A stretch of 64,000 nt of DNA from Methylococcaceae bacterium (GTDB lineage: Bacteria > Pseudomonadota > Gammaproteobacteria > Methylococcales > Methylomonadaceae). Below, piece after piece: positions 1 through 64,000 of this stretch (the first letter of the stretch is position 1; every line of letters begins with the position of its first letter). Position numbers and translations under genes: made by a program. The stretch is taken from NCBI GenBank assembly GCA_030693065.1, contig JAUYBL010000038.1, forward strand, positions 62,001 through 126,000, read 5' to 3'. Under the pieces are notes generated by a model. That model was not told the DNA's origin, made no database searches, and saw only the letters and a list, made by a program, of their open reading frames with translations.

Positions 1-43
1 GCAATCGAAAATTGGTAAGATTCCGGTAGTTGTGCAAGCTTAA
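1..43 (+). CDS. possible 3' end of an upstream gene (partial)
   Basis: One frame is open from base 2 to a TAA at 41-43 and encodes QSKIGKIPVVVQA, which looks like a plausible protein C-terminus. It would end 8 bases before the MFS transporter start, so the two could share a transcript. The piece is too short to assign a family and could be a chance open frame. Confidence 0.3.
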   Translation, partial: QSKIGKIPVVVQA

Positions 44-51
44 CGATCCCT

Positions 52-1218
52 ATGCTACGCCCCCTTCTAGCTCTCCCTCGCACCATCTGGCTACTCGGCC
101 TAGTCAGCTTCTTTAACGATGCAGCCAGCGAGTTGGTGTATCCGCTGGTACCGATTTATCTGGCGTCGGTGCTGATGGCTGGCCCGAAAGCATTGGGGCT
201 GATTGAAGGTTTGGCCGAGGCAACCGGCAGTCTGTTGAAGTTATTTGCCGGAGTGATGTCCGATCGTTTGGGTTCAACCAAGCGCTGGGTGGTGGGCGGT
301 TATACGATAGCCGCCATAGCCAGACCGCTATTGGCATTTACCAGTATATGGCCGATGGTATTAGCGTTGCGGTTTGCCGATAGGATTGGTAAAGGTTTGC
401 GAACTGCACCACGGGATGCGCTATTGGCATTGACGGTCGATGAAGGGAGTCGAGGTCTGGCTTTCGGCCTACATCGTGCCATGGATAATACCGGTGCGGT
501 AGTAGGCCCACTGCTGGCTGCTTGGTTATTGGCTGAGCAGATACCATTAAAAGAAGTGTTTCTGTGGTCTGCGTTGGGTGGCGTATTAGCCGTCAGCCTT
601 GCTCTATGGATAAAAGAACCCAGTCGCAACATTGAGCATCCGGTTCAGCATTTTAGCTGGCGAGTGACCGCCCTCCCCTTAGCTTTTAAGCGCTATTTAT
701 TGGTGTTGGCGTTGTTCACATTGGGCAATGCGTCGAATATGTTTTTGTTGTTACGGGCGAAAGACTTAGGGCTTCCGGAATATCAAATCCCATTACTGTG
801 GGCACTGACATCATTGACGGCGGCAGTATTCTCTACACCGTTATCGGCGCTTTCCGATAAAGTCGGCCGTATCCGCCTGATCGTTGGCGGCTGGAGTGTT
901 TATGGAATCTTCTATTTGCTGCTGGGTTTCAACAGCCAGCCTTTACTACTGTGGCCGTTATTTGCCTTTTACGGTTTGTTTATGGCGGCAACAGAAGGTG
1001 CGGAAAAAGCTTTGGTCGCTGACATCGTACCGCGCGAGGTGCTAGGCACAGCTTACGGCTGGTTTAACCTGACTGCCGGCATCATGCTGTTGCCGGCCTC
1101 CATCATCTTTGGCTGGTTGTGGCAAATGACCAATCCACTGACCGCTTTTGGCTTTGCGACTTGCTGCGCTTTGCTTGCAGCGTTGTTATTACGTGGCTGG
1201 GTAATGCGGCGGAGTTAA
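52..1218 (+). CDS. MFS transporter
   Basis: An inner-membrane permease of the major facilitator superfamily with about twelve hydrophobic segments over 388 residues, the usual length. The loop 2-3 motif appears as GVMSDRLGSTKR (residues 67-78). A second charged loop, DRIGKGLRTAPRD (110-122), matches a bacterial MFS subgroup whose substrate is not established. The second half repeats the loop motif as DKVGRIR. The hydrophobic N-terminus begins directly after the chosen ATG and no strong Shine-Dalgarno sequence is visible. The stop codon lies inside a terminator stem, so the gene probably ends its transcript. The substrate cannot be inferred from the neighbours. Confidence 0.85.
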   Translation: MLRPLLALPRTIWLLGLVSFFNDAASELVYPLVPIYLASVLMAGPKALGLIEGLAEATGSLLKLFAGVMSDRLGSTKRWVVGGYTIAAIARPLLAFTSIWPMVLALRFADRIGKGLRTAPRDALLALTVDEGSRGLAFGLHRAMDNTGAVVGPLLAAWLLAEQIPLKEVFLWSALGGVLAVSLALWIKEPSRNIEHPVQHFSWRVTALPLAFKRYLLVLALFTLGNASNMFLLLRAKDLGLPEYQIPLLWALTSLTAAVFSTPLSALSDKVGRIRLIVGGWSVYGIFYLLLGFNSQPLLLWPLFAFYGLFMAATEGAEKALVADIVPREVLGTAYGWFNLTAGIMLLPASIIFGWLWQMTNPLTAFGFATCCALLAALLLRGWVMRRS

Positions 1219-1240
1219 CCCAACATCGGGTTATTTTTTA
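1216..1240 (+). terminator. Rho-independent terminator of the MFS gene
   Basis: AACCC (1217-1221) pairs with GGGTT (1228-1232) around a 6-base loop, followed by a T-rich tract. The stem starts within the TAA stop codon of the MFS gene. The stem is short, so it is probably a modest terminator. Confidence 0.6.
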
Positions 1241-1401
1241 AAATCCATCCCCTCAATACGATTATAATAACCGCTGTATTTCGTCAAAAGGCGGCTTTGC
1301 CGAAATGACAATTCACAAATTTTAATTCTCTTGCCCATTCTTGTTGTTAGTTTGCTTCTAACCGGCAAGACCATGTGGCAGATTAATCCACTGAGTCAAT
1401 C

Positions 1402-2421
1402 ATGAAATTACCCGACTATTTTAGCCTGGCGCTCGCTGCTGCATTGCTTACTGGTTGTTCTGAACAAGTTATTGAAAAACTCGAAGGTGCCGCCCAAGGC
1501 ACTACCTATCACATCAGTTATTGGTCACAAAAGCCGACAAATCCCGCTGAGATTAAATCCAGCATCGAAAATGAAATTGCCGCCATCGATAAAGCATTGT
1601 CCAATTACCGTAACGATTCGGACATAGAAACATTTAATCAAGCCGAAAACACGACTAGTCAGACAGTAAACACTGAAATAATATCGCTGATTCGCATTGC
1701 TAAAACAGTTTTCCAAGCCAGTCACGGGTGTTACGACCTGACGATTAAACCATTGTTTGAATTATGGGGATTTAAAGGCGATACCCTGACTATTCCCAGC
1801 GATGTTGCTATTCACGAGAACCTTAGCAATATTGGTCTGGATAAGCTGGAAATTGTTGATGACAACCACCTAAGAAAAAAATTGCCGACTATAAAAATCG
1901 ATTTGGGATCCATCGCGCAAGGTTATAGCGTGGAAAGAATCAGCAAGTTATTGGAACAACAAGGTGTTCAGCAGTACATGGTAGAAATTGGCGGCGAATT
2001 AAAAACCCAAGGCGTAAAGCCGGATGGTACCGCGTGGCGCATTGCCCTGGAGAGACCGCTACCAGGGCAAAAAGTGATGCATAAAATCATCACCATGCCC
2101 AAAGAACAGCCACTTGCGGTAATGACTTCCGGCACCTATCGCCATTATTATGATGACCATGGCAAACGCTACAGCCATATTCTTGACGCCCGTAACGGTC
2201 GTCCGGTCATTCACAATTTGGTCTCTGTAACCGTATTTGACAGCAATCCAACGCTTGCCGATGCCTGGTCAACCGCCCTGCTTTGCTTGGGCCAGCAAGA
2301 CGGGTTAAAAGCTGCAAATACTGCCAACATCGCTGCTTTGTTTATTGAACAGCAAGGCGATAATCTCAACGAATCTCAAAGCGACGCTCTCAATGCTTTG
2401 GACACTGTCACTTTCCATTAA
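1402..2421 (+). CDS. apbE: FAD:protein FMN transferase (ApbE family lipoprotein)
   Basis: ApbE enzymes transfer FMN from FAD to a Thr or Ser of target proteins such as NqrC/RnfG-type subunits, in the periplasm. The N-terminus is a lipoprotein signal ending in a lipobox with the acylated Cys at residue 19 (LTGC). Family motifs in order: DLGSIAQGY (167-175; the usual form is DLGGIAKGY), EIGGEL (195-200), TSGTYRHYY (242-250), YSHILDARNGRP (257-268) and the metal-binding DAWSTALLCLG (287-297). The length of 339 residues is normal. hpnN follows after 26 bases in the same direction, so they are probably co-transcribed. The G-to-S and K-to-Q changes in the first motif are mild departures. No flavinylation target is visible in the window. 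Confidence 0.93.
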   Translation: MKLPDYFSLALAAALLTGCSEQVIEKLEGAAQGTTYHISYWSQKPTNPAEIKSSIENEIAAIDKALSNYRNDSDIETFNQAENTTSQTVNTEIISLIRIAKTVFQASHGCYDLTIKPLFELWGFKGDTLTIPSDVAIHENLSNIGLDKLEIVDDNHLRKKLPTIKIDLGSIAQGYSVERISKLLEQQGVQQYMVEIGGELKTQGVKPDGTAWRIALERPLPGQKVMHKIITMPKEQPLAVMTSGTYRHYYDDHGKRYSHILDARNGRPVIHNLVSVTVFDSNPTLADAWSTALLCLGQQDGLKAANTANIAALFIEQQGDNLNESQSDALNALDTVTFH

Positions 2422-2447
2422 TACATAACACCAAACGAATTCAAGCT

Positions 2448-5102
2448 ATGTCGTTAAAACTCAAGTCAAAAAATCTGTTGTCTCATTGGGGCAACTGGGC
2501 TCTTGGTCATCCTTTTACAATTGTCGTACTCATTGTATTACTTGCTGGCGTCGCCTTGCAGTACACCGCTAATAACTTGAGTGTAAACACCGATACTACT
2601 GAACTGATTGCTCCCGATGCGCCGTTTCAACAAAATCGCCGCAAAGTCGAAAAGTTATTTGCCCAAGATACTCACACATTGTTACTGGTATTGGAATCTG
2701 AAACGCCGGAATTAACCAAAGCCGCCACCAGCCGACTTGAGCGGTTACTTAGCGCTAATAAAGACCTAATCAAATCCGTTTACGCACCGAATGACACCGA
2801 GTTTTTTCACCGTAACGGTTTGCTTTACCTGGATAACAATGATCTACAGACCGTTGCCAATAGCCTGTCTCAAGCTCAGCCGTTTATTGGCCGAATTTCC
2901 CAAGAACCAGACCTAAATGGTTTTTTCTCGGTGTTTGAAGATGCCTTAGGCTCGACCGATAAAACCCAAGAATTACCGACCGACATATCGTCATTGATCG
3001 ATAAAGTGTCAAACACCCTGCATAAAAGCATCAACGCCAGCGCAGGATTAATGTCCTGGGAAACATTAATTGCTGAAAAAAAAATGACAGGAAAACACTC
3101 CGATAATGGCTTTATTTTGGTCACCCCCGTTCTTGATTTCACCCAAATACGCCCTGCAGAAAAGGCCATTCTTGGGATACGCGAGGCAATAGCCAGTATT
3201 CAGGAACCTAATTTGCCTGAAGTTAAAGTCTGGATTACCGGCGAAGTCGGCCTTGAAGATGACGAACTAGCAGGGATGAGTGCCGGCACATTTACCGCCA
3301 GCATCTTTTCGATTGTACTGGTAATAGCCATTTTGCTGGTCGCCTACCAATCAGTGTTACTCACTGTCGCCACATTTATCACGCTGGCAATGGGCATGAT
3401 ATTTTGCGGGGCATTTGCAGCCTTTTCGGTAAAAGAGCTCAATTTGATTTCTGTCGCTTTTGCCGTATCCAACATGGGACTTGGCGTTGAATATGCCATT
3501 CATTTTTGCTTGCGCTATCGTGATAATCTGACACTTCATGTCAATAAGGAAAGAGCCATACGCAGTACTTTAGTTTCCACCGCACCATCCCTACTCTTGT
3601 GCGCAGGCACAACTGCGATTGGTCTATACGCCTTTATTCCAACTGATTACAAAGGCGTTTCTGAACTCGGCTTGTTGGCTGGAACCAGCTTATTTATTTG
3701 CCTTATGGTTACCTTAGCGCTATTACCGGCGTTGTTAAAACTATTACCGGCAACGACTCAATCAGAAGCTAAGACAAACCATCCTTTTCTGCAAACACTG
3801 TCAGAAAAGATGGCCGCACTCACTTTGCATTACGCTAAACCGATTACTATCGGCACTGCTGTGCTTGCTGTAGTTTCGATCATACTGGTGTTGCAGGTAA
3901 AAACCGACTTTAACCCTATCAACCTGCGCGACCCAAATACCGAATCGGTCATCGCTTTTAAAAACCTGCTTAAAGATCCGGACACCTCACCGATGACTTT
4001 AACGGTCCTGGCTGAAAATGAGCAAAAAGCTAAAGAATTCCAACAAAAAATTGAACAATTACCGTCTGTTGATAAAACCATCAGCCTATTTAATTTTATC
4101 CCCTCGAATCAAGAAGATAAATTAGCCATCATCGAAGAGATGGCCTTATTGCTGGGATCGCAGGCACAAGGATTTCCTCCACTTAGATACGATGTTGACC
4201 CGACTGCTGCTATCAAGCGCCTTATCAATACTATCGATAAGGTGTTGCCGACTAAAACAGATGCTCACGAAATATTGTCGTTGACTCGCTTTAAAAAAGA
4301 ATTACAAGACGTATCGCTTGAACTAGATACCCGTTTACAACCTAATCGCCGCCTGTTTATTGAAAACATACAAACCGCATTGCTGGGAACACTGCCCAAT
4401 GCCATTAACGAACTACTGGACAGCCTGAATGCCCAGGAAATCACTCTGGCCAGCTTACCCTCAGAACTGCGAGAAAGATGGTTAAGTAAAGAAGGTATTT
4501 ACCGCATACAGATATTCCCAAAACATAATTTGGATGACCTAACTAACTTGCAAACCTTCATTACCGAGGTGCAAACCATCGCCCCGGAAACTACCGACCT
4601 GCCAATTTTGTATTGGGAATCGATGAAAGAAGTCATCGCCGCCTTTCAGCAAGCCATTATTATCGCCCTGATAACTATTGCCCTGTTGCTTTACGCTATT
4701 CGTCGCAATGTAACGGATACCTTATTGGTCATGGCGCCGCTAATTTTGGCCGGTTTGTTCACCATGGCCAGCGCCGTTATTACCGGTACACCTATCAACT
4801 TTGCCAACATCATCGCTCTGCCCTTGCTTTTGGGTTTAGGCGTCGACAACGGTATACACATGGTAGAAAAACTGCATCATTCAATGTCTGAAGAGCAAAA
4901 CATTTATCAATCGAGCACCGCCAGAGCGATGTTTTACGGCGCACTGACCACAGCATCAAGCTTTCTTGGGCTGGCCTTTTCGCCACACCAAGGCATTGCC
5001 AGCATGGGACTTATTATTACCATAGGTATTTTCTGGATTATGACCAGCACCTTCATTATCTTGCCGGCACTGAGTAAATTGGTGCTAAAGCACGCGGATT
5101 AA
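2448..5102 (+). CDS. hpnN: RND/MMPL-family exporter, hopanoid transporter HpnN-like
   Basis: A large inner-membrane permease of 884 residues. It has the RND layout: one helix near residues 16-40, a periplasmic loop to about 270, a block of helices (about 275-435), a second amphipathic start near 460, a second periplasmic loop (about 490-720) and a last block of helices. The loop start (NTDTTELIAPDAPFQQNRR) and overall order resemble the HpnN group, which moves hopanoids to the outer membrane. GLGVEYAIHF and GLGVDNGIHMVEKL are the paired transmembrane motifs with the acidic residue that carries proton coupling in this superfamily. The hopanoid assignment rests on overall resemblance. No other hopanoid gene is present here, and a different lipid substrate is possible. 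Confidence 0.8.
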   Translation: MSLKLKSKNLLSHWGNWALGHPFTIVVLIVLLAGVALQYTANNLSVNTDTTELIAPDAPFQQNRRKVEKLFAQDTHTLLLVLESETPELTKAATSRLERLLSANKDLIKSVYAPNDTEFFHRNGLLYLDNNDLQTVANSLSQAQPFIGRISQEPDLNGFFSVFEDALGSTDKTQELPTDISSLIDKVSNTLHKSINASAGLMSWETLIAEKKMTGKHSDNGFILVTPVLDFTQIRPAEKAILGIREAIASIQEPNLPEVKVWITGEVGLEDDELAGMSAGTFTASIFSIVLVIAILLVAYQSVLLTVATFITLAMGMIFCGAFAAFSVKELNLISVAFAVSNMGLGVEYAIHFCLRYRDNLTLHVNKERAIRSTLVSTAPSLLLCAGTTAIGLYAFIPTDYKGVSELGLLAGTSLFICLMVTLALLPALLKLLPATTQSEAKTNHPFLQTLSEKMAALTLHYAKPITIGTAVLAVVSIILVLQVKTDFNPINLRDPNTESVIAFKNLLKDPDTSPMTLTVLAENEQKAKEFQQKIEQLPSVDKTISLFNFIPSNQEDKLAIIEEMALLLGSQAQGFPPLRYDVDPTAAIKRLINTIDKVLPTKTDAHEILSLTRFKKELQDVSLELDTRLQPNRRLFIENIQTALLGTLPNAINELLDSLNAQEITLASLPSELRERWLSKEGIYRIQIFPKHNLDDLTNLQTFITEVQTIAPETTDLPILYWESMKEVIAAFQQAIIIALITIALLLYAIRRNVTDTLLVMAPLILAGLFTMASAVITGTPINFANIIALPLLLGLGVDNGIHMVEKLHHSMSEEQNIYQSSTARAMFYGALTTASSFLGLAFSPHQGIASMGLIITIGIFWIMTSTFIILPALSKLVLKHAD

Positions 5103-5113
5103 AAATACCTGAA

Positions 5114-5153
5114 AGGTATTCATCATTGGGCAAGCGTTCAATGATGGATACCT
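5114..5153 (+). terminator. stem-loop after hpnN
   Basis: A 15-base arm (5114-5128) pairs with 5139-5153 with one mismatch around a 10-base loop, starting 12 bases after the hpnN stop. It is not followed by a clean T-run, only a loosely T-rich stretch, so it may act as a weak terminator or an mRNA 3'-end stabiliser. Confidence 0.5.
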
Positions 5154-5308
5154 CAACAACCTTCTTTTACCGGTTGGGGCACGCTGACTCAGCGACATTC
5201 CTACAGAAATCTCCCCATAAATCAGTTAAGTCAAAATATTACGAATCGCCAAAAAAGCTCCAGATGGTAAGATAAACACCTTTTATTTGTAAGTTATTAC
5301 TCACATCC

Positions 5309-8271
5309 ATGTTCCAACGCTTCCGCAATTATCACTGGCCGAATGTATTTTGGCTGATTAGTTTGGCTTTGGCTTACGCTCTGCTTGCTAAATGCGTACT
5401 TGATTTTTTCTCTGACAACACCGTTGTTTCAATCGTATGGCCACCTAATGGTTTAGCAATGGCGGCCTTGCTGCTGGGTGGCAAAAAATATTGGCCTGGT
5501 GTATTTATAGGTGCACTTGCCGGTAATATGCTTGCCGGTAGTTCAGTTGCCATATCCTTTTTTATTGCAATCGGCAACACGCTGGAAGCGCTTACCGGCG
5601 TTTGGTTACTCAACAGATTTGGGCAATTTAACCCTGCTCTAACACACCCTCGACATTATTTATGGTTAGCGCTAGCCGGTGCTGTCTGCGCAGGCGTTAG
5701 CGCCATCATCGGCGTTTCCAGCTTATTTATCTCAGGTTTATTGCCTCAACAAGCAATTGCCTTGAACTTATTGCATTGGTGGCAGGGCGATGTACTCGGC
5801 ATCATACTGATTACGCCGTTTGTACTGGTGTGGCGACAAAAACCTCGTGACTGGTTAAATCGCGATCGCATTCTGGAAACATTGGTTTGTTTCGGGCTGG
5901 CGTTTTTATTTGGCCAAGCCATTTTCCTGGAATGGTTCAGCGACCAACTCGGGCAAGTGTTGGGATTTTGGATGTTTTTGTTTTTCGTCTGGGCGGCGGT
6001 GCGTTTTGGACGCCATGGCGCCATGTTAATCATGGTCATGACTATGATTCAAGGTTTATATGGACTGGTTAAGCACAAAGGATTTTTTGGCGCAAATAAC
6101 TACATTCAGTCCGAACTGCTTAATTTCTGGTTTTATATTCTGGTGTTATCTGCTGTCGGTATGTCGCTGGCCTTATTCGTTTTCGAGCGCAACCGCTCGG
6201 AAAAATCACTGGAACTCAGTGAAGAAAAACTTCGCACCATGTTCGAAATGTCACCGCTGGGCATGGCGCGTAATTCAATGGATGGTCATTACATTGAAGC
6301 AAATGTCGCATTGCTCGGCATGGTTGGTTATACACTCGAAGAACTCAACACCCTGACGTATTGGGATCTTACTCCCCAAGAATACAATCAACAGGAAGCC
6401 AATCAACTACAACTTTTGAAAGATACCGGGCGTTACGGCCCCTACGAAAAGGAGTATATCCATCGCTCGGGCACCATATTCCGGTAAGACTCAGTGGTAT
6501 ACGAATTACCGGCAGCGACGGTGAAAAATGCATTTGGTCGATAATAGAAGACATTTCCGAGCGCAAAAAAACCGAGGAGTCGATGCAACTAGCCGAGCTG
6601 GTATATCGAAGCAGCGGCGAAGCCATTATGGTGTCCAACGCTAATGGTGAAATTATTGCCGTCAACCCGGCCTTCACCAAGATGACGGGATACAGCATCG
6701 ATGAGGTTCTAGGCAAAAATGCCAATATTCTCAGCTCAGGCCATCACGATCGGACGTTCTATGCGCAGATGTGGCAACAAATCAACACCACCGGCTGCTG
6801 GAAAGGCGAAATATGGGATCGGCGTAAAAACGGCGAGATCTATGCCGAATGGCTTAGTATCAATAGCGTTTACAACGAAGATGGCTCGGTGCATCGTCGA
6901 GTGGCCCTATTTACCGATATTACCCAGAGAAAGCAATCCGAAGAACTGATCTGGCGCCAAACCAATTTTGACCACATCACCGAATTACCTAACCGGCACA
7001 TGTTTCGTAATTGCTTGAATCAAGAGATCAAAGAAGCACATTCAAACCAACAGTCTCTGGCATTACTGCTGTTAGATTTAGACCATTTCAAGGAAATTAA
7101 CGATACGCTGGGGCATGGTATTGGTGATCAGATGCTTAAGGATGTAGCAAAAAGACTACAGACATCTGTCAGGCACACCGATACGGTTGCGCGTTTAGGC
7201 GGCGATGAATTCACCATCATTTTGACTGGCGCGGATATTTGCAACAATGTGGAAAGCCATGCCCAACGCATACTGCAGCGCATTTCCGAACCGTATCATT
7301 TAGGCGAAGAAGTGGTATATGTTTCGATTAGTATCGGTATCACTCTGTATCCTGATGATGCCGCTAATATTGACGAATTATTCAAAAATGCCGATCAAGC
7401 GATGTATGCCGCCAAAAACCTTGGCCGCAACCGATACCAATACTTTACCTCCTCCATGCAGGAAGTTGCCCAAACGCGCATGAAGCTGGTCAATGATTTA
7501 CGCGGCGCACTTGCCGATAATCAATTCCGCGTTTTTTACCAACCTATCGTAGAACTGTCGACTGGTGCGATTCATAAAGCCGAAGCTTTAATACGATGGC
7601 AACATCCCGCGCGCGGCCTGGTCAGTCCAGGAGAATTTATCCCAGTTGCCGAAGAAACCGGCATGATCATTGACATCGGCAACTGGGTGTTATGTGAAGC
7701 TGCGCAGCAATCAAAATGTTGGCGGTCGACGCTTCATCCTCAATTCCAGATCAGCGTCAATAAGTCGCCAGTGCAGTTTAGTCATCAAAGCTCAAGTTAC
7801 GATTCTTGGCCGACGTTACTTAATAAACTAGGCGTTTCTGGTGATAGTATTGTTGCGGAAATAACTGAAGGCCTGCTGCTGGATGCCAGCAACTTTACTG
7901 ACAATAAACTGCTGAATTTTCGTGATGCCGGTATTCAGGTAGCATTAGACGATTTTGGTACGGGCTATTCGTCTCTGTCCTACATTAAAAAATTCGACAT
8001 TGATTACATCAAGATTGATCAGTCGTTTGTAAAAAATATGACGCCACACTCAAGTGATATGGTGCTGTGCGAGGCTATCATTGTGATGGCCCATAAACTG
8101 GGCATTAAGGTCATTGCGGAGGGTGTGGAAACTATAGAGCAACGCGATCTATTAGTTGCCGCCGGTTGCGATTATGCACAAGGCTATTTGTTTTCGAGAC
8201 CAGTGCCTGTTGATGAATTCGATAAGTTACCGTCAGTTATCGCAATCCCTACTTCTGCGGCAGAAAGTTAA
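5309..8271 (+). pseudogene. MASE1-PAS-PAS-GGDEF-EAL c-di-GMP protein, split by a one-base frameshift
   Basis: The first frame (5309-6487, 392 aa) holds a MASE1-type membrane sensor of about eight helices and the start of a PAS domain. It stops just after HRSGTIF. The neighbouring frame continues the PAS fold with PVRLSGIR, then a second PAS, a GGDEF domain with the motif intact (7198-7212) and an EAL domain with EAL at 7582-7590, DDFGTGYSS and EGVET. Adding one C to the CC at 6481-6482 restores a continuous 987-residue protein. Intact, it would make and/or degrade cyclic di-GMP at the inner membrane in response to a ligand. All downstream catalytic motifs are preserved, so the lesion is either recent or a sequencing error. 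Confidence 0.85.
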
Positions 8272-8286
8272 GTTGAGCGATTACCA

Positions 8287-9045
8287 CTAACGCACAAACA
8301 GCCAAATTGTCAGTGCGATTCCCACCAACACAACAAAGCCGCGCATAATTTTTTCGGGTAATCGGTAAACCAGCCAATTGCCTGTGAAACCGCCGCCAAT
8401 ACCCCCGATAGACAGGGCCAACGCGGCCAGCCAGTCAACTTGATTAGAAAAAACAAACAGCCCCACCGCCGACGCATTCATGGCCATGGCCAACACATTT
8501 TTGGTGGCGGTCGCCATACGCACTTGCTGACCGGCAATGGTTAGGGTTGCCAGCATCAAAAAACCAATACCGCCGCCAAAATAGCCCCCATAGATGCCGA
8601 TCAAAAATTGCGCTATAGCCAAAATTGGATCTGGAGTCACGCTCGCTAAATGAGTCGTTTTTTTGCGAAAGCTGCCCCAAGTAAAAACACACGTAGCGAA
8701 TAGCACCAGCCAGGGAACCAACCGGGCGAATATAGTTACCGGGGTATTTAACAGCAATAATGCGCCAACAAGCCCCCCTGCAATGCTAAGACCAAATAGA
8801 TTGCCTAAACTCAACGTGCCTAAGCCCCCTGCAAGCTTACGACCGCCGAATGAGGACGTAATCTGATTGGGAAATAAAGCAACCGTCGAGGTGATGTTTG
8901 CTGCTAAAGGATTAAGACCTGCTAACAACAACGCCGGAAAGGTAATAAAAGAGCCGCCACCTGCAAGCGTATTTTGGGTGCCTGCATAAAGCCCGGCAAG
9001 AGCAATCCATAACAGCTGGGTGAGATCTAAATGTGTATCTATCAT
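8287..9045 (-). CDS. TSUP family permease (TauE/SafE)
   Basis: A 252-residue, almost wholly hydrophobic protein with about eight predicted helices. It has the two-fold repeated glycine-rich TauE/SafE signature: GGGSFITFPALLLAGLNPLA near the N-terminus and IGIYGGYFGGGIGFLMLATL in the middle. Family members export or import small sulfur-containing anions or organic acids across the inner membrane, and the substrate cannot be told here. It converges on the c-di-GMP gene with a gap of 15 bases. The DUF1993 gene lies just upstream on the same strand and could be co-transcribed. Confidence 0.88.
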   Translation of the reverse strand: MIDTHLDLTQLLWIALAGLYAGTQNTLAGGGSFITFPALLLAGLNPLAANITSTVALFPNQITSSFGGRKLAGGLGTLSLGNLFGLSIAGGLVGALLLLNTPVTIFARLVPWLVLFATCVFTWGSFRKKTTHLASVTPDPILAIAQFLIGIYGGYFGGGIGFLMLATLTIAGQQVRMATATKNVLAMAMNASAVGLFVFSNQVDWLAALALSIGGIGGGFTGNWLVYRLPEKIMRGFVVLVGIALTIWLFVR

Positions 9046-9084
9046 CCGTAAACCTAGTATTGCTTCGTATTGAAATAGCGCAGA

Positions 9085-9591
9085 TTAATAGTTCCCAACG
9101 TAATCTTTTTTTCCAATTTCCACACCATTATGGCGCAGGATGGCATAGGTGGTGGTGAGGTGAAAATGGAAATTGGGCAGCACAAAATCAAGTAAGTAAG
9201 CTTGCCCTAAAAAATTGAGTTCTTTGCTGCCAAATTTAAGGGTGATTTTACGATCCTCACTGCCGTCAACTTGCGAAGCGCTTACACTTTGTAAAAACGC
9301 TACTGTCTTGGTGATACGCTCTTGTAAATCAGCAAACGTGGTTTCGTTATCTTCATAACTGGGAACTTCAATCCCTGCCAGGCGTGCAGCACAGCCTTTA
9401 ACCATATCTGTGGCAATTTGTACTTGGCGACTAAGTGGAAACATATCAGGCGCTAGGCGCGCGTTTACAAAAATGGCCGGGTCGATTTTTTTCGTTTCCG
9501 CATGCGCGGCAGCTTTATCGAGAATCGCGGATAAATTCCCTAACATACGCACAAAAACGGGGATTGAAGCTTGATACATGGTTAATGACAT
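9085..9591 (-). CDS. DUF1993 family protein
   Basis: A soluble 168-residue protein matching the DUF1993 family in length and pattern. It opens with MYQASIPVFVRMLGNL, has a central EVPSYEDNETTFADLQERI segment, and a C-terminal part with LPNFHFHLTTTYAILRHNGV. The four-helix arrangement and conserved histidine cluster (HFHL) resemble DinB-like metal-binding folds, but no biochemical role is established. A GGAA sits about 10 bases before the ATG. It lies 39 bases upstream of the TSUP permease gene on the same strand. Confidence 0.85.
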   Translation of the reverse strand: MSLTMYQASIPVFVRMLGNLSAILDKAAAHAETKKIDPAIFVNARLAPDMFPLSRQVQIATDMVKGCAARLAGIEVPSYEDNETTFADLQERITKTVAFLQSVSASQVDGSEDRKITLKFGSKELNFLGQAYLLDFVLPNFHFHLTTTYAILRHNGVEIGKKDYVGNY

Positions 9592-9738
9592 AAAAAGTAT
9601 TCCAAGTGAATGATGAGTTGTAAATCGATGCGATTTTTATTTTTGCAAACTAAATCAAATCTGAGTGTAACACGCAAAACGATTCAATTTTATTCAACTT
9701 GAACTCCGGGAGATTACAGAAAAAGGTATCTTATCTTC

Positions 9739-9755
9739 TTAACGCAGCGCGTTAA
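9739..9755. promoter_or_regulatory. perfect 7+3+7 dyad between divergent genes
   Basis: TTAACGC-AGC-GCGTTAA is a perfect inverted repeat in the 280-base region between the divergent DUF1993 and zinc-ribbon genes. It could be an operator. No regulator is encoded next to it. Confidence 0.3.
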
Positions 9756-9871
9756 AAGCTCAAACCATCAAGGGATTAAAATTAAGATGCCGTTCTTATT
9801 GCTCACTAAGCGCTTAGAGAGTATTTTTAAAATCAGTACCGTCCCGGTCAATAGCAGTTGGAGTTTTTATT

Positions 9872-10552
9872 ATGTTTTCTTTAATGTCCTTATCAAACAA
9901 TGCCGGTCGTCGTGCATCGCAGTTATTGATCACAATGCTGACAATACTGTTATTGGGTAAATTAATAATGCTGGTGCCAGTGATGCATGAGTTACAAGTG
10001 GCTGATACTTTCAGTGCCGCTGAGATAATCTGGTTTCTCGCCAAGTCAGCGGCATTAATTGTATTTTATTATTTTGCACGTTTTTTAATAGCAGCCATCC
10101 CGAATCATGATGGTGCTTTGTCTTTTGTGAAAGGGGTCGCTGAACCATTAACTGCGTTATTACTTGTTATTATGGGCCAAGCGTTACTTTGGCAATTATT
10201 AGCTCCGTTTGTCGATTCACAAGGTAGGGCAATTTACTATAGCGCCGCCATTATTGTAATTGTATGCATTAGCGTATGGTTTGTTTTAAGAGCTTATCGA
10301 CATGCACTTTATTTAGTAGATGCCGTAGAAAAAGTAGGCGGATATTTATCTCGTTTAATACCTCAGCAGAAAACTGCGTGTTCTCAGTGTGGTGCAGAAA
10401 TTTCCACTAATGCCCATTTTTGTAACAAATGCGGTCATAAAACGCAGGACTATGTTTGCTGTTCTGAATGTGGAACGAAGGTTTCAGAGGGACAGAATTA
10501 TTGTCAGAACTGCGGATCAACACTCAATCAAGAGAGCTCACTGAATCGTTAG
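9872..10552 (+). CDS. membrane protein with tandem C-terminal zinc ribbons
   Basis: 226 residues with four hydrophobic helices over about residues 15-145, followed by a cytoplasmic tail with two adjacent zinc ribbons. The first has CSQCG and CNKCG, the second CSECG and CQNCG, each a pair of CxxC knuckles as in double zinc-ribbon (DZANK-like) domains. A GGAG lies about 10 bases before the ATG. Such tails usually mediate protein-protein or nucleic acid contacts. I do not recognise a named family, and its function is unknown. The flavin reductase gene 227 bases downstream probably has its own promoter. Confidence 0.75.
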   Translation: MFSLMSLSNNAGRRASQLLITMLTILLLGKLIMLVPVMHELQVADTFSAAEIIWFLAKSAALIVFYYFARFLIAAIPNHDGALSFVKGVAEPLTALLLVIMGQALLWQLLAPFVDSQGRAIYYSAAIIVIVCISVWFVLRAYRHALYLVDAVEKVGGYLSRLIPQQKTACSQCGAEISTNAHFCNKCGHKTQDYVCCSECGTKVSEGQNYCQNCGSTLNQESSLNR

Positions 10553-10779
10553 AGGGTGTTCCGATTTTTTGAATCCTAAGTAAAAATCAGCCGCATGATT
10601 TCTAAAGCTACCCTTCAAATTGAATTTGCGTTTTATTAAAAGTAGTGAATATTAGATTTCAGCCGGTAATATTTAACAAGCTATCATTGGCAATGTAATA
10701 TATTGCTTACATTTTATATCAACATCGTATTTATCATTTTCAATGACTAAACGATTCTTTTAATTTACTGGAGAACTGA

Positions 10780-11268
10780 ATGACTGTTGCTGCGGACGAG
10801 TTTAAAAAGGCTATGCAATTGTGGGCGAGTGGCGTATGTGTGGTTACCACGCAATCTGATCGAATGGGTATTCAAGGGATGACTGTAACTGCGTTTACCA
10901 GCGTTTCAGTTGAACCGCCACAAATTTTAGTGTGCCTTAATGACTCTGCAGAAACTGGCGAGGGTATTCATGAAAGCCAATATTTCGCGGTTAATTTATT
11001 AACTGCTAATCAGCAGGAAAGTTCCAACGAATTTGCAGGTGGCAGCAGTCAACAACAACGATTTGAAAATACCTCTTGGAAACCAGGCATTACCGGTGCT
11101 CCAGTCTTGAGTGATAGCTTAATGTCGCTAGAATGCAAAGTGGTTGAAAGGATTCGCGCTGGTACACACTGGATTGTTATTGGTGAAGTCCAGGCGACCA
11201 TTTTGGGCTCTGGAGAGCCGCTTTTATATTACCGAGGCGCTTATCGTCAACTTGCTGTAACTAATTGA
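10780..11268 (+). CDS. flavin reductase family protein (HpaC-like)
   Basis: A 162-residue split-barrel flavin reductase-like protein. These bind FMN or FAD and reduce it with NAD(P)H, often supplying a monooxygenase. Visible family features are the FKKAMQLWASGVCVVTT start, the flavin-binding GMTVTAFTSVSVEPPQILVCL stretch (broken here as GMTVTAFTSVSV and PPQILVCL), FAVNLL, and a C-terminal GEV...PLLYYRGAYRQL. GGAGA lies 7 bases before the ATG, supporting the start. No partner oxygenase is in the window, so the physiological acceptor is unknown. Confidence 0.88.
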   Translation: MTVAADEFKKAMQLWASGVCVVTTQSDRMGIQGMTVTAFTSVSVEPPQILVCLNDSAETGEGIHESQYFAVNLLTANQQESSNEFAGGSSQQQRFENTSWKPGITGAPVLSDSLMSLECKVVERIRAGTHWIVIGEVQATILGSGEPLLYYRGAYRQLAVTN

Positions 11269-11327
11269 TAAAATCTTCATTTATAGCAACACACGCACAC
11301 TGTTTATGTTGGAAAGATCTGTATTAC

Positions 11328-12101
11328 TTAAGGACATGATTCTAATGGCTTGATAGTAAATTCAGGATCGATTTTTTGAATATTTTGTAGCCTTTCCAAC
11401 ATCGTCGCATGACCAATAACATTTATGTATTTTCTTGCCGCAGTTTTATACCGCGGCTTGATCTCAACAAAAATACCTTTAATTTGCAGCTGGTCTTTTA
11501 AAACTAAAGCGCGTTCTCTGCTACTAAATATGCCTAAAGAAATTTCCCCTTGATCTTGCCCCCCCCGTTGTAACAATAAATCTTTTATCCCATGATCTTT
11601 AAGCATTTTTAATACGGCTTCTGCTTGCTCCAGACTTTTTTCAGCCGGGTAATAAACCATATAGGAACTTATTACGGGCACATCTCGATCAAACATTTTG
11701 ATATTTGCTGTTGTATCGTTTAAAAAGCTGCGCCAAGTTTTGTACGCTTTTGCATCGAAAGGACCTGCTTCATAGCAAATCACTTCAGTGGATGGTTTTA
11801 TTTCGATTGAATTCTGCTTTTCTTGTTCAAGAACTACTTGCTGCTCAGTATTAGGTTCCGGCAATTTTGCTTGCTCAAGTGGAATGTTTAGATCATGAGC
11901 TATACCGTTTGCATCGTCTAACGATTCTTTCTTGGCTAGTTCCTCACTAAGCGGAAGATTTTTTTCAACTTCACTGAGCAACAACATATACTCTTTATTA
12001 ACAAGCGCCACCTCTATTACAGGCTCAAAAGCCCCCTGGTGGTACTCCCACATAAATAAGCCGACATTCGCAGTAATGATCAGAAAAAACAGTGCTTTCA
12101 T
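11328..12101 (-). CDS. SPOR-domain protein, single N-terminal membrane helix
   Basis: 257 residues. An N-terminal helix (about 2-18) anchors it, a Glu/Gln-rich linker follows (about 50-105), and the C-terminal half resembles a SPOR domain (ISLGIFSSRERALVLKDQL). SPOR domains bind denuded septal peptidoglycan, so a periplasmic or cell-division role is likely. Its ATG overlaps the coaX stop as ATGA, so it is translationally coupled as the last gene of birA-coaX-SPOR, an order common in gammaproteobacteria. A run of eight G on the coding strand (8 C at 11559-11566) encodes RGG inside the SPOR domain and is a potential slippage site. Confidence 0.75.
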   Translation of the reverse strand: MKALFFLIITANVGLFMWEYHQGAFEPVIEVALVNKEYMLLLSEVEKNLPLSEELAKKESLDDANGIAHDLNIPLEQAKLPEPNTEQQVVLEQEKQNSIEIKPSTEVICYEAGPFDAKAYKTWRSFLNDTTANIKMFDRDVPVISSYMVYYPAEKSLEQAEAVLKMLKDHGIKDLLLQRGGQDQGEISLGIFSSRERALVLKDQLQIKGIFVEIKPRYKTAARKYINVIGHATMLERLQNIQKIDPEFTIKPLESCP

Positions 12102-12832
12102 TCAGCCCCTTCTTCTGCCACACGTAACAAGCCGCGCAGTACTAAATCTTGATCAATTACTGACACGACATCAAGCTGACCCGCAATAGTAAACGCGTCT
12201 CCACCGGTAAGTATCAAACGAATATTTTCAGGTTGTGCTGATAAAACATGTTCAATCAAACCGCAACAGGCGGCTAATGTTCCGTTGTAAATTGCCGCCT
12301 CAGTATTATTAGCGGGTTCAAAATCATGCTCAGTATTATCGAAATTCAACTGACACGTTCCTTCAGCCAAGGATTTTTTCATCAGCGTAAGGCCGGGCGC
12401 TATAAATCCACCTTGGTGATGACCATCTGCAGCTAATAAGTCGATAGTTATTGCCGTGCCGCAATCAACTACACAGATAGCATTTTGATATTGTTTACGG
12501 GCCGCTATTAAACTTAACCAACGGTCTACTCCCAGCTTTTCTGGCTGTAGATAAGCGTTAATTACTCCAAATGCATTAGCCTGTGAGGTAACTTTAGTAA
12601 CTGTAATCTCAGGCCAAAGCAGCATTGCTACTTTTCTTATCTGCTGAAATTGGGCACTTGCGCCAACGCAAGCAACAACCAGCCTGTCAGGCGCGGGTAT
12701 TTGTCGCCATAGATCATGTAGGGTTGCTTGATTAACTTGTTGATTGATTAAAGGGGAACCTGAAATTATTTGCCTATCTTTGGCCCAACCCCACTTTAAT
12801 CGGCTGTTGCCAATATCAACCAATAAATTCAT
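12098..12832 (-). CDS. coaX: type III pantothenate kinase
   Basis: CoaX phosphorylates pantothenate in the first step of coenzyme A synthesis. It belongs to the ASKHA kinase fold and is not feedback-inhibited by CoA. Motifs: DIGNSRLKWGW (6-16, phosphate 1), GVDRW (101-105), DCGTAITID (123-131, phosphate 2) and GGFIAPG (141-147, adenosine region). The length of 244 residues is normal. The ATG overlaps the birA stop as ATGA, and the SPOR gene start overlaps its own stop in the same way, so the three genes are tightly coupled. Confidence 0.96.
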   Translation of the reverse strand: MNLLVDIGNSRLKWGWAKDRQIISGSPLINQQVNQATLHDLWRQIPAPDRLVVACVGASAQFQQIRKVAMLLWPEITVTKVTSQANAFGVINAYLQPEKLGVDRWLSLIAARKQYQNAICVVDCGTAITIDLLAADGHHQGGFIAPGLTLMKKSLAEGTCQLNFDNTEHDFEPANNTEAAIYNGTLAACCGLIEHVLSAQPENIRLILTGGDAFTIAGQLDVVSVIDQDLVLRGLLRVAEEGAE

Positions 12833-13824
12833 GACAAAGAATCATTGAAACTGACTTCACCGGACGCAAATGTTTGCACACTTCCATCGGGGCGTTTAAT
12901 CAAAAGCATGCCATTATCATCAATGCCTTGCACAATGCCATCAAAGGGTTGATTTGCGATATACAATGTAGCCGCTTTTTGTTTAAGGCAATCGTAGTCA
13001 CGCCATTCATCAAGATAGGCTTTAATGCCTAATGACTCAAACTCAGCAATAATTGGCATTAGCTCATTTAACAACAAACCAGCCAATTTATTTCTTGCTA
13101 GATCATTGCGCCCGGTAATTTTATTTAAATCAGTCCAGGCCTGAGTAATGCCCTCCGCTTCAGATTCAGGTAAATACATATTTAAGCCCAAACCAATTAC
13201 AGCAACACAAGGACCACCTGTTTCGCCAGAAACTTCAACCAAAATACCGCCAAACTTCTTACCTAGGCTATAAATATCATTGGGCCATTTAAGACCTAAC
13301 GAATCAATACCGTAAATTTTCAATGCCCGGATAACTGCGACGCCAATAGCAAGGCTTAAACCGGAAATACCCGCTGGACCTTGCTGGAAACGCCAAAGTA
13401 TTGAAAGGTATATATTGCTGCCGAAAGGTGAAACCCATTGCCGCCCTCGCCTGCCTTTACCGGCGGTTTGATGTTCGGCTAAACAAATAGATCCTGAAGG
13501 CGCATGATTTTGAGCTCGTTCAGATAAATATCTGTTAGTCGAGTCAATTTGCTGATGAATTTCTAGTGATGAAATTAAACTTTTAGCCTGATTATTGAGT
13601 ATCTGATCAATCTTATGTGCTGCCAATAATTCAAGAGGTTTTTCCAGCCGGTAACCTTTACCGCTCACCGCCGAATATGGCAAGCCAACAGAAGCTAGGA
13701 ATTGCATATGTTTCCAGATTGCTGAACGACTCACGCCTAAAATGTCTGATAATTCAGTACCGGAGTGAAATTGGCCGTCGGCCAACAAAGAAAGAATTTG
13801 TTTTTGATTATCTGAAATAGACAC
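12829..13824 (-). CDS. birA: biotin-protein ligase / biotin operon repressor
   Basis: BirA activates biotin as biotinyl-AMP and attaches it to a lysine of acceptor proteins. An N-terminal winged helix (about 1-60, VSRSAIWKHMQFL) lets it repress biotin genes. The catalytic loop is GKGRRGRQW (122-130), with LKWPNDIY (178-185) and KFGGILVE (189-196). 331 residues is the bifunctional length. The start is a GTG with only a weak ribosome-binding site. A likely substrate in this window is the biotin domain of OadA. coaX follows with a 4-base overlap. Confidence 0.96.
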   Translation of the reverse strand: MSISDNQKQILSLLADGQFHSGTELSDILGVSRSAIWKHMQFLASVGLPYSAVSGKGYRLEKPLELLAAHKIDQILNNQAKSLISSLEIHQQIDSTNRYLSERAQNHAPSGSICLAEHQTAGKGRRGRQWVSPFGSNIYLSILWRFQQGPAGISGLSLAIGVAVIRALKIYGIDSLGLKWPNDIYSLGKKFGGILVEVSGETGGPCVAVIGLGLNMYLPESEAEGITQAWTDLNKITGRNDLARNKLAGLLLNELMPIIAEFESLGIKAYLDEWRDYDCLKQKAATLYIANQPFDGIVQGIDDNGMLLIKRPDGSVQTFASGEVSFNDSLS

Positions 13825-13881
13825 TCACTACACCCAGCACAACAATCCGACTAACATTGGCAGATTAAATTTATGAAAATT

Positions 13882-14493
13882 TCAAATACGCGCAGCATTA
13901 TTAGATTCTTTTTTGTCACGCAGTTGCTGAAGTTGTTTTTTAACTACATGCTTGATTAGTAATTCGCGGTCTTGATCTTTCAAGTTGACATAATCAACTC
14001 CAACAAGATAAGGATATTGATCATCACCCGACTGACTTTTTTTACAATAGACAACTTTTCCATAGGCAACAATCACCGCCATGCAATGCACCAAGAGCAT
14101 TTTGATTTCCAAAAAATCGCCTTGCTCCAATTGCTGCTCAACTTCAAAGGCAATACCAGCCGCGCTTAAATTAGCGTTACGCGTACTGTTTTCTTTAAAC
14201 TGGCCACCTTGCAACATAATTGCTTGCGACAACAAATCAATTTTAGAGTCTATTAGCCTCAAATATTCAGCTACATCTGGTTGATTACGTTCTAAACGAT
14301 ATAGCAACTGAGCCGAGTCTTGAGAAATTAGTTCTAGCGCTGATGATAACGAGCAATTGCTTAAAATATTATCGGAAAGATGACTAGGCTCTACCACCAA
14401 TTTCTCATCAACTTTTTGATAAAAAAGATTAACCTCGTCATCAATTCGAAAGAACCGGCGTCGCTCCTCAGCGCTAGTATTATCTTGATTCAC
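13882..14493 (-). CDS. PilZ-domain protein with an inserted helical segment
   Basis: 203 residues. The two c-di-GMP contact motifs of PilZ are both visible but unusually far apart: RRRFFRID at 11-18 and NANLSAAGI at 106-114. Between them lies a roughly 90-residue, mostly helical segment. After the second motif the beta-barrel part continues (DFLEIKMLLV, GKVVYC, YLVGVDYVN), and a charged helix closes the protein. It is probably a c-di-GMP receptor, in keeping with the GGDEF/EAL protein nearby. The start is GTG, with GAGG about 9 bases upstream. The AT-rich 170 bases upstream probably hold its promoter. Confidence 0.82.
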   Translation of the reverse strand: MNQDNTSAEERRRFFRIDDEVNLFYQKVDEKLVVEPSHLSDNILSNCSLSSALELISQDSAQLLYRLERNQPDVAEYLRLIDSKIDLLSQAIMLQGGQFKENSTRNANLSAAGIAFEVEQQLEQGDFLEIKMLLVHCMAVIVAYGKVVYCKKSQSGDDQYPYLVGVDYVNLKDQDRELLIKHVVKKQLQQLRDKKESNNAARI

Positions 14494-14662
14494 TAATATT
14501 ACCTCGTAATTGTATTGTTCAGATTTGACTTAATGTATCTATTAAAATTATTAATTAATACAGCTTCGAAATTATAGTTAAAAGAAAAATAATTTTAAAA
14601 AAACTTACTTAACGCGCTCATTTAGATAAAACTAATACTCATAAATAATTATTTAAACGCAT

Positions 14663-14704
14663 AAAAAAACCCGCCAAGAAAAGAAAATCCAGGCGGGTTT
14701 TATT
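14663..14704 (-). terminator. Rho-independent terminator of the oad operon
   Basis: AAACCCGCC (14667-14675) pairs perfectly with GGCGGGTTT (14692-14700). Read on the minus strand, the stem is followed by a run of T. It lies just downstream of oadB and upstream of the PilZ gene. Confidence 0.9.
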
Positions 14705-14729
14705 GGTTCCTTAAAAGCTATTGAAATAA

Positions 14730-15857
14730 CTATTTAACTAAGCTTAACAATACCCCTGCAGCCACTGCAGAACCTATGACTCCAGCTACATTCGGCCCCA
14801 TGGCGTGCATCAACAAAAAATTATGAGGATTGCTTTCCAGACCTAATTTATTAGCTACCCTTGCGGCCATAGGCACTGCTGAAACCCCAGCTGCACCAAT
14901 CAATGGATTGATAGGAGTATCACTGAATTTGTTCATTATCTTTGCCATGATCACCCCGGCTGCGGTACCAATAGCAAAAGCTACTGCACCCAACGCCAAA
15001 ATTCCGAGAGTTTCCAGCTGCAAAAACGCCTCCGCACTAAGTTTGGATCCAACAGCCAATCCTAAGAAAATAGTAACAACATTAATCAATTCGTTTTGCG
15101 CAGTTTGACTCAGCCTATCAACAACGCCACTGGCATTCATCAAATTACCTAGTGCAAACATACCCACTAAAGGCGTAGCAGAAGGCAACAATAAAATAGA
15201 CAAAATTAATAACATCAACGGGAAAACGATTTTTTCGGTTTTGCTCACCACCCGCAATTGCTGCATTTCTATTTTCCGCTCAGCTTCTGTGGTTAATGCG
15301 CGCATGATTGGCGGTTGAATCAAGGGCACCAAAGCCATGTATGAATAAGCGGCAACCGCGATCGCTCCGAGCAAATCAGGAGCGAGTTTTGAAGCAACGT
15401 AAATGGCTGTTGGGCCATCGGCTCCACCTATAATGCCAATAGCGGCTGCATCTTTAAGCGTAAATTCCAAACCGGGAACCATATTTAGTGCCAGAGCACC
15501 TATTAATGATGCAAAAATACCAAATTGCGCAGCCGCACCGAGAAGCAATGTTTTGGGGTTCGCTAACATAGGACCAAAATCGGTCATTGCGCCAACACCC
15601 ATAAAAATAAGCAATGGAAAAATACCCAGTTTGATGCCGTAGTAAAGGAAATAAAGCAATCCACCTTCTTCCGCAATTCCTGCAACTGGAATATTACTTA
15701 GAATGGCACCAAAGCCTATTGGTAACAGCAATAGAGGTTCAAAGCCTTTTTTTATTGCTAAAAACAGCAACAAAAAACCCACCAACATCATAAAAACCTG
15801 ACCGGCTGTAAAGTTATACAAGCCAGTGCTATGCCAAAGTGAAAGCAAATTTTCCAT
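14730..15857 (-). CDS. oadB: sodium-pumping oxaloacetate decarboxylase, beta subunit
   Basis: The beta subunit decarboxylates carboxybiotin and couples this to Na+ export across the inner membrane. The protein is highly hydrophobic, with about nine helices. It has the family motifs [22 protein letters not shown] (seen as [10 protein letters not shown] plus [11 protein letters not shown]) and [19 protein letters not shown], which contain the conserved Asp and Ser residues of the ion path. A GTG at 15872 overlaps the oadA stop, but AAGGA sits 7 bases before the ATG at 15857, so I prefer that start (375 aa). It is the last gene of oadGAB and is followed by a strong terminator. Confidence 0.94.
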
Positions 15858-15868
15858 AAGTTTATCCT

Positions 15869-17674
15869 TCACAGACTGATTAAGACATCGCCACCACTAA
15901 TGGCATTACCTTCTTTGACATTAATGGCGCTGACCGTACCTGCAACTTTAGAGCGCACCTCAGTTTCCATTTTCATGGCTTCCATAACCACGACCACATC
16001 ACCTGCAGCAACCTGACTACCAATATCGACCAACACTTTTAAAATAGTTCCTGCCATAGGTGACTCAATAACTTCACCGTTTCCACCTAGCTGTTCAGAA
16101 GAAATGACAGGAGAAGCGGTTGAAGGTTGAATACTTAAAGCGCTACCGCCTGGGCCCACCGCAACGTGATAATTTTTACCATCAACATTAACGGTATAGC
16201 TCTCTACAACCTGGCTGGCAGTTGATTTACTCAACTCCGGTTTTTGACTTGCTGCAAATGCTTGTGCATCCGGTGCAGGTTCAAAAGCGGCGGGATTGCC
16301 ACGGTTAACTAAAAACTTCCAGCCGATTTGAGCAAAAAGACCGTTAATCAATGCATCTTCTTCGACACGATCAACCAGAGTAATACCTTCTGCTAATGCT
16401 TTTTGTTGAACATCCGCAATCAGCTTGTCCATTTCCGGCTCGATTAAGTCGGCAGGGCGACAAGTTATGGGTTCAGCGCCATTAAGCACCTTGGCTTGTA
16501 ATTCTTTGTTAACCGGCGCGGGAGTAGCGCCATATTCACCTTTTAAGACACCGGCAGTTTCTTTAGTAATGGTTTTATAACGTTCACCATTAATGATATT
16601 AAGCACTGCTTGGGTGCCAACAATTTGCGAAGTTGGCGTCACCAATGGGATAAATCCCAAATCTTCACGCACGCGCGGAATTTCAGCCATTACTTCATCA
16701 AATTTATCTGCTGCACCCTGCTCTCTAAGCTGGCTTTCCATATTCGTCAGCATGCCGCCAGGCACTTGAGAAACCAAAATCCGTCCATCTACCCCCTTCA
16801 AACTGCCTTCAAACTGCGCATATTTTTTGCGGATGTCTCTAAAATAATGAGCGATTTCTTCTAACTTGATTAAGTCCAAACCAGTATCGCGTTCGGTACC
16901 CTCAAGACTTGCAACAATCGATTCAGTGGGGCTATGACCATAAGTCATACTTAATGATGAAATAGCTGTGTCGACATTATCGATACCGGCTTCGGCAGCT
17001 TTAATGATACTAGGCACACTCAGGCCAGTAGTAGCATGACATTGCATATGTATAGGGATTTTGGTGCTTTTCTTCAACCGTGACACTAATTCAAAGGCAT
17101 CATAAGGTTTTAGCAAACCTGCCATATCCTTAATACAAATCGAATGCGCGCCCATATCTTCAATTTGCTTGCCTAAAGCAACCCATACATCAATAGTATG
17201 CACAGGACTGGTTGTATACGAAATTGTGCCTTGTGCATGGGCATCGGTACGCAGCACCGCTTTGATTGAATGCTCGATATTGCGCATGTCGTTCATCGCA
17301 TCAAATACACGAAACACGTCAACGCCGTTTATAGCAGCGCGCTCAACAAATTTATCTACAACATCATCAGCATAATGTCGGTAACCCAATAGATTTTGAC
17401 CACGCAACAACATTTGTTGTGGCGTGTTGGGCATAGCTGCTTTCAATAAACGCAATCTTTCCCAAGGATCTTCACCCAGATAACGAATACATGCATCAAA
17501 AGTAGCGCCACCCCAAGATTCAACTGACCAGTAACCAATTTGATCGATTTTGTCACAGATAGGCAACATGTCTTCTATGCGTAAGCGTGTCGCTAATATA
17601 GATTGATGCGCATCACGCAGAACTACTTCAGTAATGCCCAAAGGCTTCTTTTTCTTTTTATTGTCGGTGGCCAT
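15869..17674 (-). CDS. oadA: oxaloacetate decarboxylase, alpha subunit (biotin carboxyl carrier)
   Basis: The alpha subunit transfers the carboxyl group of oxaloacetate to biotin. It has an N-terminal carboxyltransferase TIM barrel (RDAHQS at 20-25, [10 protein letters not shown], and KDMAGLL), a conserved C-terminal carboxyltransferase extension, and a biotinyl domain at the C-terminus with EAMKM, where the Lys is about residue 568. 601 residues is normal. AGGAGA lies about 8 bases before the ATG. A Pro/Ala linker before the biotin domain is short. BirA, about 2 kb away, would biotinylate it. It sits between oadG and oadB in a single transcription unit. Confidence 0.95.
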
Positions 17675-17761
17675 TCTGTGTATCTCCTAGAACCTTTGTG
17701 GGTTTTAAAACTTTGACCTTATGGGTCGGATTAATAGAATTTTGGGGGATGAACGTAGGGG

Positions 17762-17998
17762 TTATTTATGATCGTGACGATATTGGTGAACTGCTGCTGT
17801 AATCGCAGCCACAATACGCTTATCGTTACTGCTTACAACAGATGATAATGAGGAGGATGTCTTCGGTTCATCTGGAAAAAAACGTAACACCATTGCAGAC
17901 ATGAGATTGATAGCGACCACTAACATGGTTAAGAACAAAAACACGATGCCCATGCCTGCCACTAATAATTCGAGACCACTACTGATTAATTCTGACAT
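17762..17998 (-). CDS. oadG: oxaloacetate decarboxylase, gamma subunit
   Basis: A 78-residue protein with one membrane helix (about residues 8-35, containing GLELLVAGMGIVFLFLTMLV) and a short polar tail ending in HQYRHDHK. OadG anchors the alpha and beta subunits together, and its C-terminal tail can bind Zn2+. It is the first gene of the oadGAB operon. The AT-rich 323 bases upstream probably carry the operon promoter. The short length and position make the call firm, although the tail is shorter than in enterobacterial OadG. Confidence 0.9.
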   Translation of the reverse strand: MSELISSGLELLVAGMGIVFLFLTMLVVAINLMSAMVLRFFPDEPKTSSSLSSVVSSNDKRIVAAITAAVHQYRHDHK

Positions 17999-18321
17999 TT
18001 CATCAAACCTGCTACATTAAAACTTGCGAAATAGTTGGGGCATTATCCATAAAAAAACTATGACAGACAAACTAAAGATAACCAAATCTTAATTATTAAT
18101 CATTTACCATCAATAATAACTTATGGATAACATCAATTCATCGTCCCACGCTATATATAATGAATTGCTTTCATTTCAAGACTTCAGTAAGAGTTCAAAA
18201 ACTCCTACAAAATTACTGGTGAGTTTAATTATTCATACCTTTCCAGGAGCCAAACAAATACGAAACAAAACTAGACACCTTTCAACTTAACCAACAATTG
18301 GATGTTCACCAAAATCCTTAA
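17999..18321. other. 323-base intergenic region between the oad and nifJ operons
   Basis: AT-rich and without a convincing open frame. It must hold the oadGAB promoter. A small GAGTT-caaa-AACTC hairpin lies near 18190-18205. I see no clear terminator for the upstream nifJ operon, nor a recognisable operator. Confidence 0.4.
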
Positions 18322-18687
18322 TTAATTTGATGAGCAGCCATCCTCCAAATTTAGCCAGCGCTCAAGCACAGATCGAATATACATTTGCTCTTCGCTGCTA
18401 AGCTCTCTGCCCTGCGGAATACGGTGCCATTTTTCTAAGCAACCTCGACAGCAACAGGCCGTGGCATGCTGCGCAACAAAAACAGGATGACCTCGAAAAG
18501 GGGTTTGTTTGCCGTCGTTTAAAGGTTGAACGACCGCCAGTCGTTTGGCTATGAAGTCTGCTGCATGACTAAGCACGGTATCCATGCCTTTTTGATGTAA
18601 ATATTGCAGATCCTTGCCCTGTAAATGAAACTTGGCGCGAAATGCCGATTTGGCCAGTCCGGTAAATAGTTCGTCTAAATCCCGCAT
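18322..18687 (-). CDS. DUF4186 family protein
   Basis: A 121-residue protein matching DUF4186. It has a FRAKFHLQGKDLQYLHQKG start, a central cysteine cluster (ACCCRGCLEKWH) that may bind a metal, and a C-terminal WLNLE. Its function is not established. It lies 8 bases after the DHOD-like gene on the same strand and is therefore probably the last gene of the nifJ transcript, which hints at a role in low-oxygen or iron-sulfur metabolism. Confidence 0.8.
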   Translation of the reverse strand: MRDLDELFTGLAKSAFRAKFHLQGKDLQYLHQKGMDTVLSHAADFIAKRLAVVQPLNDGKQTPFRGHPVFVAQHATACCCRGCLEKWHRIPQGRELSSEEQMYIRSVLERWLNLEDGCSSN

Positions 18688-18695
18688 GGTTTTAA

Positions 18696-19709
18696 TTACC
18701 TCAAAACACCGCTAGCCGGGGTATAGCTATCAAGCACTTGCACATAATTGGCCCGCTCATAGGCGCTTGGATCGATGGCATGTTGCTGACTGACGCTGCC
18801 TTTTAGCTGATCGATTGATTCGTAATCATGTTCGATCAGCCATTGCTCCAGTTCCGCGCGAATCTCACCAAGCTTGCCCACGCCATGCACTAATAAAACA
18901 CTGCATAAATGCACCACATCGGCACCTGCCAATAGAGCCTTAATCACATCAGCGCTTTGGTGAAAACCGCCAGTCACCGCCAATGACAATTTGACTCGGC
19001 CATACATCAGCGCCGTCCAGCGGATGCGCAACAAAGCTTCCTCCGGTGTCGACAAATGTAATTTTGGCAGCACTTCAAGCGTTTCTAGATCAATATCCGG
19101 CTGATAAAAGCGATTGAATAGTGCGATTCCATCCGCACCGGCCGCTTCCAGGCGTTGGGCAAAATTTATCGGCGAACTGAACTGTGGCGATAATTTTAAA
19201 GTCAACGGTAAACTGACCCGACTTTTCAACTCGCGCAAAATATCCAAATAACGATTTTCCACGGTTTCACTGCTGTCTTCGATATTAGCGGCTAGATGAT
19301 AAATATTCAGTTCCAGCGCATCGGCCCCTGCTTGCTGCAGCGCTTGTCCGTATTCAATCCAACCGCCTCGGGAAATTCCGTTCAAACTGCCAATGACTGG
19401 AATATTCAGACTACTTTTCAGCCGTTGCAAATGCTCCAAATACTGTTCCTGATAAGTCAAAATATGCTCCGGTACCGGATGAAAAGAATCAGCCTCACCA
19501 TAACCGATGCCCTGCCCGTAAAAAAACCGCTCCATCTGCTGTTGCTCAGCCTCGATTTTTTCTTCAAACAACGAAGACATGACAATGGCCGAGGCCCCGG
19601 CATCTTCAAGTCGGCGGGCGCTATCCAAATCTTTACTTAAAGGCGATGACGACGGCACTAAGGGATTTGCCAGTTTCAGCCCCAAATAATTCGTTGTTAA
19701 ATCAACCAT
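18696..19709 (-). CDS. dihydroorotate dehydrogenase-like protein of the nifJ operon
   Basis: A 337-residue FMN-binding TIM-barrel protein of the dihydroorotate dehydrogenase superfamily. It begins VDLTTNYLGLKLANPLVPSSS and includes VIGSLNG, LELNIYHLA, LTLKLSPQFSSP and LAVTGGFH, the FMN and substrate loop region. Such DHOD-like proteins commonly travel with nifJ-type enzymes and are distinct from housekeeping pyrD. An in-frame ATG at 19727 exists, but AGGAGA lies 6 bases before the ATG at 19709, so I chose that start. It overlaps the nifJ stop by 8 bases, so translation is coupled. The true substrate is unknown. Confidence 0.88.
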   Translation of the reverse strand: MVDLTTNYLGLKLANPLVPSSSPLSKDLDSARRLEDAGASAIVMSSLFEEKIEAEQQQMERFFYGQGIGYGEADSFHPVPEHILTYQEQYLEHLQRLKSSLNIPVIGSLNGISRGGWIEYGQALQQAGADALELNIYHLAANIEDSSETVENRYLDILRELKSRVSLPLTLKLSPQFSSPINFAQRLEAAGADGIALFNRFYQPDIDLETLEVLPKLHLSTPEEALLRIRWTALMYGRVKLSLAVTGGFHQSADVIKALLAGADVVHLCSVLLVHGVGKLGEIRAELEQWLIEHDYESIDQLKGSVSQQHAIDPSAYERANYVQVLDSYTPASGVLR

Positions 19710-22700
19710 GTTGGTTCTCCTGAGCAAGATCGGTTTTTAGTTGGGCCTTAGTCGCCGCCACACTAGTGGCATCGCTCCATTCCAGCGCCGCCAATTGTTG
19801 ATAGTACCGGTAACGGTTTTTTACATCCTGCTGAGCCTGCTTTAAGAACGCTTCGGCCTGTTCCGGATGACTTTGCCACAGCATGCTGAAACGAGTTTCG
19901 CTCATCACGAAATCGCGTAAAGGAATTGATGGTTCAGCAGAATCCAGATGCATTGGATTTTTGCCCTGCGTGATCTTGCCCGGATCAAAGCGAAACAGCG
20001 GCCAATGCCCACTTTTTACAGCAAGATTCTGTTGACGATGGTTGTTGGATAAATCCACACCGTGCGCGATACACGGTGCATAAGCAATGATGATGGACGG
20101 ACCATCATGTGCTTCGGCTTCCAAAAAGGCGCTAAGCGTTTGCGTATCCTTACCTGCATAGGCGACATGAGCAACGTAAACATTGTTGTAATCCATCGCC
20201 AGTAGCGCCAAATCTTTTTTGGCAGTAGCCTTGCCGCCAGCCGAGAATTTAGCCACCGCACCCAACGGCGTGGATTTGGACGTCTGTCCACCGGTGTTGG
20301 AATACACCTCAGTATCCAATACCAAGATATTGACGTTGCGACCGCTGGCCAGCACATGATCCAAACCCCCATAACCGATGTCGTAAGCCCAACCGTCGCC
20401 GCCGATGATCCAAACGCTTTTCTTAGATAGATAATCAGCCAGCGGCAACAAAGCTTGCGCGGCTGGTTGGCTCAAAGATGCCAAGCGCTGCTTTAATTCG
20501 ACAACGCGCTGGCGTTGTTCGTAGATACCGGCTTCGTCGGATTGATCAGCTTGCAAGATTGCATCGACCAGTTCGTAACCCAAAGTCTCGCGTAGCGAAA
20601 CTAACAGCTCGGTGGCGTGCTCGGCTTGCTTATCAATAGCAACGCGCATCCCTAAGCCAAACTCGGCGTTATCTTCAAACAAGGAATTATTCCAGGCTGG
20701 ACCTCGGCCCTCGGCGTTTTTGGCCCACGGCGTGGTGGGTAAATTGCCACCATAAATCGAGGAACAACCGGTGGCATTGGCAACGATCATCCGATCGCCG
20801 AATAATTGCGAAGCCAATTTTACATACGGCGTTTCGCCGCAACCGACGCAAGCGCCGGAAAATTCAAACAGCGGCTGCAATACCATCGCGCCTTTGATGG
20901 TGTTGGTTTTTAACAGCCTGCGATCGTATTCCGGCAAGGACAAGAAATAATCCCAATTTTTGCTTTCCGGTTCCCGCAGCGGCGCTTGCGGCTGCATGTT
21001 CAAGGCTTTGCGGCTGGCGTTGGACTTGTCACGAATCGGGCAGATGTCCACGCACAGCCCACAGCCGGTGCAATCTTCCGGTGCTATTTGATAACTGATC
21101 GACAAGCCGACCGGAAAATCCTTGCCGAGCATAGCCGCATGTTTAAAAGTTGCCGGTGCATCGTTTAAGGTATCGTTTGCCACGATTTTGCTTCGGATCG
21201 CTGCATGCGGACATACCATCGGGCATTTGCCGCATTGCGTGCATAGATCGGTTTCCCAAACCGGAATTTCCAACGCCAGATTACGTTTCTCGTAAGCTGC
21301 GCTGCCGGTCGGATAGGTACCATCGACAGGCAGCGCACTGACCGGCAGCAAATCGCCCCGGCCGGCAATGATCTCGCCGGTGACGCGCTTAATAAAGTCC
21401 GGCGCGCTGTCTGCAATATGCGAAACGATGTCGAAGCGGCTGTCAGCCTGATTAGGCAGCGGCACTTGCTGTAAACCGGCCAAGGTTTCGTCGATAGCCT
21501 TAAAGTTTAAATCGACAATACGCTGGCCTTTTTTGCCGTAGGTTTTTTGCACGGAGTGCTTAATTGCCGCAATAGCCTCATCCGGCGGAAGCACGCCGGA
21601 AATCGCAAAAAAGCAGGTCTGCATGATGGTGTTGATCCGTTTTCCCATGCCGGATTTTTCAGCAACCGCATTGCCGTCGATCAGATAAAAGCGAATTTTC
21701 TTCGCCAGCATTTGCTCTTGCATTTTATGTGGCAAGGTATTCCAGACCTGATCGACCGGCACCGGACTATTCAGCAAAAACACCGCATTGTCTGCGGCAT
21801 TGACCAGCATATCGTAGCGCTCCAGGAACACAGTTTGATGACAGCCGATAAATTTAGCGTCATTTTCGGCGATCAAATAGGTGGCTTGGATGGGCTTGGG
21901 ACCAAAACGCAAATGCGAGACGGTAATTGCGCCGGATTTTTTCGAGTCGTAAACGAAATAGCCCTGCGCATAGCAATCAGTTTCTTCGCCGATGATCTTA
22001 ATAGTGTTTTTATTAGCGCCAACCGTGCCGTCGCTGCCTAAACCGTAAAACATCGCCTGAAAGGTTTGCTCATGAACATCGGTACGGTAGCCAGCATCCC
22101 AATCCAGACTGGTATGACTAACGTCATCGTGAATGCCGATGGTAAATTGATTTTTCGGCTGTTCGCGTTTTAACTCGTCGTAAACCGCCTTGATCATGCC
22201 GGGGGTAAATTCCTTGGATGACAAGCCGTAACGGCCACCCACCACTTTCGGCAAACCGGCAAACTTGCCGCCGTTGCTAAAATCTTGCGCCAAAGCCGTC
22301 AGCACGTCTTTATACAAAGGTTCACCGTCAGCACCCGGCTCCTTGGTGCGATCCAATACGGCGATTTTTCGGCAACTGACAGGCAACGCTGCTATCAATC
22401 GCTCCGGGGCAAACGGCCTGAACAGCCGCACTTTCAGCAAACCGACCGCTTCGCCCTGTCGATTTAGATACTCCAGCGTTTCTTCCACCGCTTCCGCACC
22501 CGACCCCATCAATACGATAACCCGTTCGGCTTGCGGCGAACCGACGTATTCAAACAACCGATATTGCCGACCCGTCAAAGAAGCGAATCTATCCATAGCT
22601 TGCTGGGCAATTTCGGGTAATGCGGCGTAGTAAGGATTAACCGACTCCCGGCCCTGAAAGTAAACATCAGGATTTTGTGCGGTGCCGCGTAGTACCGGAT

Positions 22701-23337
22701 GATCTGGCGTCAAGGCTCGGTCGCGATGCTCGCTCACCCAAGCATCATCAATCATGCCGCGAAGCACCGAATCATCGACACTTACGATTTTCGAGACTTC
22801 ATGCGAGGTGCGGAAACCATCAAAAAAATGCATAAACGGAATCCGGCTTTGCAAAGCTACCGAGTGGGCGATCAGCGCAAAGTCCTGCACTTCCTGCGGC
22901 GAATTGGCACACAGCATCGCAAAGCCGGTCATCCGCGCCGCCATCACGTCGCTATGATCGCCAAAAATCGAAAGGCCCTGACAAGCCAACGAGCGAGCGG
23001 CGATATGAAACACGGTCGGGCTCAGTTCACCGGCGATTTTGTACATATTCGGCAGCATTAACAGTAAACCTTGCGAAGCGGTAAAGGTCGTCGCCAAAGT
23101 TCCGGCCTGCAAAGCACCATGGATAGCACCCGCGGCGCCGGCCTCGCTCTGCATTTCGACAACCTTAGGCACCGTGCCCCATAAATTGACTTGACCACGC
23201 GAAGACCACTCATCGGCCCATTCGCCCATCGCCGATGATGGCGTAATCGGGTAAATGGCGATAACTTCGTTCAATTTGTGCGCGATGCTGGCCGCTGCTT
23301 GGTTGCCGTCGATAGTGATAGTTTGCTGATTTTTCAT
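19702..23337 (-). CDS. nifJ: pyruvate:ferredoxin (flavodoxin) oxidoreductase
   Basis: A single-chain enzyme of 1211 residues that oxidises pyruvate to acetyl-CoA and CO2 and reduces ferredoxin or flavodoxin. The order of domains is N-terminal pyrimidine-binding (YPITPSSAMGEWAD), the gamma domain, two 4Fe-4S clusters (CTQCGKCPMVCPHAAI and CTGCGLCVDICP), and the C-terminal TPP domain with CVGCGE and GDGWAYDIGYGGLDH. It is oxygen-sensitive in most bacteria, which suggests use under low oxygen, for fermentation or nitrogen fixation. It leads an operon with the DHOD-like and DUF4186 genes. The 270 bases upstream separate it from divergent copA and show no clear promoter. Confidence 0.97.
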   Translation of the reverse strand: MKNQQTITIDGNQAAASIAHKLNEVIAIYPITPSSAMGEWADEWSSRGQVNLWGTVPKVVEMQSEAGAAGAIHGALQAGTLATTFTASQGLLLMLPNMYKIAGELSPTVFHIAARSLACQGLSIFGDHSDVMAARMTGFAMLCANSPQEVQDFALIAHSVALQSRIPFMHFFDGFRTSHEVSKIVSVDDSVLRGMIDDAWVSEHRDRALTPDHPVLRGTAQNPDVYFQGRESVNPYYAALPEIAQQAMDRFASLTGRQYRLFEYVGSPQAERVIVLMGSGAEAVEETLEYLNRQGEAVGLLKVRLFRPFAPERLIAALPVSCRKIAVLDRTKEPGADGEPLYKDVLTALAQDFSNGGKFAGLPKVVGGRYGLSSKEFTPGMIKAVYDELKREQPKNQFTIGIHDDVSHTSLDWDAGYRTDVHEQTFQAMFYGLGSDGTVGANKNTIKIIGEETDCYAQGYFVYDSKKSGAITVSHLRFGPKPIQATYLIAENDAKFIGCHQTVFLERYDMLVNAADNAVFLLNSPVPVDQVWNTLPHKMQEQMLAKKIRFYLIDGNAVAEKSGMGKRINTIMQTCFFAISGVLPPDEAIAAIKHSVQKTYGKKGQRIVDLNFKAIDETLAGLQQVPLPNQADSRFDIVSHIADSAPDFIKRVTGEIIAGRGDLLPVSALPVDGTYPTGSAAYEKRNLALEIPVWETDLCTQCGKCPMVCPHAAIRSKIVANDTLNDAPATFKHAAMLGKDFPVGLSISYQIAPEDCTGCGLCVDICPIRDKSNASRKALNMQPQAPLREPESKNWDYFLSLPEYDRRLLKTNTIKGAMVLQPLFEFSGACVGCGETPYVKLASQLFGDRMIVANATGCSSIYGGNLPTTPWAKNAEGRGPAWNNSLFEDNAEFGLGMRVAIDKQAEHATELLVSLRETLGYELVDAILQADQSDEAGIYEQRQRVVELKQRLASLSQPAAQALLPLADYLSKKSVWIIGGDGWAYDIGYGGLDHVLASGRNVNILVLDTEVYSNTGGQTSKSTPLGAVAKFSAGGKATAKKDLALLAMDYNNVYVAHVAYAGKDTQTLSAFLEAEAHDGPSIIIAYAPCIAHGVDLSNNHRQQNLAVKSGHWPLFRFDPGKITQGKNPMHLDSAEPSIPLRDFVMSETRFSMLWQSHPEQAEAFLKQAQQDVKNRYRYYQQLAALEWSDATSVAATKAQLKTDLAQENQHG

Positions 23338-23607
23338 AGAACAACCTTATTTGCGAAATAGAACTTAGCTGTTGAAAAGCGTCGACTGTGTTAAAAATAG
23401 CATTTTTAACGAATCTGTTCTTAGTGTGAATTTGCGACAATTTGATTACATGCTTGCACATCACAAAAGTCAACCGGCTTGGCAAGCGCAACCCACATTG
23501 ATCATCTTGAGTAGAAAACTTGAATGCTACGATTATGCTTTTGATATTCTCCGCGCATAAAATCCACATTAATCAGAATGTATTCAATTCACCGGTTTAG
23601 CGCATAA

Positions 23608-25293
23608 ATGAGTGATTATCGGCAGTGTCGTTTTTCATATTTTGTAATCGTTGGCTTTAGTTTATTTCTAAGCTGGCAACAGGTTTTTGCAGGCAGTTAT
23701 CAGTTGAGTGTAACTGAAAAATCCATCAATCTAATTGGTGAAGAACAACATGCCATCGTCGGTAATGACGGCTTGCCTGCACCAACCTTGCATTGGCAAG
23801 AAGGTGAACTGGTCACATTAAATGTTACCAATCACTTAAAAGTGCCGACCTCTATTCACTGGCACGGCATTGTGCTGCCTTATCAAATGGACGGCGTGCC
23901 CGGCATCAGTTTTGACGGTATTGAACCGGGCCAAACCTTTACCTATCAATTTCCAGTCAAACAAAGCGGTACTTACTGGTATCACGGCCATTCAGGCATG
24001 CAGGAGCAAGAAGGCTTGTTCGGCGCGCTGGTGATAACTCCCAAGCATGAGCAGCAACCGGTCGACCGCGATTATGTAGTGATGCTGTCCGACTGGCCGG
24101 AAGCAGACCCGCATCGCACCCTGGCACGTTTAAAAAAGCAGAGCGATTATTACAACTTCCAGAAACGCACCGTTGGCGATTTATTTACCGATATTCAAAA
24201 TCTCGGCTTTTGGGAAACCGTCGCAGACCGCTTGGTCTGGGGTGAAATGCGCATGGAGCCGACCGATCTGGCCGATGTCACCGGCGCAACGTATCATTTT
24301 TTGATCAACGGCCAAACGCCGGAAATGCATAAAACCTACTTGTTTAAGCCCGGTGAAAAACTGCGTTTACGTTTTATCAATGCCTCGGCGATGAGTTATT
24401 TCGATATTCGTATCCCCGGCTTAAAAATGCAGGTAATCGCCGCCGACGGTCAGCAAGTGGCGCCAGTCGACGTTGAAGAATTTCGCATTGCAGTGGCTGA
24501 AACCTATGACGTGTTAGTCGAGCCGCAAACTGAACAGGCTTACAGCATTTTTGCCGAAGCTATGGATCGTAGCGGTTTTGCCCACGCATCATTGACGCCA
24601 CACAGTGATTTGCAAGCAGTGCCGCCGCCCATGCGACCCCGGACTTTATTAACGATGGCAGACATGGGCGGCGCACATAGCGGTCATGCTGAGCATCAGC
24701 AACATGATCAACACACCGCTACCGACGCTTCAGAACAGCATGTCGGACATAATAGTCCAGCCGCCGAACCGGCAACCAGTCACGCAGGACATACACCTTC
24801 GGAAAATGATCCTCATGCCGGTCATCAAATGCCGATGCCTCAGAAGATAACGTCTTCCCCCGTGCTAAGTTATCAAGCTCTAAAATCAGTCGAACCGGAG
24901 CACCATTTAATGGGGCAGCCGGATCGTGAAATCACCTTACGGCTCACCGGCAATATGAATCGCTATATCTGGTCGTTCGACGATGTTAAATATTCCGAAT
25001 CCGAGCCGATCAGAGTCAAATTCGGCGAGCGTATTCGCTTTCATTACGTCAACGAGACCATGATGAATCATCCGATTCATATCCACGGCCTGTGGCAGTA
25101 CCTGGATAACGGCTACGGCATGTACAACCCGAAAAAGCACGTTATCAGCGTTAAACCCGGCCAAACAGCCATCGTCGATGTGCTTGCAGATACCGAGGGC
25201 GAATGGGCGTTTCATTGCCATTTGCTGTACCACATGGATACCGGCATGTTCCGCAAGTTGATTGTGGAAAAAGCAGAGCATCATCATGACTAG
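23608..25293 (+). CDS. copA: multicopper oxidase, CopA-type copper resistance protein
   Basis: A periplasmic three-cupredoxin oxidase that binds or oxidises Cu(I). Copper ligands are clear: HWHG and WYHGH near the N-terminus, HPIHIHG, and HCHLLYHMDTGM near the C-terminus. A Met/His-rich insert (about residues 350-415, with repeats such as GHAEHQQHDQH and HAGHQMPMPQ) matches the copper-binding region of CopA. 561 residues is typical. The N-terminal signal looks Sec-type (hydrophobic core and QVFAG cleavage) and lacks the twin arginine usual in CopA, which is odd for an enzyme normally exported folded. copB overlaps its stop by 8 bases. Confidence 0.92.
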   Translation: MSDYRQCRFSYFVIVGFSLFLSWQQVFAGSYQLSVTEKSINLIGEEQHAIVGNDGLPAPTLHWQEGELVTLNVTNHLKVPTSIHWHGIVLPYQMDGVPGISFDGIEPGQTFTYQFPVKQSGTYWYHGHSGMQEQEGLFGALVITPKHEQQPVDRDYVVMLSDWPEADPHRTLARLKKQSDYYNFQKRTVGDLFTDIQNLGFWETVADRLVWGEMRMEPTDLADVTGATYHFLINGQTPEMHKTYLFKPGEKLRLRFINASAMSYFDIRIPGLKMQVIAADGQQVAPVDVEEFRIAVAETYDVLVEPQTEQAYSIFAEAMDRSGFAHASLTPHSDLQAVPPPMRPRTLLTMADMGGAHSGHAEHQQHDQHTATDASEQHVGHNSPAAEPATSHAGHTPSENDPHAGHQMPMPQKITSSPVLSYQALKSVEPEHHLMGQPDREITLRLTGNMNRYIWSFDDVKYSESEPIRVKFGERIRFHYVNETMMNHPIHIHGLWQYLDNGYGMYNPKKHVISVKPGQTAIVDVLADTEGEWAFHCHLLYHMDTGMFRKLIVEKAEHHHD

Positions 25294-25960
25294 CCGCTTG
25301 ATATTACTGCTGTTGGCAATGACTGTTAGCGTTGCTGAAGCGCAAGAAGACCCAATGATTTTCAACCATTTCAAAGCTGAGCGCCTGGAATATGAAGGCA
25401 ACGAAAACCTGAGTTTATTCAAATGGGATGTGCAAAATTGGATCGGTAATGACAAACACAAGTTATGGCTTAAAACCGAAGGTGATTATGTCAGCGAGCA
25501 AAACATCTTCGGCCGCGCCGATTTGCAACTGCTGTACAGCCGCAACATCAGTACCTTTTGGGATTTTCAAATCGGCGCGCGACGAGCGTTTGAGCCCGAA
25601 CGCACCTATGATGCCGTCATAGGTTTTCAGGGCTTGGCGCCTTATTTCATCGAAGTCGAAAGCGCCATGTTCATCACCGATAATGGCAACGTCTTGGGTC
25701 GATTAGGCTTAGGCTATGAACTCCTACTCACGCAACGACTAATTTTACAACCGCGCATTGAAGTTAATGTTGCCGCCAATGATATTAAAAATCGTGGCGT
25801 TAAGTCTGGCGTTACCGAATTCGAAACCGGCATGCGTTTACGCTACGAGATCGAACGCGAATTTGCACCCTACTTGGGCTTTGATTACGTCGAAGAAGAA
25901 TCCTTACTCGAACATCATCACAGCGTGCGCTTTGTGGTCGGGATGCGAGTTTGGTATTAG
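25286..25960 (+). CDS. copB: copper resistance outer-membrane protein CopB
   Basis: A 224-residue protein with a signal peptide (about 1-20, ending VAEA) and a beta-rich outer-membrane body: LKTEGDYVSEQN, QLLYSRNISTFWDFQIGARR and YLGFDYVEEES. The C-terminus ends in an aromatic, VGMRVWY, as in outer-membrane barrels. CopB works with CopA in copper sequestration. The usual Met/His-rich N-terminal segment of longer CopB proteins is absent. An earlier ATG at 25262 exists, but the ATG at 25286 gives a clean signal peptide and an 8-base overlap with the copA stop, so I prefer it. Confidence 0.9.
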   Translation: MTSRLILLLLAMTVSVAEAQEDPMIFNHFKAERLEYEGNENLSLFKWDVQNWIGNDKHKLWLKTEGDYVSEQNIFGRADLQLLYSRNISTFWDFQIGARRAFEPERTYDAVIGFQGLAPYFIEVESAMFITDNGNVLGRLGLGYELLLTQRLILQPRIEVNVAANDIKNRGVKSGVTEFETGMRLRYEIEREFAPYLGFDYVEEESLLEHHHSVRFVVGMRVWY

Positions 25961-25975
25961 TCGATACAATTACCT

Positions 25976-27010
25976 TCAGCAGCCCATTGCATTGTTATGA
26001 TGTTGCACGGCTGTCGTTAACTCATCCGCTAAATTTGCAATCTCCCCCTGTGTAATCAATACCAGGCGACTTTTACCATCATCGGTTGTTCTAACAGGCA
26101 ACAAAACCGGCTGATAAAGTCGCTGGGCAGCGGCTTGAATTAATAACGGTTCGGGGTGCTCATGGGCAAACACAACTCCTTTAATGCGGACTAATTGCTG
26201 GGAATATTGCTTAAGCAACTGCTCTAATGCCAACTGCAAACACGGCCAACTGATCGGCTGATCAAATTGCACGCTGATACTATTAAAACCATGTTCCACT
26301 GGAGTTTGCGTGTTCGGAAGCTGGCGAATTTTTTTGGCAACCCCCAATATTAATTCCGGTGCAACCGCACCTTGAATGACGTTTAAGCAAGCTACCGTTG
26401 GCGCAAGTTTATTTAACCAAGCATTGGCTGCCGCCAGTTGTAGTGGACTGGCAAGATCTGTATGAGTAAGCGCTACTACATCGGCCCAAGCGATCTGCGC
26501 TTGCGCTTCGGGAAAACGCGCCAACGTTTCGGCACCGCTGACTGCTGATAGCGTCGTAATCACTGATTGCAGATGATAGCGAGCGGCAAGCCAACGCTCT
26601 CGCAACAGGATGTCCAACACCGGTTCAGGATTTGCAACGCCGCTGGTTTCGATAATCACTCGCTCAAATGGTTTATCGCCAGGCAGGTTTTTTATGCCAT
26701 CATTCAGTCGGGTACTGGCAGAGTAATTACTGGTCTCCCAGGCCATTCGTAGATTTTTTAAGACCGGCGTTAACGAACCGCGCACTTGGCAACACAAACA
26801 ACCGCCCGCCAATACCGACATAGGCACATCGTGCTCTCTGAGCAGTTGTTGGTCAATGGCAGTACTGCCAAACTCATTGATAATCACCGCCGACTTTGGC
26901 GCATGCTGTAACAAGCGATTAAGCAAGGTAGTTTTACCGCTGCCTAAGAATCCACTAATAACAATGACAGGAATACGCTCGATAGGCTTGCTTGGGTTCA
27001 TTTTGTCCAT
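25976..27010 (-). CDS. CobW/COG0523-family GTPase (metal chaperone-like)
   Basis: A G3E GTPase of 344 residues. Walker A is GFLGSGKTTLL (20-30), followed by the metal-binding GGCLCC (69-74, the CxCC motif of COG0523), an ETSG switch (IIETSGVANP) and a THTDLA-type guanine-specificity motif where TKxD is expected. The C-terminal CobW domain ends with a His-containing VQHHNNAMGC tail. Family members deliver Zn, Co or other metals to targets. The position between copAB (convergent) and modE (divergent) suggests metal homeostasis but does not decide which metal. The first ATG is used; a second at residue 4 is possible. Confidence 0.85.
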   Translation of the reverse strand: MDKMNPSKPIERIPVIVISGFLGSGKTTLLNRLLQHAPKSAVIINEFGSTAIDQQLLREHDVPMSVLAGGCLCCQVRGSLTPVLKNLRMAWETSNYSASTRLNDGIKNLPGDKPFERVIIETSGVANPEPVLDILLRERWLAARYHLQSVITTLSAVSGAETLARFPEAQAQIAWADVVALTHTDLASPLQLAAANAWLNKLAPTVACLNVIQGAVAPELILGVAKKIRQLPNTQTPVEHGFNSISVQFDQPISWPCLQLALEQLLKQYSQQLVRIKGVVFAHEHPEPLLIQAAAQRLYQPVLLPVRTTDDGKSRLVLITQGEIANLADELTTAVQHHNNAMGC

Positions 27011-27104
27011 TTTAATAATCGAATAACAGCCCTATGCTGTGTACTTGAGCATAGCTATCTACACAACTTAAAGCAGCAAAAAAAGTAACATATGCCATGG
27101 ATAA

Positions 27105-27315
27105 TTAATTGCGGAGTTACGAGCCCTGCCTCACAAAAGCACGAGTTTTGCCAGTACCCAAGCAGCGTGGCGATTTTATAAAAATGACCGGGGTACTTTA
27201 ACAAAATTGCACAAACCCTTATTACTCGCCGTCCACCAAGGTATTGCAACGCACTGCAATCAGTATGATTTATGTGTCCATGATTGGTCACGTGCCTACC
27301 CAAAAAGTCTTTAGG
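27105..27315 (+). pseudogene. relic of an IS4-type transposase N-terminus
   Basis: Within the 331-base gap between the COG0523 gene and modE, one frame reads ASTQAAWRFYKNDRGTL, then PLLLAVHQGI and VHDWSRAYPKSL before a stop. The TQAAWRF/YKN and VHDWS segments are characteristic of the N-terminal part of IS4-family transposases. There is no start codon in frame (a TAA lies at 27102-27104) and the catalytic domain is missing, so it is a short dead fragment. Identification is by recall of family patterns only. Confidence 0.5.
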
Positions 27316-27341
27316 CGCTTTTAAAACATCTCACTTTAGGT

Positions 27342-28166
27342 ATGAAAATGCTAAAAAAAACCAATATCGGTATAACGACAAGCTGGGTAGAGGGTGAGTT
27401 GCGGCTGGCCGGTATGCTGGATAATCGGATGATTACCTTGTTGAAGGCTGTAAATGAAAGCGGATCCATTAATCAAGCCGCCAAACAAGTAGGCTTAAGC
27501 TATAAGGGGGCTTGGCAGATCATAGAGCGGGCCAACAATCTGGTACCAAAAGTGTTGATTAGCACTGCAACCGGCGGCAGCAAGGGTGGCGGTACTAGCC
27601 TGACGGCCGCGGGCCAAGCGTTGCTATCGCTGTTCATCCGGCTGGAGCACCAGCATCGGCAGTTTTTGCAGAAAATAAACCAAGGTCTGGCTGATGATCC
27701 TGAAATGTTGCTGCTTCTTAAACCATTGACCATCAAAACCAGCGCCACTAATCAACTATTCGGAACCATCACGGCCATTAAAGCCGGTGCCGTCAATGCC
27801 GAAGTGTTTATCGAATTAAAAGGCGGCGAACGAATTGTTGCTTCGCAGACGTTAGCGATGCTTGAATCGCTTGAGCTTGCCGTCGGTGGCGATGTGCTGC
27901 TGCTGATCAATGCCTCGGAGATTAGAGTCGTCACTGCTCCCGATCATCACAGTTTTTCAGCTCGAAACTGTATATCGGGTAAAGTGATTCGCGTTCGGCA
28001 AGACGCTGTAGAGTCAGAGATCGTAATTCAATTGAGCGGCGGCGACAGTCTTGCTGCAACAATAACCCAAACCAGTGCCGAAGCACTGGGATTGAGCTCT
28101 GGCGTTTCGGTCCATGGCGTTTTTAAAAGCAATGCCGTGATAATAGCTGCGCTAACCTCAAAATAA
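27342..28166 (+). CDS. modE: ModE-type molybdate-responsive transcriptional regulator
   Basis: 274 residues, close to E. coli ModE. The N-terminal winged helix (LLKAVNESGSINQAAKQVG, then SYKGAWQII) binds DNA, and two C-terminal TOBE/Mop domains (TSATNQLFGTITAIKAGAVN and SARNCISGKVIRVRQD) bind molybdate. Loaded ModE usually represses the modABC uptake genes and controls molybdoenzymes. No mod transporter is in the window. Two possible starts six bases apart (27342 and 27348) cannot be separated. The GGSKGGGTSLT wing loop is typical. Confidence 0.92.
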   Translation: MKMLKKTNIGITTSWVEGELRLAGMLDNRMITLLKAVNESGSINQAAKQVGLSYKGAWQIIERANNLVPKVLISTATGGSKGGGTSLTAAGQALLSLFIRLEHQHRQFLQKINQGLADDPEMLLLLKPLTIKTSATNQLFGTITAIKAGAVNAEVFIELKGGERIVASQTLAMLESLELAVGGDVLLLINASEIRVVTAPDHHSFSARNCISGKVIRVRQDAVESEIVIQLSGGDSLAATITQTSAEALGLSSGVSVHGVFKSNAVIIAALTSK

Positions 28167-28307
28167 CTTGTGGCGAATCATGTCAATGGGTAATTTTCTT
28201 AACCTTCCAATTATCACTTCAACTACGTATTTGTACGGATAGTTTCTTTAATTTTAAAATACGATAATCAAGATCCCTTATTCCTTTCAATCTTGTGAGG
28301 AAATCAA

Positions 28308-28508
28308 ATGTCTGCAAGTTTTAATCCAACAACATCTACCTATAACCCCCCTATTGATGCAGAGGAATTCAGACAACTGGTTGCAGAACTTGCTTACCAT
28401 AAAGCTGAAAAAAGAGGCTTTATTGCAGGTCATGAATTAGAAGATTGGCTTGCGGCCGAATGCGAGGTTAAAAATAACTGCTTTTACTGGTTTCAAGAAG
28501 AAGATTAG
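28308..28508 (+). CDS. DUF2934 family small protein
   Basis: A 66-residue soluble acidic protein. The core RQLVAELAYHKAEKRGF, then HELEDWLAAECEV, matches DUF2934, a short helical family of unknown function. GAGG lies 8 bases before the ATG. The 5' end and leader of this gene (about 28285-28342) recur in front of glgP as a truncated copy. The mlaC-like gene follows after 60 bases on the same strand and may be co-transcribed. Confidence 0.85.
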   Translation: MSASFNPTTSTYNPPIDAEEFRQLVAELAYHKAEKRGFIAGHELEDWLAAECEVKNNCFYWFQEED

Positions 28509-28568
28509 TTTTGTTAGTCCGTATTCTTTAATTTAACGACACATTCGCTAACGCGGAAGCAAATCAAT

Positions 28569-29207
28569 ATGCCAAATCGAACTAAATACTTTGCCATAGC
28601 TGGCTTTTTGACCATATTACTTGGCGTATTATGCGGCCCGGCAACAGCCGAGAATTTACAAGCTCCGCAGCTAGTCATCCAAAGTGTGTCGACCCAACTG
28701 CAGCAAAAACTTAAAGACAAAGCCTTTAGCCAAAATTTTGCGCAAGTGGTGAAGTTTGTGAATGGCGTTATTGCCCAACATACTGATTTCGACAAAATCG
28801 CCCCATTAGTCTTGGGAAAACACTGGCGAACCGCAACAACTGCAGAGCAGCAGCGATTTAAAGAGGAGTTTCAAACACTGATAGTAAGGACATACTCCAG
28901 GGCATTTGTTGAATATAACGACTGGACAATACGTTTTTTGCCTCTTGAACGCTCCCCTGAAGCAACCAAAATCGTTGTTAAAACAGAAGTATTACAGCCC
29001 CGTCAGCAACCTGTTGAGGTTAATTACCGCATGTTCCTGAGTAAAGGCGAATGGGAGGTCTACGATATTGTGATTGCCGGTGTGAGTCTGGTGACGAATT
29101 ACCGCTCAACCTTTAATGAGGAAATTCAAACCAAAGGTTCTATTAGCGCCGTTATTGATGCACTGGCTAAACGTAATATTGAAGCACTTGCTGCTAAGAA
29201 TTCTTAG
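28569..29207 (+). CDS. MlaC/Ttg2D-family phospholipid-binding protein (HpnM-like)
   Basis: A 212-residue periplasmic protein with a signal peptide (about 1-27, ending PATA). It has the MlaC body: a helical start (LQQKLKDKAFSQNFAQV), HTDFDKIAPLVLGKHW, and the lipid-cavity strands VNYRMFLSKGEWEVYDIVIAGVSL (split here as VNYRMFLSKGEW and YDIVIAGVSLVTNYR). MlaC shuttles phospholipids between membranes. The related HpnM occurs in hopanoid gene sets, and the presence of hpnN elsewhere in the window makes that reading possible. No mla ABC transporter genes adjoin it, so it is an orphan. Confidence 0.82.
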   Translation: MPNRTKYFAIAGFLTILLGVLCGPATAENLQAPQLVIQSVSTQLQQKLKDKAFSQNFAQVVKFVNGVIAQHTDFDKIAPLVLGKHWRTATTAEQQRFKEEFQTLIVRTYSRAFVEYNDWTIRFLPLERSPEATKIVVKTEVLQPRQQPVEVNYRMFLSKGEWEVYDIVIAGVSLVTNYRSTFNEEIQTKGSISAVIDALAKRNIEALAAKNS

Positions 29208-29309
29208 GGCGCCGTTTTGACTGTTCAATAAGGCTCTCTCCTGAGCATAGTCATGAAGTATTCAATCAACCCACTTCTGTTATCCCCTGCCAACCATTGC
29301 CGAGAAACC

Positions 29310-30185
29310 CTAAGCACCAAAGCTTAACCCCGCAATTAACACTTTAAGTTCATTTTTTTGTAACAGTGCTGAGGCATGAATAGCATAAACCTGGCGAGTG
29401 ATCGTCGGCTCCGAAAGATAACGAAAACTTAAGTCATCCGCATGCTTGGGCAAGGTGAATTCTGGCAGCAACGCAACACCAATACCGGCACGCACCATAT
29501 TCACAATCCATTCTTCGCTATTACTTCGATAAGTCGCATAAAGATTGATTTCCCGGTCTTGGCATACGCTACGCAAATCTTCGCGCAATTCGCAATTCAA
29601 TCTATCCAGATAAGGCTCGGCCTGAATATCTTTTAAGGTGATGTTAATCAGCTGATTAAATCTGTGTGCCGGGTTAAATGCGACCACATATCTTTCTTGA
29701 TACAGCGGCGTCGATTGGTAAGGTTGTCTCAATAATTGCGTGGGGGCGCTGATAACCATATCCAGTTGACCGGACTCCAGCTGTTCCAGCAAAAGTGCCT
29801 CGCTGTTAACCAGTAATTCCAGTTCGATATGCGGGTATTCTTGCTGGAATCGGGCAAACACCGGACTTAACCGTTGCGCACCAATCGTGGTCATCAGGCC
29901 AATACGTATTGGGATCGTTTGCAAATGCGTAAAGCGAAGCGCATCGGCTTTTGTTGACAGACTTTCTTTGTAAATTTTGCGTAGCTTGGGTTCCACCAGG
30001 CACCCTAGTGGCGTTAATTGGCAGCCGGATCGATTGCGCACAAACAATTTCCCGCCCAGTTCATCTTCCAGTTTTTTAATTGCCTGCGTTAAAGACGGCT
30101 GCGACACATAAGTAAATTGTGCCGCATGGGTAAAATTGCTGTGATCACACACAGCTAAAAAGTAGCGGATTTGGTGCATTTCCAT
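29310..30185 (-). CDS. LysR-family transcriptional regulator
   Basis: 291 residues: an N-terminal helix-turn-helix (MHQIRYFLAVCDHSNFTHAAQF then SQPSLTQAIKKLEDELGGKLF) and a periplasmic-binding-like effector domain from about residue 90. The longer frame adds 35 residues of unlikely sequence. A GGAG lies about 10 bases before the ATG at 30185, so I start there. It is divergent from the EthD-domain gene with 116 bases between them, the usual geometry for a LysR regulator and its target. The effector is unknown. Confidence 0.88.
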   Translation of the reverse strand: MEMHQIRYFLAVCDHSNFTHAAQFTYVSQPSLTQAIKKLEDELGGKLFVRNRSGCQLTPLGCLVEPKLRKIYKESLSTKADALRFTHLQTIPIRIGLMTTIGAQRLSPVFARFQQEYPHIELELLVNSEALLLEQLESGQLDMVISAPTQLLRQPYQSTPLYQERYVVAFNPAHRFNQLINITLKDIQAEPYLDRLNCELREDLRSVCQDREINLYATYRSNSEEWIVNMVRAGIGVALLPEFTLPKHADDLSFRYLSEPTITRQVYAIHASALLQKNELKVLIAGLSFGA

Positions 30186-30301
30186 AAAACAAGCTCCTGC
30201 ATAGGCAAAGCCTATTGTTTCATAGCAAGTCGGTATTATACAAAGCCCCAATAAAACAAATAAGATGGCCGCCACATCCACCACAACCATTCGAGAAAAC
30301 T

Positions 30302-30628
30302 ATGAAAACAGCAAAATTGATCGTCATGTATCCACAACCCACTGACCAGGAAGTTTTTGAGCATCGCTATGCAAGTGAGCATGTGCCGATGGCGGTAGAA
30401 AAACTGGCCGGTAAAACTAAGTTTGTGGCGTCGTTAATCACCAGCAGCGTTGGTCAACATCCGGCGCCGTTTCACCGTATTGCGGAAGTTTATTTTCCGT
30501 CTATGCAAGCGCTGGAAGAGTGTTTAAATTCACCCGGTGGACAAGAAACAGCCGGTCACGCCGTGGAAATCTCCACAGGCGGCACACCGACGTTTTTGAT
30601 CGCAGAAGTTGAAAGCTTCGATTTTTAG
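30302..30628 (+). CDS. EthD-domain protein
   Basis: A 108-residue ferredoxin-fold (dimeric alpha/beta barrel) protein of the EthD family. It has MKTAKLIVMYPQPTD at the start, FEHRYASEHVPMAVEKLAG in the middle, FHRIAEVYFPSMQALEE, and a C-terminal TPTFLIAEV. A longer frame from 30215 adds 29 residues of low-complexity sequence and is not preferred. EthD-like proteins are linked to degradation of ethers and aromatic compounds, usually with unknown roles. It is probably controlled by the divergent LysR protein. A hairpin follows it. Confidence 0.82.
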   Translation: MKTAKLIVMYPQPTDQEVFEHRYASEHVPMAVEKLAGKTKFVASLITSSVGQHPAPFHRIAEVYFPSMQALEECLNSPGGQETAGHAVEISTGGTPTFLIAEVESFDF

Positions 30629-30670
30629 GCATTACTAAAGGATCTTCTGAATATTGAATTCCATTAGTAA

Positions 30671-30708
30671 CTTATTCGTTCGTGCTTGTCGAAGCATGAG
30701 CGAATAAG
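30671..30708 (+). repeat. imperfect palindrome, short member of a dispersed repeat family
   Basis: A 17-base arm (30671-30687) pairs with 30692-30708 with two G-T type mismatches around a 4-base loop. A TTTTG follows on the plus strand, so it may terminate the EthD gene. Its core (GTTCG...CTTGTCGAAGCATGAG) resembles the repeats at 32088-32203 and 53412-53503. Confidence 0.5.
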
Positions 30709-30768
30709 TTTTGTCCGATAAATGGAAAATACCATCCCAATCGGCCGAGTCTTATTTATAGGTCATGG

Positions 30769-31872
30769 TTATTGGGGCCATGTCACAGTTGGAGTGACGA
30801 TGCATAAATTGCGTTGCGGGTGACCACTCTCAAACATGATAACTCGATCGACAATATCTTTAGCGCTGCTGCTACCTATCGGGCCGGCTGTGATACGACC
30901 GGTTACTGCGCTAACCAAATGCACATAGCTATTGTGCGGACCGCCGACAAGTGTTGAGTTGATTAACAGCTTAATTTTATCATTCGCCAATTTTACCGGA
31001 GCCGCACTGCCGGGGTTGCAAGCACCGAAAAAAATCAATCCGTCTGAGGTTACCAATGAACTTAAGGTTTTTGTGAATTTAAAGAACCGTTCCGGATATA
31101 TTTCAACAGAGGTCTTTTGCTCGAACAGTGGTTCCCGGCAAATAAGCTCACAGAGATTAAGCTTAGCTTCACGCAGTTCTAATGGACTTGCAGGTAGTTT
31201 ATCGGGCGAGCAATAACGTTGAAAACACCCATTATCCAAGGGCTGCACCTGTTTTTCCAAGCCCTTAAGCTGATGCCAAACATCTGTTGGCTCCATATCG
31301 ACAAACTCTGACCAATGGGCGGCCAAATAGTCGTTGAACACGGGGTTTTTGTCGGTATCGTAGGTGATGGACAACACATTTCTGAGCCCAGGCTGTTCTT
31401 CCGAAAACAATACTAATTTGCTTCTGTTACCCGTTACCTGAAGCTCATGCTCAAACAACGCATTGGTAAGTACCGGACCATCGAAACCACCATGACTGAT
31501 GAAAACAATCCTATCAAAAGGCTGCGACTGCTGCGCCATTTGCTCGATCTGCCGGTAATAATCCGTCCAGTTCCAAATATCCCGCAGTTTCTCGACCTTT
31601 GCATTAAACCGTTTGCGATAAAAGGCTTCCAGCGTACGCGCTGGTTGCTCAGACCACCGAGGACCTTCAGTCGAGTGCGGTTCCTTGCTCAATAACGGCA
31701 CCAGCAGCACTCGCTGTGGCGGTTGCTGCAGATTTAAGTCAGTTAAGCGGCTATAGGACTGGCACGAGACAAGATGATTTACATCACTGTAAACCTGTGT
31801 TGCAGACATCAATAGTAACGTTAAAGAGACCAAAAATCGGATACTTACGATATTCTTCAGAAAAATCTCCAT
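30769..31872 (-). CDS. secreted protein of unknown function with a possible caspase-like His/Cys pair
   Basis: 367 residues with an N-terminal signal peptide (about 11-29, ending TQVYS). I do not recognise a family. Two hydrophobic strands each end in a candidate catalytic residue: FDRIVFISHGGFDGPVL (His at about 126) and SDGLIFFGACNPGSA (Cys at about 286). This strand-HG...strand-C order is that of clan CD peptidases (caspase, gingipain, CHAT). The C-terminal part has VHLVSAVTGRITAGPIGSSS. A cysteine-rich segment lies between (CFQRYC, CELIC), which might form disulfides in the periplasm. Transcribed alone. The fold is inference and needs structural comparison. Confidence 0.6.
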   Translation of the reverse strand: MEIFLKNIVSIRFLVSLTLLLMSATQVYSDVNHLVSCQSYSRLTDLNLQQPPQRVLLVPLLSKEPHSTEGPRWSEQPARTLEAFYRKRFNAKVEKLRDIWNWTDYYRQIEQMAQQSQPFDRIVFISHGGFDGPVLTNALFEHELQVTGNRSKLVLFSEEQPGLRNVLSITYDTDKNPVFNDYLAAHWSEFVDMEPTDVWHQLKGLEKQVQPLDNGCFQRYCSPDKLPASPLELREAKLNLCELICREPLFEQKTSVEIYPERFFKFTKTLSSLVTSDGLIFFGACNPGSAAPVKLANDKIKLLINSTLVGGPHNSYVHLVSAVTGRITAGPIGSSSAKDIVDRVIMFESGHPQRNLCIVTPTVTWPQ

Positions 31873-32087
31873 TTAATTAGGTTAGATCTGCAAGCTTAAA
31901 CATCTAATGTTGAAAGCACTTTGTTAAATATTCAAATTCTCTAAGGTACATAACAGATAAAATCAGATTCATAACAAACTAAGCAGGCAAAAATTATCAG
32001 GATTAATTTTGTTCTAGCACACCATACAGAACTTTATGGCAAATAAGTATTTATACGAAAAGCTACTTAAGGGAATCTCAAAAAACC

Positions 32088-32203
32088 ATGCACTTCGATA
32101 AACTCAGTACCCAAAGGGCATAAATGCGAACGGTACTTTACAAATCAATGTGTTCCGTTCGCGGCAAGCTTGTCGATCCATGAGCGTAATGGGTTTTTCG
32201 AAG
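32088..32203. repeat. dispersed palindromic repeat, two inverted units
   Basis: A left unit containing TCGATAAACTCAG...GCGAACGG faces a right unit CCGTTCGC...GCTTGTCGATCCATGAG followed by GTTTTTCGAAG. The right unit and the inverted left unit match the repeat at 53412-53503. It lies in the 512-base gap before glgP. The rest of that gap (31873-32087) shows nothing recognisable. Confidence 0.6.
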
Positions 32204-32245
32204 ATCCGTTAAATGTTTAGCCGTAAAATCAAAAACCTGTATTTC

Positions 32246-32388
32246 TTTCAATCTAATGAGGAAAGCAAATGCCTGCAAGTTTAAAACCCACAATATCTAC
32301 TTATGGGGCCCTCTCCCCACCTCACCCTTTAAATCCCAACCATTTTAACGTCCATCCAATAGTTCCTTTAAGAGGACATGACTCATGA
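32246..32388 (+). pseudogene. truncated duplicate of the DUF2934 gene start, now a 39-codon leader frame before glgP
   Basis: Bases 32246-32304 repeat the leader, ribosome-binding site and first dozen codons of the DUF2934 gene at 28285-28342 with few changes (TTTCAATC, GAGGAAA.CAAATG, CTGCAAGTTT, ATCTAC.TAT). The match ends there. The frame runs on from ATG 32269 as MPASLKPTISTYGALSPPHP and further to a TGA at 32386-32388, overlapping the glgP ATG as ATGA. It may be a fossil or a short translated leader. The new 3' part includes a CCCTCTCCCCACCTCACCCT stretch resembling a repeat near 59062. Confidence 0.65.
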
Positions 32389-34916
32389 ACACACCACGAT
32401 GCTTTCGAGCTGATATTCATCCAGCTATTGAACAAAAGCTCAATGGCTTATTGGACTTGGCCACTGATTGCAGCTTTTACTGGGCACATGGTGCCGATGA
32501 AATATGGTCCAAATTGGACGCCGAGCTTTGGACGCAGACCCGCAATCCTTGGCTGGTGCTGCAAGAAATATCACGCGCCCGACTGGAAGAGTTAAGCAAA
32601 GACGAGGTGTTCTGTGAAAAACTTCAAGCCATCGTGTCGGCGCATCGACAATCTTTATCTGCACAACGCTGGTTTCAACAAAAACAAAACACTAACCTAA
32701 ATAGCATTGCCTACTTCAGCATGGAGTTTGGGCTTAGCGAAGCGTTACCTATTTATTCCGGTGGACTTGGTTTGCTTGCAGGGGATCACTTGAAAGCCGC
32801 AAACGATCTGGGCTTACCATTGGTCGGAGTTGGGCTGCTGTATCAAAACGGCTACTTTCGCCAAACGTTCGATGCCGACGGCAATCAAATTGCACTTTAT
32901 CCATCCAGCAATACCAGCGATTTACCAGTCAGCCCGGTGCGTGGCGCGAATGGCGAATGGCTGCGGGTGCATTTACAAACACCCTCTAAATTATGGGTGC
33001 GAGTGTGGCAGGCGAAGATCGGCCGCATCAAGCTCTATCTACTTGATACCAACGACCCAATTAATCATCCGTTAGATCGCTGCATCACCACGCAATTATA
33101 CGGTGGCGGCTCAGAACAACGTTTGTCCCAGGAAATTCTGCTCGGTATTGGCGGCTGGCGGGTTTTGCAAGCATTAGGCATAAGCCCTGAAATTTGCCAT
33201 TTAAACGAAGGCCATGCCGCACTCTTGGTTCTGGAACGCGCCAGGGACTTGATGCGCGAAAAAAATATTAACTTTGCTACCGCATTAACGATTAGCCGCA
33301 CAGGCAATCTGTTTACTACCCATACACCCGTGGAGGCTGGATTCGACCGTTTCAGCCCAGAGTTAATAATTAATAGCTTAGGTCTGTATGCAAAAGCACT
33401 GGATATTACTATCAATACCCTACTGAGTTTGGGCAGAAGTCCCGGCAATAACAACCCAACTGCGGCTTTTAACATGGCTTATCTAGCCATACACGGCAGC
33501 GCTGCAATTAACGGCGTTAGTCAGTTACACGGCCAAGTCAGCCGGAATATTTTTACGCCATTGTTTCCCAACTGGTCAAAATATGAAGTGCCGGTTACGC
33601 ATGTCACCAACGGTGTTCATGTACCTGCCTGGGATTCTGTCGACGCCGATGATCTTTGGACGACACTATGCGGCAAGGATCGCTGGTTTTGCGATCCGGA
33701 AGTTACCGCTCACAAAATCCAGCAAGTGACCGACCAAGATTTATGGCGTTTACGCGCCAAAAATCGAACCCGACTGGTGCAATATGTCAGGGATGAATAT
33801 GCCAGAGAACTCAATGTACATAGCAATTTATCCGAAAGCGATGTGGAGAATCTGGTTCTGCGCCTGTTTGACCCGAATGTCATGACGATTGGTTTCGCCC
33901 GGCGTTTTGCCACTTATAAACGGCCTAATTTACTGTTAACCGATCCCGACAGACTGGCCCGGTTATTAACCAATAAAACTAGACCAGTGCAATTAGTCAT
34001 CTCGGGCAAAGCGCATCCGGCCGATATACCGGGACAACGATTAATTAAAGCTTGGCATCAATTTATGCGCCGACCGGATATTCGCGAATACGCCATCTTC
34101 ATTAGCGATTACGACATGGTCACCGCAGAATTTATGGTGCAAGGCGTTGATTTATGGATCAATACACCGCGTCGCCCATGGGAAGCCTGCGGCACCAGCG
34201 GCATGAAAATACTGGTTAATGGTGGACTAAATTTATCGGAGCTTGATGGCTGGTGGGCAGAAGCCTATCGTCCTGAAGTCGGCTGGTCGTTGGATGGCAT
34301 AGAATCAGAACAAAACGACGGAGAGCAGGCCAACAGACTATTTGAGTTATTGGAAAACGAAATTATACCGGCATTTTATGATCGTAATCACAGCGGAATT
34401 CCCCAGCGCTGGGTAGCTAAAATGCGCGCAAGCATGACTACATTAACGCCCTATTTTTCAGCCAATCGGATGGTGCGTGAATACACTGAAAGATTTTACC
34501 TTCCTCTAGCGGATAAATTTCATCACCGCGTCGCCAACAATGCCGAACTGGGTCGTTCACTGGCTAAATGGCTGGCACGCCTAGATGATTTGTGGTCAAA
34601 AATACATGTTGTCCATGTCGAGATCGAGACGCGTGAGGCCATGCATTTTTTCAGCTTACAGATTTATCTTGGCGATTTAACTGCGCAAGATGTCAATGTT
34701 GAAGTATTTTCAGAACCTATTAAAAGCGATATAGACAACGCCCATGAAATGCACATTGATCATCCCCTGCCGGGTACCGTTAACGGCTTTGCCTATAGCC
34801 TTACCATACCTGCAACCCGGCCGATTTCCGATTACACCCCCAGGATCAGGCCCAAGCATCCAGACTGCTTGATTCCTTTAGAAACCCAGCATATTTTGTG
34901 GATAGGGACACAATAA
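32385..34916 (+). CDS. glgP: alpha-glucan phosphorylase
   Basis: Releases glucose 1-phosphate from glycogen or maltodextrins with pyridoxal phosphate. 843 residues, of the type with an N-terminal DUF3417 segment (about 10-110). Recognisable motifs are YFSMEFGLSEALPIYSGGLG, HLNEGHAALL, HTPVEAGFDRF, ATYKRPNLL, and the PLP/phosphate region RPWEACGTSGMKILVNGG (with the KxGT-like TSGMK). GAGGA is 8 bases before the ATG. No other glg gene is adjacent. An upstream 39-codon frame overlaps the start codon, so expression may be coupled to it. Confidence 0.95.
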   Translation: MNTPRCFRADIHPAIEQKLNGLLDLATDCSFYWAHGADEIWSKLDAELWTQTRNPWLVLQEISRARLEELSKDEVFCEKLQAIVSAHRQSLSAQRWFQQKQNTNLNSIAYFSMEFGLSEALPIYSGGLGLLAGDHLKAANDLGLPLVGVGLLYQNGYFRQTFDADGNQIALYPSSNTSDLPVSPVRGANGEWLRVHLQTPSKLWVRVWQAKIGRIKLYLLDTNDPINHPLDRCITTQLYGGGSEQRLSQEILLGIGGWRVLQALGISPEICHLNEGHAALLVLERARDLMREKNINFATALTISRTGNLFTTHTPVEAGFDRFSPELIINSLGLYAKALDITINTLLSLGRSPGNNNPTAAFNMAYLAIHGSAAINGVSQLHGQVSRNIFTPLFPNWSKYEVPVTHVTNGVHVPAWDSVDADDLWTTLCGKDRWFCDPEVTAHKIQQVTDQDLWRLRAKNRTRLVQYVRDEYARELNVHSNLSESDVENLVLRLFDPNVMTIGFARRFATYKRPNLLLTDPDRLARLLTNKTRPVQLVISGKAHPADIPGQRLIKAWHQFMRRPDIREYAIFISDYDMVTAEFMVQGVDLWINTPRRPWEACGTSGMKILVNGGLNLSELDGWWAEAYRPEVGWSLDGIESEQNDGEQANRLFELLENEIIPAFYDRNHSGIPQRWVAKMRASMTTLTPYFSANRMVREYTERFYLPLADKFHHRVANNAELGRSLAKWLARLDDLWSKIHVVHVEIETREAMHFFSLQIYLGDLTAQDVNVEVFSEPIKSDIDNAHEMHIDHPLPGTVNGFAYSLTIPATRPISDYTPRIRPKHPDCLIPLETQHILWIGTQ

Positions 34917-35302
34917 CTGCTTTAACCATATCGACTGTCAAGCTAGACGGTCGCTATGCTTTCGCAAAGGTATTTTGTGCTTAACAAGGTATTTTTGATC
35001 TGTGGGCTTCCTCGGCACACCCTTTTAACGCTATTAATACTGAACAAAACGTTTTCAGCTCACCACTGACTGATTTTTATGTAACCAAGAAACTGTAACC
35101 GGTGAATTCACGACTTGAGATTTTTCATCCGTTCGTATTTAGGCAGCCGACTACGTGCTTTATAACAAAATTGTGCTTAACACTCAAAAATCACCCTATC
35201 TATTGGTAGATATACCTAATCTATCGTGGCCATAATTGACTCGTCTAGCCTATTAGATATACCGTGCAAACACGTTGATTGTTTTTTATCCGGTAACTTG
35301 CC
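34917..35302. other. 386-base gap between glgP and the PaaK-like gene
   Basis: I see no convincing open frame, terminator or repeat. A small near-palindrome, ATTGGTAGATATACCTAAT, lies near 35200-35220 and could be an operator, but nothing else supports that. Confidence 0.3.
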
Positions 35303-36805
35303 ATGTCCAACTTGCTTACTCCCCCAGCCGACGACGTTTTCCAACACTTTATCGCCACGCCACTGGATACGCTTCTGGCGGAACACCAAGCCATCAATCC
35401 CGAAGATAAGATTTTGGCACTATTTCACCGCTGCGTGGCTGAGGTACCCGCATATCGGAAGTTTCTGGACACACACGACATAAACCCTGCGGAGATTACC
35501 TCTTACCTGGCATTTCAGACATTACCGCTGATGGCTAAGGCCAATTACATGCAAGTTTATCCGCTACCGGAGCGCTGCTTGGGCGGCAGTCTGAAAAGTT
35601 CAGACCGGGTGGCGGTGTCTTCCGGCTCCACCGGTCAGCCGACTTTTTGGCCGCGCTCGGTTGCGTATGAACTGGACGTCGCTGTAAGTTTTGAACAGGT
35701 ATTTGCTGATAGTTTCCGTGCCGATGAGCGCAGCACGCTGGCGGTGGTTTGTTTTGCCTTGGGCAACTGGGTGGGCGGCCTGTATACAACGTCCTGTTGT
35801 TGGCATCTGGCACGTAAGGGCTATTCATTGATGGTCGCAACGCCCGGCAACAATAAAGCGGAAATCTTGCGGGTGGTACGGGAAATGTCTCCGCATTTCG
35901 AACAAACGGTACTACTGGGCTATCCGCCTTTCGTCAAAGACGTAATCGATGCGGGTACCGCCGAAGGGATCGACTGGGCGAGCTACAACCACAAATTGGT
36001 CTTTGCCGGTGAGGTGTTTAGCGAAGAATGGCGCAAATTGATCGGGCAGCGCACCGGCTCGACGGCGCCTTGCTTTGATTCCGCTTCGCTGTACGGTACG
36101 GCCGACGGCGGTGTACTCGGTAACGAAACACCGTTCAGCATCGCCATTCGCCGCTGGCTGGCGAAGCATCCTGATGCGGCCCGACGCTTGTTTGGTGAAT
36201 CACGGCTGCCGACACTGGTGCAATACGATCCAGCTAACCGGTTCTTTGAAGTCCACGAAGGCACGCTGGTGGTTTCCGGAGAAAACAGCGTGCCGTTGGT
36301 GCGCTATCACATTGCCGACAAAGGCGGTGTGCTGGGCTTTGAAGAGATGTGGACTTTCCTGGAAGAGCATGGGATCCAATCGCTAGACGAACTGGGCCTG
36401 CCTAACGACTTTCAGCCGCGCCACTTGCCGTTTGTGTATGTATTCGGCCGGGCGGATTTCACTGTGTCTTATTACGGTGCCAATATTTATCCAGAGAACG
36501 TCACCGTCGGTTTGGAGCAGCCGGAAATCATGGCTTGGCTGACCGGAAAATTTGTACTGGAAACGCAGGATACCGACAATGGCGACAAGATTCTGCACAT
36601 TACCGTGGAGCTGTTACCCGGCATTGAGCCTGATGCAACGATAAAACCCATCATCGCCAAATCCATTCATAATCAGTTATTGCGTTTGAATAGCGAATTC
36701 ACCAACTACACGCCAGCGGAACGGCAATTGCCGGAAATTTCTCTGCGTTATTTTGCAGACGCTGAGTATTTTCCTGTGGGTGTAAAACATCGATATACCC
36801 GCTAA
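35303..36805 (+). CDS. phenylacetate-CoA ligase-like (PaaK/CoF synthetase family) adenylating enzyme
   Basis: A 500-residue member of the ANL superfamily that should activate a carboxylate as an acyl-AMP. The P-loop appears as VAVSSGSTGQPTFWPRS, the A5-type loop as SASLYGTADGGVLG, and the hinge region as YVFGRADFTVSYYGANIYPENV. In the last of these, FGRxD and YGxNIxPE are typical of PaaK-like enzymes. There is no carrier-protein domain and no thioesterase or acyltransferase neighbour, so substrate and acceptor are unknown. It appears to be a single-gene unit. Confidence 0.85.
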   Translation: MSNLLTPPADDVFQHFIATPLDTLLAEHQAINPEDKILALFHRCVAEVPAYRKFLDTHDINPAEITSYLAFQTLPLMAKANYMQVYPLPERCLGGSLKSSDRVAVSSGSTGQPTFWPRSVAYELDVAVSFEQVFADSFRADERSTLAVVCFALGNWVGGLYTTSCCWHLARKGYSLMVATPGNNKAEILRVVREMSPHFEQTVLLGYPPFVKDVIDAGTAEGIDWASYNHKLVFAGEVFSEEWRKLIGQRTGSTAPCFDSASLYGTADGGVLGNETPFSIAIRRWLAKHPDAARRLFGESRLPTLVQYDPANRFFEVHEGTLVVSGENSVPLVRYHIADKGGVLGFEEMWTFLEEHGIQSLDELGLPNDFQPRHLPFVYVFGRADFTVSYYGANIYPENVTVGLEQPEIMAWLTGKFVLETQDTDNGDKILHITVELLPGIEPDATIKPIIAKSIHNQLLRLNSEFTNYTPAERQLPEISLRYFADAEYFPVGVKHRYTR

Positions 36806-37044
36806 AAGGCTATTAACTGGTGTTACGCAGAGCTTCTTTTATCCCGTTATCTGCCCAGATCATCGCAGCTCTTGTGCCCTGTGGATATTTGGTGAAATAG
36901 GCACGCAAGGGGAGCAACTGGGAGGCTGCCCCGCTTTATCGGGTATGCTGCTCATTTTCGAAGGGTGAGCCAGATGGAGGTGCCGGGTGAACATGACGGT
37001 ATCCGGGTCGCTTTTCCTGGCGCGAATATCGGAATATAGTTTCG

Positions 37045-38580
37045 CTAATCATCTAGCCTAGACGTTTTAAAACGGGCTGACGCCCCTAAGAGACCGATTA
37101 CGAAGAAAGCCGTGACGACAAGGGTGAAACGCAGGTTAGTTTCTTGAATGGTCAAATCGTCAGTAGCATAAAGCATGATGATGACGGCGACTGATCCCCA
37201 GCCAAGAAAACGCAACGCGGCGTCTGTAATCAGTTTACCTAACGCTTCCGATTCGCTCACGGGCGTGTCCATTCGATAAGCCACAAAACCGCACACGAGT
37301 GCCGGTAGAATTCCCCAGCGCATGTGCTGTACAAAACTTTCAAAAAAATCGAAAGACTCTCTGTGGTAGAACGTTAATTCAAGAACATAGGTCGATACCG
37401 TGGCACTTACGATGAAACCCATTATCATCATCGTCATGTAAAACCCATAGGATCGATCGGATTGCTCCCGTTGGCGCCTGAAAGCTAGCGTCCGTGCAAT
37501 AAAGACAAGCACTATTGGAACAACCCACATCGGAATGGCATAGGCGATCCACCTGAGCGTTGTGTAACTAAAGTGCGCCAGCGGTTTATCGGGAAACAGG
37601 AAGGCATTGTGTAGCGAGACCGAAATCTCTCGACCCAACATAACCCCGATGGCGATAGCAGCAGTGAATTGCAGAATATATTTGTAGCTGTGTTTTAGAC
37701 GAGTCTCGTGGACGTTACCGCCGAGCTGCTTCACATTTGCCCAGATTTCGTTTTCGCTTGCGCTCCCAAATACGACCAGCGAGGCGAGTAGGCGACAAAG
37801 TAAACCGGTGAGATGATCCAGTTCTTTTATCAAGTTTACCGTCTTGGTGTAGTGCGGTTCGGCTTTCTTCCAAACAACCACTTTTTCCGACATCGCATTG
37901 TAGGAAATACAGATTTCCCCCCATTTTAAAGACGGCTCACTGAACAAGCGCCGAAACGACGATTGGTTGGCGTAATTTTGTATCTGGTCAAAAAGAAGGC
38001 AATTATGAGCCCATTTATATTCGACCGTGGCGCTGGATTTTTCGAAATCTCCCGGGTCGATACTAGGCACCAATAGACGATTGTTGATTTGAGCTTTGAG
38101 TCCATCGTCGACCGCCGATAATCTCGATGTAATTAGAGCGTTATAGACCTCTACTGCCTTGGTCGGAATTGCGAAAGCATCGTGGATACTGTCCCTCAAA
38201 ACAAGTAAAGGATTAAACCTGCTTTCCCAAGCAATAAGAAATAGAAACAGTACGACAACAATCAAAGGCATGATCGTGCTTCCGTCCAAGCTATTGATGA
38301 GGCTTACCAACTCCCCAGACTGAAAGCTTTTGACAATGAGTGTCACCAACGGTGTCAATGGCAGCCACAGCCAAGTAAGTAACCCGTAAAGTACAACCAT
38401 CAGCATGCAATAACATGCGATTCCTATCCAGTAAATACTTCTGCGGACAAAGTATTCGGGTAGTGTTGGTTCATTGCCAAGTTGAATGCGGCGTTTTTGG
38501 AAGGACTGATAGGCGAGGAAGAATACTGCCCCGGTTCCAAGCAGTTGCACCACTAAGTTAATCAAGAATTCGGCAGTCAT
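37045..38580 (-). CDS. multi-pass membrane protein of unknown function
   Basis: 511 residues that I do not recognise. It has helices near 5-25, 45-75, 85-105 and 110-135. A long soluble stretch follows (about 140-295, with KSSATVEYKWAHNC and a helical HYTKTVNLIKELDHLTGLLCRLL), then about six more helices to the C-terminus (ILQFTAAIAIGVMLG, AYAIPMWVVPIVLVFIA, GFYMTMMIMGFIVSATV and others). The layout, membrane block - cytoplasmic domain - membrane block, is unlike transporters I know. It stands alone, flanked by gene-poor sequence on both sides, which fits an accessory gene. Confidence 0.7.
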   Translation of the reverse strand: MTAEFLINLVVQLLGTGAVFFLAYQSFQKRRIQLGNEPTLPEYFVRRSIYWIGIACYCMLMVVLYGLLTWLWLPLTPLVTLIVKSFQSGELVSLINSLDGSTIMPLIVVVLFLFLIAWESRFNPLLVLRDSIHDAFAIPTKAVEVYNALITSRLSAVDDGLKAQINNRLLVPSIDPGDFEKSSATVEYKWAHNCLLFDQIQNYANQSSFRRLFSEPSLKWGEICISYNAMSEKVVVWKKAEPHYTKTVNLIKELDHLTGLLCRLLASLVVFGSASENEIWANVKQLGGNVHETRLKHSYKYILQFTAAIAIGVMLGREISVSLHNAFLFPDKPLAHFSYTTLRWIAYAIPMWVVPIVLVFIARTLAFRRQREQSDRSYGFYMTMMIMGFIVSATVSTYVLELTFYHRESFDFFESFVQHMRWGILPALVCGFVAYRMDTPVSESEALGKLITDAALRFLGWGSVAVIIMLYATDDLTIQETNLRFTLVVTAFFVIGLLGASARFKTSRLDD

Positions 38581-38637
38581 TGTGCAACAGCTCCTAAGTA
38601 TTTCTTCACAGTATTTTATGTTTAATTAATTATAAAC

Positions 38638-38661
38638 GCGCTTATTTATCAAAATAAGCGC
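38638..38661. repeat. perfect 10-bp inverted repeat upstream of the membrane-protein gene
   Basis: GCGCTTATTT (38638-38647) and AAATAAGCGC (38652-38661) are exact inverted copies around ATCA, 58 bases upstream of the start of the minus-strand gene. On the plus strand AATTTTT follows. It could be an operator for that gene or a fossil terminator. Confidence 0.4.
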
Positions 38662-38847
38662 AATTTTTAAGCCCGTTTTTCAAGACTGCCGAGAAGTGTC
38701 TGAGCGCTTGACGGTGAGCAAGTGGTTGTATATCAGCCCAACAGAAAAGCTCTAGGCTTTAAGTTGAATCGAAGCGGGTGGTCAGAATCCATCCTATTTA
38801 GCTTTTGATCATACCATCTCAGCAAGAGGAACAAGAAAGAAGAACAC

Positions 38848-39063
38848 CTATCCAATCCTTGACCTTATTATCAAAATGACTGCTTTATTAAGTAGATCAG
38901 CCTTTCGCAGTTCAGCAAAAATTTTTTTCATACACTCATCACGGCCATATTTTTTGTAGTGCGCGACTACCGTTGGACCACCTGGTCGAGCCGCCAACCT
39001 TGCCAAGTTGCTGAATAATTCGGTGAGGAAATTCCCGGGGAGTGATTCTTGAATAGGGGTTAT
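38848..39063 (-). pseudogene. orphan protein fragment, no start codon
   Basis: In the 631-base gap, the minus strand has one frame open for about 71 codons between two stops. It reads PIQESLPGNFLTELFSNLAR, then LAARPGGPTVVAHYKKYGRD and ECMKKIFAELRKADLLNKAV. The composition and helical pattern look like genuine protein, but there is no ATG near the beginning (the only one is internal) and no ribosome-binding site. I do not recognise the family. It is probably the remains of a deleted gene, or else a chance frame. Confidence 0.4.
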
Positions 39064-39211
39064 TTAAATTGCTTAACGAGGACACTTTTTTCATTTTCAG
39101 TTAACTATTTCAATTAGCACAAATCACCACTATTATTCATGAAAATGAGTTGGTTATTGTTTTCCAACAATTAATCAATGTCCATCAACGCAACTTAACT
39201 TAATTACAAAA

Positions 39212-40285
39212 ATGAATAGCTTACTTATACAGGCTTGTCTTTTACTGATGATGGCGTTGGTATTAAATGCTTGTAGCGGTCCATCACCTTCGGTTAATGA
39301 CGAAAGTACCGCAGCCTATAGAACCACCACCCAGTCAAACACAATCTCATCGCAAAAAGTCTACCCACCAACTACTTACTCAGGGATGTTTCAAAAACCT
39401 GGCGAGCTTGAACCGGCAGTGGAGTTTTGGCGTAAAACCTATGCTGTCTGGCATCGCTCTGAAGTAGCATTTCATGATGATCGCTACATGGATGTAATTT
39501 ATGAAGTGATGGTATTACCAGGGTATGTTGCTGAAGGCCTGACCAGTGATCAAAAAGCCATCGTCAGCCAACGCCGCGATTTTTGGAAAGCTCAATTAGC
39601 AGGTCTGGAAAATAAATTGCGCTATAACACACCATTAAATGCAAGCGACCGGCAATTGATCGCCAAACTGCAAAGTAGCGGCCATCAGCTTAATAAATTA
39701 TTGATTGGCGCTTCCGAGCGGGTACGATCACAACGAGGTACACGGGAACGCTTCAAACGCGGCCTTGAGATTAGTGGACGCTACGCTACGCAATTTCGAA
39801 AAATCTTCCGTAACGCCGGTTTGCCGGAAGAACTGGCTCTTCTTCCTCATGTTGAATCCTCGTTTCAACCGGCTGCAAAATCCTCCGCTGGCGCGGTTGG
39901 GATGTGGCAATTTACTAAATCTGCGGCAAAAACCTTTATGCCTGGCAACGGTCGGGTTGATCAACGCCTTGATCCTGTTGCTTCTGCCTATGGTGCTGCG
40001 CGTTATCTTAGTTACGCCTATGGCAAATTGGGCGACTGGCCGACGGCAATCACTTCCTATAATCACGGCATTGGTGGTATGAAACGGGCACAAAGCCAAA
40101 CAGGTCGCAATTTTGCCAATATCGTTACGGCTTACAACGGACCAGCGTTCGGATTTGCTTCTCGTAATTATTATGCCCAGTTTCTGGCAGCACGCGAGAT
40201 TGCAAGCAATCCGAAACAGTATTTCGCAGAAGGAGTGCAATATGAATCGCCTCTGGGGGCCGGGCAATATCTGGCCGTGGAATAA
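39212..40285 (+). CDS. lytic transglycosylase, lipoprotein (MltD-like GH23)
   Basis: A 357-residue outer-membrane-anchored muramidase. A lipobox (LNAC) puts the acylated Cys at residue 21. The SLT domain carries the catalytic Glu at 215 (LPHVESSFQP) followed by SSAGAVGMWQF (225-235), the GH23 family 1 pattern, and later YLSYAYGKLGDWPTAITSYNHG. It cleaves peptidoglycan to 1,6-anhydro products. The C-terminal LysM repeats typical of MltD are missing, so it is a short form. No operon partners. Confidence 0.88.
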   Translation: MNSLLIQACLLLMMALVLNACSGPSPSVNDESTAAYRTTTQSNTISSQKVYPPTTYSGMFQKPGELEPAVEFWRKTYAVWHRSEVAFHDDRYMDVIYEVMVLPGYVAEGLTSDQKAIVSQRRDFWKAQLAGLENKLRYNTPLNASDRQLIAKLQSSGHQLNKLLIGASERVRSQRGTRERFKRGLEISGRYATQFRKIFRNAGLPEELALLPHVESSFQPAAKSSAGAVGMWQFTKSAAKTFMPGNGRVDQRLDPVASAYGAARYLSYAYGKLGDWPTAITSYNHGIGGMKRAQSQTGRNFANIVTAYNGPAFGFASRNYYAQFLAAREIASNPKQYFAEGVQYESPLGAGQYLAVE

Positions 40286-40431
40286 ATATTTTGTAGACGT
40301 ATTGGCACTGAATACCGATTTAGCGGCTTTGATGTACTTTTAAATTAGGGCTCACTGTCAGTAAGCGACCCTTCATACCTAAACTTAAGTGTGCTGTACG
40401 TTTCTATTTTGGCAAAATTACACGCATAAAA

Positions 40432-40452
40432 AAGCCCACTTAAAGTGGGCTT
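40432..40452. terminator. hairpin AAGCCCACTT...AAGTGGGCTT
   Basis: Ten-base arms separated by one base (effectively an 8-bp stem). The T-run lies on the minus-strand side (AAAAAAA just before it on the plus strand), while a looser T-rich stretch follows on the plus strand at 40462-40467. It may be a bidirectional terminator for the transglycosylase gene, which ends 146 bases upstream. Confidence 0.55.
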
Positions 40453-40651
40453 CGTCCAGTATTTTTTATATTTTTATGTGGACGCCTGCCATTAAGAATG
40501 GCAGTTTAATTTGTTGCGTTTATTATTATAAATTTACCGCGTTACCGGTCGCCTTCCTCCCCCGTTTAAAAATCACGATTCTTGCGAGTCGTAACAGCCT
40601 TGCTCAAGGTGGGGCAAGTCTATTTGATTTAAAACCCATTGTCCAGCAAAA

Positions 40652-40670
40652 GTGCGACAAATTGTCGCAC
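40652..40670. promoter_or_regulatory. perfect 19-bp palindrome upstream of the btuB promoter
   Basis: GTGCGACAA-A-TTGTCGCAC is exactly symmetrical and lies about 78 bases upstream of the predicted -35 element. There is no T-tract, so an operator is more likely than a terminator. The regulator is unknown. Confidence 0.45.
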
Positions 40671-40747
40671 CTTAAACGCCGCTATAAATTGGTTACCCGT
40701 AACACCCTAAAAGCTCAAATTTTAAACTGCCTTAAAACGATTGCAAC

Positions 40748-40775
40748 TTGCCTTATCGACTCAAGTCTCTATAAT
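40748..40775 (+). promoter_or_regulatory. sigma70-type promoter for the cobalamin riboswitch transcript
   Basis: TTGCCT (40748-40753) and a perfect TATAAT (40770-40775) with 16 bases between them. Transcription would begin near 40783, just before the riboswitch aptamer. Confidence 0.65.
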
Positions 40776-40794
40776 CGCCGCTTCTTTCAGGTTC

Positions 40795-40975
40795 CATTGA
40801 CCCTTTAAAATCAATGGTTAAACGGGAAGTCGGTAAGGTCTACACCAATTCCGACGCTGCCCCCGCAACGGTATGTAAGTAAAGAGTCATCTTTAATAAG
40901 CCACTGTGTTTTATGCATGGGAAGGTGATGATTCAGGCAAACACCACTTACAAGCCCGGAGACCGGCCCGAAAGA
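40795..40975 (+). ncRNA. cobalamin (adenosylcobalamin) riboswitch
   Basis: The conserved blocks occur in order: a GGTTAAACGGGAA box, a variable stem with GTCGGT/ATTCCGAC, the GCTGCCCCCGCAACGGTATGTAAG-type core (seen as GCTGCCCCCGCAACGG then TATGTAAG), AGCCACTG, a GCATGGGAAGGTG block, and the B12 box AGCCCGGAGACCGGCC at about 40953-40968. It lies in the leader of a BtuB-type receptor, the expected target. Bound cobalamin should reduce expression. The mechanism (sequestering the ribosome-binding site or terminating transcription) is not evident from the following 130 bases. Confidence 0.94.
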
Positions 40976-41103
40976 CAATTCGGCACAGCGGCGGGCTGTC
41001 GGCGAAGCGATAGCTCAATCTTGCGTTGCCTCTTATCGTTTTTCTGCATGTTCTCCTCTGTGATTTATTCAACCTGTTGCGTGGGCGGCGCAAAGGAACA
41101 ATC

Positions 41104-42978
41104 ATGCAAAAAACACTCATATTCAGCAGCTTATTGCTGACGGGCTTTAATGCCCAATCAGAAACCGACACAACATCTACTGACTCAGTTAATCTTCCTG
41201 ATCTGGTGGTAACAGCAACTAGAACTGCTGTTGCCAAAGAGCAATTATCTGCGGCGGCTACCGTGTTTACCCGCAAAGATATTGAACGGCTGCAAGTTCA
41301 ATCCCTACCCGATTTATTAAAAAACACTGTTGGCGTAGACGTCGCTCAGAATGGCGGCTTGGGTAAAACCAGCAGTGTGTTCATGCGTGGCACCAATTCT
41401 GATCACGTCTTGGTATTAGTCGACGGAATTAAGTTTAGTTCTGCCACCAGTGGTAAATCAGCTTTTGAATTTATTCCTATCGATCAAATCGAGCGCGTCG
41501 AAATAATCAAAGGCCCCCAATCCAGCTTATACGGCTCAGAAGCCATTGGCGGCGTCATCCAGATTTTTACTCGTAAAGGCAATACTTCAGATAAGCCGCG
41601 CGTTACATTGGATGCAGGCGGCGGCTCTTATGACACATTCAAAACCTCCGGTACCATCAACGGCAGTTGGCAAAACAGTTGGTATAACTTGGGTGTATCG
41701 CATATTAATACGAAAGGATTTAACGTAAGACAGCCGGTATATGGGCCATATGGTACTAATGAGCCGGATAAAGACGGTTATTACAACACTGGACTTAATG
41801 CCAGAGTTGGCCATCGTTTCGATAACAATGCCGAAGTTGAGGCGTTTTTTCTGCGTTCGGAAGGCCAAAATAAATATGACGGCACGCTTGATAAAAATGG
41901 AAAACCACAAGATAACACCGGCAACAAAAGTGACTTTGTCGAACAGGTTGTTGGGGCATCCGGCAGTATGAATTTACTGGATAGCTGGCGTTCAACTTTA
42001 CGTTTTGGTCAAAGCCGCGATGATGGCGATAACTTTAGACCGTCTGGTTTATTTTATAGCCGTTTTAATACCACACGTTGGAATACCAGCTGGCTTAATG
42101 AAGTTGCTTTATCTGAGGAACACAAGCTTGTTATAGGCTCGGACTACCGCTTGGATGAAGTTGAAAGCTCAACCAAATACAACGAACGGTCTCGCTATGA
42201 CGTAGGCGTATTTACCGAACTGCACAGCCAACTTTTCGATGATCATTTTGTTAACGCGGCGGTGCGTTGGGATAAAAACGAAGCATTTGGCGACTATGTC
42301 ACCGGTAATGTGGGCTGGCGTTATAACTGGAATTACGGCGTAAGTTTATTGGCAAATTTTGGTAATGCTTTTAAAGCCCCCTCGTTTAATGATTTGTACT
42401 TTCCAAATTATGGCAACCCAAATCTACAGCCAGAAGAATCAACCTCAGTAGAGACCGGTCTTGCCGGTAATCATGACTGGGGACAATGGGAGATTCGGGC
42501 TTACCACACCAATATTGACAATTTAATCATCTCCGTCACTAATCCAATAACCAAACTACCCAACGCTCAAAACGTCAACAATGCCCAAATTGACGGTATC
42601 GAATCGGAAATTTCCACCCAACTGTTGGGCTGGAACGGCAAGCTGGGGATGAATCTGTTAAGCCCTGTTGATAGAAAAACTAACTTGCAACTGCCGAGAC
42701 GCGCCGAACAAACCTTGTCATTCGATTTATCCAAAAGCTTTGGCGCTATTGATGTGGGGGCTAATGTGCTGGCGCAAGATTATCGGTATGACGATGTTAA
42801 AAACAAAAATCAGGTCGCGGGTTTTGTCACCGTTGACCTTCGCTCTGCTTATCACATCAATAACAACTGGATGCTAAGCGCAAAGTTGAGTAATTTGTTG
42901 GACAAAAACTATCAGACTGTCGATACCTACAACACCGCCGATAGAAACTTTTTTGTCTCAGTGCATTACAATAACTGA
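41104..42978 (+). CDS. btuB: TonB-dependent vitamin B12 receptor BtuB
   Basis: An outer-membrane receptor of 624 residues that takes up cobalamin with energy from TonB. After a signal peptide (about 1-19, NAQSE) comes the TonB box (PDLVVTATR, 32-40) and a plug domain (FMRGTNSDHVLVLVDG, IERVEIIKGPQSSLYGSEAI). The 22-strand barrel ends in an aromatic-rich FFVSVHYNN. A longer frame starts at 41026, but the ATG at 41104 has AAGGA 8 bases upstream and starts a proper signal peptide. The cobalamin riboswitch upstream and the BtuM-like gene downstream support the substrate. Confidence 0.94.
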   Translation: MQKTLIFSSLLLTGFNAQSETDTTSTDSVNLPDLVVTATRTAVAKEQLSAAATVFTRKDIERLQVQSLPDLLKNTVGVDVAQNGGLGKTSSVFMRGTNSDHVLVLVDGIKFSSATSGKSAFEFIPIDQIERVEIIKGPQSSLYGSEAIGGVIQIFTRKGNTSDKPRVTLDAGGGSYDTFKTSGTINGSWQNSWYNLGVSHINTKGFNVRQPVYGPYGTNEPDKDGYYNTGLNARVGHRFDNNAEVEAFFLRSEGQNKYDGTLDKNGKPQDNTGNKSDFVEQVVGASGSMNLLDSWRSTLRFGQSRDDGDNFRPSGLFYSRFNTTRWNTSWLNEVALSEEHKLVIGSDYRLDEVESSTKYNERSRYDVGVFTELHSQLFDDHFVNAAVRWDKNEAFGDYVTGNVGWRYNWNYGVSLLANFGNAFKAPSFNDLYFPNYGNPNLQPEESTSVETGLAGNHDWGQWEIRAYHTNIDNLIISVTNPITKLPNAQNVNNAQIDGIESEISTQLLGWNGKLGMNLLSPVDRKTNLQLPRRAEQTLSFDLSKSFGAIDVGANVLAQDYRYDDVKNKNQVAGFVTVDLRSAYHINNNWMLSAKLSNLLDKNYQTVDTYNTADRNFFVSVHYNN

Positions 42979-43014
42979 CAAAACAATGGCCATGGATGGC
43001 TTTAACCTTAAAAC

Positions 43015-43602
43015 ATGACTAGAGATACCAATATGACCGCTAACCAATTACCAAAAATCGATTTTTTACCCGTCGCGTTAATCGCGCTGATGGCTCTGAC
43101 TCGCTTTCACCACTTTGGTGATTTCCTACATTTACCTGATGCCTCATTAGCGGCTTTTTTCTTTGCCGGTTTTTATCGTAAAAAAATATTGTTTATATTT
43201 TTGCTGGCGTTAGCCGCATTTATTGATTATGTCGCCATCAAAGGCGGCACCAGCAGCTGGTGCGTTTCACCCGCCTATGTTTTTTTAATTCCTACTTACG
43301 CGGCAATGTGGCTCGCGGGTCGCTACAGTGCCGCCTTCAAAACCCTGACAACACTAGAGTTTGCAAAATCGTTCGCTTCAGCCGCACTCGCCACATCAAC
43401 AGCATTTCTTATTTCTAATGGCAGCTTTTATCTACTGTCCGGCCGCTACCCAGATACATCGTGGGCACAGTACATAGAACGAGTAGCCAAATACTATCCG
43501 CCCTATACCGCTTCTGCGCTGATTTATATCCTGGCTGGTTACGCAGTTTTCAAGCTATACAAATCTCTTCCAGCACAACAAAGTCAACAAGGCATCCATT
43601 AA
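43015..43602 (+). CDS. btuM: BtuM-like cobalamin permease (solitary ECF S-component family)
   Basis: 195 residues with about six helices. BtuM is a small inner-membrane B12 transporter of Gram-negative bacteria, related to ECF S-components but working without the ECF module. In the characterised protein a single cysteine near position 80 binds and decyanates cobalamin. Here a single cysteine at 83 (77 if translation begins at ATG 43033) sits in TSSWCVSPAYVFLIP, preceded by LTRFHHF and LPDASLAAFFFAG. It follows btuB by 36 bases, so the riboswitch controls both. A terminator follows at once. The start is ambiguous: the second ATG has a slightly better GAGA upstream. Confidence 0.78.
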   Translation: MTRDTNMTANQLPKIDFLPVALIALMALTRFHHFGDFLHLPDASLAAFFFAGFYRKKILFIFLLALAAFIDYVAIKGGTSSWCVSPAYVFLIPTYAAMWLAGRYSAAFKTLTTLEFAKSFASAALATSTAFLISNGSFYLLSGRYPDTSWAQYIERVAKYYPPYTASALIYILAGYAVFKLYKSLPAQQSQQGIH

Positions 43603-43604
43603 TG

Positions 43605-43644
43605 TAAAAAGCGCAAGTTTCGCCTTGAAACTTGCGCTTTTTTT
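43605..43644. terminator. strong bidirectional terminator
   Basis: AAAAAGCGCAAGTTT (43606-43620) pairs with AAACTTGCGCTTTTT starting at 43628, with a T-run on either strand. It closes the btuB-btuM transcript and also serves the convergent small-protein gene. Confidence 0.93.
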
Positions 43645-43682
43645 ATCAAATTCAGCCTCGCTTCACCCGTTTTAACAGCTTA

Positions 43683-44075
43683 TCACTCAGCAATTTTCAC
43701 CAGCCAACCATCAGCGCCTTTGCAATTGCTTTGGCCATCTGCGCTGATGGCAATTCTGGCGTAGGTAGCAGTTAAGGATTTGGGTAATTCGCCACTTACC
43801 TCAAAACTGCCCGACTCTCTTGGCGTGACTTTAATAGCCACTGGCTGGCCTTTTACCAACACTTTTATGCTGTCAGGATAGGTATTAGCAGAGGCGGTAA
43901 ATGAAAAAGCGGCGCCCGGAGCAACTTCGGCATTTTCAGTCGGCACCCATTCAGTAAATTTGGGTTTGGTGCACGCTTTTGAACTACTGGAACTTCCGCC
44001 ACCGTAAGCCCAAGCAGTACTGGTAAAAATCATCAGAGTTAGAATCCATAAGCTGCTGTATCGTTTCATTATCAT
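43683..44075 (-). CDS. small exported protein of unknown function
   Basis: 130 residues with a signal peptide (cleavage after AWA at about residue 23), then a Gly/Ser linker (YGGGSSSSSK) and a compact beta-rich domain. This domain has two cysteines (KACTKPKF and SNCKG) that could form a disulfide in the periplasm. The pattern FTEWVPTENAEVAPGAAFSF resembles an immunoglobulin-like fold. I do not recognise a named family. It stands alone, convergent with btuM. Confidence 0.7.
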   Translation of the reverse strand: MIMKRYSSLWILTLMIFTSTAWAYGGGSSSSSKACTKPKFTEWVPTENAEVAPGAAFSFTASANTYPDSIKVLVKGQPVAIKVTPRESGSFEVSGELPKSLTATYARIAISADGQSNCKGADGWLVKIAE

Positions 44076-44178
44076 GCCTCGTCGGTTGTTATTTTTATTA
44101 GCTGCCTACACCGCTTAACTGATTTCCAGAGATTGTCAAACTTGCCACCAATTAAACGATAGCGTTGGCATCGCAATG

Positions 44179-45081
44179 TTAGCCGTTGTCCTCAACCAGC
44201 ACCGCATCCAGCATTTCCAGAAATACCCGTGTTTTAGCAGGCATCAGCCGCCGTCCAGGAAATACTGCCCAGGCCGCCACCGAAGGCAAGCACCATTCCG
44301 GCAATACTCTGACTAATTCGCCAGTTCGAAGATAAGACGCTGCATACTGATCGGGTACCGCAACAATCCCCAAGCCACTGTTAGCCAGCCGCACCAGCAA
44401 ATCCGGCGAATTGGCGATAATATGCGCGGACGGCTTACCTTGCCACTGCTGATTGCCGCGCGACAACGTCCAAGTCGCCGCGCCGCCGCTCTGGCTTAAA
44501 ATGCATAAAGTATGATGGTCTATCAAGGCATCGGGATGTTCTGGATGTGCGTGACTGGCGATGTAGGTTGGCGAGGCATAAAGTGCGGTAGTAAATAAGG
44601 CAATACGCCGCGCCACTAAGGTGGCATCGTCGGGTAAATCGCCCATGCGAATGGCTAAATCAAAGCCCTCGCCCAAGACATCGACGCGTCGCGGCGACAG
44701 ATCCATTTCCAGACTAATCGCCGGATAACGCTGCATGAAATCCGGTAAGTGAGCCGCTAAAAAGGAAGTGGCGAAATCACTGGGCATCGATACCCGTAAG
44801 CGACCACTCGGCACGGCCTGCCGATGCTGGACCACAGAGTTGGCTGCCTCCACCTCCACCACCAGTTGCCGAGCGTGTTCAAGCAAGCTCGTGCCAAACT
44901 CGGTCAAGATCAGTTTGCGGGTGGTGCGTTGCAGCAAACGCTCGCCCACTCTGCTTTCCAATTCCGCTATGCGCCTGGAAACAGTCGATTTAGGCAAACC
45001 CACCCGTTCAGCAGCGCGGCTAAAACTGCCGCTATCAACAATTCGAGCAAAAAGCAGTAGATCATTTGCGTCAATATTCAT
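44179..45081 (-). CDS. LysR-family transcriptional regulator
   Basis: 300 residues. The N-terminal helix-turn-helix is DLLLFARIVDSGSFSRAAER then GLPKSTVSRRIAELE, followed by ERLLQRTTRKL and an effector-binding domain (VSMPSDFATSFLAAHLPDFM). This is the CrgA/AaeR-like branch. It is divergent from azoR with 108 bases between, so it probably controls azoR and the pirin gene in response to a quinone or electrophile. That role is inferred from geometry only. Confidence 0.9.
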   Translation of the reverse strand: MNIDANDLLLFARIVDSGSFSRAAERVGLPKSTVSRRIAELESRVGERLLQRTTRKLILTEFGTSLLEHARQLVVEVEAANSVVQHRQAVPSGRLRVSMPSDFATSFLAAHLPDFMQRYPAISLEMDLSPRRVDVLGEGFDLAIRMGDLPDDATLVARRIALFTTALYASPTYIASHAHPEHPDALIDHHTLCILSQSGGAATWTLSRGNQQWQGKPSAHIIANSPDLLVRLANSGLGIVAVPDQYAASYLRTGELVRVLPEWCLPSVAAWAVFPGRRLMPAKTRVFLEMLDAVLVEDNG

Positions 45082-45189
45082 TAGATTGTGCCGTCAGTAG
45101 AACAATGTTATCCATTTTAGGGGCTTATGTGGTGTTTTTGGAAGGAATAAAGTACCTCCAGCTTTTCAATAACCACTCGGAGAACAATC

Positions 45190-45786
45190 ATGAATATTCT
45201 GCAACTCAACACCAGCATTCGCGGCAACGATTCGCAATCCAGCCGTTTAGCAAAAATAATTGTCGAACGACTAACAGCAGTTAACCCTGCAGCCAGCCTG
45301 ACGATTCGGGATTTGGCGAGCAATCCGCAGCCAATGCTCGATGCAGATGCCCTCGAAGCTCTTTCGACACCCGCAGAGCAACGTACCCAAATACAAGCCG
45401 CCAGAGTAGCGCTGGACGATGCCTTGATTACGCAAATTCAGGCCACCGATATTCTGATGTTGGCGGTGCCGATGTACAACTTCGGGATACCCGTGCAATT
45501 AAAAAACTGGATTGATGCAATTTGCCGTGCTCAAGTCACTTTTCGTTATACCGAGCAAGGTCCGCAAGGCTTGCTTACCGGCAAAAAAGTGTATATTGCG
45601 TTGACGCGCGGCGGCGTGCATCGTGATTCTGCCAGTGATTCGCAAGCATCTTACTTGCAAACCGTACTCGGCTTTTTAGGATTGACCGATCTTAATTTTA
45701 TATATGCCGAAGGGCTGGCGATGGGTGAAGGTGCTGCGGAAGAAGCATTTACTCAAGCTGAAACCGACATAGCCGCCTTGGCCTGA
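45190..45786 (+). CDS. azoR: FMN-dependent NADH:azo/quinone reductase
   Basis: A 198-residue flavodoxin-fold oxidoreductase that reduces quinones and azo compounds with NADH, a defence against electrophiles. Motifs: NTSIRGNDSQSSRLA (FMN phosphate loop), MLAVPMYNFGIPVQLKNWID (seen as MYNFGIPVQLKNWID) and LTRGGVHRD, the last typical of AzoR. The length is normal. The pirin gene follows after 25 bases in the same direction, and a divergent LysR gene lies upstream. Confidence 0.92.
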   Translation: MNILQLNTSIRGNDSQSSRLAKIIVERLTAVNPAASLTIRDLASNPQPMLDADALEALSTPAEQRTQIQAARVALDDALITQIQATDILMLAVPMYNFGIPVQLKNWIDAICRAQVTFRYTEQGPQGLLTGKKVYIALTRGGVHRDSASDSQASYLQTVLGFLGLTDLNFIYAEGLAMGEGAAEEAFTQAETDIAALA

Positions 45787-45811
45787 ACTTATTGTTAGAC
45801 AGGAGCAGATC

Positions 45812-46678
45812 ATGAACACCACTATCACCAAAACCGTGCAACATCCGCGTAACATAGAGCAAATCATTACCGGTCAGCCTGTGACTGAAGGTGCCGGAGT
45901 AAAAATCATCCGGCTGGTCAGTCAACCGCTACACAGACGCCTTGATCCCTTCTTGATGCTGGATGCGTTTCGCAGCGACGATCCCAACGACTATCTGGCG
46001 GGCTTTCCCGATCATCCACATCGCGGCTTTGAAACCGTGACTTTCATGATCGCCGGGCGTATGCGTCATCGCGATAGCGCCGGGCACGAAGGCCTGCTGC
46101 AAAACGGTGGCGTGCAATGGATGAACGCCGGTGCCGGTGTTATCCACTCGGAAATGCCGGAACAAGAAGGCGGCGTCATGGAAGGCTTTCAGCTTTGGCT
46201 TAATTTATCTGCCAAAGACAAGCTATCAGCCCCGTGGTATCGGGATATTGCAGCGGAGACGATTCCCACCTTCGAAACCGGCGGTGTAACGGTTAATGTG
46301 ATTGCTGGCGCCAGTCATGGCATTGAGGGCGCAGTGACCAGGCCGGTCACCGAGCCGTTGTATCTTGATTTACATCTGGAAGCAGGCAGCGGTTTCGAGC
46401 AAGCGTTGCCCGATGGCTATAACGGTTTTATCTATGTTTATCGCGGTGCGGTCAGTGTTGGCGACAAGACCGTTGCGGAAAGACAACTAGGTATTCTGGC
46501 AAACAACGCCGCTAGCGATGGTGTGGTCTTGCAAGCCGAACAAGCCGCCCGCGTGTTATTGATTGCCGGTCGTCCTTTAAAGGAGCCGATCGTGCAACAT
46601 GGCCCGTTTGTAATGAATACCGAAGAGGAAATCATCAAAGCAGTTAGCGATTTTCGTCACGGTCGTTTAGCTGTTTGA
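45812..46678 (+). CDS. pirin family protein (bicupin)
   Basis: A 288-residue bicupin. The N-terminal metal-binding cupin carries the pirin pattern: FPDHPHRGFETVTFMIAG (two His and later a Glu), HRDSAGHEG, GGVQWMNAGAGVIHSEMPE. The C-terminal cupin lacks metal ligands, as in known pirins. Bacterial pirins such as YhhW act as quercetin dioxygenases or redox-linked regulators. AGGAG lies 8 bases before the ATG. It is co-oriented with azoR, a common pairing. A palindromic repeat just downstream probably ends the transcript. Confidence 0.92.
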   Translation: MNTTITKTVQHPRNIEQIITGQPVTEGAGVKIIRLVSQPLHRRLDPFLMLDAFRSDDPNDYLAGFPDHPHRGFETVTFMIAGRMRHRDSAGHEGLLQNGGVQWMNAGAGVIHSEMPEQEGGVMEGFQLWLNLSAKDKLSAPWYRDIAAETIPTFETGGVTVNVIAGASHGIEGAVTRPVTEPLYLDLHLEAGSGFEQALPDGYNGFIYVYRGAVSVGDKTVAERQLGILANNAASDGVVLQAEQAARVLLIAGRPLKEPIVQHGPFVMNTEEEIIKAVSDFRHGRLAV

Positions 46679-46684
46679 CGCGTT

Positions 46685-46753
46685 GTAGGAGCGGGCCTTG
46701 CCCGCGAATGGGTTACGGCATCGCTCATATCACGGGCAAGGGCCCGCTCCTAC
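46685..46753. repeat. REP-like palindromic repeat between convergent genes
   Basis: GTAGGAGCGGGCCTTGCCCG (46685-46704) is matched by its inverted copy at 46733-46753 with a one-base bulge. This GTAGGAGCGGGC...GCCCGCTCCTAC type is a common dispersed intergenic repeat of gammaproteobacteria. It lies between the converging pirin and superoxide dismutase genes and may serve as their terminator. Confidence 0.85.
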
Positions 46754-46769
46754 CTTTGGACGCTCCAAC

Positions 46770-47534
46770 TCATCGAACGCCAGCCACCTGCCAAATGGCC
46801 CGGGCTTTTAATGCCCTTTCCAAACGTGCTGACACTGTCTCCCAATGAATATTACGGAAGAACGCATCGACATAAGTTGTCGCCGCTGCGCCGTAATCCA
46901 TCTGATAAGAATGTTCATACATATCCAGCACCAACACCGGCAGCGTCGCGGTCGGCGCATGCGCATGATCCCATTGCCAATAGTTTTCCAATAAACCGGT
47001 GTGCAGGTTATAACCGAGTACAACCCAACCGGAACCGCCACCTAGTCCTGCGCCCAAACGGCGGAATTCTTTTTCCCATATTTCCACACTACCGAATGCT
47101 TCCGTCAGTGCCTTTTGCAATGCGGCATCGGCTTTACCTGCCCCGCCCAAATTACCGAAATAAAGTTCATGCAACACCACCGAACCCGTGCGCAGTAAAT
47201 GTTCGCGCTTAAGATCGTTGTAGATAAACGCGGGCAGATTGGCATCATCCAGAAAACTCGTCAGTTTTAGTTTGACGGCATTCAAGGCCTTAACCGATCC
47301 GGCATAGTTGTTTTCCCAATGAGAACGAATCAATTTTTCGGAAATGCCATCTAATTTGGCTGGATCAAACGGTAAGGCTTTGACTTCATGGCTGGCTGCA
47401 AATGCCGCTGGGATTGGTGTAACAAGACCAGCGGCTGGGGCTAAATCTGCCGCCTGAGCCTCAGAACCCAAGGCCGCCAGCACCACTGCGCTGGAAGCTG
47501 ATACTAAAAAATCGCGACGCGTTTGTGATGACAT
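46770..47534 (-). CDS. Fe/Mn superoxide dismutase family protein with Tat signal (ChrC-like)
   Basis: 254 residues. A Tat signal (TRRDFLVSASSAVVLAALG) predicts folded export to the periplasm. Metal-ligand positions are recognisable: His in RSHWENNYAG, His in VLHELYFGNLGG, and Asp and His in LDMYEHSYQMDYG, although the usual DxWEHAYYLDY is altered to DMYEHSYQMDY. GGAG lies 8 bases before the ATG at 47534; the longer frame from 47552 is rejected. It begins 31 bases after chrA on the same strand. In the Ochrobactrum chrBACF operon chrC encodes a superoxide dismutase homologue, so it is probably the third gene of a chrB-chrA-chrC unit. Confidence 0.85.
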   Translation of the reverse strand: MSSQTRRDFLVSASSAVVLAALGSEAQAADLAPAAGLVTPIPAAFAASHEVKALPFDPAKLDGISEKLIRSHWENNYAGSVKALNAVKLKLTSFLDDANLPAFIYNDLKREHLLRTGSVVLHELYFGNLGGAGKADAALQKALTEAFGSVEIWEKEFRRLGAGLGGGSGWVVLGYNLHTGLLENYWQWDHAHAPTATLPVLVLDMYEHSYQMDYGAAATTYVDAFFRNIHWETVSARLERALKARAIWQVAGVR

Positions 47535-47564
47535 AGTTTTTCTCCATAACAAAATAAATGTCTG

Positions 47565-48935
47565 CTAAACCAGCCAGGGTTTGACAACGACTAACAACAG
47601 CCCCAATCCGCCGGAACCGGCGATGACTGGAATAACACCAATTTTGTAACGAAACAGCGCCAGTAGCGCGCACAAGCATATGAATGCAGCTACCACATCA
47701 AATTGACCGCTTAGCCCATGCGGCCAGAACACGTGATAGGCAAAAAAAACCGCCAGATTTAAGATCACACCGACCACCGCCGCAGTAATCGCAGTCAGCG
47801 GCCCGGTAAAATTAAGATTGCCTCGCGTCGATTCCACCAACGGCCCGCCAGCGAGAATAAATAAAAAGCTCGGTAGAAAAGTAAAGTACGTCACGACAAC
47901 TGCAGCCGCGGCACCGGCAATAAATAGCTGGTCGGCACCCAATAGCGCTTGCGACCACCCGGCAACAAAGCCGACAAACGTCACCACCATAATCAGCGGC
48001 CCCGGCGTGGTCTCTCCTAATGCCAGACCGTCAATCATTTGTTGCGGCAGTAGCCACTGATAATGCTCGACGGCGCCTTGATAAACATAAGGCAGCACCG
48101 CATACGCGCCGCCAAAAGTCAGCAACGCCGCTTTGGTAAAAAACCAGCCCATCTGCGTTAAGGCATGGTTCCAGCCGTAATTAACAGTAAGTATCGCCAT
48201 CGGTACAGCCCAAAGTAAGGCTCCAACACCGACAATTAAACTGAACTGCGACCATCGAAACTGGGTATGAAAAGGCCGTGCGCTGTCATCATCAATCAAT
48301 GCCGGACCAAAAGACTGGCCTGACTTACCGTGACTACCACCGGTTTTTAAGGTCTCAGGAGAAATGCGACCGCCGAAAAAACCGATCAATGCCGCAGTAA
48401 CAACAATCGCCGGAAAAGGCATCTGTAAAGTAAAAATTGCCAGAAAAGAGAGTCCGGCCAACGCCCACAACAGATTGTTTTTTAGTGCGCGCGAGCCTAT
48501 GCGATGCGCCGCTTGCAGCACAATTGCAGTTACCGCAGGCTTGATGCCGTAAAACACCCCGGCCACCCAAGTTACATCGCCAAAGGCAACATAAATCCAG
48601 GACAGCACTATCAAAATCAGCAACGACGGCAATACAAATAACGCCCCCGCAATAATTCCGCCCCAGGTCTTGTGCATTAACCAGCCGATATAAATAGCCA
48701 GTTGTTGAGCTTCCGGACCCGGTAACAGCATGCAGTAATTCAACGCATGTAAAAAACGCCGCTCGGAAAGCCAGCGCCGTTTTTCCACTAATTCTTGATG
48801 CATGATGGCAATTTGTCCGGCGGGGCCGCCGAAGCTGATAAAACCGAGTTTCAGCCAAAAAATAAATGCTTGCCAGAAAGCCACTGGCTCGGGCCGGACT
48901 AAAGCCTGCTCGGTTGGGCGTTTAGGTTGCATCAT
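47565..48935 (-). CDS. chrA: chromate transporter ChrA
   Basis: A 456-residue inner-membrane transporter of the CHR family that exports chromate. It has two homologous halves. The first has KLGFISFGGPAGQIAIMHQE and LPGPEAQQLAIYIGW; the second has KAALLTFGGAYAVLPYVYQG and LGETTPGPLIMVVTFVGF. Each half carries the FGG and PGP signatures of long-chain ChrA. The start overlaps the end of chrB by 14 bases, implying translational coupling. A second possible start lies one codon inside. Confidence 0.95.
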   Translation of the reverse strand: MMQPKRPTEQALVRPEPVAFWQAFIFWLKLGFISFGGPAGQIAIMHQELVEKRRWLSERRFLHALNYCMLLPGPEAQQLAIYIGWLMHKTWGGIIAGALFVLPSLLILIVLSWIYVAFGDVTWVAGVFYGIKPAVTAIVLQAAHRIGSRALKNNLLWALAGLSFLAIFTLQMPFPAIVVTAALIGFFGGRISPETLKTGGSHGKSGQSFGPALIDDDSARPFHTQFRWSQFSLIVGVGALLWAVPMAILTVNYGWNHALTQMGWFFTKAALLTFGGAYAVLPYVYQGAVEHYQWLLPQQMIDGLALGETTPGPLIMVVTFVGFVAGWSQALLGADQLFIAGAAAAVVVTYFTFLPSFLFILAGGPLVESTRGNLNFTGPLTAITAAVVGVILNLAVFFAYHVFWPHGLSGQFDVVAAFICLCALLALFRYKIGVIPVIAGSGGLGLLLVVVKPWLV

Positions 48936-49866
48936 TCGTGGTCACTCCTTTTTCAAAAGCTACCAGCAAGCTATCAAATACAGCACCGGCAGCTGCCAAC
49001 AGTTGATCATCATCACTAATTGCGTCGCGTAATCCTGCCAATACAGCTTCAACACCGACAGCTTCAGGCGGCTGAATTCCGCCGGCATCCAGATAATGCA
49101 CCAATGCAGCCAAGCGTTTTAGACCTGGATGATCGATTGCAAAACTCGCCAGTAACACTTCAAAAGTCACACGGGCCCCAATGTGACTAAAGCTGGCACC
49201 ATCAAAATCAAAACCCAGCGCATCAATTGGGCAATCAGTAATTGCTGCCAGCCAAACAAAACGGGCTTGCGGGTCGATAAAGCGACGAATTAACCAAGCA
49301 GAAGCCAAACGATCCACCCAAGGCCGCTGGCGGGTAGCCCAAACTCGAGCTTGAAAATCGCTAACGGATAAATTGGGTAATGATGCATCAATGGCATGTG
49401 GCTCATCTGGCGACAGCAACCGATTAGCTTTGACTTCCAATTCAAGCAAGGCGGTATCGATTTGTTTTTGTGCTTCGCCAGGAAAAAAATCAATCTCGGC
49501 AATGACAGTGAAGGTTTTACGCAGCTTGCGTAGCTGCTTGATAGCATCTTGAATATTGTTGCTTAGCGCATCGGCGGCTTTTTCGATTTCGATCAGTAGC
49601 GAGGCATAAGCTTCTTGACGATCGAAAAGAGCAGCAAAATCACTGCCATCCAAAGATTCAACCCGCAATAAACTGGTAGAACCGCCACCCGATTGCACAT
49701 CGGAGGCTATCGCAGTTAACAACAAACGACAGCTGTCCTGTTCCGGCAACAAATAAACGCCATCTCGGAGCACTGCAGCGCCGGATGCTTTGACCGCTCG
49801 CCAAACGCGCATTCTTATCGAAGCATTTTCGTTGGGTAAGGAAATAATCAAAATAATCCAATTCAT
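48922..49866 (-). CDS. chrB: chromate resistance protein ChrB
   Basis: 314 residues, normal for ChrB. The N-terminal part (about 1-90: VWRAVKASGAAVLRDGVYLL) resembles a winged-helix domain. The C-terminal ChrB domain has WVDRLASAWLIRRFIDPQAR, FDFDGASFSHIGARVTFE and LAALVHYLDAGG. ChrB acts as a chromate-responsive regulator of chr operons, and is probably autoregulatory here, because two 15-bp dyads cover its start codon and leader. No Shine-Dalgarno precedes the ATG, and a TATATT at 49878-49873 would place transcription start at or near the ATG, so the message may be leaderless. Confidence 0.93.
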   Translation of the reverse strand: MNWIILIISLPNENASIRMRVWRAVKASGAAVLRDGVYLLPEQDSCRLLLTAIASDVQSGGGSTSLLRVESLDGSDFAALFDRQEAYASLLIEIEKAADALSNNIQDAIKQLRKLRKTFTVIAEIDFFPGEAQKQIDTALLELEVKANRLLSPDEPHAIDASLPNLSVSDFQARVWATRQRPWVDRLASAWLIRRFIDPQARFVWLAAITDCPIDALGFDFDGASFSHIGARVTFEVLLASFAIDHPGLKRLAALVHYLDAGGIQPPEAVGVEAVLAGLRDAISDDDQLLAAAGAVFDSLLVAFEKGVTTNDAT

Positions 49867-49907
49867 GTTATGAATATAACACTAATGTTTTATTCATAAC
49901 ATGAATT
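49860..49907 (-). promoter_or_regulatory. twin 15-bp dyads at the chrB start, probable operator
   Basis: ATTCAT-GTT-ATGAAT (49861-49875) and ATTCAT-AAC-ATGAAT (49892-49906) are each perfectly symmetrical, and the two are inverted copies 31 bp apart centre to centre, about three helical turns. The outer arms form a 17-bp inverted repeat. The first site contains the chrB ATG, and the pair fills the 42-base gap after the PfkB gene. Minus-strand T-tracts are absent, so this is not a normal terminator. Confidence 0.75.
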
Positions 49908-49908
49908 T

Positions 49909-50805
49909 TTAAATAACGCTTTTAGATAGCCGCAAGTGTTGTTCTTTAGTGGGTAAACCTAACCTGGCGCCAATTTTGGTGCAGCAAAACGCGCCTGCGG
50001 CACTGGCGTAACGAAGAATTTCAAGCCAGTCCCACTCAGCAGCAATGGCAGCGGCAAAAGCGCCGTGAAAAGCATCGCCTGCTCCAGTAGTGTCGATGGC
50101 AGTAATTGGGTAGGCCGGCATAGCGCCGCGTTGATTGCCCCGCTGCCAAATTAAACCTTTTTCTCCGAGAGTGATGACGACAACGGGGGCGATTTTTGCC
50201 ATTTGATTCAGTGCAGCGTTTTCATCGCCAGCCAACTGGCAAGCGAATTTTTCTGAACAGACGAGATAATCGACCTTGGCCATCAATGCGCGGGTGCCGT
50301 CATGCAAAGAACCGGCATCTAACACGGTAGGGATATTTTGCTTACGCGCTTGCTCAGCCAGCGGCAGGGAAATATGCGGCTCGTGGCCGTCGAATAGAAT
50401 TACTTTGGCTTTGATTAAAGAGAAATCGATAGCTTCTGCGGGTAACGCTTTGGTGTCACCTTTGTAGTTAATCAACGCTCTTTTGCCGTCGGGCTTAACG
50501 ATGATAGTCGATAGCGGCGTTGGTGCTGCGCCTCTTACTAGCAATTGCGTATCGACGCCCTCCTCGACCAGCTCTTGATAATGTTTATCGCCATAGAGGT
50601 CGCGCCCCAAATAACCGGCAAATGCAGCTTGATAACCTAGCCTCGCCACGGTGACAGCGGCATTGGCAGCAGGACCGCCACCGCAAGCTAATAAATTGTC
50701 GGCAAAAATCTTCTCGTCTGCGTTGGGATGATGCGGAACTGCGAAAATAAGATCGTAAGAAGCATGGCCGACACACAATACATCGACACTAAGTGAAGCG
50801 GGCAT
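49909..50805 (-). CDS. PfkB-family sugar kinase
   Basis: A 298-residue ribokinase-fold kinase. The N-terminal PfkB signature region is ACGGGPAANAAVTVARLG. The C-terminal signature DTTGAGDAFHGAF holds the catalytic Asp and anion hole. Substrate contacts include VGHASYDLIF at the start and VITLGEKGLIW. The closest resemblance is to sulfofructose/ketohexose kinases, but the substrate is not determined. It is upstream of chrB on the same strand, but the chrB operator between them suggests separate control. Confidence 0.87.
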   Translation of the reverse strand: MPASLSVDVLCVGHASYDLIFAVPHHPNADEKIFADNLLACGGGPAANAAVTVARLGYQAAFAGYLGRDLYGDKHYQELVEEGVDTQLLVRGAAPTPLSTIIVKPDGKRALINYKGDTKALPAEAIDFSLIKAKVILFDGHEPHISLPLAEQARKQNIPTVLDAGSLHDGTRALMAKVDYLVCSEKFACQLAGDENAALNQMAKIAPVVVITLGEKGLIWQRGNQRGAMPAYPITAIDTTGAGDAFHGAFAAAIAAEWDWLEILRYASAAGAFCCTKIGARLGLPTKEQHLRLSKSVI

Positions 50806-50849
50806 AAGTAAGGATTTAATAGTTCAAGAAGTTTTTAGACATAATCAAT

Positions 50850-52337
50850 CTATCGTCTACGCCCGCCGCCTAACAATGACCCCAGTACCCCTCGAATAAT
50901 CTGTCTACCGACTTCCTGACCGATGCTGCGGGCAACGCTTTTAGCTGCAGTTTCCAAAACACCTTGGCGTCCTCGACCTTTGCCAGACCCTGTGACGCCT
51001 TCCAGGACACCACCCCAATCGAAGCCGGAATTACCCGTGTTGCCTGATTCGGCAGCTGGTTGTGAGGCACGTCCTTTAAGAATTTCGTAGGCCGATTCGC
51101 GGTCGACTTGTTTTTCGTAATGCCCGTAAATTACCGCGTTTTGGATGGTTTCCTGGCGTTCAGCGTCGCTGGCGGGACCAACACGAGAGCAAGGTGGCTT
51201 GATTAGGGCTCGTTCAACCGGCGCCGGAATACCTTTTTCATCTAAAAACGACACTAAGGCTTCGCCGACGCCTAGTTCGGTAATAGCGGTTTCCACGTCT
51301 ATATTGGGATTAACTCTAAACGTTTCTGCCGCGGCTTTTACGGCTTTTTGATCACGCGGAGTAAAGGCTCGCAAGGCATGTTGGACGCGGTTACCGAGTT
51401 GACCGAGAATGGCATCTGGAATATCTAACGGATTCTGGCTGACGAAATAAATACCGACGCCTTTAGAACGAATCAACCGCACCACTTGTTCAATTTTTTG
51501 CAGCAACGCAGCCGGTGCATCATCGAACAACAAATGCGCTTCGTCAAAAAAGAACACCAGTTTGGGTTTGTCCAAATCTCCGGCTTCAGGAAGATTTTCA
51601 AATAGTTCTGACAATAGCCACAACAATAACGTAGCGTAAACTCGCGGCGAATTGTACAAAGAGTCTGCCGCTAGAATATTGATTACGCCTCGGCCGCCGT
51701 CGGTTTGCAACAGGTCATTAAAATCTAACGCCGGTTCGCCGAATAGATTTTCGCCGCCTTCGTGTTCCAGTTGTAACAAGCCGCGTTGAATCGCACCGAC
51801 GCTGGCCGCGGAAATATTGCCGTATTCACCAGCCAACTCAGCAGCATTTTCCGAAGCATGTTGCAACAACGCGCGCAGATCTTTCAAATCCAACAACAGC
51901 CAGCCGTTGTCGTCGGCGATTTTAAACGCTGCCGTCAGCACACCGGCTTGAACGTCATTAAGATTGAGCATCCGCGCCAGTAACAGTGGCCCCATTTCCG
52001 ATACTGTTGATCGTAATGGGTGGCCTTTTTTACCGAACACATCCCAAAATACTGTCGGTGCGGCAGCATAATTGAGAGCATCAATACCCAGTTCGGCCAC
52101 ACGCGCTTCGACTTTCGCATTGCCGCCGCCTGCCCTACTGATACCGGACAGATCGCCTTTAACATCGGCCATAAACACCGGCACACCAATTTGCGAAAAA
52201 GCTTCGGCCAAGGTTTGCAAGGTAATGGTCTTGCCAGTACCTGTCGCTCCGGCAATCAAACCATGACGGTTGGCCATCGCCGGCAATAAACTCAAATCAA
52301 TAACGCCGGATTTAGCGATTACGAGCGGCTCTGTCAT
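50850..52337 (-). CDS. HerA-like ATPase, DUF853 family (YjgR-like)
   Basis: 495 residues. Walker A is GATGTGKT (30-37), Walker B is [12 protein letters not shown], and an arginine-finger/sensor stretch [23 protein letters not shown] (seen as [11 protein letters not shown] and [14 protein letters not shown]) follows. The order matches the DUF853/YjgR group of HerA-FtsK ATPases. The C-terminus is Gly/Arg-rich ([10 protein letters not shown] and [10 protein letters not shown]). The function of the family is not settled; DNA translocation is assumed from kinship. The upstream rsfS gene ends 46 bases away. Confidence 0.9.
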
Positions 52338-52383
52338 GGTGATTTCCTCAAAAATCCAATGTTAAGGGCGTAAATATCCCCTG

Positions 52384-52737
52384 TTAACCAGCTTGTTGCT
52401 CGGTCTCTTTGGCGTGTTCAACCGACCACAGTTTTTCCAATTGATAAAACTCTCTGGCTTGATTAGTCATGGCGTGAACAATAACATCGCCAATATCCAA
52501 CAATACCCAATCGGAACCCAAATCACCTTCGACGCCCAATGGAATCACGCCGTTTTCTTTGAGTTTTACCGCCACATATTCGCACAAGGCTTTAAGGTGT
52601 CTGTCCGATGTGCCTGTTACTACAATCATATAATCGGTAAAGCTGGTTTTGCCGCGCACATCAAGTGTCACGATGTTTTGTCCTTTATGGTCGTCCAGTT
52701 CTGTTAGAGCTATTTTTAAAACTTCTTCTGTTTGCAT
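52384..52737 (-). CDS. rsfS: ribosomal silencing factor RsfS
   Basis: A 117-residue protein that binds ribosomal protein uL14 and stops subunit joining in stationary phase or starvation. The family core is clear: DHKGQNIVTLDVRGKTSFTD (seen as VTLDVRGKTSFTDYMIV), TGTSDRHLKALCEYV, EGDLGSDWVLLDIGDVIVH and YQLEKLW. It lies 22 bases after nadD on the same strand, the usual gammaproteobacterial neighbour. Confidence 0.95.
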   Translation of the reverse strand: MQTEEVLKIALTELDDHKGQNIVTLDVRGKTSFTDYMIVVTGTSDRHLKALCEYVAVKLKENGVIPLGVEGDLGSDWVLLDIGDVIVHAMTNQAREFYQLEKLWSVEHAKETEQQAG

Positions 52738-52759
52738 TCAAATTCCTGAAAAATTAGTG

Positions 52760-53410
52760 TTATTGAGTTTGATAAAGTTGATGCTGCTGTATGTATTCTA
52801 TGACAGCATCGGGTAATAAAAAACGTGGGGACTGCTTAAGCGCAATCATGTTTCTAATCGCAGTGGCAGAAATATCCAGCTGGGTGACCGGCTGAAAAAA
52901 TATCGACCCCGCGGGTGTTTTGCTCAGCTCGGTTTTAGCATTTGCCAAGCGGGGGTTAAAAAAAGAATCGAGCAATTTGATCGCATAACCCGGCCGAGTC
53001 AGCACCACAAGATGAGCGTAATCAAATAGCTGTTGCCAACGATGCCAACTGGTTAAGTTTTCAAAAGCATCGCTACCAATAAACAATAGTAATGTTTGCT
53101 CCGAAAATTCTTCACGCAAAGATTTTAAGGTATCGACCATATAAGATGGCCCAGTCCTATTCAGCTCGCGGCTGTCGACAACCAAGCCAGGCTCATGATT
53201 TATAGCCTGTTGTAACATCTGCAAGCGCATGGTTGCAGATGCCTTGGGCTGATCTCGATGCGGCGGTTGATAGCAAGGAATCAGCCTGACTTCATCCAGA
53301 CCGAACAGCTCTTTGACTTCCAACGCTGAACGTAAATGACCGTAATGCACAGGATCAAAGGTGCCACCAAAAATACCGATCATCTGGGTACTTTGAAAAA
53401 GCCGTTCCAT
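52760..53410 (-). CDS. nadD: nicotinate-nucleotide adenylyltransferase
   Basis: Converts nicotinate mononucleotide and ATP to deamido-NAD in NAD synthesis. The nucleotidyltransferase motif GGTFDPVHYGHL (residues 15-26) and the C-terminal ISATAIR (ISxTxIR) are present, with FIGSDAFENLTSWHRW between. 216 residues from the first ATG. An alternative ATG at 53383 (MIGIFGGTFD) matches the usual NadD N-terminus better, and neither has a clear ribosome-binding site. The upstream ATG abuts a dispersed palindromic repeat at 53412-53503, so the extra nine residues may have been created by its insertion. Confidence 0.93.
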   Translation of the reverse strand: MERLFQSTQMIGIFGGTFDPVHYGHLRSALEVKELFGLDEVRLIPCYQPPHRDQPKASATMRLQMLQQAINHEPGLVVDSRELNRTGPSYMVDTLKSLREEFSEQTLLLFIGSDAFENLTSWHRWQQLFDYAHLVVLTRPGYAIKLLDSFFNPRLANAKTELSKTPAGSIFFQPVTQLDISATAIRNMIALKQSPRFLLPDAVIEYIQQHQLYQTQ

Positions 53411-53411
53411 T

Positions 53412-53503
53412 CATGGTTCGACAAGCTCTCCACGAACGTTATGGATTGAGTTATAAGATACCGTTCGCACTGAGCCTGTCGAAGTGCAGAGTTTTTCGAA
53501 GTA
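53412..53503. repeat. dispersed palindromic repeat between proA and nadD
   Basis: Two inverted units: CATGGTTCGACAAGCTCTCC...CGAACG (53412-53438) and CCGTTCGCACTGAGCCTGTC...GAAGTGCAG (53461-53489) followed by GTTTTTCGAAG. It is the same family as the elements near 30671 and 32088. This repeat type is widespread between genes in bacteria. Confidence 0.75.
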
Positions 53504-53508
53504 CCCAT

Positions 53509-54765
53509 TTACTGCCTGATATGCCCATCGCCCAGGACGATGTACTTCAGTGAAGTTAAGCCTTTCAATCCAACCGGGCCGCGCGCATGCAGTTTGTCGG
53601 TACTAATTCCGATTTCAGCGCCTAAGCCATATTCAAAACCATCGGCAAAACGGGTTGAGGCATTGACCATTACTGAACTGGAATCCACTTCACGCAGAAA
53701 ACGTCTTGCCAGTGTGTAATCTTCAGTAACAATCGCTTCGGTATGCGCGGAACTATATTGATTGATATGGGTAATCGCTTCGTCGATACCGGCAACGATA
53801 TGAATGGATAATATCGGCGCCAAATATTCAGTATGCCAATCTGCTTCTGTGGCTCTTATAGCCTGTGGAATCAATGAACAGGTTTTTGCGCAGCCCCGTA
53901 ACTCCACGCCTTTTTCCAGATATTGCGCAGCCAGCAACGGCAATATTTTGGGAGCAATGCTTTCCGCTATTAACAAGGTTTCCATGGCATTACAGACGCC
54001 GTAACGATGCGTTTTAGCATTGATGGCAATCGCGATCGCCTTATCAATATCAGCTTTGTCATCAATATAGACATGACAAATACCATCCAGATGTTTGATC
54101 ACCGGAATGGTCGCATTATTGGAAATACGTTCAATCAAGCTTTTGCCGCCGCGCGGCACAATCACATCAACATACTGGTTCATGGTAATCAACTCGCCCA
54201 CTGCGGCACGATCTGCAGTGGCGACGATTTGCACCGCGGTCGTCGGCAAACCGGATGCTGCCAAGCCCTCGCTAATGCAGGCAGCAATCGCTTGATTAGA
54301 ATGTATTGATTCCGAACCGCCGCGCAGAATACAAGCATTGCCCGCTTTAAGACACAACGCCGCGGCATCAATAGTGACATTCGGGCGGGATTCGTAAATG
54401 ATACCGATCACACCCAAGGGCACGCGCATTTGCCCTACCTGGATGCCGCTGGGTCGGTAGCTCAAGTCGCTGATTTCACCAACAGGATCCGGCAATGCAG
54501 CCACTTGTTTCAACCCTTCAACCATGGCCTGAATACTTTTAGGTGTTAATGCCAAACGGTCTAATGACGCCGCATCCAGCCCGCTTTGCTTGGCTGCCGC
54601 TAAGTCTTTAGCGTTTTCGGCAATCAACCGGTCGCTGCTGTTACTGATGATTTCGGCAATCTTCAACAGTGCCTGATTTTTTTTACCTGACTCGGCGCGA
54701 CTGATTTCACGCCCAGCTTTTCTGGCTTGTTCACCCAGGTTTTGCATGTACTGCTTAATGTCCAC
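53509..54765 (-). CDS. proA: gamma-glutamyl phosphate reductase
   Basis: Second step of proline synthesis: NADPH reduction of gamma-glutamyl phosphate to glutamate semialdehyde. It has the ALDH fold with the catalytic Cys in [18 protein letters not shown] (seen as [12 protein letters not shown]), plus [25 protein letters not shown] and [18 protein letters not shown]. The frame opens at a GTG at 54777, but GAGG lies 6 bases before the GTG at 54765, giving 418 residues, almost identical to E. coli ProA (417). nadD and rsfS follow. No proB is adjacent. Confidence 0.95.
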
Positions 54766-54895
54766 TTCTATCCTCACTTGGCATTAATCATTAATGACCG
54801 GCATTGTATCTTAGTCCGGGCATAAATAGGACTTGACATGACATGCATCGCGCTAATTTTTGCCATCAAAAACAAAGAATCAATGACATAGCGAC

Positions 54896-55200
54896 TTTTC
54901 CACAAAAACTGTGGATAACTTTGTGCATAAGTAAAAAATAAGTCCGCTCAGCCCTTGTAAAATCAGGCCTGTCATTAAATTGACTTACTTTTATACAAAG
55001 TAATTATATTGTTAATTATCAATAAGTTAATAAAATTAAAATACGCGATTGGCTAAATATTACAGCATTGTCAGCCATTTCTTACGTTGGAATTGTTATC
55101 CACAATTTTTGTGGATAACTTTGTGTAAAAGATCAAGATAAGTCGCTTGAGCCTTTATAAAACGGCTGCTGCGCATAGATCGCTTAGTTTTTATACATTG
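54896..55200. other. duplicated DnaA-box triads, 200 bp apart
   Basis: Two units of about 105 bases are imperfect direct repeats with an exact 200-bp offset. Each has an inverted pair plus a third box: 54896-54904 (TTTTCCACA), 54910-54918 (TGTGGATAA), 54922-54930 (TGTGCATAA); and 55096-55104 (TTATCCACA), 55110-55118 (TGTGGATAA), 55122-55130 (TGTGTAAAA). Four match TTATNCACA perfectly and two have one mismatch. The similarity continues through ATAAGTC and TTTTATACA. An AT-rich stretch (about 54987-55060) lies between. It fits a DnaA-binding region: an origin, a titration site, or a DnaA-regulated promoter. The gap 54766-55349 holds no gene. Confidence 0.7.
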
Positions 55201-55349
55201 TTAACGAATAAATCGATTTGCCATATATATTTAGGCTTGTAAGCTGAAAACCAGCTGCAACTTTTTTGACGCAAAAATAATTTTGTGTGAATAATCGTCT
55301 ATGCCTTTAAGGATCCTATTTAATCCCACCTCACTCACTTCAAATTGAC

Positions 55350-55862
55350 ATGCCACTGTTTATAATCCTAAGCCTTGCCTTAACTTATTTAGTTCATACC
55401 GACAGCCATTGGCAACAGATGCTGATCTCTTCACCTGCGGTGCTTTATATCAGCGCGACGTTGGCGGCGGTAAGTCTTATCGCTAGCGCTTTCAAAAAAA
55501 TCCCACTGGCGCTTATTTATGATGTTTTTTCCAGTTCGGTGTTGATCATCTGGTTTTATTACTGGAAATCGATACCCCTATTTAAAGAAGACTCACCGAT
55601 ATTTTTCTTTTTCCCGGTCTATTTTTCGTTAATGGCGGCATTTGTCTCGGCATTTTTTAGCAGCCAAAAACAACAGTTCGATGCCGAATCATTCCGGCAA
55701 ATGCAGGTTATTTCCAAACGCAGCCGTTTACAACCATGGGTAGTGATGCTGTGCGTTTTAGGTAGCTTGGCGTGGTATGACAATTACCTGTTGTTTCCAA
55801 CTATCATGACGCTGCTATTTGCCCGCTTTGCGCTGTCAAATCTGCTGCAAGAAAATAATTAA
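55350..55862 (+). CDS. membrane protein of unknown function
   Basis: 170 residues with about five hydrophobic segments (1-15, 28-47, 55-70, 83-102 and 130-165). Aromatic-rich stretches (LIIWFYYW, IFFFFPVYFSLM) and a short polar loop with SSQKQQFDAESFRQMQVISKR stand out. No family is recognised. There is no clear ribosome-binding site. It begins about 150 bases after the DnaA-box repeats and 25 bases before the deacetylase gene, with which it is probably co-transcribed. Confidence 0.6.
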   Translation: MPLFIILSLALTYLVHTDSHWQQMLISSPAVLYISATLAAVSLIASAFKKIPLALIYDVFSSSVLIIWFYYWKSIPLFKEDSPIFFFFPVYFSLMAAFVSAFFSSQKQQFDAESFRQMQVISKRSRLQPWVVMLCVLGSLAWYDNYLLFPTIMTLLFARFALSNLLQENN

Positions 55863-55887
55863 TCGACAAAACGCCGAATAAGCGCCT

Positions 55888-56817
55888 ATGAAAAAAACCC
55901 TTTACTACTCGCATCCGGATTTTTTACTACACGATACCGGTGTCGGTCATCCTGAATGCGCAGCGCGTCTTAAAGCGATCGAAGCGGCGCTTAGTACACC
56001 TGAATTTACTGAGTTAATTAGACTCTCGGCACCATTGGGATCAGAACAGCAAATTCAGCTGATTCACCCGCATGCGCATATCGAGCAAATCTTCTCAGCA
56101 ATTCCCCAACACGGCGAACATTATTTGGATGACGACACTATCGTCTCCCCAGGCTCTAAAAATGCGGTATTACGTGCCGTGGGTGCGGTGTGTGATGCGG
56201 TTGATAAGCTTATGTCGAATCAGGCAAATAACGCTTTTTGCGCGATACGACCACCTGGACATCATGCCGAACCTAATCAAGCGATGGGCTTTTGCCTGTT
56301 TAATAACATTGCCATTGCCGCAGAATATGCGCGCCGCCATTACCATCTTAAACGCATTGCAATTGTTGATTTTGACGTTCATCACGGTAACGGTACACAA
56401 GCGACTTTTTATAATCAGCCCTTCGTACTTTATGCCTCCAGCCATGAGATGCCGCACTACCCCGGCACTGGCTACCCCACTGAAACCGGCGTAGGCAACA
56501 TCATTAATGTGCCGCTGTCACACGGTGAGAGCGGCCAAAGTGTCAGACAAAAATACAGCAACATCATCTTTCCGGCTCTACATCATTTCAAACCTGAATT
56601 TTTGCTGATTTCAGCGGGTTTTGATGCCCATAAGGATGACCCATTATCATCTACATTATTGCTTGAAGATGATTTCCGCTGGTTGACTCAGGAATTAATG
56701 ACCATTGCCGACAGTCATTGCCAAGGCCGTATTATTTCCGCATTGGAAGGCGGCTATCATCTGGCGGCGCTGGCTGCCAGCGTTGCCGTACATGTCAAAA
56801 CCTTGTTGCAGAATTAA
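55888..56817 (+). CDS. histone deacetylase family (class II-like) amidohydrolase
   Basis: 309 residues, the length of bacterial acetylpolyamine/acetoin-utilisation-type deacetylases. Zn and catalytic motifs are intact: RPPGHHAEPNQAMGFCLFNN (tandem His), DFDVHHGNGTQ (Asp and His metal ligands), SAGFDAHKDDPL (second Asp) and EGGYHL. Substrates could be acetylated polyamines or proteins. It follows the small membrane protein gene on the same strand and converges on the SulP gene. Confidence 0.92.
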   Translation: MKKTLYYSHPDFLLHDTGVGHPECAARLKAIEAALSTPEFTELIRLSAPLGSEQQIQLIHPHAHIEQIFSAIPQHGEHYLDDDTIVSPGSKNAVLRAVGAVCDAVDKLMSNQANNAFCAIRPPGHHAEPNQAMGFCLFNNIAIAAEYARRHYHLKRIAIVDFDVHHGNGTQATFYNQPFVLYASSHEMPHYPGTGYPTETGVGNIINVPLSHGESGQSVRQKYSNIIFPALHHFKPEFLLISAGFDAHKDDPLSSTLLLEDDFRWLTQELMTIADSHCQGRIISALEGGYHLAALAASVAVHVKTLLQN

Positions 56818-56830
56818 GTCCGGTTCTAAT

Positions 56831-58591
56831 TTATCTACGTTGTGATTTCTTTTTGTTACCTAAAAATCTGACCCTAAATCTCTTTCGCTTTAGGCGTTTC
56901 ATACCTTGTTTGATTGGCCAATGGCGACTAACCGATACTTGACGTATTTGTTTAGCCGTTACCACAGCATCCTCTACACTCCAAAAAAGCTTGTCCTTAA
57001 ATTGCTCTTTAGCCAACTTCAATAATAATCGCCTTATTCGGTCTTTAACCCGTGCCAATAACAACACTTTATTTTGCCTTTTAAGTTCATCAGCGAGCTC
57101 AATCAAACATTCAGCCGCCGTGCTATCTAAATTGGCACTTTGCTCAAGACTAATAATCAGTATCTCCACATCGGATACGCTTGTTAATCGCCGTTGGATT
57201 TCTGCCAAAATACCTTCGACACTGGCAAAAAATAACGGTTCCTCAGGACGCAAAATCAATAGCTTTTTATGGATCCTAGCATTGGGGTGATTTTCTCTAT
57301 CCACATAATCGCGTGAATGCCCAAGCTCGGCCAATTCTCTAACTACCGGTTGGCTGAATGATCGAATAGCTGAGGCTAGTGACAGTCCAACCGCAATTAG
57401 CATGCCATGTAATAACCCAAATACTAATACGGCCAAGATTGCCGCCAATGCCAAATACTGATCCCGATCCATTCGCCACAGATGTATTAGCGCCTGGGGA
57501 TTTAACGCATGACTTAAAGCATTGATCACAGCTGCTGCGACAATAGGTGCGGGGATGTGCGCTATCGAGCCTTTGCCAAAAACAACCATTAACAACAAAA
57601 CGGCCGCCGCAATCAATCCGGCCATTTTACTTTGCGCACCGGCTTGCTCATTCGCTGTGCTGGCTGAAAATCCTGCGCCTACTGGCATTCCCTGAAATAG
57701 TCCTGAGACAAGATTGGCCGTGCCAAGTGCCAGCAATTCACGATTCGGTTCAATCACGTTACCGTGAAGCAACGACAAGCTACGAATACTTCCCCAGGAT
57801 TCGGCGACAATAATCACCAGCAAGCCACATGCTAACTCTGCTAACTGCAACCATTTTTCCATCGGTAATTGCGGCACACTTAAGCCGGGCGGAGTAAGCA
57901 ACAATGTGCCAACAGTAGTGATATTAAAATCGGCTATATTAACTGTCTCGCTTAGACCAATTCCTAATATCAACACCACAAAAGCACCAGGCACATTGCG
58001 CCAACGTTTCAAAATCCACAATAAAATCAGTGCGCTGCAACCTATCACGGTACTCCAAAGCCCCCATTCATGGGCGTGCTGAATTACCTCAACAATAATT
58101 AAAAATGAATCAGACGCACCCACCTTCAGCCCCAGCACAACGGGTAACTGTTTAATGATGATGGTCACTGCTAAAGCAAACGAGAAACCGTGCAGTACCG
58201 GGCGTGAGACGAATGCAGAAAGCCGCCCTAAGCCTACTTTGGCAACCACGATTAAACCTAGTCCGGTTAAGATAACCAGAGCAGCGCCAAAGTCTTGTGC
58301 TGTTTTCATATCAACCGGGTGTAAAGATAAAACAACCGCTACAAGTAGCGCGGCTGCAGATGACGTTGGAGCGACAATAGCAAAATGACTTTTTCCCACG
58401 CAGGCATAACAGATAAGCCCCACTAAAGCGGCAGTGATGGCATGTTGAATAGGCAAATGTGCGATAGCGGCATAAGCGACCGCCTCAGGTAATAAAATAA
58501 AGGCTACTGATAACCCCGCCAGCGCATCGGCCGCTGATAAGCGCCTAACTGCCGCCAATAATTGCGTTTTAATACTCAGATAATCTTGCAT
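56831..58591 (-). CDS. SulP-family anion transporter with STAS domain
   Basis: A 586-residue SLC26/SulP permease: about 12-14 helices to residue 400 (with LSVAFILLPEAVAYAAIAHLP and GTANLVSGLFQGMPVGAGFSAS seen as LVSGLFQGMPVGAGFSAST), then a cytoplasmic STAS domain (about 430-550; SLEQSANLDSTAAECLIELA). Substrates of the family include sulfate, bicarbonate and dicarboxylates. The C-terminus is very basic (RLKRKRFRVRFLGNKKKSQRR, partly quoted as KRKRFRVRF). Its start overlaps the ParB-like gene by 16 bases. Confidence 0.92.
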   Translation of the reverse strand: MQDYLSIKTQLLAAVRRLSAADALAGLSVAFILLPEAVAYAAIAHLPIQHAITAALVGLICYACVGKSHFAIVAPTSSAAALLVAVVLSLHPVDMKTAQDFGAALVILTGLGLIVVAKVGLGRLSAFVSRPVLHGFSFALAVTIIIKQLPVVLGLKVGASDSFLIIVEVIQHAHEWGLWSTVIGCSALILLWILKRWRNVPGAFVVLILGIGLSETVNIADFNITTVGTLLLTPPGLSVPQLPMEKWLQLAELACGLLVIIVAESWGSIRSLSLLHGNVIEPNRELLALGTANLVSGLFQGMPVGAGFSASTANEQAGAQSKMAGLIAAAVLLLMVVFGKGSIAHIPAPIVAAAVINALSHALNPQALIHLWRMDRDQYLALAAILAVLVFGLLHGMLIAVGLSLASAIRSFSQPVVRELAELGHSRDYVDRENHPNARIHKKLLILRPEEPLFFASVEGILAEIQRRLTSVSDVEILIISLEQSANLDSTAAECLIELADELKRQNKVLLLARVKDRIRRLLLKLAKEQFKDKLFWSVEDAVVTAKQIRQVSVSRHWPIKQGMKRLKRKRFRVRFLGNKKKSQRR

Positions 58592-58953
58592 TGAATAAAA
58601 GCATCTTCTTTAAATCTGTAAATCGCACACAAACGATGGTAGCCATCAGCAATGATTACCTTGCCATTTTGTTGATCTCTCACCAAAAGCAAGGGCGACA
58701 GGGATTTCCCTGACATTATCTTGTCTATATCCTTTTCAACATGCGAATTACTCACGCCCAATAATGAAAGTTGGGAGGCTCTAAAAATGTCCTTAGCTTT
58801 GAATTGCACAATGCCGGTGTTTTTTAACCTCACTATCATGTCCGCAACAATTTCCTGACTATAAAGAATCGCAAGATAAGATGCAGCTGCCGGGTAATTA
58901 TGATCATCAACATCGGTTAACCAGTTGATTTCTCTTATTTTATCTTTAGACAT
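58576..58953 (-). CDS. ParB/sulfiredoxin-like N-terminal-domain protein
   Basis: 125 residues. The C-terminal half has the ParB-N pattern: a helix, KSLSPLLLVRDQQNGKVIIA, then DGYHRLCA, which corresponds to the DGxHR nucleotide-binding motif of ParB and sulfiredoxin-like folds. The N-terminal half is helical (YPAAASYLAILYSQEIVADM). There is no helix-turn-helix, so it is not a chromosome-partition ParB. It probably binds a nucleotide (CTP or ATP) and could be a small enzyme or regulator. It overlaps the SulP gene by 16 bases upstream, suggesting a functional link. Confidence 0.78.
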   Translation of the reverse strand: MSKDKIREINWLTDVDDHNYPAAASYLAILYSQEIVADMIVRLKNTGIVQFKAKDIFRASQLSLLGVSNSHVEKDIDKIMSGKSLSPLLLVRDQQNGKVIIADGYHRLCAIYRFKEDAFIQCKII

Positions 58954-59031
58954 TAGTTTGCCTGTGTTGGTTATGCGGAATATTGAATACTAATCTTGCC
59001 CCAGTCTAGCGGACACTCGGCTAAGAGAGTA

Positions 59032-59124
59032 ATACCAATCCCAATAAGTTTTTATTTTGAACCCCTCATCCTAACCTTCACCCTTTGGAGAAGGGATAGC
59101 ATGTGAACGTATTGTGATTGGTAT
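59032..59124. mobile_element. 93-bp MITE-like element with 15-bp terminal inverted repeats
   Basis: ATACCAATCCCAATA (59032-59046) and TATTGTGATTGGTAT (59110-59124) are inverted with one mismatch. Inside is a smaller CCCCTCATCC...CCCTTTGGAGAAGGG hairpin. No coding capacity. Flanking target duplications are not clear. Confidence 0.6.
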
Positions 59125-59147
59125 AATCTCTAACTCCGAGGAAAATC

Positions 59148-60060
59148 ATGAAATCCGAAAAAGAACTAAAAACTCCGGTTGTTCACAACCAATTTACTGC
59201 ACAGTTTAAAGAAAAGGCTTTGTAACTTGCCGACAAGAGTGGCGTTTCCACGGTGGTAAAAGATTTAAGGCTTGCCGAATCGATATTGTATAACTGATGT
59301 GCCAAACATCTCCAAACGGTCCGCCCTTCGAAAATCAAAAGCTGCAACAGGCTGAAATGGTCGCCCAAAACGAGAAAATGCCCGTTTAGAAAAGGAAATG
59401 GCTTTTTAAAAAAAATTGGCAGCGTACTTTGCCAAACAGCCCAAGTCGACTTGCAAGAATAAAGTAAATCGGCAAGTCAGCACCGAGTCGCCAGAATTAT
59501 GAGAAGCCATGGGTTGCGAGCGAAAACCGCTAAGAAATACAATGCCACTACGAACAGCAACCCCTTATTACTAGTTGCCCCCTAATATGTTGGAGTAGGA
59601 TTTCACCGCCCACCCGCCTGATCAAAAATGGGTATCGGATATTGCCTATATTCGGACGGAAGAAGGCTGGTTGCATTTGGCAGTTGTACTCGAGCTCTAT
59701 TCTCGCGGGTGATTGGCTGGGCAATCAATAAGTGTATGACGGCCGCGTTAATGTGTGAGGCATTGATGATGGCACTAGATGCCCAAAGGCGTTACAGTCC
59801 ATTCTGATCTTGGTAGTCAGTATTGTTCAGCAGACTACCAAACGCTTTTCAGCTAACACCAATTGATTTGTAGCATGAGTAAAAAAGGTCACTGCTACGA
59901 TAACGCGGCAATGGAAAGTTGGAATCATAGCTTTAAAGTCGAAGCGATTCATGGGGAGCAGTTTTAAAATCGATCAGCAGTTAAGCATCAAGTATTTCAG
60001 AGGCGTTTGAAACTAAACAAATTAGCTTAGTTGAGTGTCGGTGAATACAATGCAAGATCA
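59148..60060 (+). pseudogene. decayed IS3-family transposase (OrfA and OrfB remnants)
   Basis: OrfA remains: NQFTAQFKEKAL, LAESILYN, and KKLAAYFAKQPK in different frames, with in-frame stops after KAL and YN. OrfB remains: [39 protein letters not shown] (first Asp of the DDE triad), VHSDLGSQYCSADYQ (second Asp) and [20 protein letters not shown] (Glu), ending near RRLKLNKLA. Several stops and frameshifts make it non-functional. It lies 210 bases from tRNA-Ser. Clear IS ends were not found, so the boundaries are approximate. Confidence 0.88.
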
Positions 60061-60220
60061 GAATCTACAGCAGAACATTTTGGAACAACAAGAATAGGTA
60101 ACGGGACTTTTATTCTTGCTGGAAGCCGATGCTTTATCGCGGGAATTTTAATTGAACTTATAGTTGATTCGATCCTTAGAGAATTGAATCATATAGCAAT
60201 TTATTTGAGAACTCATGAAT

Positions 60221-60259
60221 CCTTATATCCTCAACTTATTAATTAAGAGGGATATAAGG
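60221..60259. repeat. 10-bp inverted repeat next to the tRNA-Ser 3' end
   Basis: CCTTATATCC (60221-60230) and GGATATAAGG (60250-60259) are exact inverted copies, 14 bases from the tRNA 3' end. There is no T-run in the tRNA's direction, so a terminator role is doubtful. Confidence 0.4.
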
Positions 60260-60272
60260 GTTTTCTATCTAT

Positions 60273-60364
60273 TGGCGGAGAGAGAGGGATTCGAACCCTC
60301 GATGGGAGTTAAAGCCCATACTCCCTTAGCAGGGGAGCGCCTTCAGCCTCTCGGCCATCCCTCC
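60273..60364 (-). tRNA. tRNA-Ser (anticodon GCU)
   Basis: A 92-base class II tRNA on the minus strand with a long variable arm. The 5' acceptor GGAGGGA pairs with TCTCTCC (one G-U pair), followed by discriminator G and encoded CCA. The anticodon loop reads CTGCTAA, giving GCU. The T-loop GGTTCGAATCC is standard. Position downstream of csrA matches the gammaproteobacterial alaS-lysC-csrA-serX order. Confidence 0.96.
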
Positions 60365-60452
60365 AAATTGGATTACTATTTTCTCTTAATTTTAGTTTTT
60401 TTGCTAGATTTAAATTTATTATTTAAACAAATTAAATTTAAATCAAAATATT

Positions 60453-60644
60453 TTATTCTTGAATATCAGATAATCCGGACTGCTCTTTTTTGATTCTTTC
60501 ATATATTTCTTCTCTATGAACAGAAACGTCTTTTGGTGCATTAACACCTATGCGAACCTGATTCCCTTTGACACCAAGAACAGTGACGGTAACTTCGTCA
60601 CCGATCATTAAAGTCTCCCCCACCCTACGAGTCAATATAAGCAT
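60453..60644 (-). CDS. csrA: carbon storage regulator CsrA
   Basis: A 63-residue RNA-binding protein that blocks ribosome binding at GGA-containing leaders and controls carbon metabolism, motility and biofilm. The sequence [20 protein letters not shown] and [20 protein letters not shown] is diagnostic. The RNA-binding residues L4, R6, R7 and R44 appear to be kept. GGGAG lies about 6 bases before the ATG. It is downstream of lysC and upstream of tRNA-Ser. Confidence 0.98.
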
Positions 60645-60739
60645 GGTAACTCCCTATTATTTATTAAACACCGGCTCACATTATAAGTCGGCACACAACC
60701 AAGATTGGCAATTATAACAGCTTTGTTTAATAAAAAAAC

Positions 60740-61966
60740 TTATACGTTTGCTTGTTTATCCAAGTTAAATGCTGAATGTAAAACCCTGACCGCCAACTCT
60801 AAATATTTTTCATCAACGACAACGGATATTTTAATTTCCGATGTTGCAATCATTCTAATGTTAATTCTTTCATCAGCAAGCGCCTTGAACATGGTACTGG
60901 CGATGCCGGCATGAGATCGCATACCGACCCCGACAATCGAAACTTTTACGATGTTGTCATCGCCGGTCACTTTCCTGGCACCTAGTTCAGTACAGATATT
61001 TTCCAGTAAAGCCTTAGCCTTTTGATAATCGTTACGGTGTACTGTAAAGGTAAAATCAGTGGTTTCATCATCAGCAATATTCTGCACGATCATGTCGACT
61101 TCGATATTAGCATCAGCAATAGGACCCAAAATTTTGAACGCGATTCCTGGTAAATCAGGTACACCAGTAATTGTCAACTTCGCCTCATCGCGATTAAAAG
61201 CTATTCCAGATATTAAAGCACTTTCCATTTGTGATTCCTCATAGGTAATGAGCGTGCCCTTACCTTCTGTAAATGATGACAAAACTCTTAAAGCAACATT
61301 GTATTTACCGGCAAACTCAACCGACCTGATTTGCAAAACTTTTGAACCTAAGCTGGCCAGTTCCAACATTTCTTCAAAAGTAATTTTATCAAGCTTGCGT
61401 GCTTTAGGCTCAACTCGAGGATCAGTAGTGTAAACACCATCAACATCAGTGTAGATATGACACTCATCAGCCTTTAATGCTGCAGCCAATGCAACAGCTG
61501 TGGTATCAGATCCACCTCTTCCCAGAGTAGTAATGTTACCTAATTCGTCAACGCCTTGAAATCCAGCGACCACAACTACCTTGCCAGCATTTAGATCTGC
61601 ATGCACTTTGGCGCTTTCAATGTCACGAATTCTGGCTTTGGTGAAGCTACTATCGGTCAGAATTTTGACCTGAGAACCCGTGTAGGAGCTCGCCTCGCAA
61701 CCAACGTTATGCAGTGCCATGCATAACAAAGCAATAGTGACTTGCTCACCGGTAGATAGCAGTACATCCAATTCCCGCTCGGTCGGTTGCGCCTGCATTT
61801 CTTTTGCCAACCCCACCAATCGATTAGTCTCGCCGCTCATCGCTGAAACTACGACCACAATTTGATCGCCCGCGTCGTGGGCTTTTTTAACTTTCTCAGC
61901 GACTACTTTAATACGTTCGACCGTACCGACCGAAGTGCCGCCAAATTTATAAACGTACAATGCCAT
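60740..61966 (-). CDS. lysC: aspartate kinase
   Basis: Phosphorylates aspartate in the first step of Lys/Thr/Met synthesis. The N-terminal kinase domain has [37 protein letters not shown] and [13 protein letters not shown]. Two C-terminal ACT domains (about 265-400; [19 protein letters not shown] and [19 protein letters not shown]) suggest feedback control by lysine and threonine. 408 residues is typical of the monofunctional, beta-type enzyme. It lies between alaS and csrA, 26 bases after alaS. Confidence 0.97.
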
Positions 61967-61992
61967 GTTTTTTTAACCTTCTTTGGCGTTTA

Positions 61993-64000
61993 TTAACCTA
62001 ATTGTTCTTTTACCCAACCAGATACTTGGTCCAATGCTACAGCAAGCCCTGACGGATCATTTCCACCCGCTTGCGCCAAATCGGGCCTGCCGCCACCCTT
62101 GCCGCCGACTTTAGTAGCCACAAAGTTGACCAGGTCGCCCGCTTTAACTCGCCCCATCACATCTTTAGAAACACCGGCAGTCAGACTTACTTTGTCACCA
62201 TCAACGACGGCCAACACAACCGCAGAACTGCCTAATTTATTCTTCAACTGATCGACCAGGTCGCGTAAAGACTTGCTGTCGACGTCATCAAGCTTAACAG
62301 CCAATACTTTAATGCCATCGACATCAACCGCTTTGGTAATCAGTTCGCCGCCCGCTGTACTTGCAAGTTTTGCCTGTAATCGTTCTAATTGTTTTTCGAG
62401 CAACTTATTCTTCTCTAACAATTGCTCGACTTTTTCCGGCGCCTTATCCGGAGAGCTTTTAACGAGCCCCGCGATACTAGCAAGCGCCTTATCGCGACTT
62501 TCCAACCATTCGATACATGCTCCACCGGTCACTGCTTCAATACGGCGTACGCCAGCAGCCACACCGGTTTCGCTAATTATTTTAAAGCTACCAATATCCC
62601 CGGCCCGATCGACATGCGTACCGCCGCAAAGCTCGGTAGAGAACTCACCGATTTTCAAGACCCTGACTTCATCGCCGTATTTTTCGCCGAATAGCGCCAT
62701 TGCCCCAGCTTTTACCGCATCGTCTTTCGCCATAACTTGTGCAGCCACCGGATTATTCAATCGAATTTGTTCGTTGACCACGCGCTCAATCGTCGCAATT
62801 TCCGAAGCCGTTACCGGTTCGAAATGGGCAAAGTCAAAACGTAAGCGTTCAGGATTCACTAATGAACCTTTTTGAGTAACATGCTCGCCCAACAGCTGTC
62901 GTAAGGCTGCATGCAAGAGATGAGTTGCGGAATGATTTAGCTCGGTAGCTTTTCTGTCCTCAGCATTGACATGCGCGGCAACAGATTGATCTTGCTGCAA
63001 GCTGCCGGATACCAATCTACCTTTGTGCAAAAACAGATTACCGCCCTGTTTTTGGGTATCTGACACTTTAAATACCGCATCATTGGCCTCGATGGTCCCG
63101 TTATCACCCGCCTGACCGCCAGATTCACCATAGAACGGAGTTTTGTTGAGAACGACAATGCCTTCATCTCCATCTTCCAAACTTTTGACCGGCTGGCCCT
63201 TTTTAAATAGACCGACAATCTTTGCTTGGTCTTGTAAATGATCGTAACCGGTAAATTCGGTTTGGCTGTCCAGCTTGATGTCTTGATCGTAATCAGCACC
63301 AAAACTGCTGGCTGAGCGAGCCCGTTCACGCTGTGCGGACATGGCAATTTCAAAGCCTTCATGATCGACGGTTAAATTGTTTTCGCGCGCCACATCGGCA
63401 GTTAAGTCAACCGGAAAACCGTAAGTGTCATACAGCTGAAAAACGACTTCCCCAGGAATGACCGAACTATCCAGCTTGGCAATGCAAGCTTCCAGAATCT
63501 TCATGCCCTGCTCTAAGGTTTCAGCAAAACGCTCTTCTTCCTTTTTCAACACACGCTCAACTTGGGCTTGAGCTTGTTTTAGCTCGGGATAAGCCTGACC
63601 CATTTCCTGAGCTAGTGGCTCAACCAGCTTGTAGAAGAAAGTTTCGCGAATACCTAATTGATAACCGTGACGAATTGCCCGGCGAATAATGCGGCGCACC
63701 ACATAGCCGCGACCTTCATTGGAAGGCAGCACACCATCAGCAATCAGGAAAGCGCAGGAACGAATATGGTCGGCAATCACTCGTAACGAGCTTAGCGTTG
63801 TATCATCGGTACCGACTAACGCAGCCGCTGCTTTCAACAGCTTTTGAAATAAATCGATTTCATAATTGCTATGAACGCCTTGCAGCACAGCGGCAATACG
63901 CTCCAAACCCATGCCAGTATCAACAGAAGGTTTGGGCAATGGCGTTAAGGTACCGTCCGCAGAACGGTCGTATTGCATGAACACGAGATTCCAGATTTCG
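61993..64000 (-). CDS. alaS: alanyl-tRNA synthetase (partial, N-terminus outside window)
   Basis: The C-terminal ~668 residues of AlaRS. The frame is open through the window edge and begins [16 protein letters not shown], inside the aminoacylation domain, followed by [16 protein letters not shown]. Then come the tRNA-recognition region, the editing domain ([13 protein letters not shown] with HxxxH and CGGTHV...) and the C-terminal oligomerisation/C-Ala domain with [16 protein letters not shown]. It also represents the first gene of the alaS-lysC-csrA series. Only the start is missing, and there is no sign of damage. Confidence 0.97.

Follow-up and report, generated by a model that had tools for sequence, protein, structure and literature searches.

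The window, i.e., the whole stretch of 64,000 nucleotides that was analysed, comprises positions 62001-126000 of contig C38 (347 kb) in a Methylococcaceae assembly of 3.96 Mb and 38 contigs. Between proA and an open reading frame (ORF) of 170 amino acids it contains a non-coding gap (54778-55349; no ORF of at least 80 aa), and thus an intergenic setting of the kind expected for a DARS. In this gap lie two clusters of DnaA boxes, referred to as core A and core B, and a predicted IHF site. The features in and around the gap are, in window coordinates:

53509..54777, minus strand: proA, glutamate-5-semialdehyde dehydrogenase (NF001221, 629.2 bits, cut-off 289), left neighbour, transcribed away from the module
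54896..54904, plus strand: DnaA box I of core A, TTTTCCACA, one mismatch, five bases (N5) from box II as in E. coli DARS1 and DARS2
54910..54918, minus strand: DnaA box II of core A, TTATCCACA, perfect, head-to-head with box I
54922..54930, minus strand: DnaA box III of core A, TTATGCACA, perfect, 3 bp past box II
54975..54996, plus strand: block TTAAATTG...TTTTATAC between core A and the IHF site, with similar words in the modules of many genera (comparison by eye)
55017..55029, plus strand: predicted IHF site, perfect consensus TATCAATAAGTTA (WATCAANNNNTTR), at +121 from the start of core A
55096..55104, plus strand: DnaA box I of core B, TTATCCACA, perfect
55110..55118, minus strand: DnaA box II of core B, TTATCCACA, perfect, 93 bp past the start of the IHF site
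55122..55130, minus strand: DnaA box III of core B, TTTTACACA, one mismatch, 105 bp past the start of the IHF site
55217..55229, plus strand: position expected for an IHF site of core B (+121), with no consensus match at one mismatch or fewer
55286..55294, minus strand: additional perfect DnaA box, TTATTCACA, 190 bp past the start of core B
55350..55862, plus strand: 170-aa ORF, right neighbour, a putative membrane protein by the look of its sequence
55888..56817, plus strand: histone deacetylase domain protein (PF00850, 305.3 bits)

The 170-aa ORF, which presumably corresponds to COG4648, matched no family among the Pfam and NCBIfam profiles at an E-value of 1e-5. The two cores are triads (54896-54930 and 55096-55130) repeated at a distance of exactly 200 bp. 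In each of them, boxes I and II are head-to-head with five bases between them, and a gap of 3 bp separates box II from box III; four perfect DnaA boxes and two with one mismatch fall within 235 bp. The first-pass annotation had described these six boxes, their N5/N3 spacing and the 200-bp repeat, and a box scan recovered all of them in place. The weaker identity of the two units over about 105 bp was likewise noted, by eye. Its remark that the intergenic region is otherwise empty holds for ORFs but not for DnaA boxes, as it had listed neither the perfect box at 55286 nor a further one-mismatch box at 54991 (TTATACAAA). The claim that the boxes exceed chance expectation was borne out for their arrangement: two triads were observed versus none in 100 shuffles of the window (at most three mismatches in total; bases permuted inside 1-kb blocks, dinucleotides not preserved). 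Single boxes are not enriched, with 61 in the whole window at one mismatch or fewer versus 66.25 expected.

When selected stretches of E. coli MG1655 were scanned in the same way, one triad was found in the bioD-uvrB gap at 0.81 Mb (TTATCCACT.ATTCC.TGTGGATAA.CCA.TGTGTATTA) and one in the rppH-mutH gap at 2.97 Mb (TTATTCACC.TTTTC.TGTGGATAG.AGT.TGTGAAGAA). According to the accessible parts of the sources, these gaps are the places of DARS1 and DARS2, respectively (PMC5742627, PMC5835720). The two sites, at 0.81 and 2.97 Mb, are described there as sharing three equally spaced boxes with box I opposite to boxes II and III (PMC5742627), and the head-to-head pair of boxes I and II is termed an essential hallmark of DARSs in the portion available of PMC10380432. 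Both cores of the window show these three boxes in the same orientations and with the spacing of DARS1 and DARS2. The E. coli stretches with oriC, datA, priA or fis yielded no triad at four mismatches or fewer, and those of oriC and datA also lacked a head-to-head N5 pair.

The resemblance to DARS2 extends beyond the core. In both, an IHF-like site lies downstream of the triad and a perfect DnaA box is located about 200 bp from the core start (+211 in E. coli DARS2); both IHF and Fis sites are required by DARS2 and their positions matter, as stated in the text available of PMC4245941. Core A of the window carries its IHF consensus at +121, an offset that is typical of the class but differs from that of E. 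coli, whereas core B has no such site. In E. coli DARS2, one-mismatch IHF-like sites were found at +109 and +93, the latter on the other strand, and owing to this second match the IHF offset of DARS2 is uncertain from sequence. The window further differs from DARS2 in having a second full core in place of the distal box, boxes closer to the consensus, three full modules in its own genome, and proA and the 170-aa ORF as neighbours instead of mutH. As the locus does not adjoin mutH, it is classed as DARS2-type rather than as a DARS2 orthologue. With DARS1, the window cores share the same core layout, and core B and DARS1 are also alike in lacking an IHF consensus of their own at one mismatch or fewer in the stretch scanned. 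DARS1 is solitary, however, and not in tandem with an IHF-bearing module, and its genomic place differs, since the window module is not located beside uvrB.

These comparisons also bear on the proposal of the first-pass annotation that the gap is a secondary DnaA-binding control locus like datA. The general part of this proposal is supported, but the kind of locus is not: by triad spacing and orientation the closest match is a DARS, and the E. coli datA region contains neither a triad nor a head-to-head N5 pair. A datA-like locus would assemble ATP-DnaA with IHF between the boxes and hydrolyse the ATP, or its boxes would merely titrate DnaA. The many boxes in little space would suit such a function, as would the IHF site flanked by core A and the distal boxes, since IHF is located between boxes 2 and 3 of datA in the accessible text of PMC5742627. 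The conserved part of the window locus, on the other hand, is the head-to-head core, which is the mark of DARSs in the available parts of PMC10380432 and PMC5742627, and this arrangement in both cores makes a datA-like function unlikely.

To what extent the layout of core A recurs was determined in 369 gammaproteobacterial genomes from 272 genera with a pattern made of box II, box III and the IHF consensus, separated by a free gap of 79-103 bp (25 gaps allowed). The pattern was matched in 99 genomes of 87 genera and a reversed-pattern control in none; these counts and those for the family include related genomes and orthologous places and are therefore not numbers of independent events. The remaining 270 genomes had no match to this strict pattern. 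Among the class matches listed, the IHF site started at +119 to +121 in 104 of 121 and at +117 to +123 in 117, with three at +109 and one at +130, and a control with the IHF consensus turned round gave seven matches in 6 of the 369 genomes. Two elements that were not part of the search pattern recurred as well. Box I was present at exactly N5 in 23 of 30 class loci (at most two mismatches), whereas each of the other spacings between 0 and 15 was seen in no more than 2 of the 30. In 27 of 29 loci, one of the 30 being too short for this count, the IHF start was followed at a distance of 81-84 bp by a fourth DnaA box in the orientation of boxes II and III. Boxes at +188 to +211 of the core start were likewise present in 27 of 29 loci versus 3 of 29 for a control interval further on. 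The fourth box of the class is oriented opposite to the consensus box at +211 of E. coli DARS2. A strict word search for the TTAAATTG block and its variants yielded only nine matches over the 30 class loci, eight of them 41-43 bp before the IHF start.

Within the family, the module pattern was matched in 84 of 121 genomes and 23 of 29 genera (control 0), with up to six modules per genome among the matches listed and no match to the strict pattern in 37 genomes. The core pattern at one mismatch or fewer was present in 108 of the 121 genomes (control 0), a count that includes some palindromes which are not triads. In 30 family module loci the IHF site was located at +120 to +122 in 25 and, about one helical turn further, at +132 or +133 in 5, and box I occurred at N5 in 29 (at most one mismatch). 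The distal boxes were more widely distributed. In 29 family loci, among them a locus of the window type in the relative G003, they were found 72-73 bp (5), 82-84 bp (12), 93 bp (2) and 104-105 bp (6) past the IHF start, i.e., in main groups spaced about one helical turn apart, and singly at 15, 125 and 132 bp (3 of 27 listed boxes). The fourth box at 82-84 bp is thus present in 12 of 29 family loci, as compared with 27 of 29 class loci at 81-84 bp. Core B stands at the place of the single distal box of other loci, with boxes predicted about one and two helical turns beyond the usual position. The core variant with TTTTCCACA as box I was found in 26 record stretches, including Methylococcaceae, Methylobacter marinus, Methylobacter luteus and Methylovulum, and is also represented outside the methanotroph records, for example in Colwellia, Candidatus Thiodiazotropha and Lysobacterales. 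Other tandem arrangements, in which full modules 351-355 bp apart each have their own IHF site, unlike the 200-bp pair of the window, were observed in one genus, g29 (G054:C1:2979541 and 2979892; G074:C1:753492 and 753844; G089:C1:572395 and 572750; G031:C150:47275 and 47627).

The first-pass annotation had suggested looking for the repeat at matching places in relatives, and such places were indeed found. The tandem pair of cores 200 bp apart is also present in G003, and in the relative G001 one core lies at a contig end beside proA and another at the start of a separate contig before the 170-aa ORF, which fits the same tandem layout. The 170-aa ORF itself was detected in 85 of the 121 family genomes, and a triad was located near it in 11 of the 30 best loci, representing five genera; the examined flanks of the other 19, where some contigs end, contained no triad. 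At one locus of a relative (L054) the triad is not accompanied by an IHF site at +121.

In the genome of the window organism, the pattern TTWTNCACA-N3..7-TGTGGATAA was matched at four places, all with a spacing of five bases (control 0): the two window cores, one site on contig C6 and a palindrome on C12. With one mismatch allowed, a further triad was recovered on C26 upstream of priA. Full modules are three in number, namely the window module, one beside cydC (C6) and one beside priA (C26), and the C6 and C26 copies have the IHF consensus at +121 as does core A. The palindrome (C12:28200-28222; L010 ~9189-9229) is made up of two perfect boxes that face each other at N5 and are embedded in a longer hairpin, ATGACAGGGTTATCCACA...TGTGGATAACCCTGTCAT, and similar head-to-head palindromes were observed in relatives. 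These TTATCCACA-N5-TGTGGATAA palindromes, of which G001 has several, were rejected as modules as they lack box III, and no IHF consensus was found at +100 to +139 in six of them checked (five loci, two being the same places as two others). They could represent terminators, mobile hairpins or another kind of DnaA site.

The genomic places of the modules are diverse, with some recurrent neighbours. priA is a neighbour in 8 of 30 class loci, and in all eight the core is next to the priA start and the module points away; the rpmE-priA gap of E. coli contains no triad. One class locus (L183) adjoins a gene whose product is 81% identical to E. coli UvrB over 443 aa, which is the place of DARS1. Among 55 flanking proteins, the Pfam families tallied (25 of 48 listed) were headed by the PriA 3' DNA-binding domain (7), the HemN C-terminal domain (4), DctM (3) and UPF0093 (3), followed by shikimate dehydrogenase (2), DUF3135 (2) and many singletons. 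The class gaps with a gene on both sides (n = 29) comprised 8 convergent, 4 divergent and 17 tandem pairs, based on crude ORF calls that in 5 of the 30 class loci include another call overlapping the module.

This diversity is relevant for the idea, also put forward in the first-pass annotation, that DnaA controls the promoter of the 170-aa ORF and the deacetylase gene; control could also involve IHF, or concern proA instead. At this particular gap such a role is conceivable, as the gap is divergent, the 170-aa ORF starts 220-454 bp downstream of the cores, and triads recur near this ORF in relatives. Both E. coli DARSs are also situated in promoter regions, as the accessible text of PMC5835720 indicates. 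As a general function, however, promoter control is unlikely, because modules of the same build are also located between convergent genes. This applies in the same genome to the C6 module, which lies between cydC (plus strand) and a gene with a Host_attach/baeRF12 domain (minus strand), and to the 8 of 29 convergent class gaps, with the reservation on ORF calling given above. Moreover, the triad of one relative (L083) is on the 3' side of the 170-aa ORF, and module neighbours vary widely. Overall, a DnaA/IHF-controlled promoter seems a distinctly doubtful explanation of the locus.

A third possibility raised at the outset was that the locus is an origin of replication. Like E. coli oriC, it combines DnaA boxes with an adjoining AT-rich stretch and an IHF site, but the E. 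coli oriC region contains neither a triad nor a head-to-head N5 pair, and there is no skew switch at the window locus. Each of the 24 stretches of 8-10 kb that were sampled on C38, on both sides of the locus (two overlapping others), had a negative GC skew, so that the predicted inversion was not seen in the sampled stretches. In the near-complete genome of the relative G054, with dnaA at base 1, the homologous triad at 1.85 Mb lies inside one replichore: the sampled skew was positive at the locus and in adjacent samples, as in the others between base 1 and 2.25 Mb, fell to about zero at 2.5 Mb, was negative from 2.75 to 4.25 Mb and reached zero again at 4.41 Mb. The suggested comparison with the dnaA/dnaN and mnmG loci did not favour an origin in the window either. 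The dnaA-dnaN gap contains four boxes at one mismatch or fewer, one of them perfect, but no triad, and thus is still an origin candidate, though not of the window kind, whereas 20 kb around mnmG had no perfect DnaA box. Another candidate oriC, judged from base composition and boxes, is an AT-rich gap on C25 (279690-279810; L080:689-809) with three TTATCCACA boxes, about 29 kb from dnaA and before the gene of an AAA-type ATPase, which we take to be MoxR. The kilobase around 279.7 kb has a G + C content of 36%, and the skew there changes from negative to weakly positive; since the skew of C25 is weak and changes sign elsewhere too, both this gap and the dnaA-dnaN gap remain candidates. Triad-dnaA distances compared by hand in a few relatives shared no common value. 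No ORF flanking any of the 30 class loci matched the dnaA or mnmG neighbourhoods of the window's genome, and the occurrence of several modules per genome also argues against an origin. An origin at this locus was consequently rejected on the basis of GC skew, and that it represents oriC or a second origin is extremely improbable.

Of the readings considered, we favour, with a probability of about three in four, that the gap is occupied by a DnaA-reactivating module of the DARS2 type, which has a second core. As judged from the sequence, core A is a head-to-head pair (N5) with a third box (N3) in the core layout of the E. coli DARSs, followed by an IHF consensus at the distance that recurs in the class, and the full core B takes the place of a distal box. 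The genome of the organism encodes Hda (TIGR03420, 268.6 bits, cut-off 194.8), IHF-alpha (TIGR00987, 164 bits, cut-off 120.25) and a homologue of Fis (41% identity over 79 aa). With Hda encoded, Hda-driven hydrolysis of ATP on DnaA is expected, and the three proteins together would make possible both the inactivation of DnaA after initiation and its IHF- and Fis-aided reactivation. In the E. coli model, as outlined in the accessible parts of the sources, boxes I and II bind ADP-DnaA as a head-to-head pair, with the aid of IHF and Fis in the case of DARS2; ADP then dissociates, and the apo-DnaA is loaded with ATP (PMC5742627, PMC4245941, PMC10380432). By analogy with this model, ADP-DnaA formed after initiation may assemble head-to-head on core A, and a bend induced by IHF would bring DnaA bound to the distal boxes, here the whole of core B, to the core complex. 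ADP would then be released, and apo-DnaA would leave and take up ATP, raising the level of ATP-DnaA for the next initiation at an origin elsewhere.

DARS sites help to set the time of the ATP-DnaA rise for the next round of replication, a mechanism that was worked out in E. coli, and work by Fujimitsu et al. from 2009 is reportedly cited for DARS conservation. DARS-like sites outside E. coli are not new, since sequences like DARS1 and DARS2 are described as conserved in many proteobacterial species in the part available of PMC10380432; PMC8682772, in its accessible text, presents a comparison of E. coli and seven near species, Vibrio cholerae among them. No publication on DARSs in methanotrophs or beside priA was found among the matches listed, subscription journals being mostly outside the search. 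As far as this literature search shows, the class-wide geometry, the copy number, the priA-linked place and the second core thus seem to be new. Taken as one joint proposition, which we consider evenly balanced, the general gammaproteobacterial DARS would be a four-part module spanning about 215 bp, in which the head-to-head core is followed by an IHF site at about +120 and a fourth box some 83 bp beyond that site; E. coli DARS2 would be a changed and DARS1 a stripped form of this module; methanotroph genomes would carry several copies, the place beside priA would be recurrent in many lineages, and in the genus of the window the fourth box would have become a second core, yielding a two-core reactivator. 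A fixed geometry of core, IHF site and box over much of the class would show which distances matter for the reactivation of DnaA, provides a simple search pattern for DARS sites of other Gammaproteobacteria, and allows a direct test of the DNA-bending model by altering the spacing. The presence of several modules per genome, in turn, raises the question of how their dose and position set the timing of initiation.
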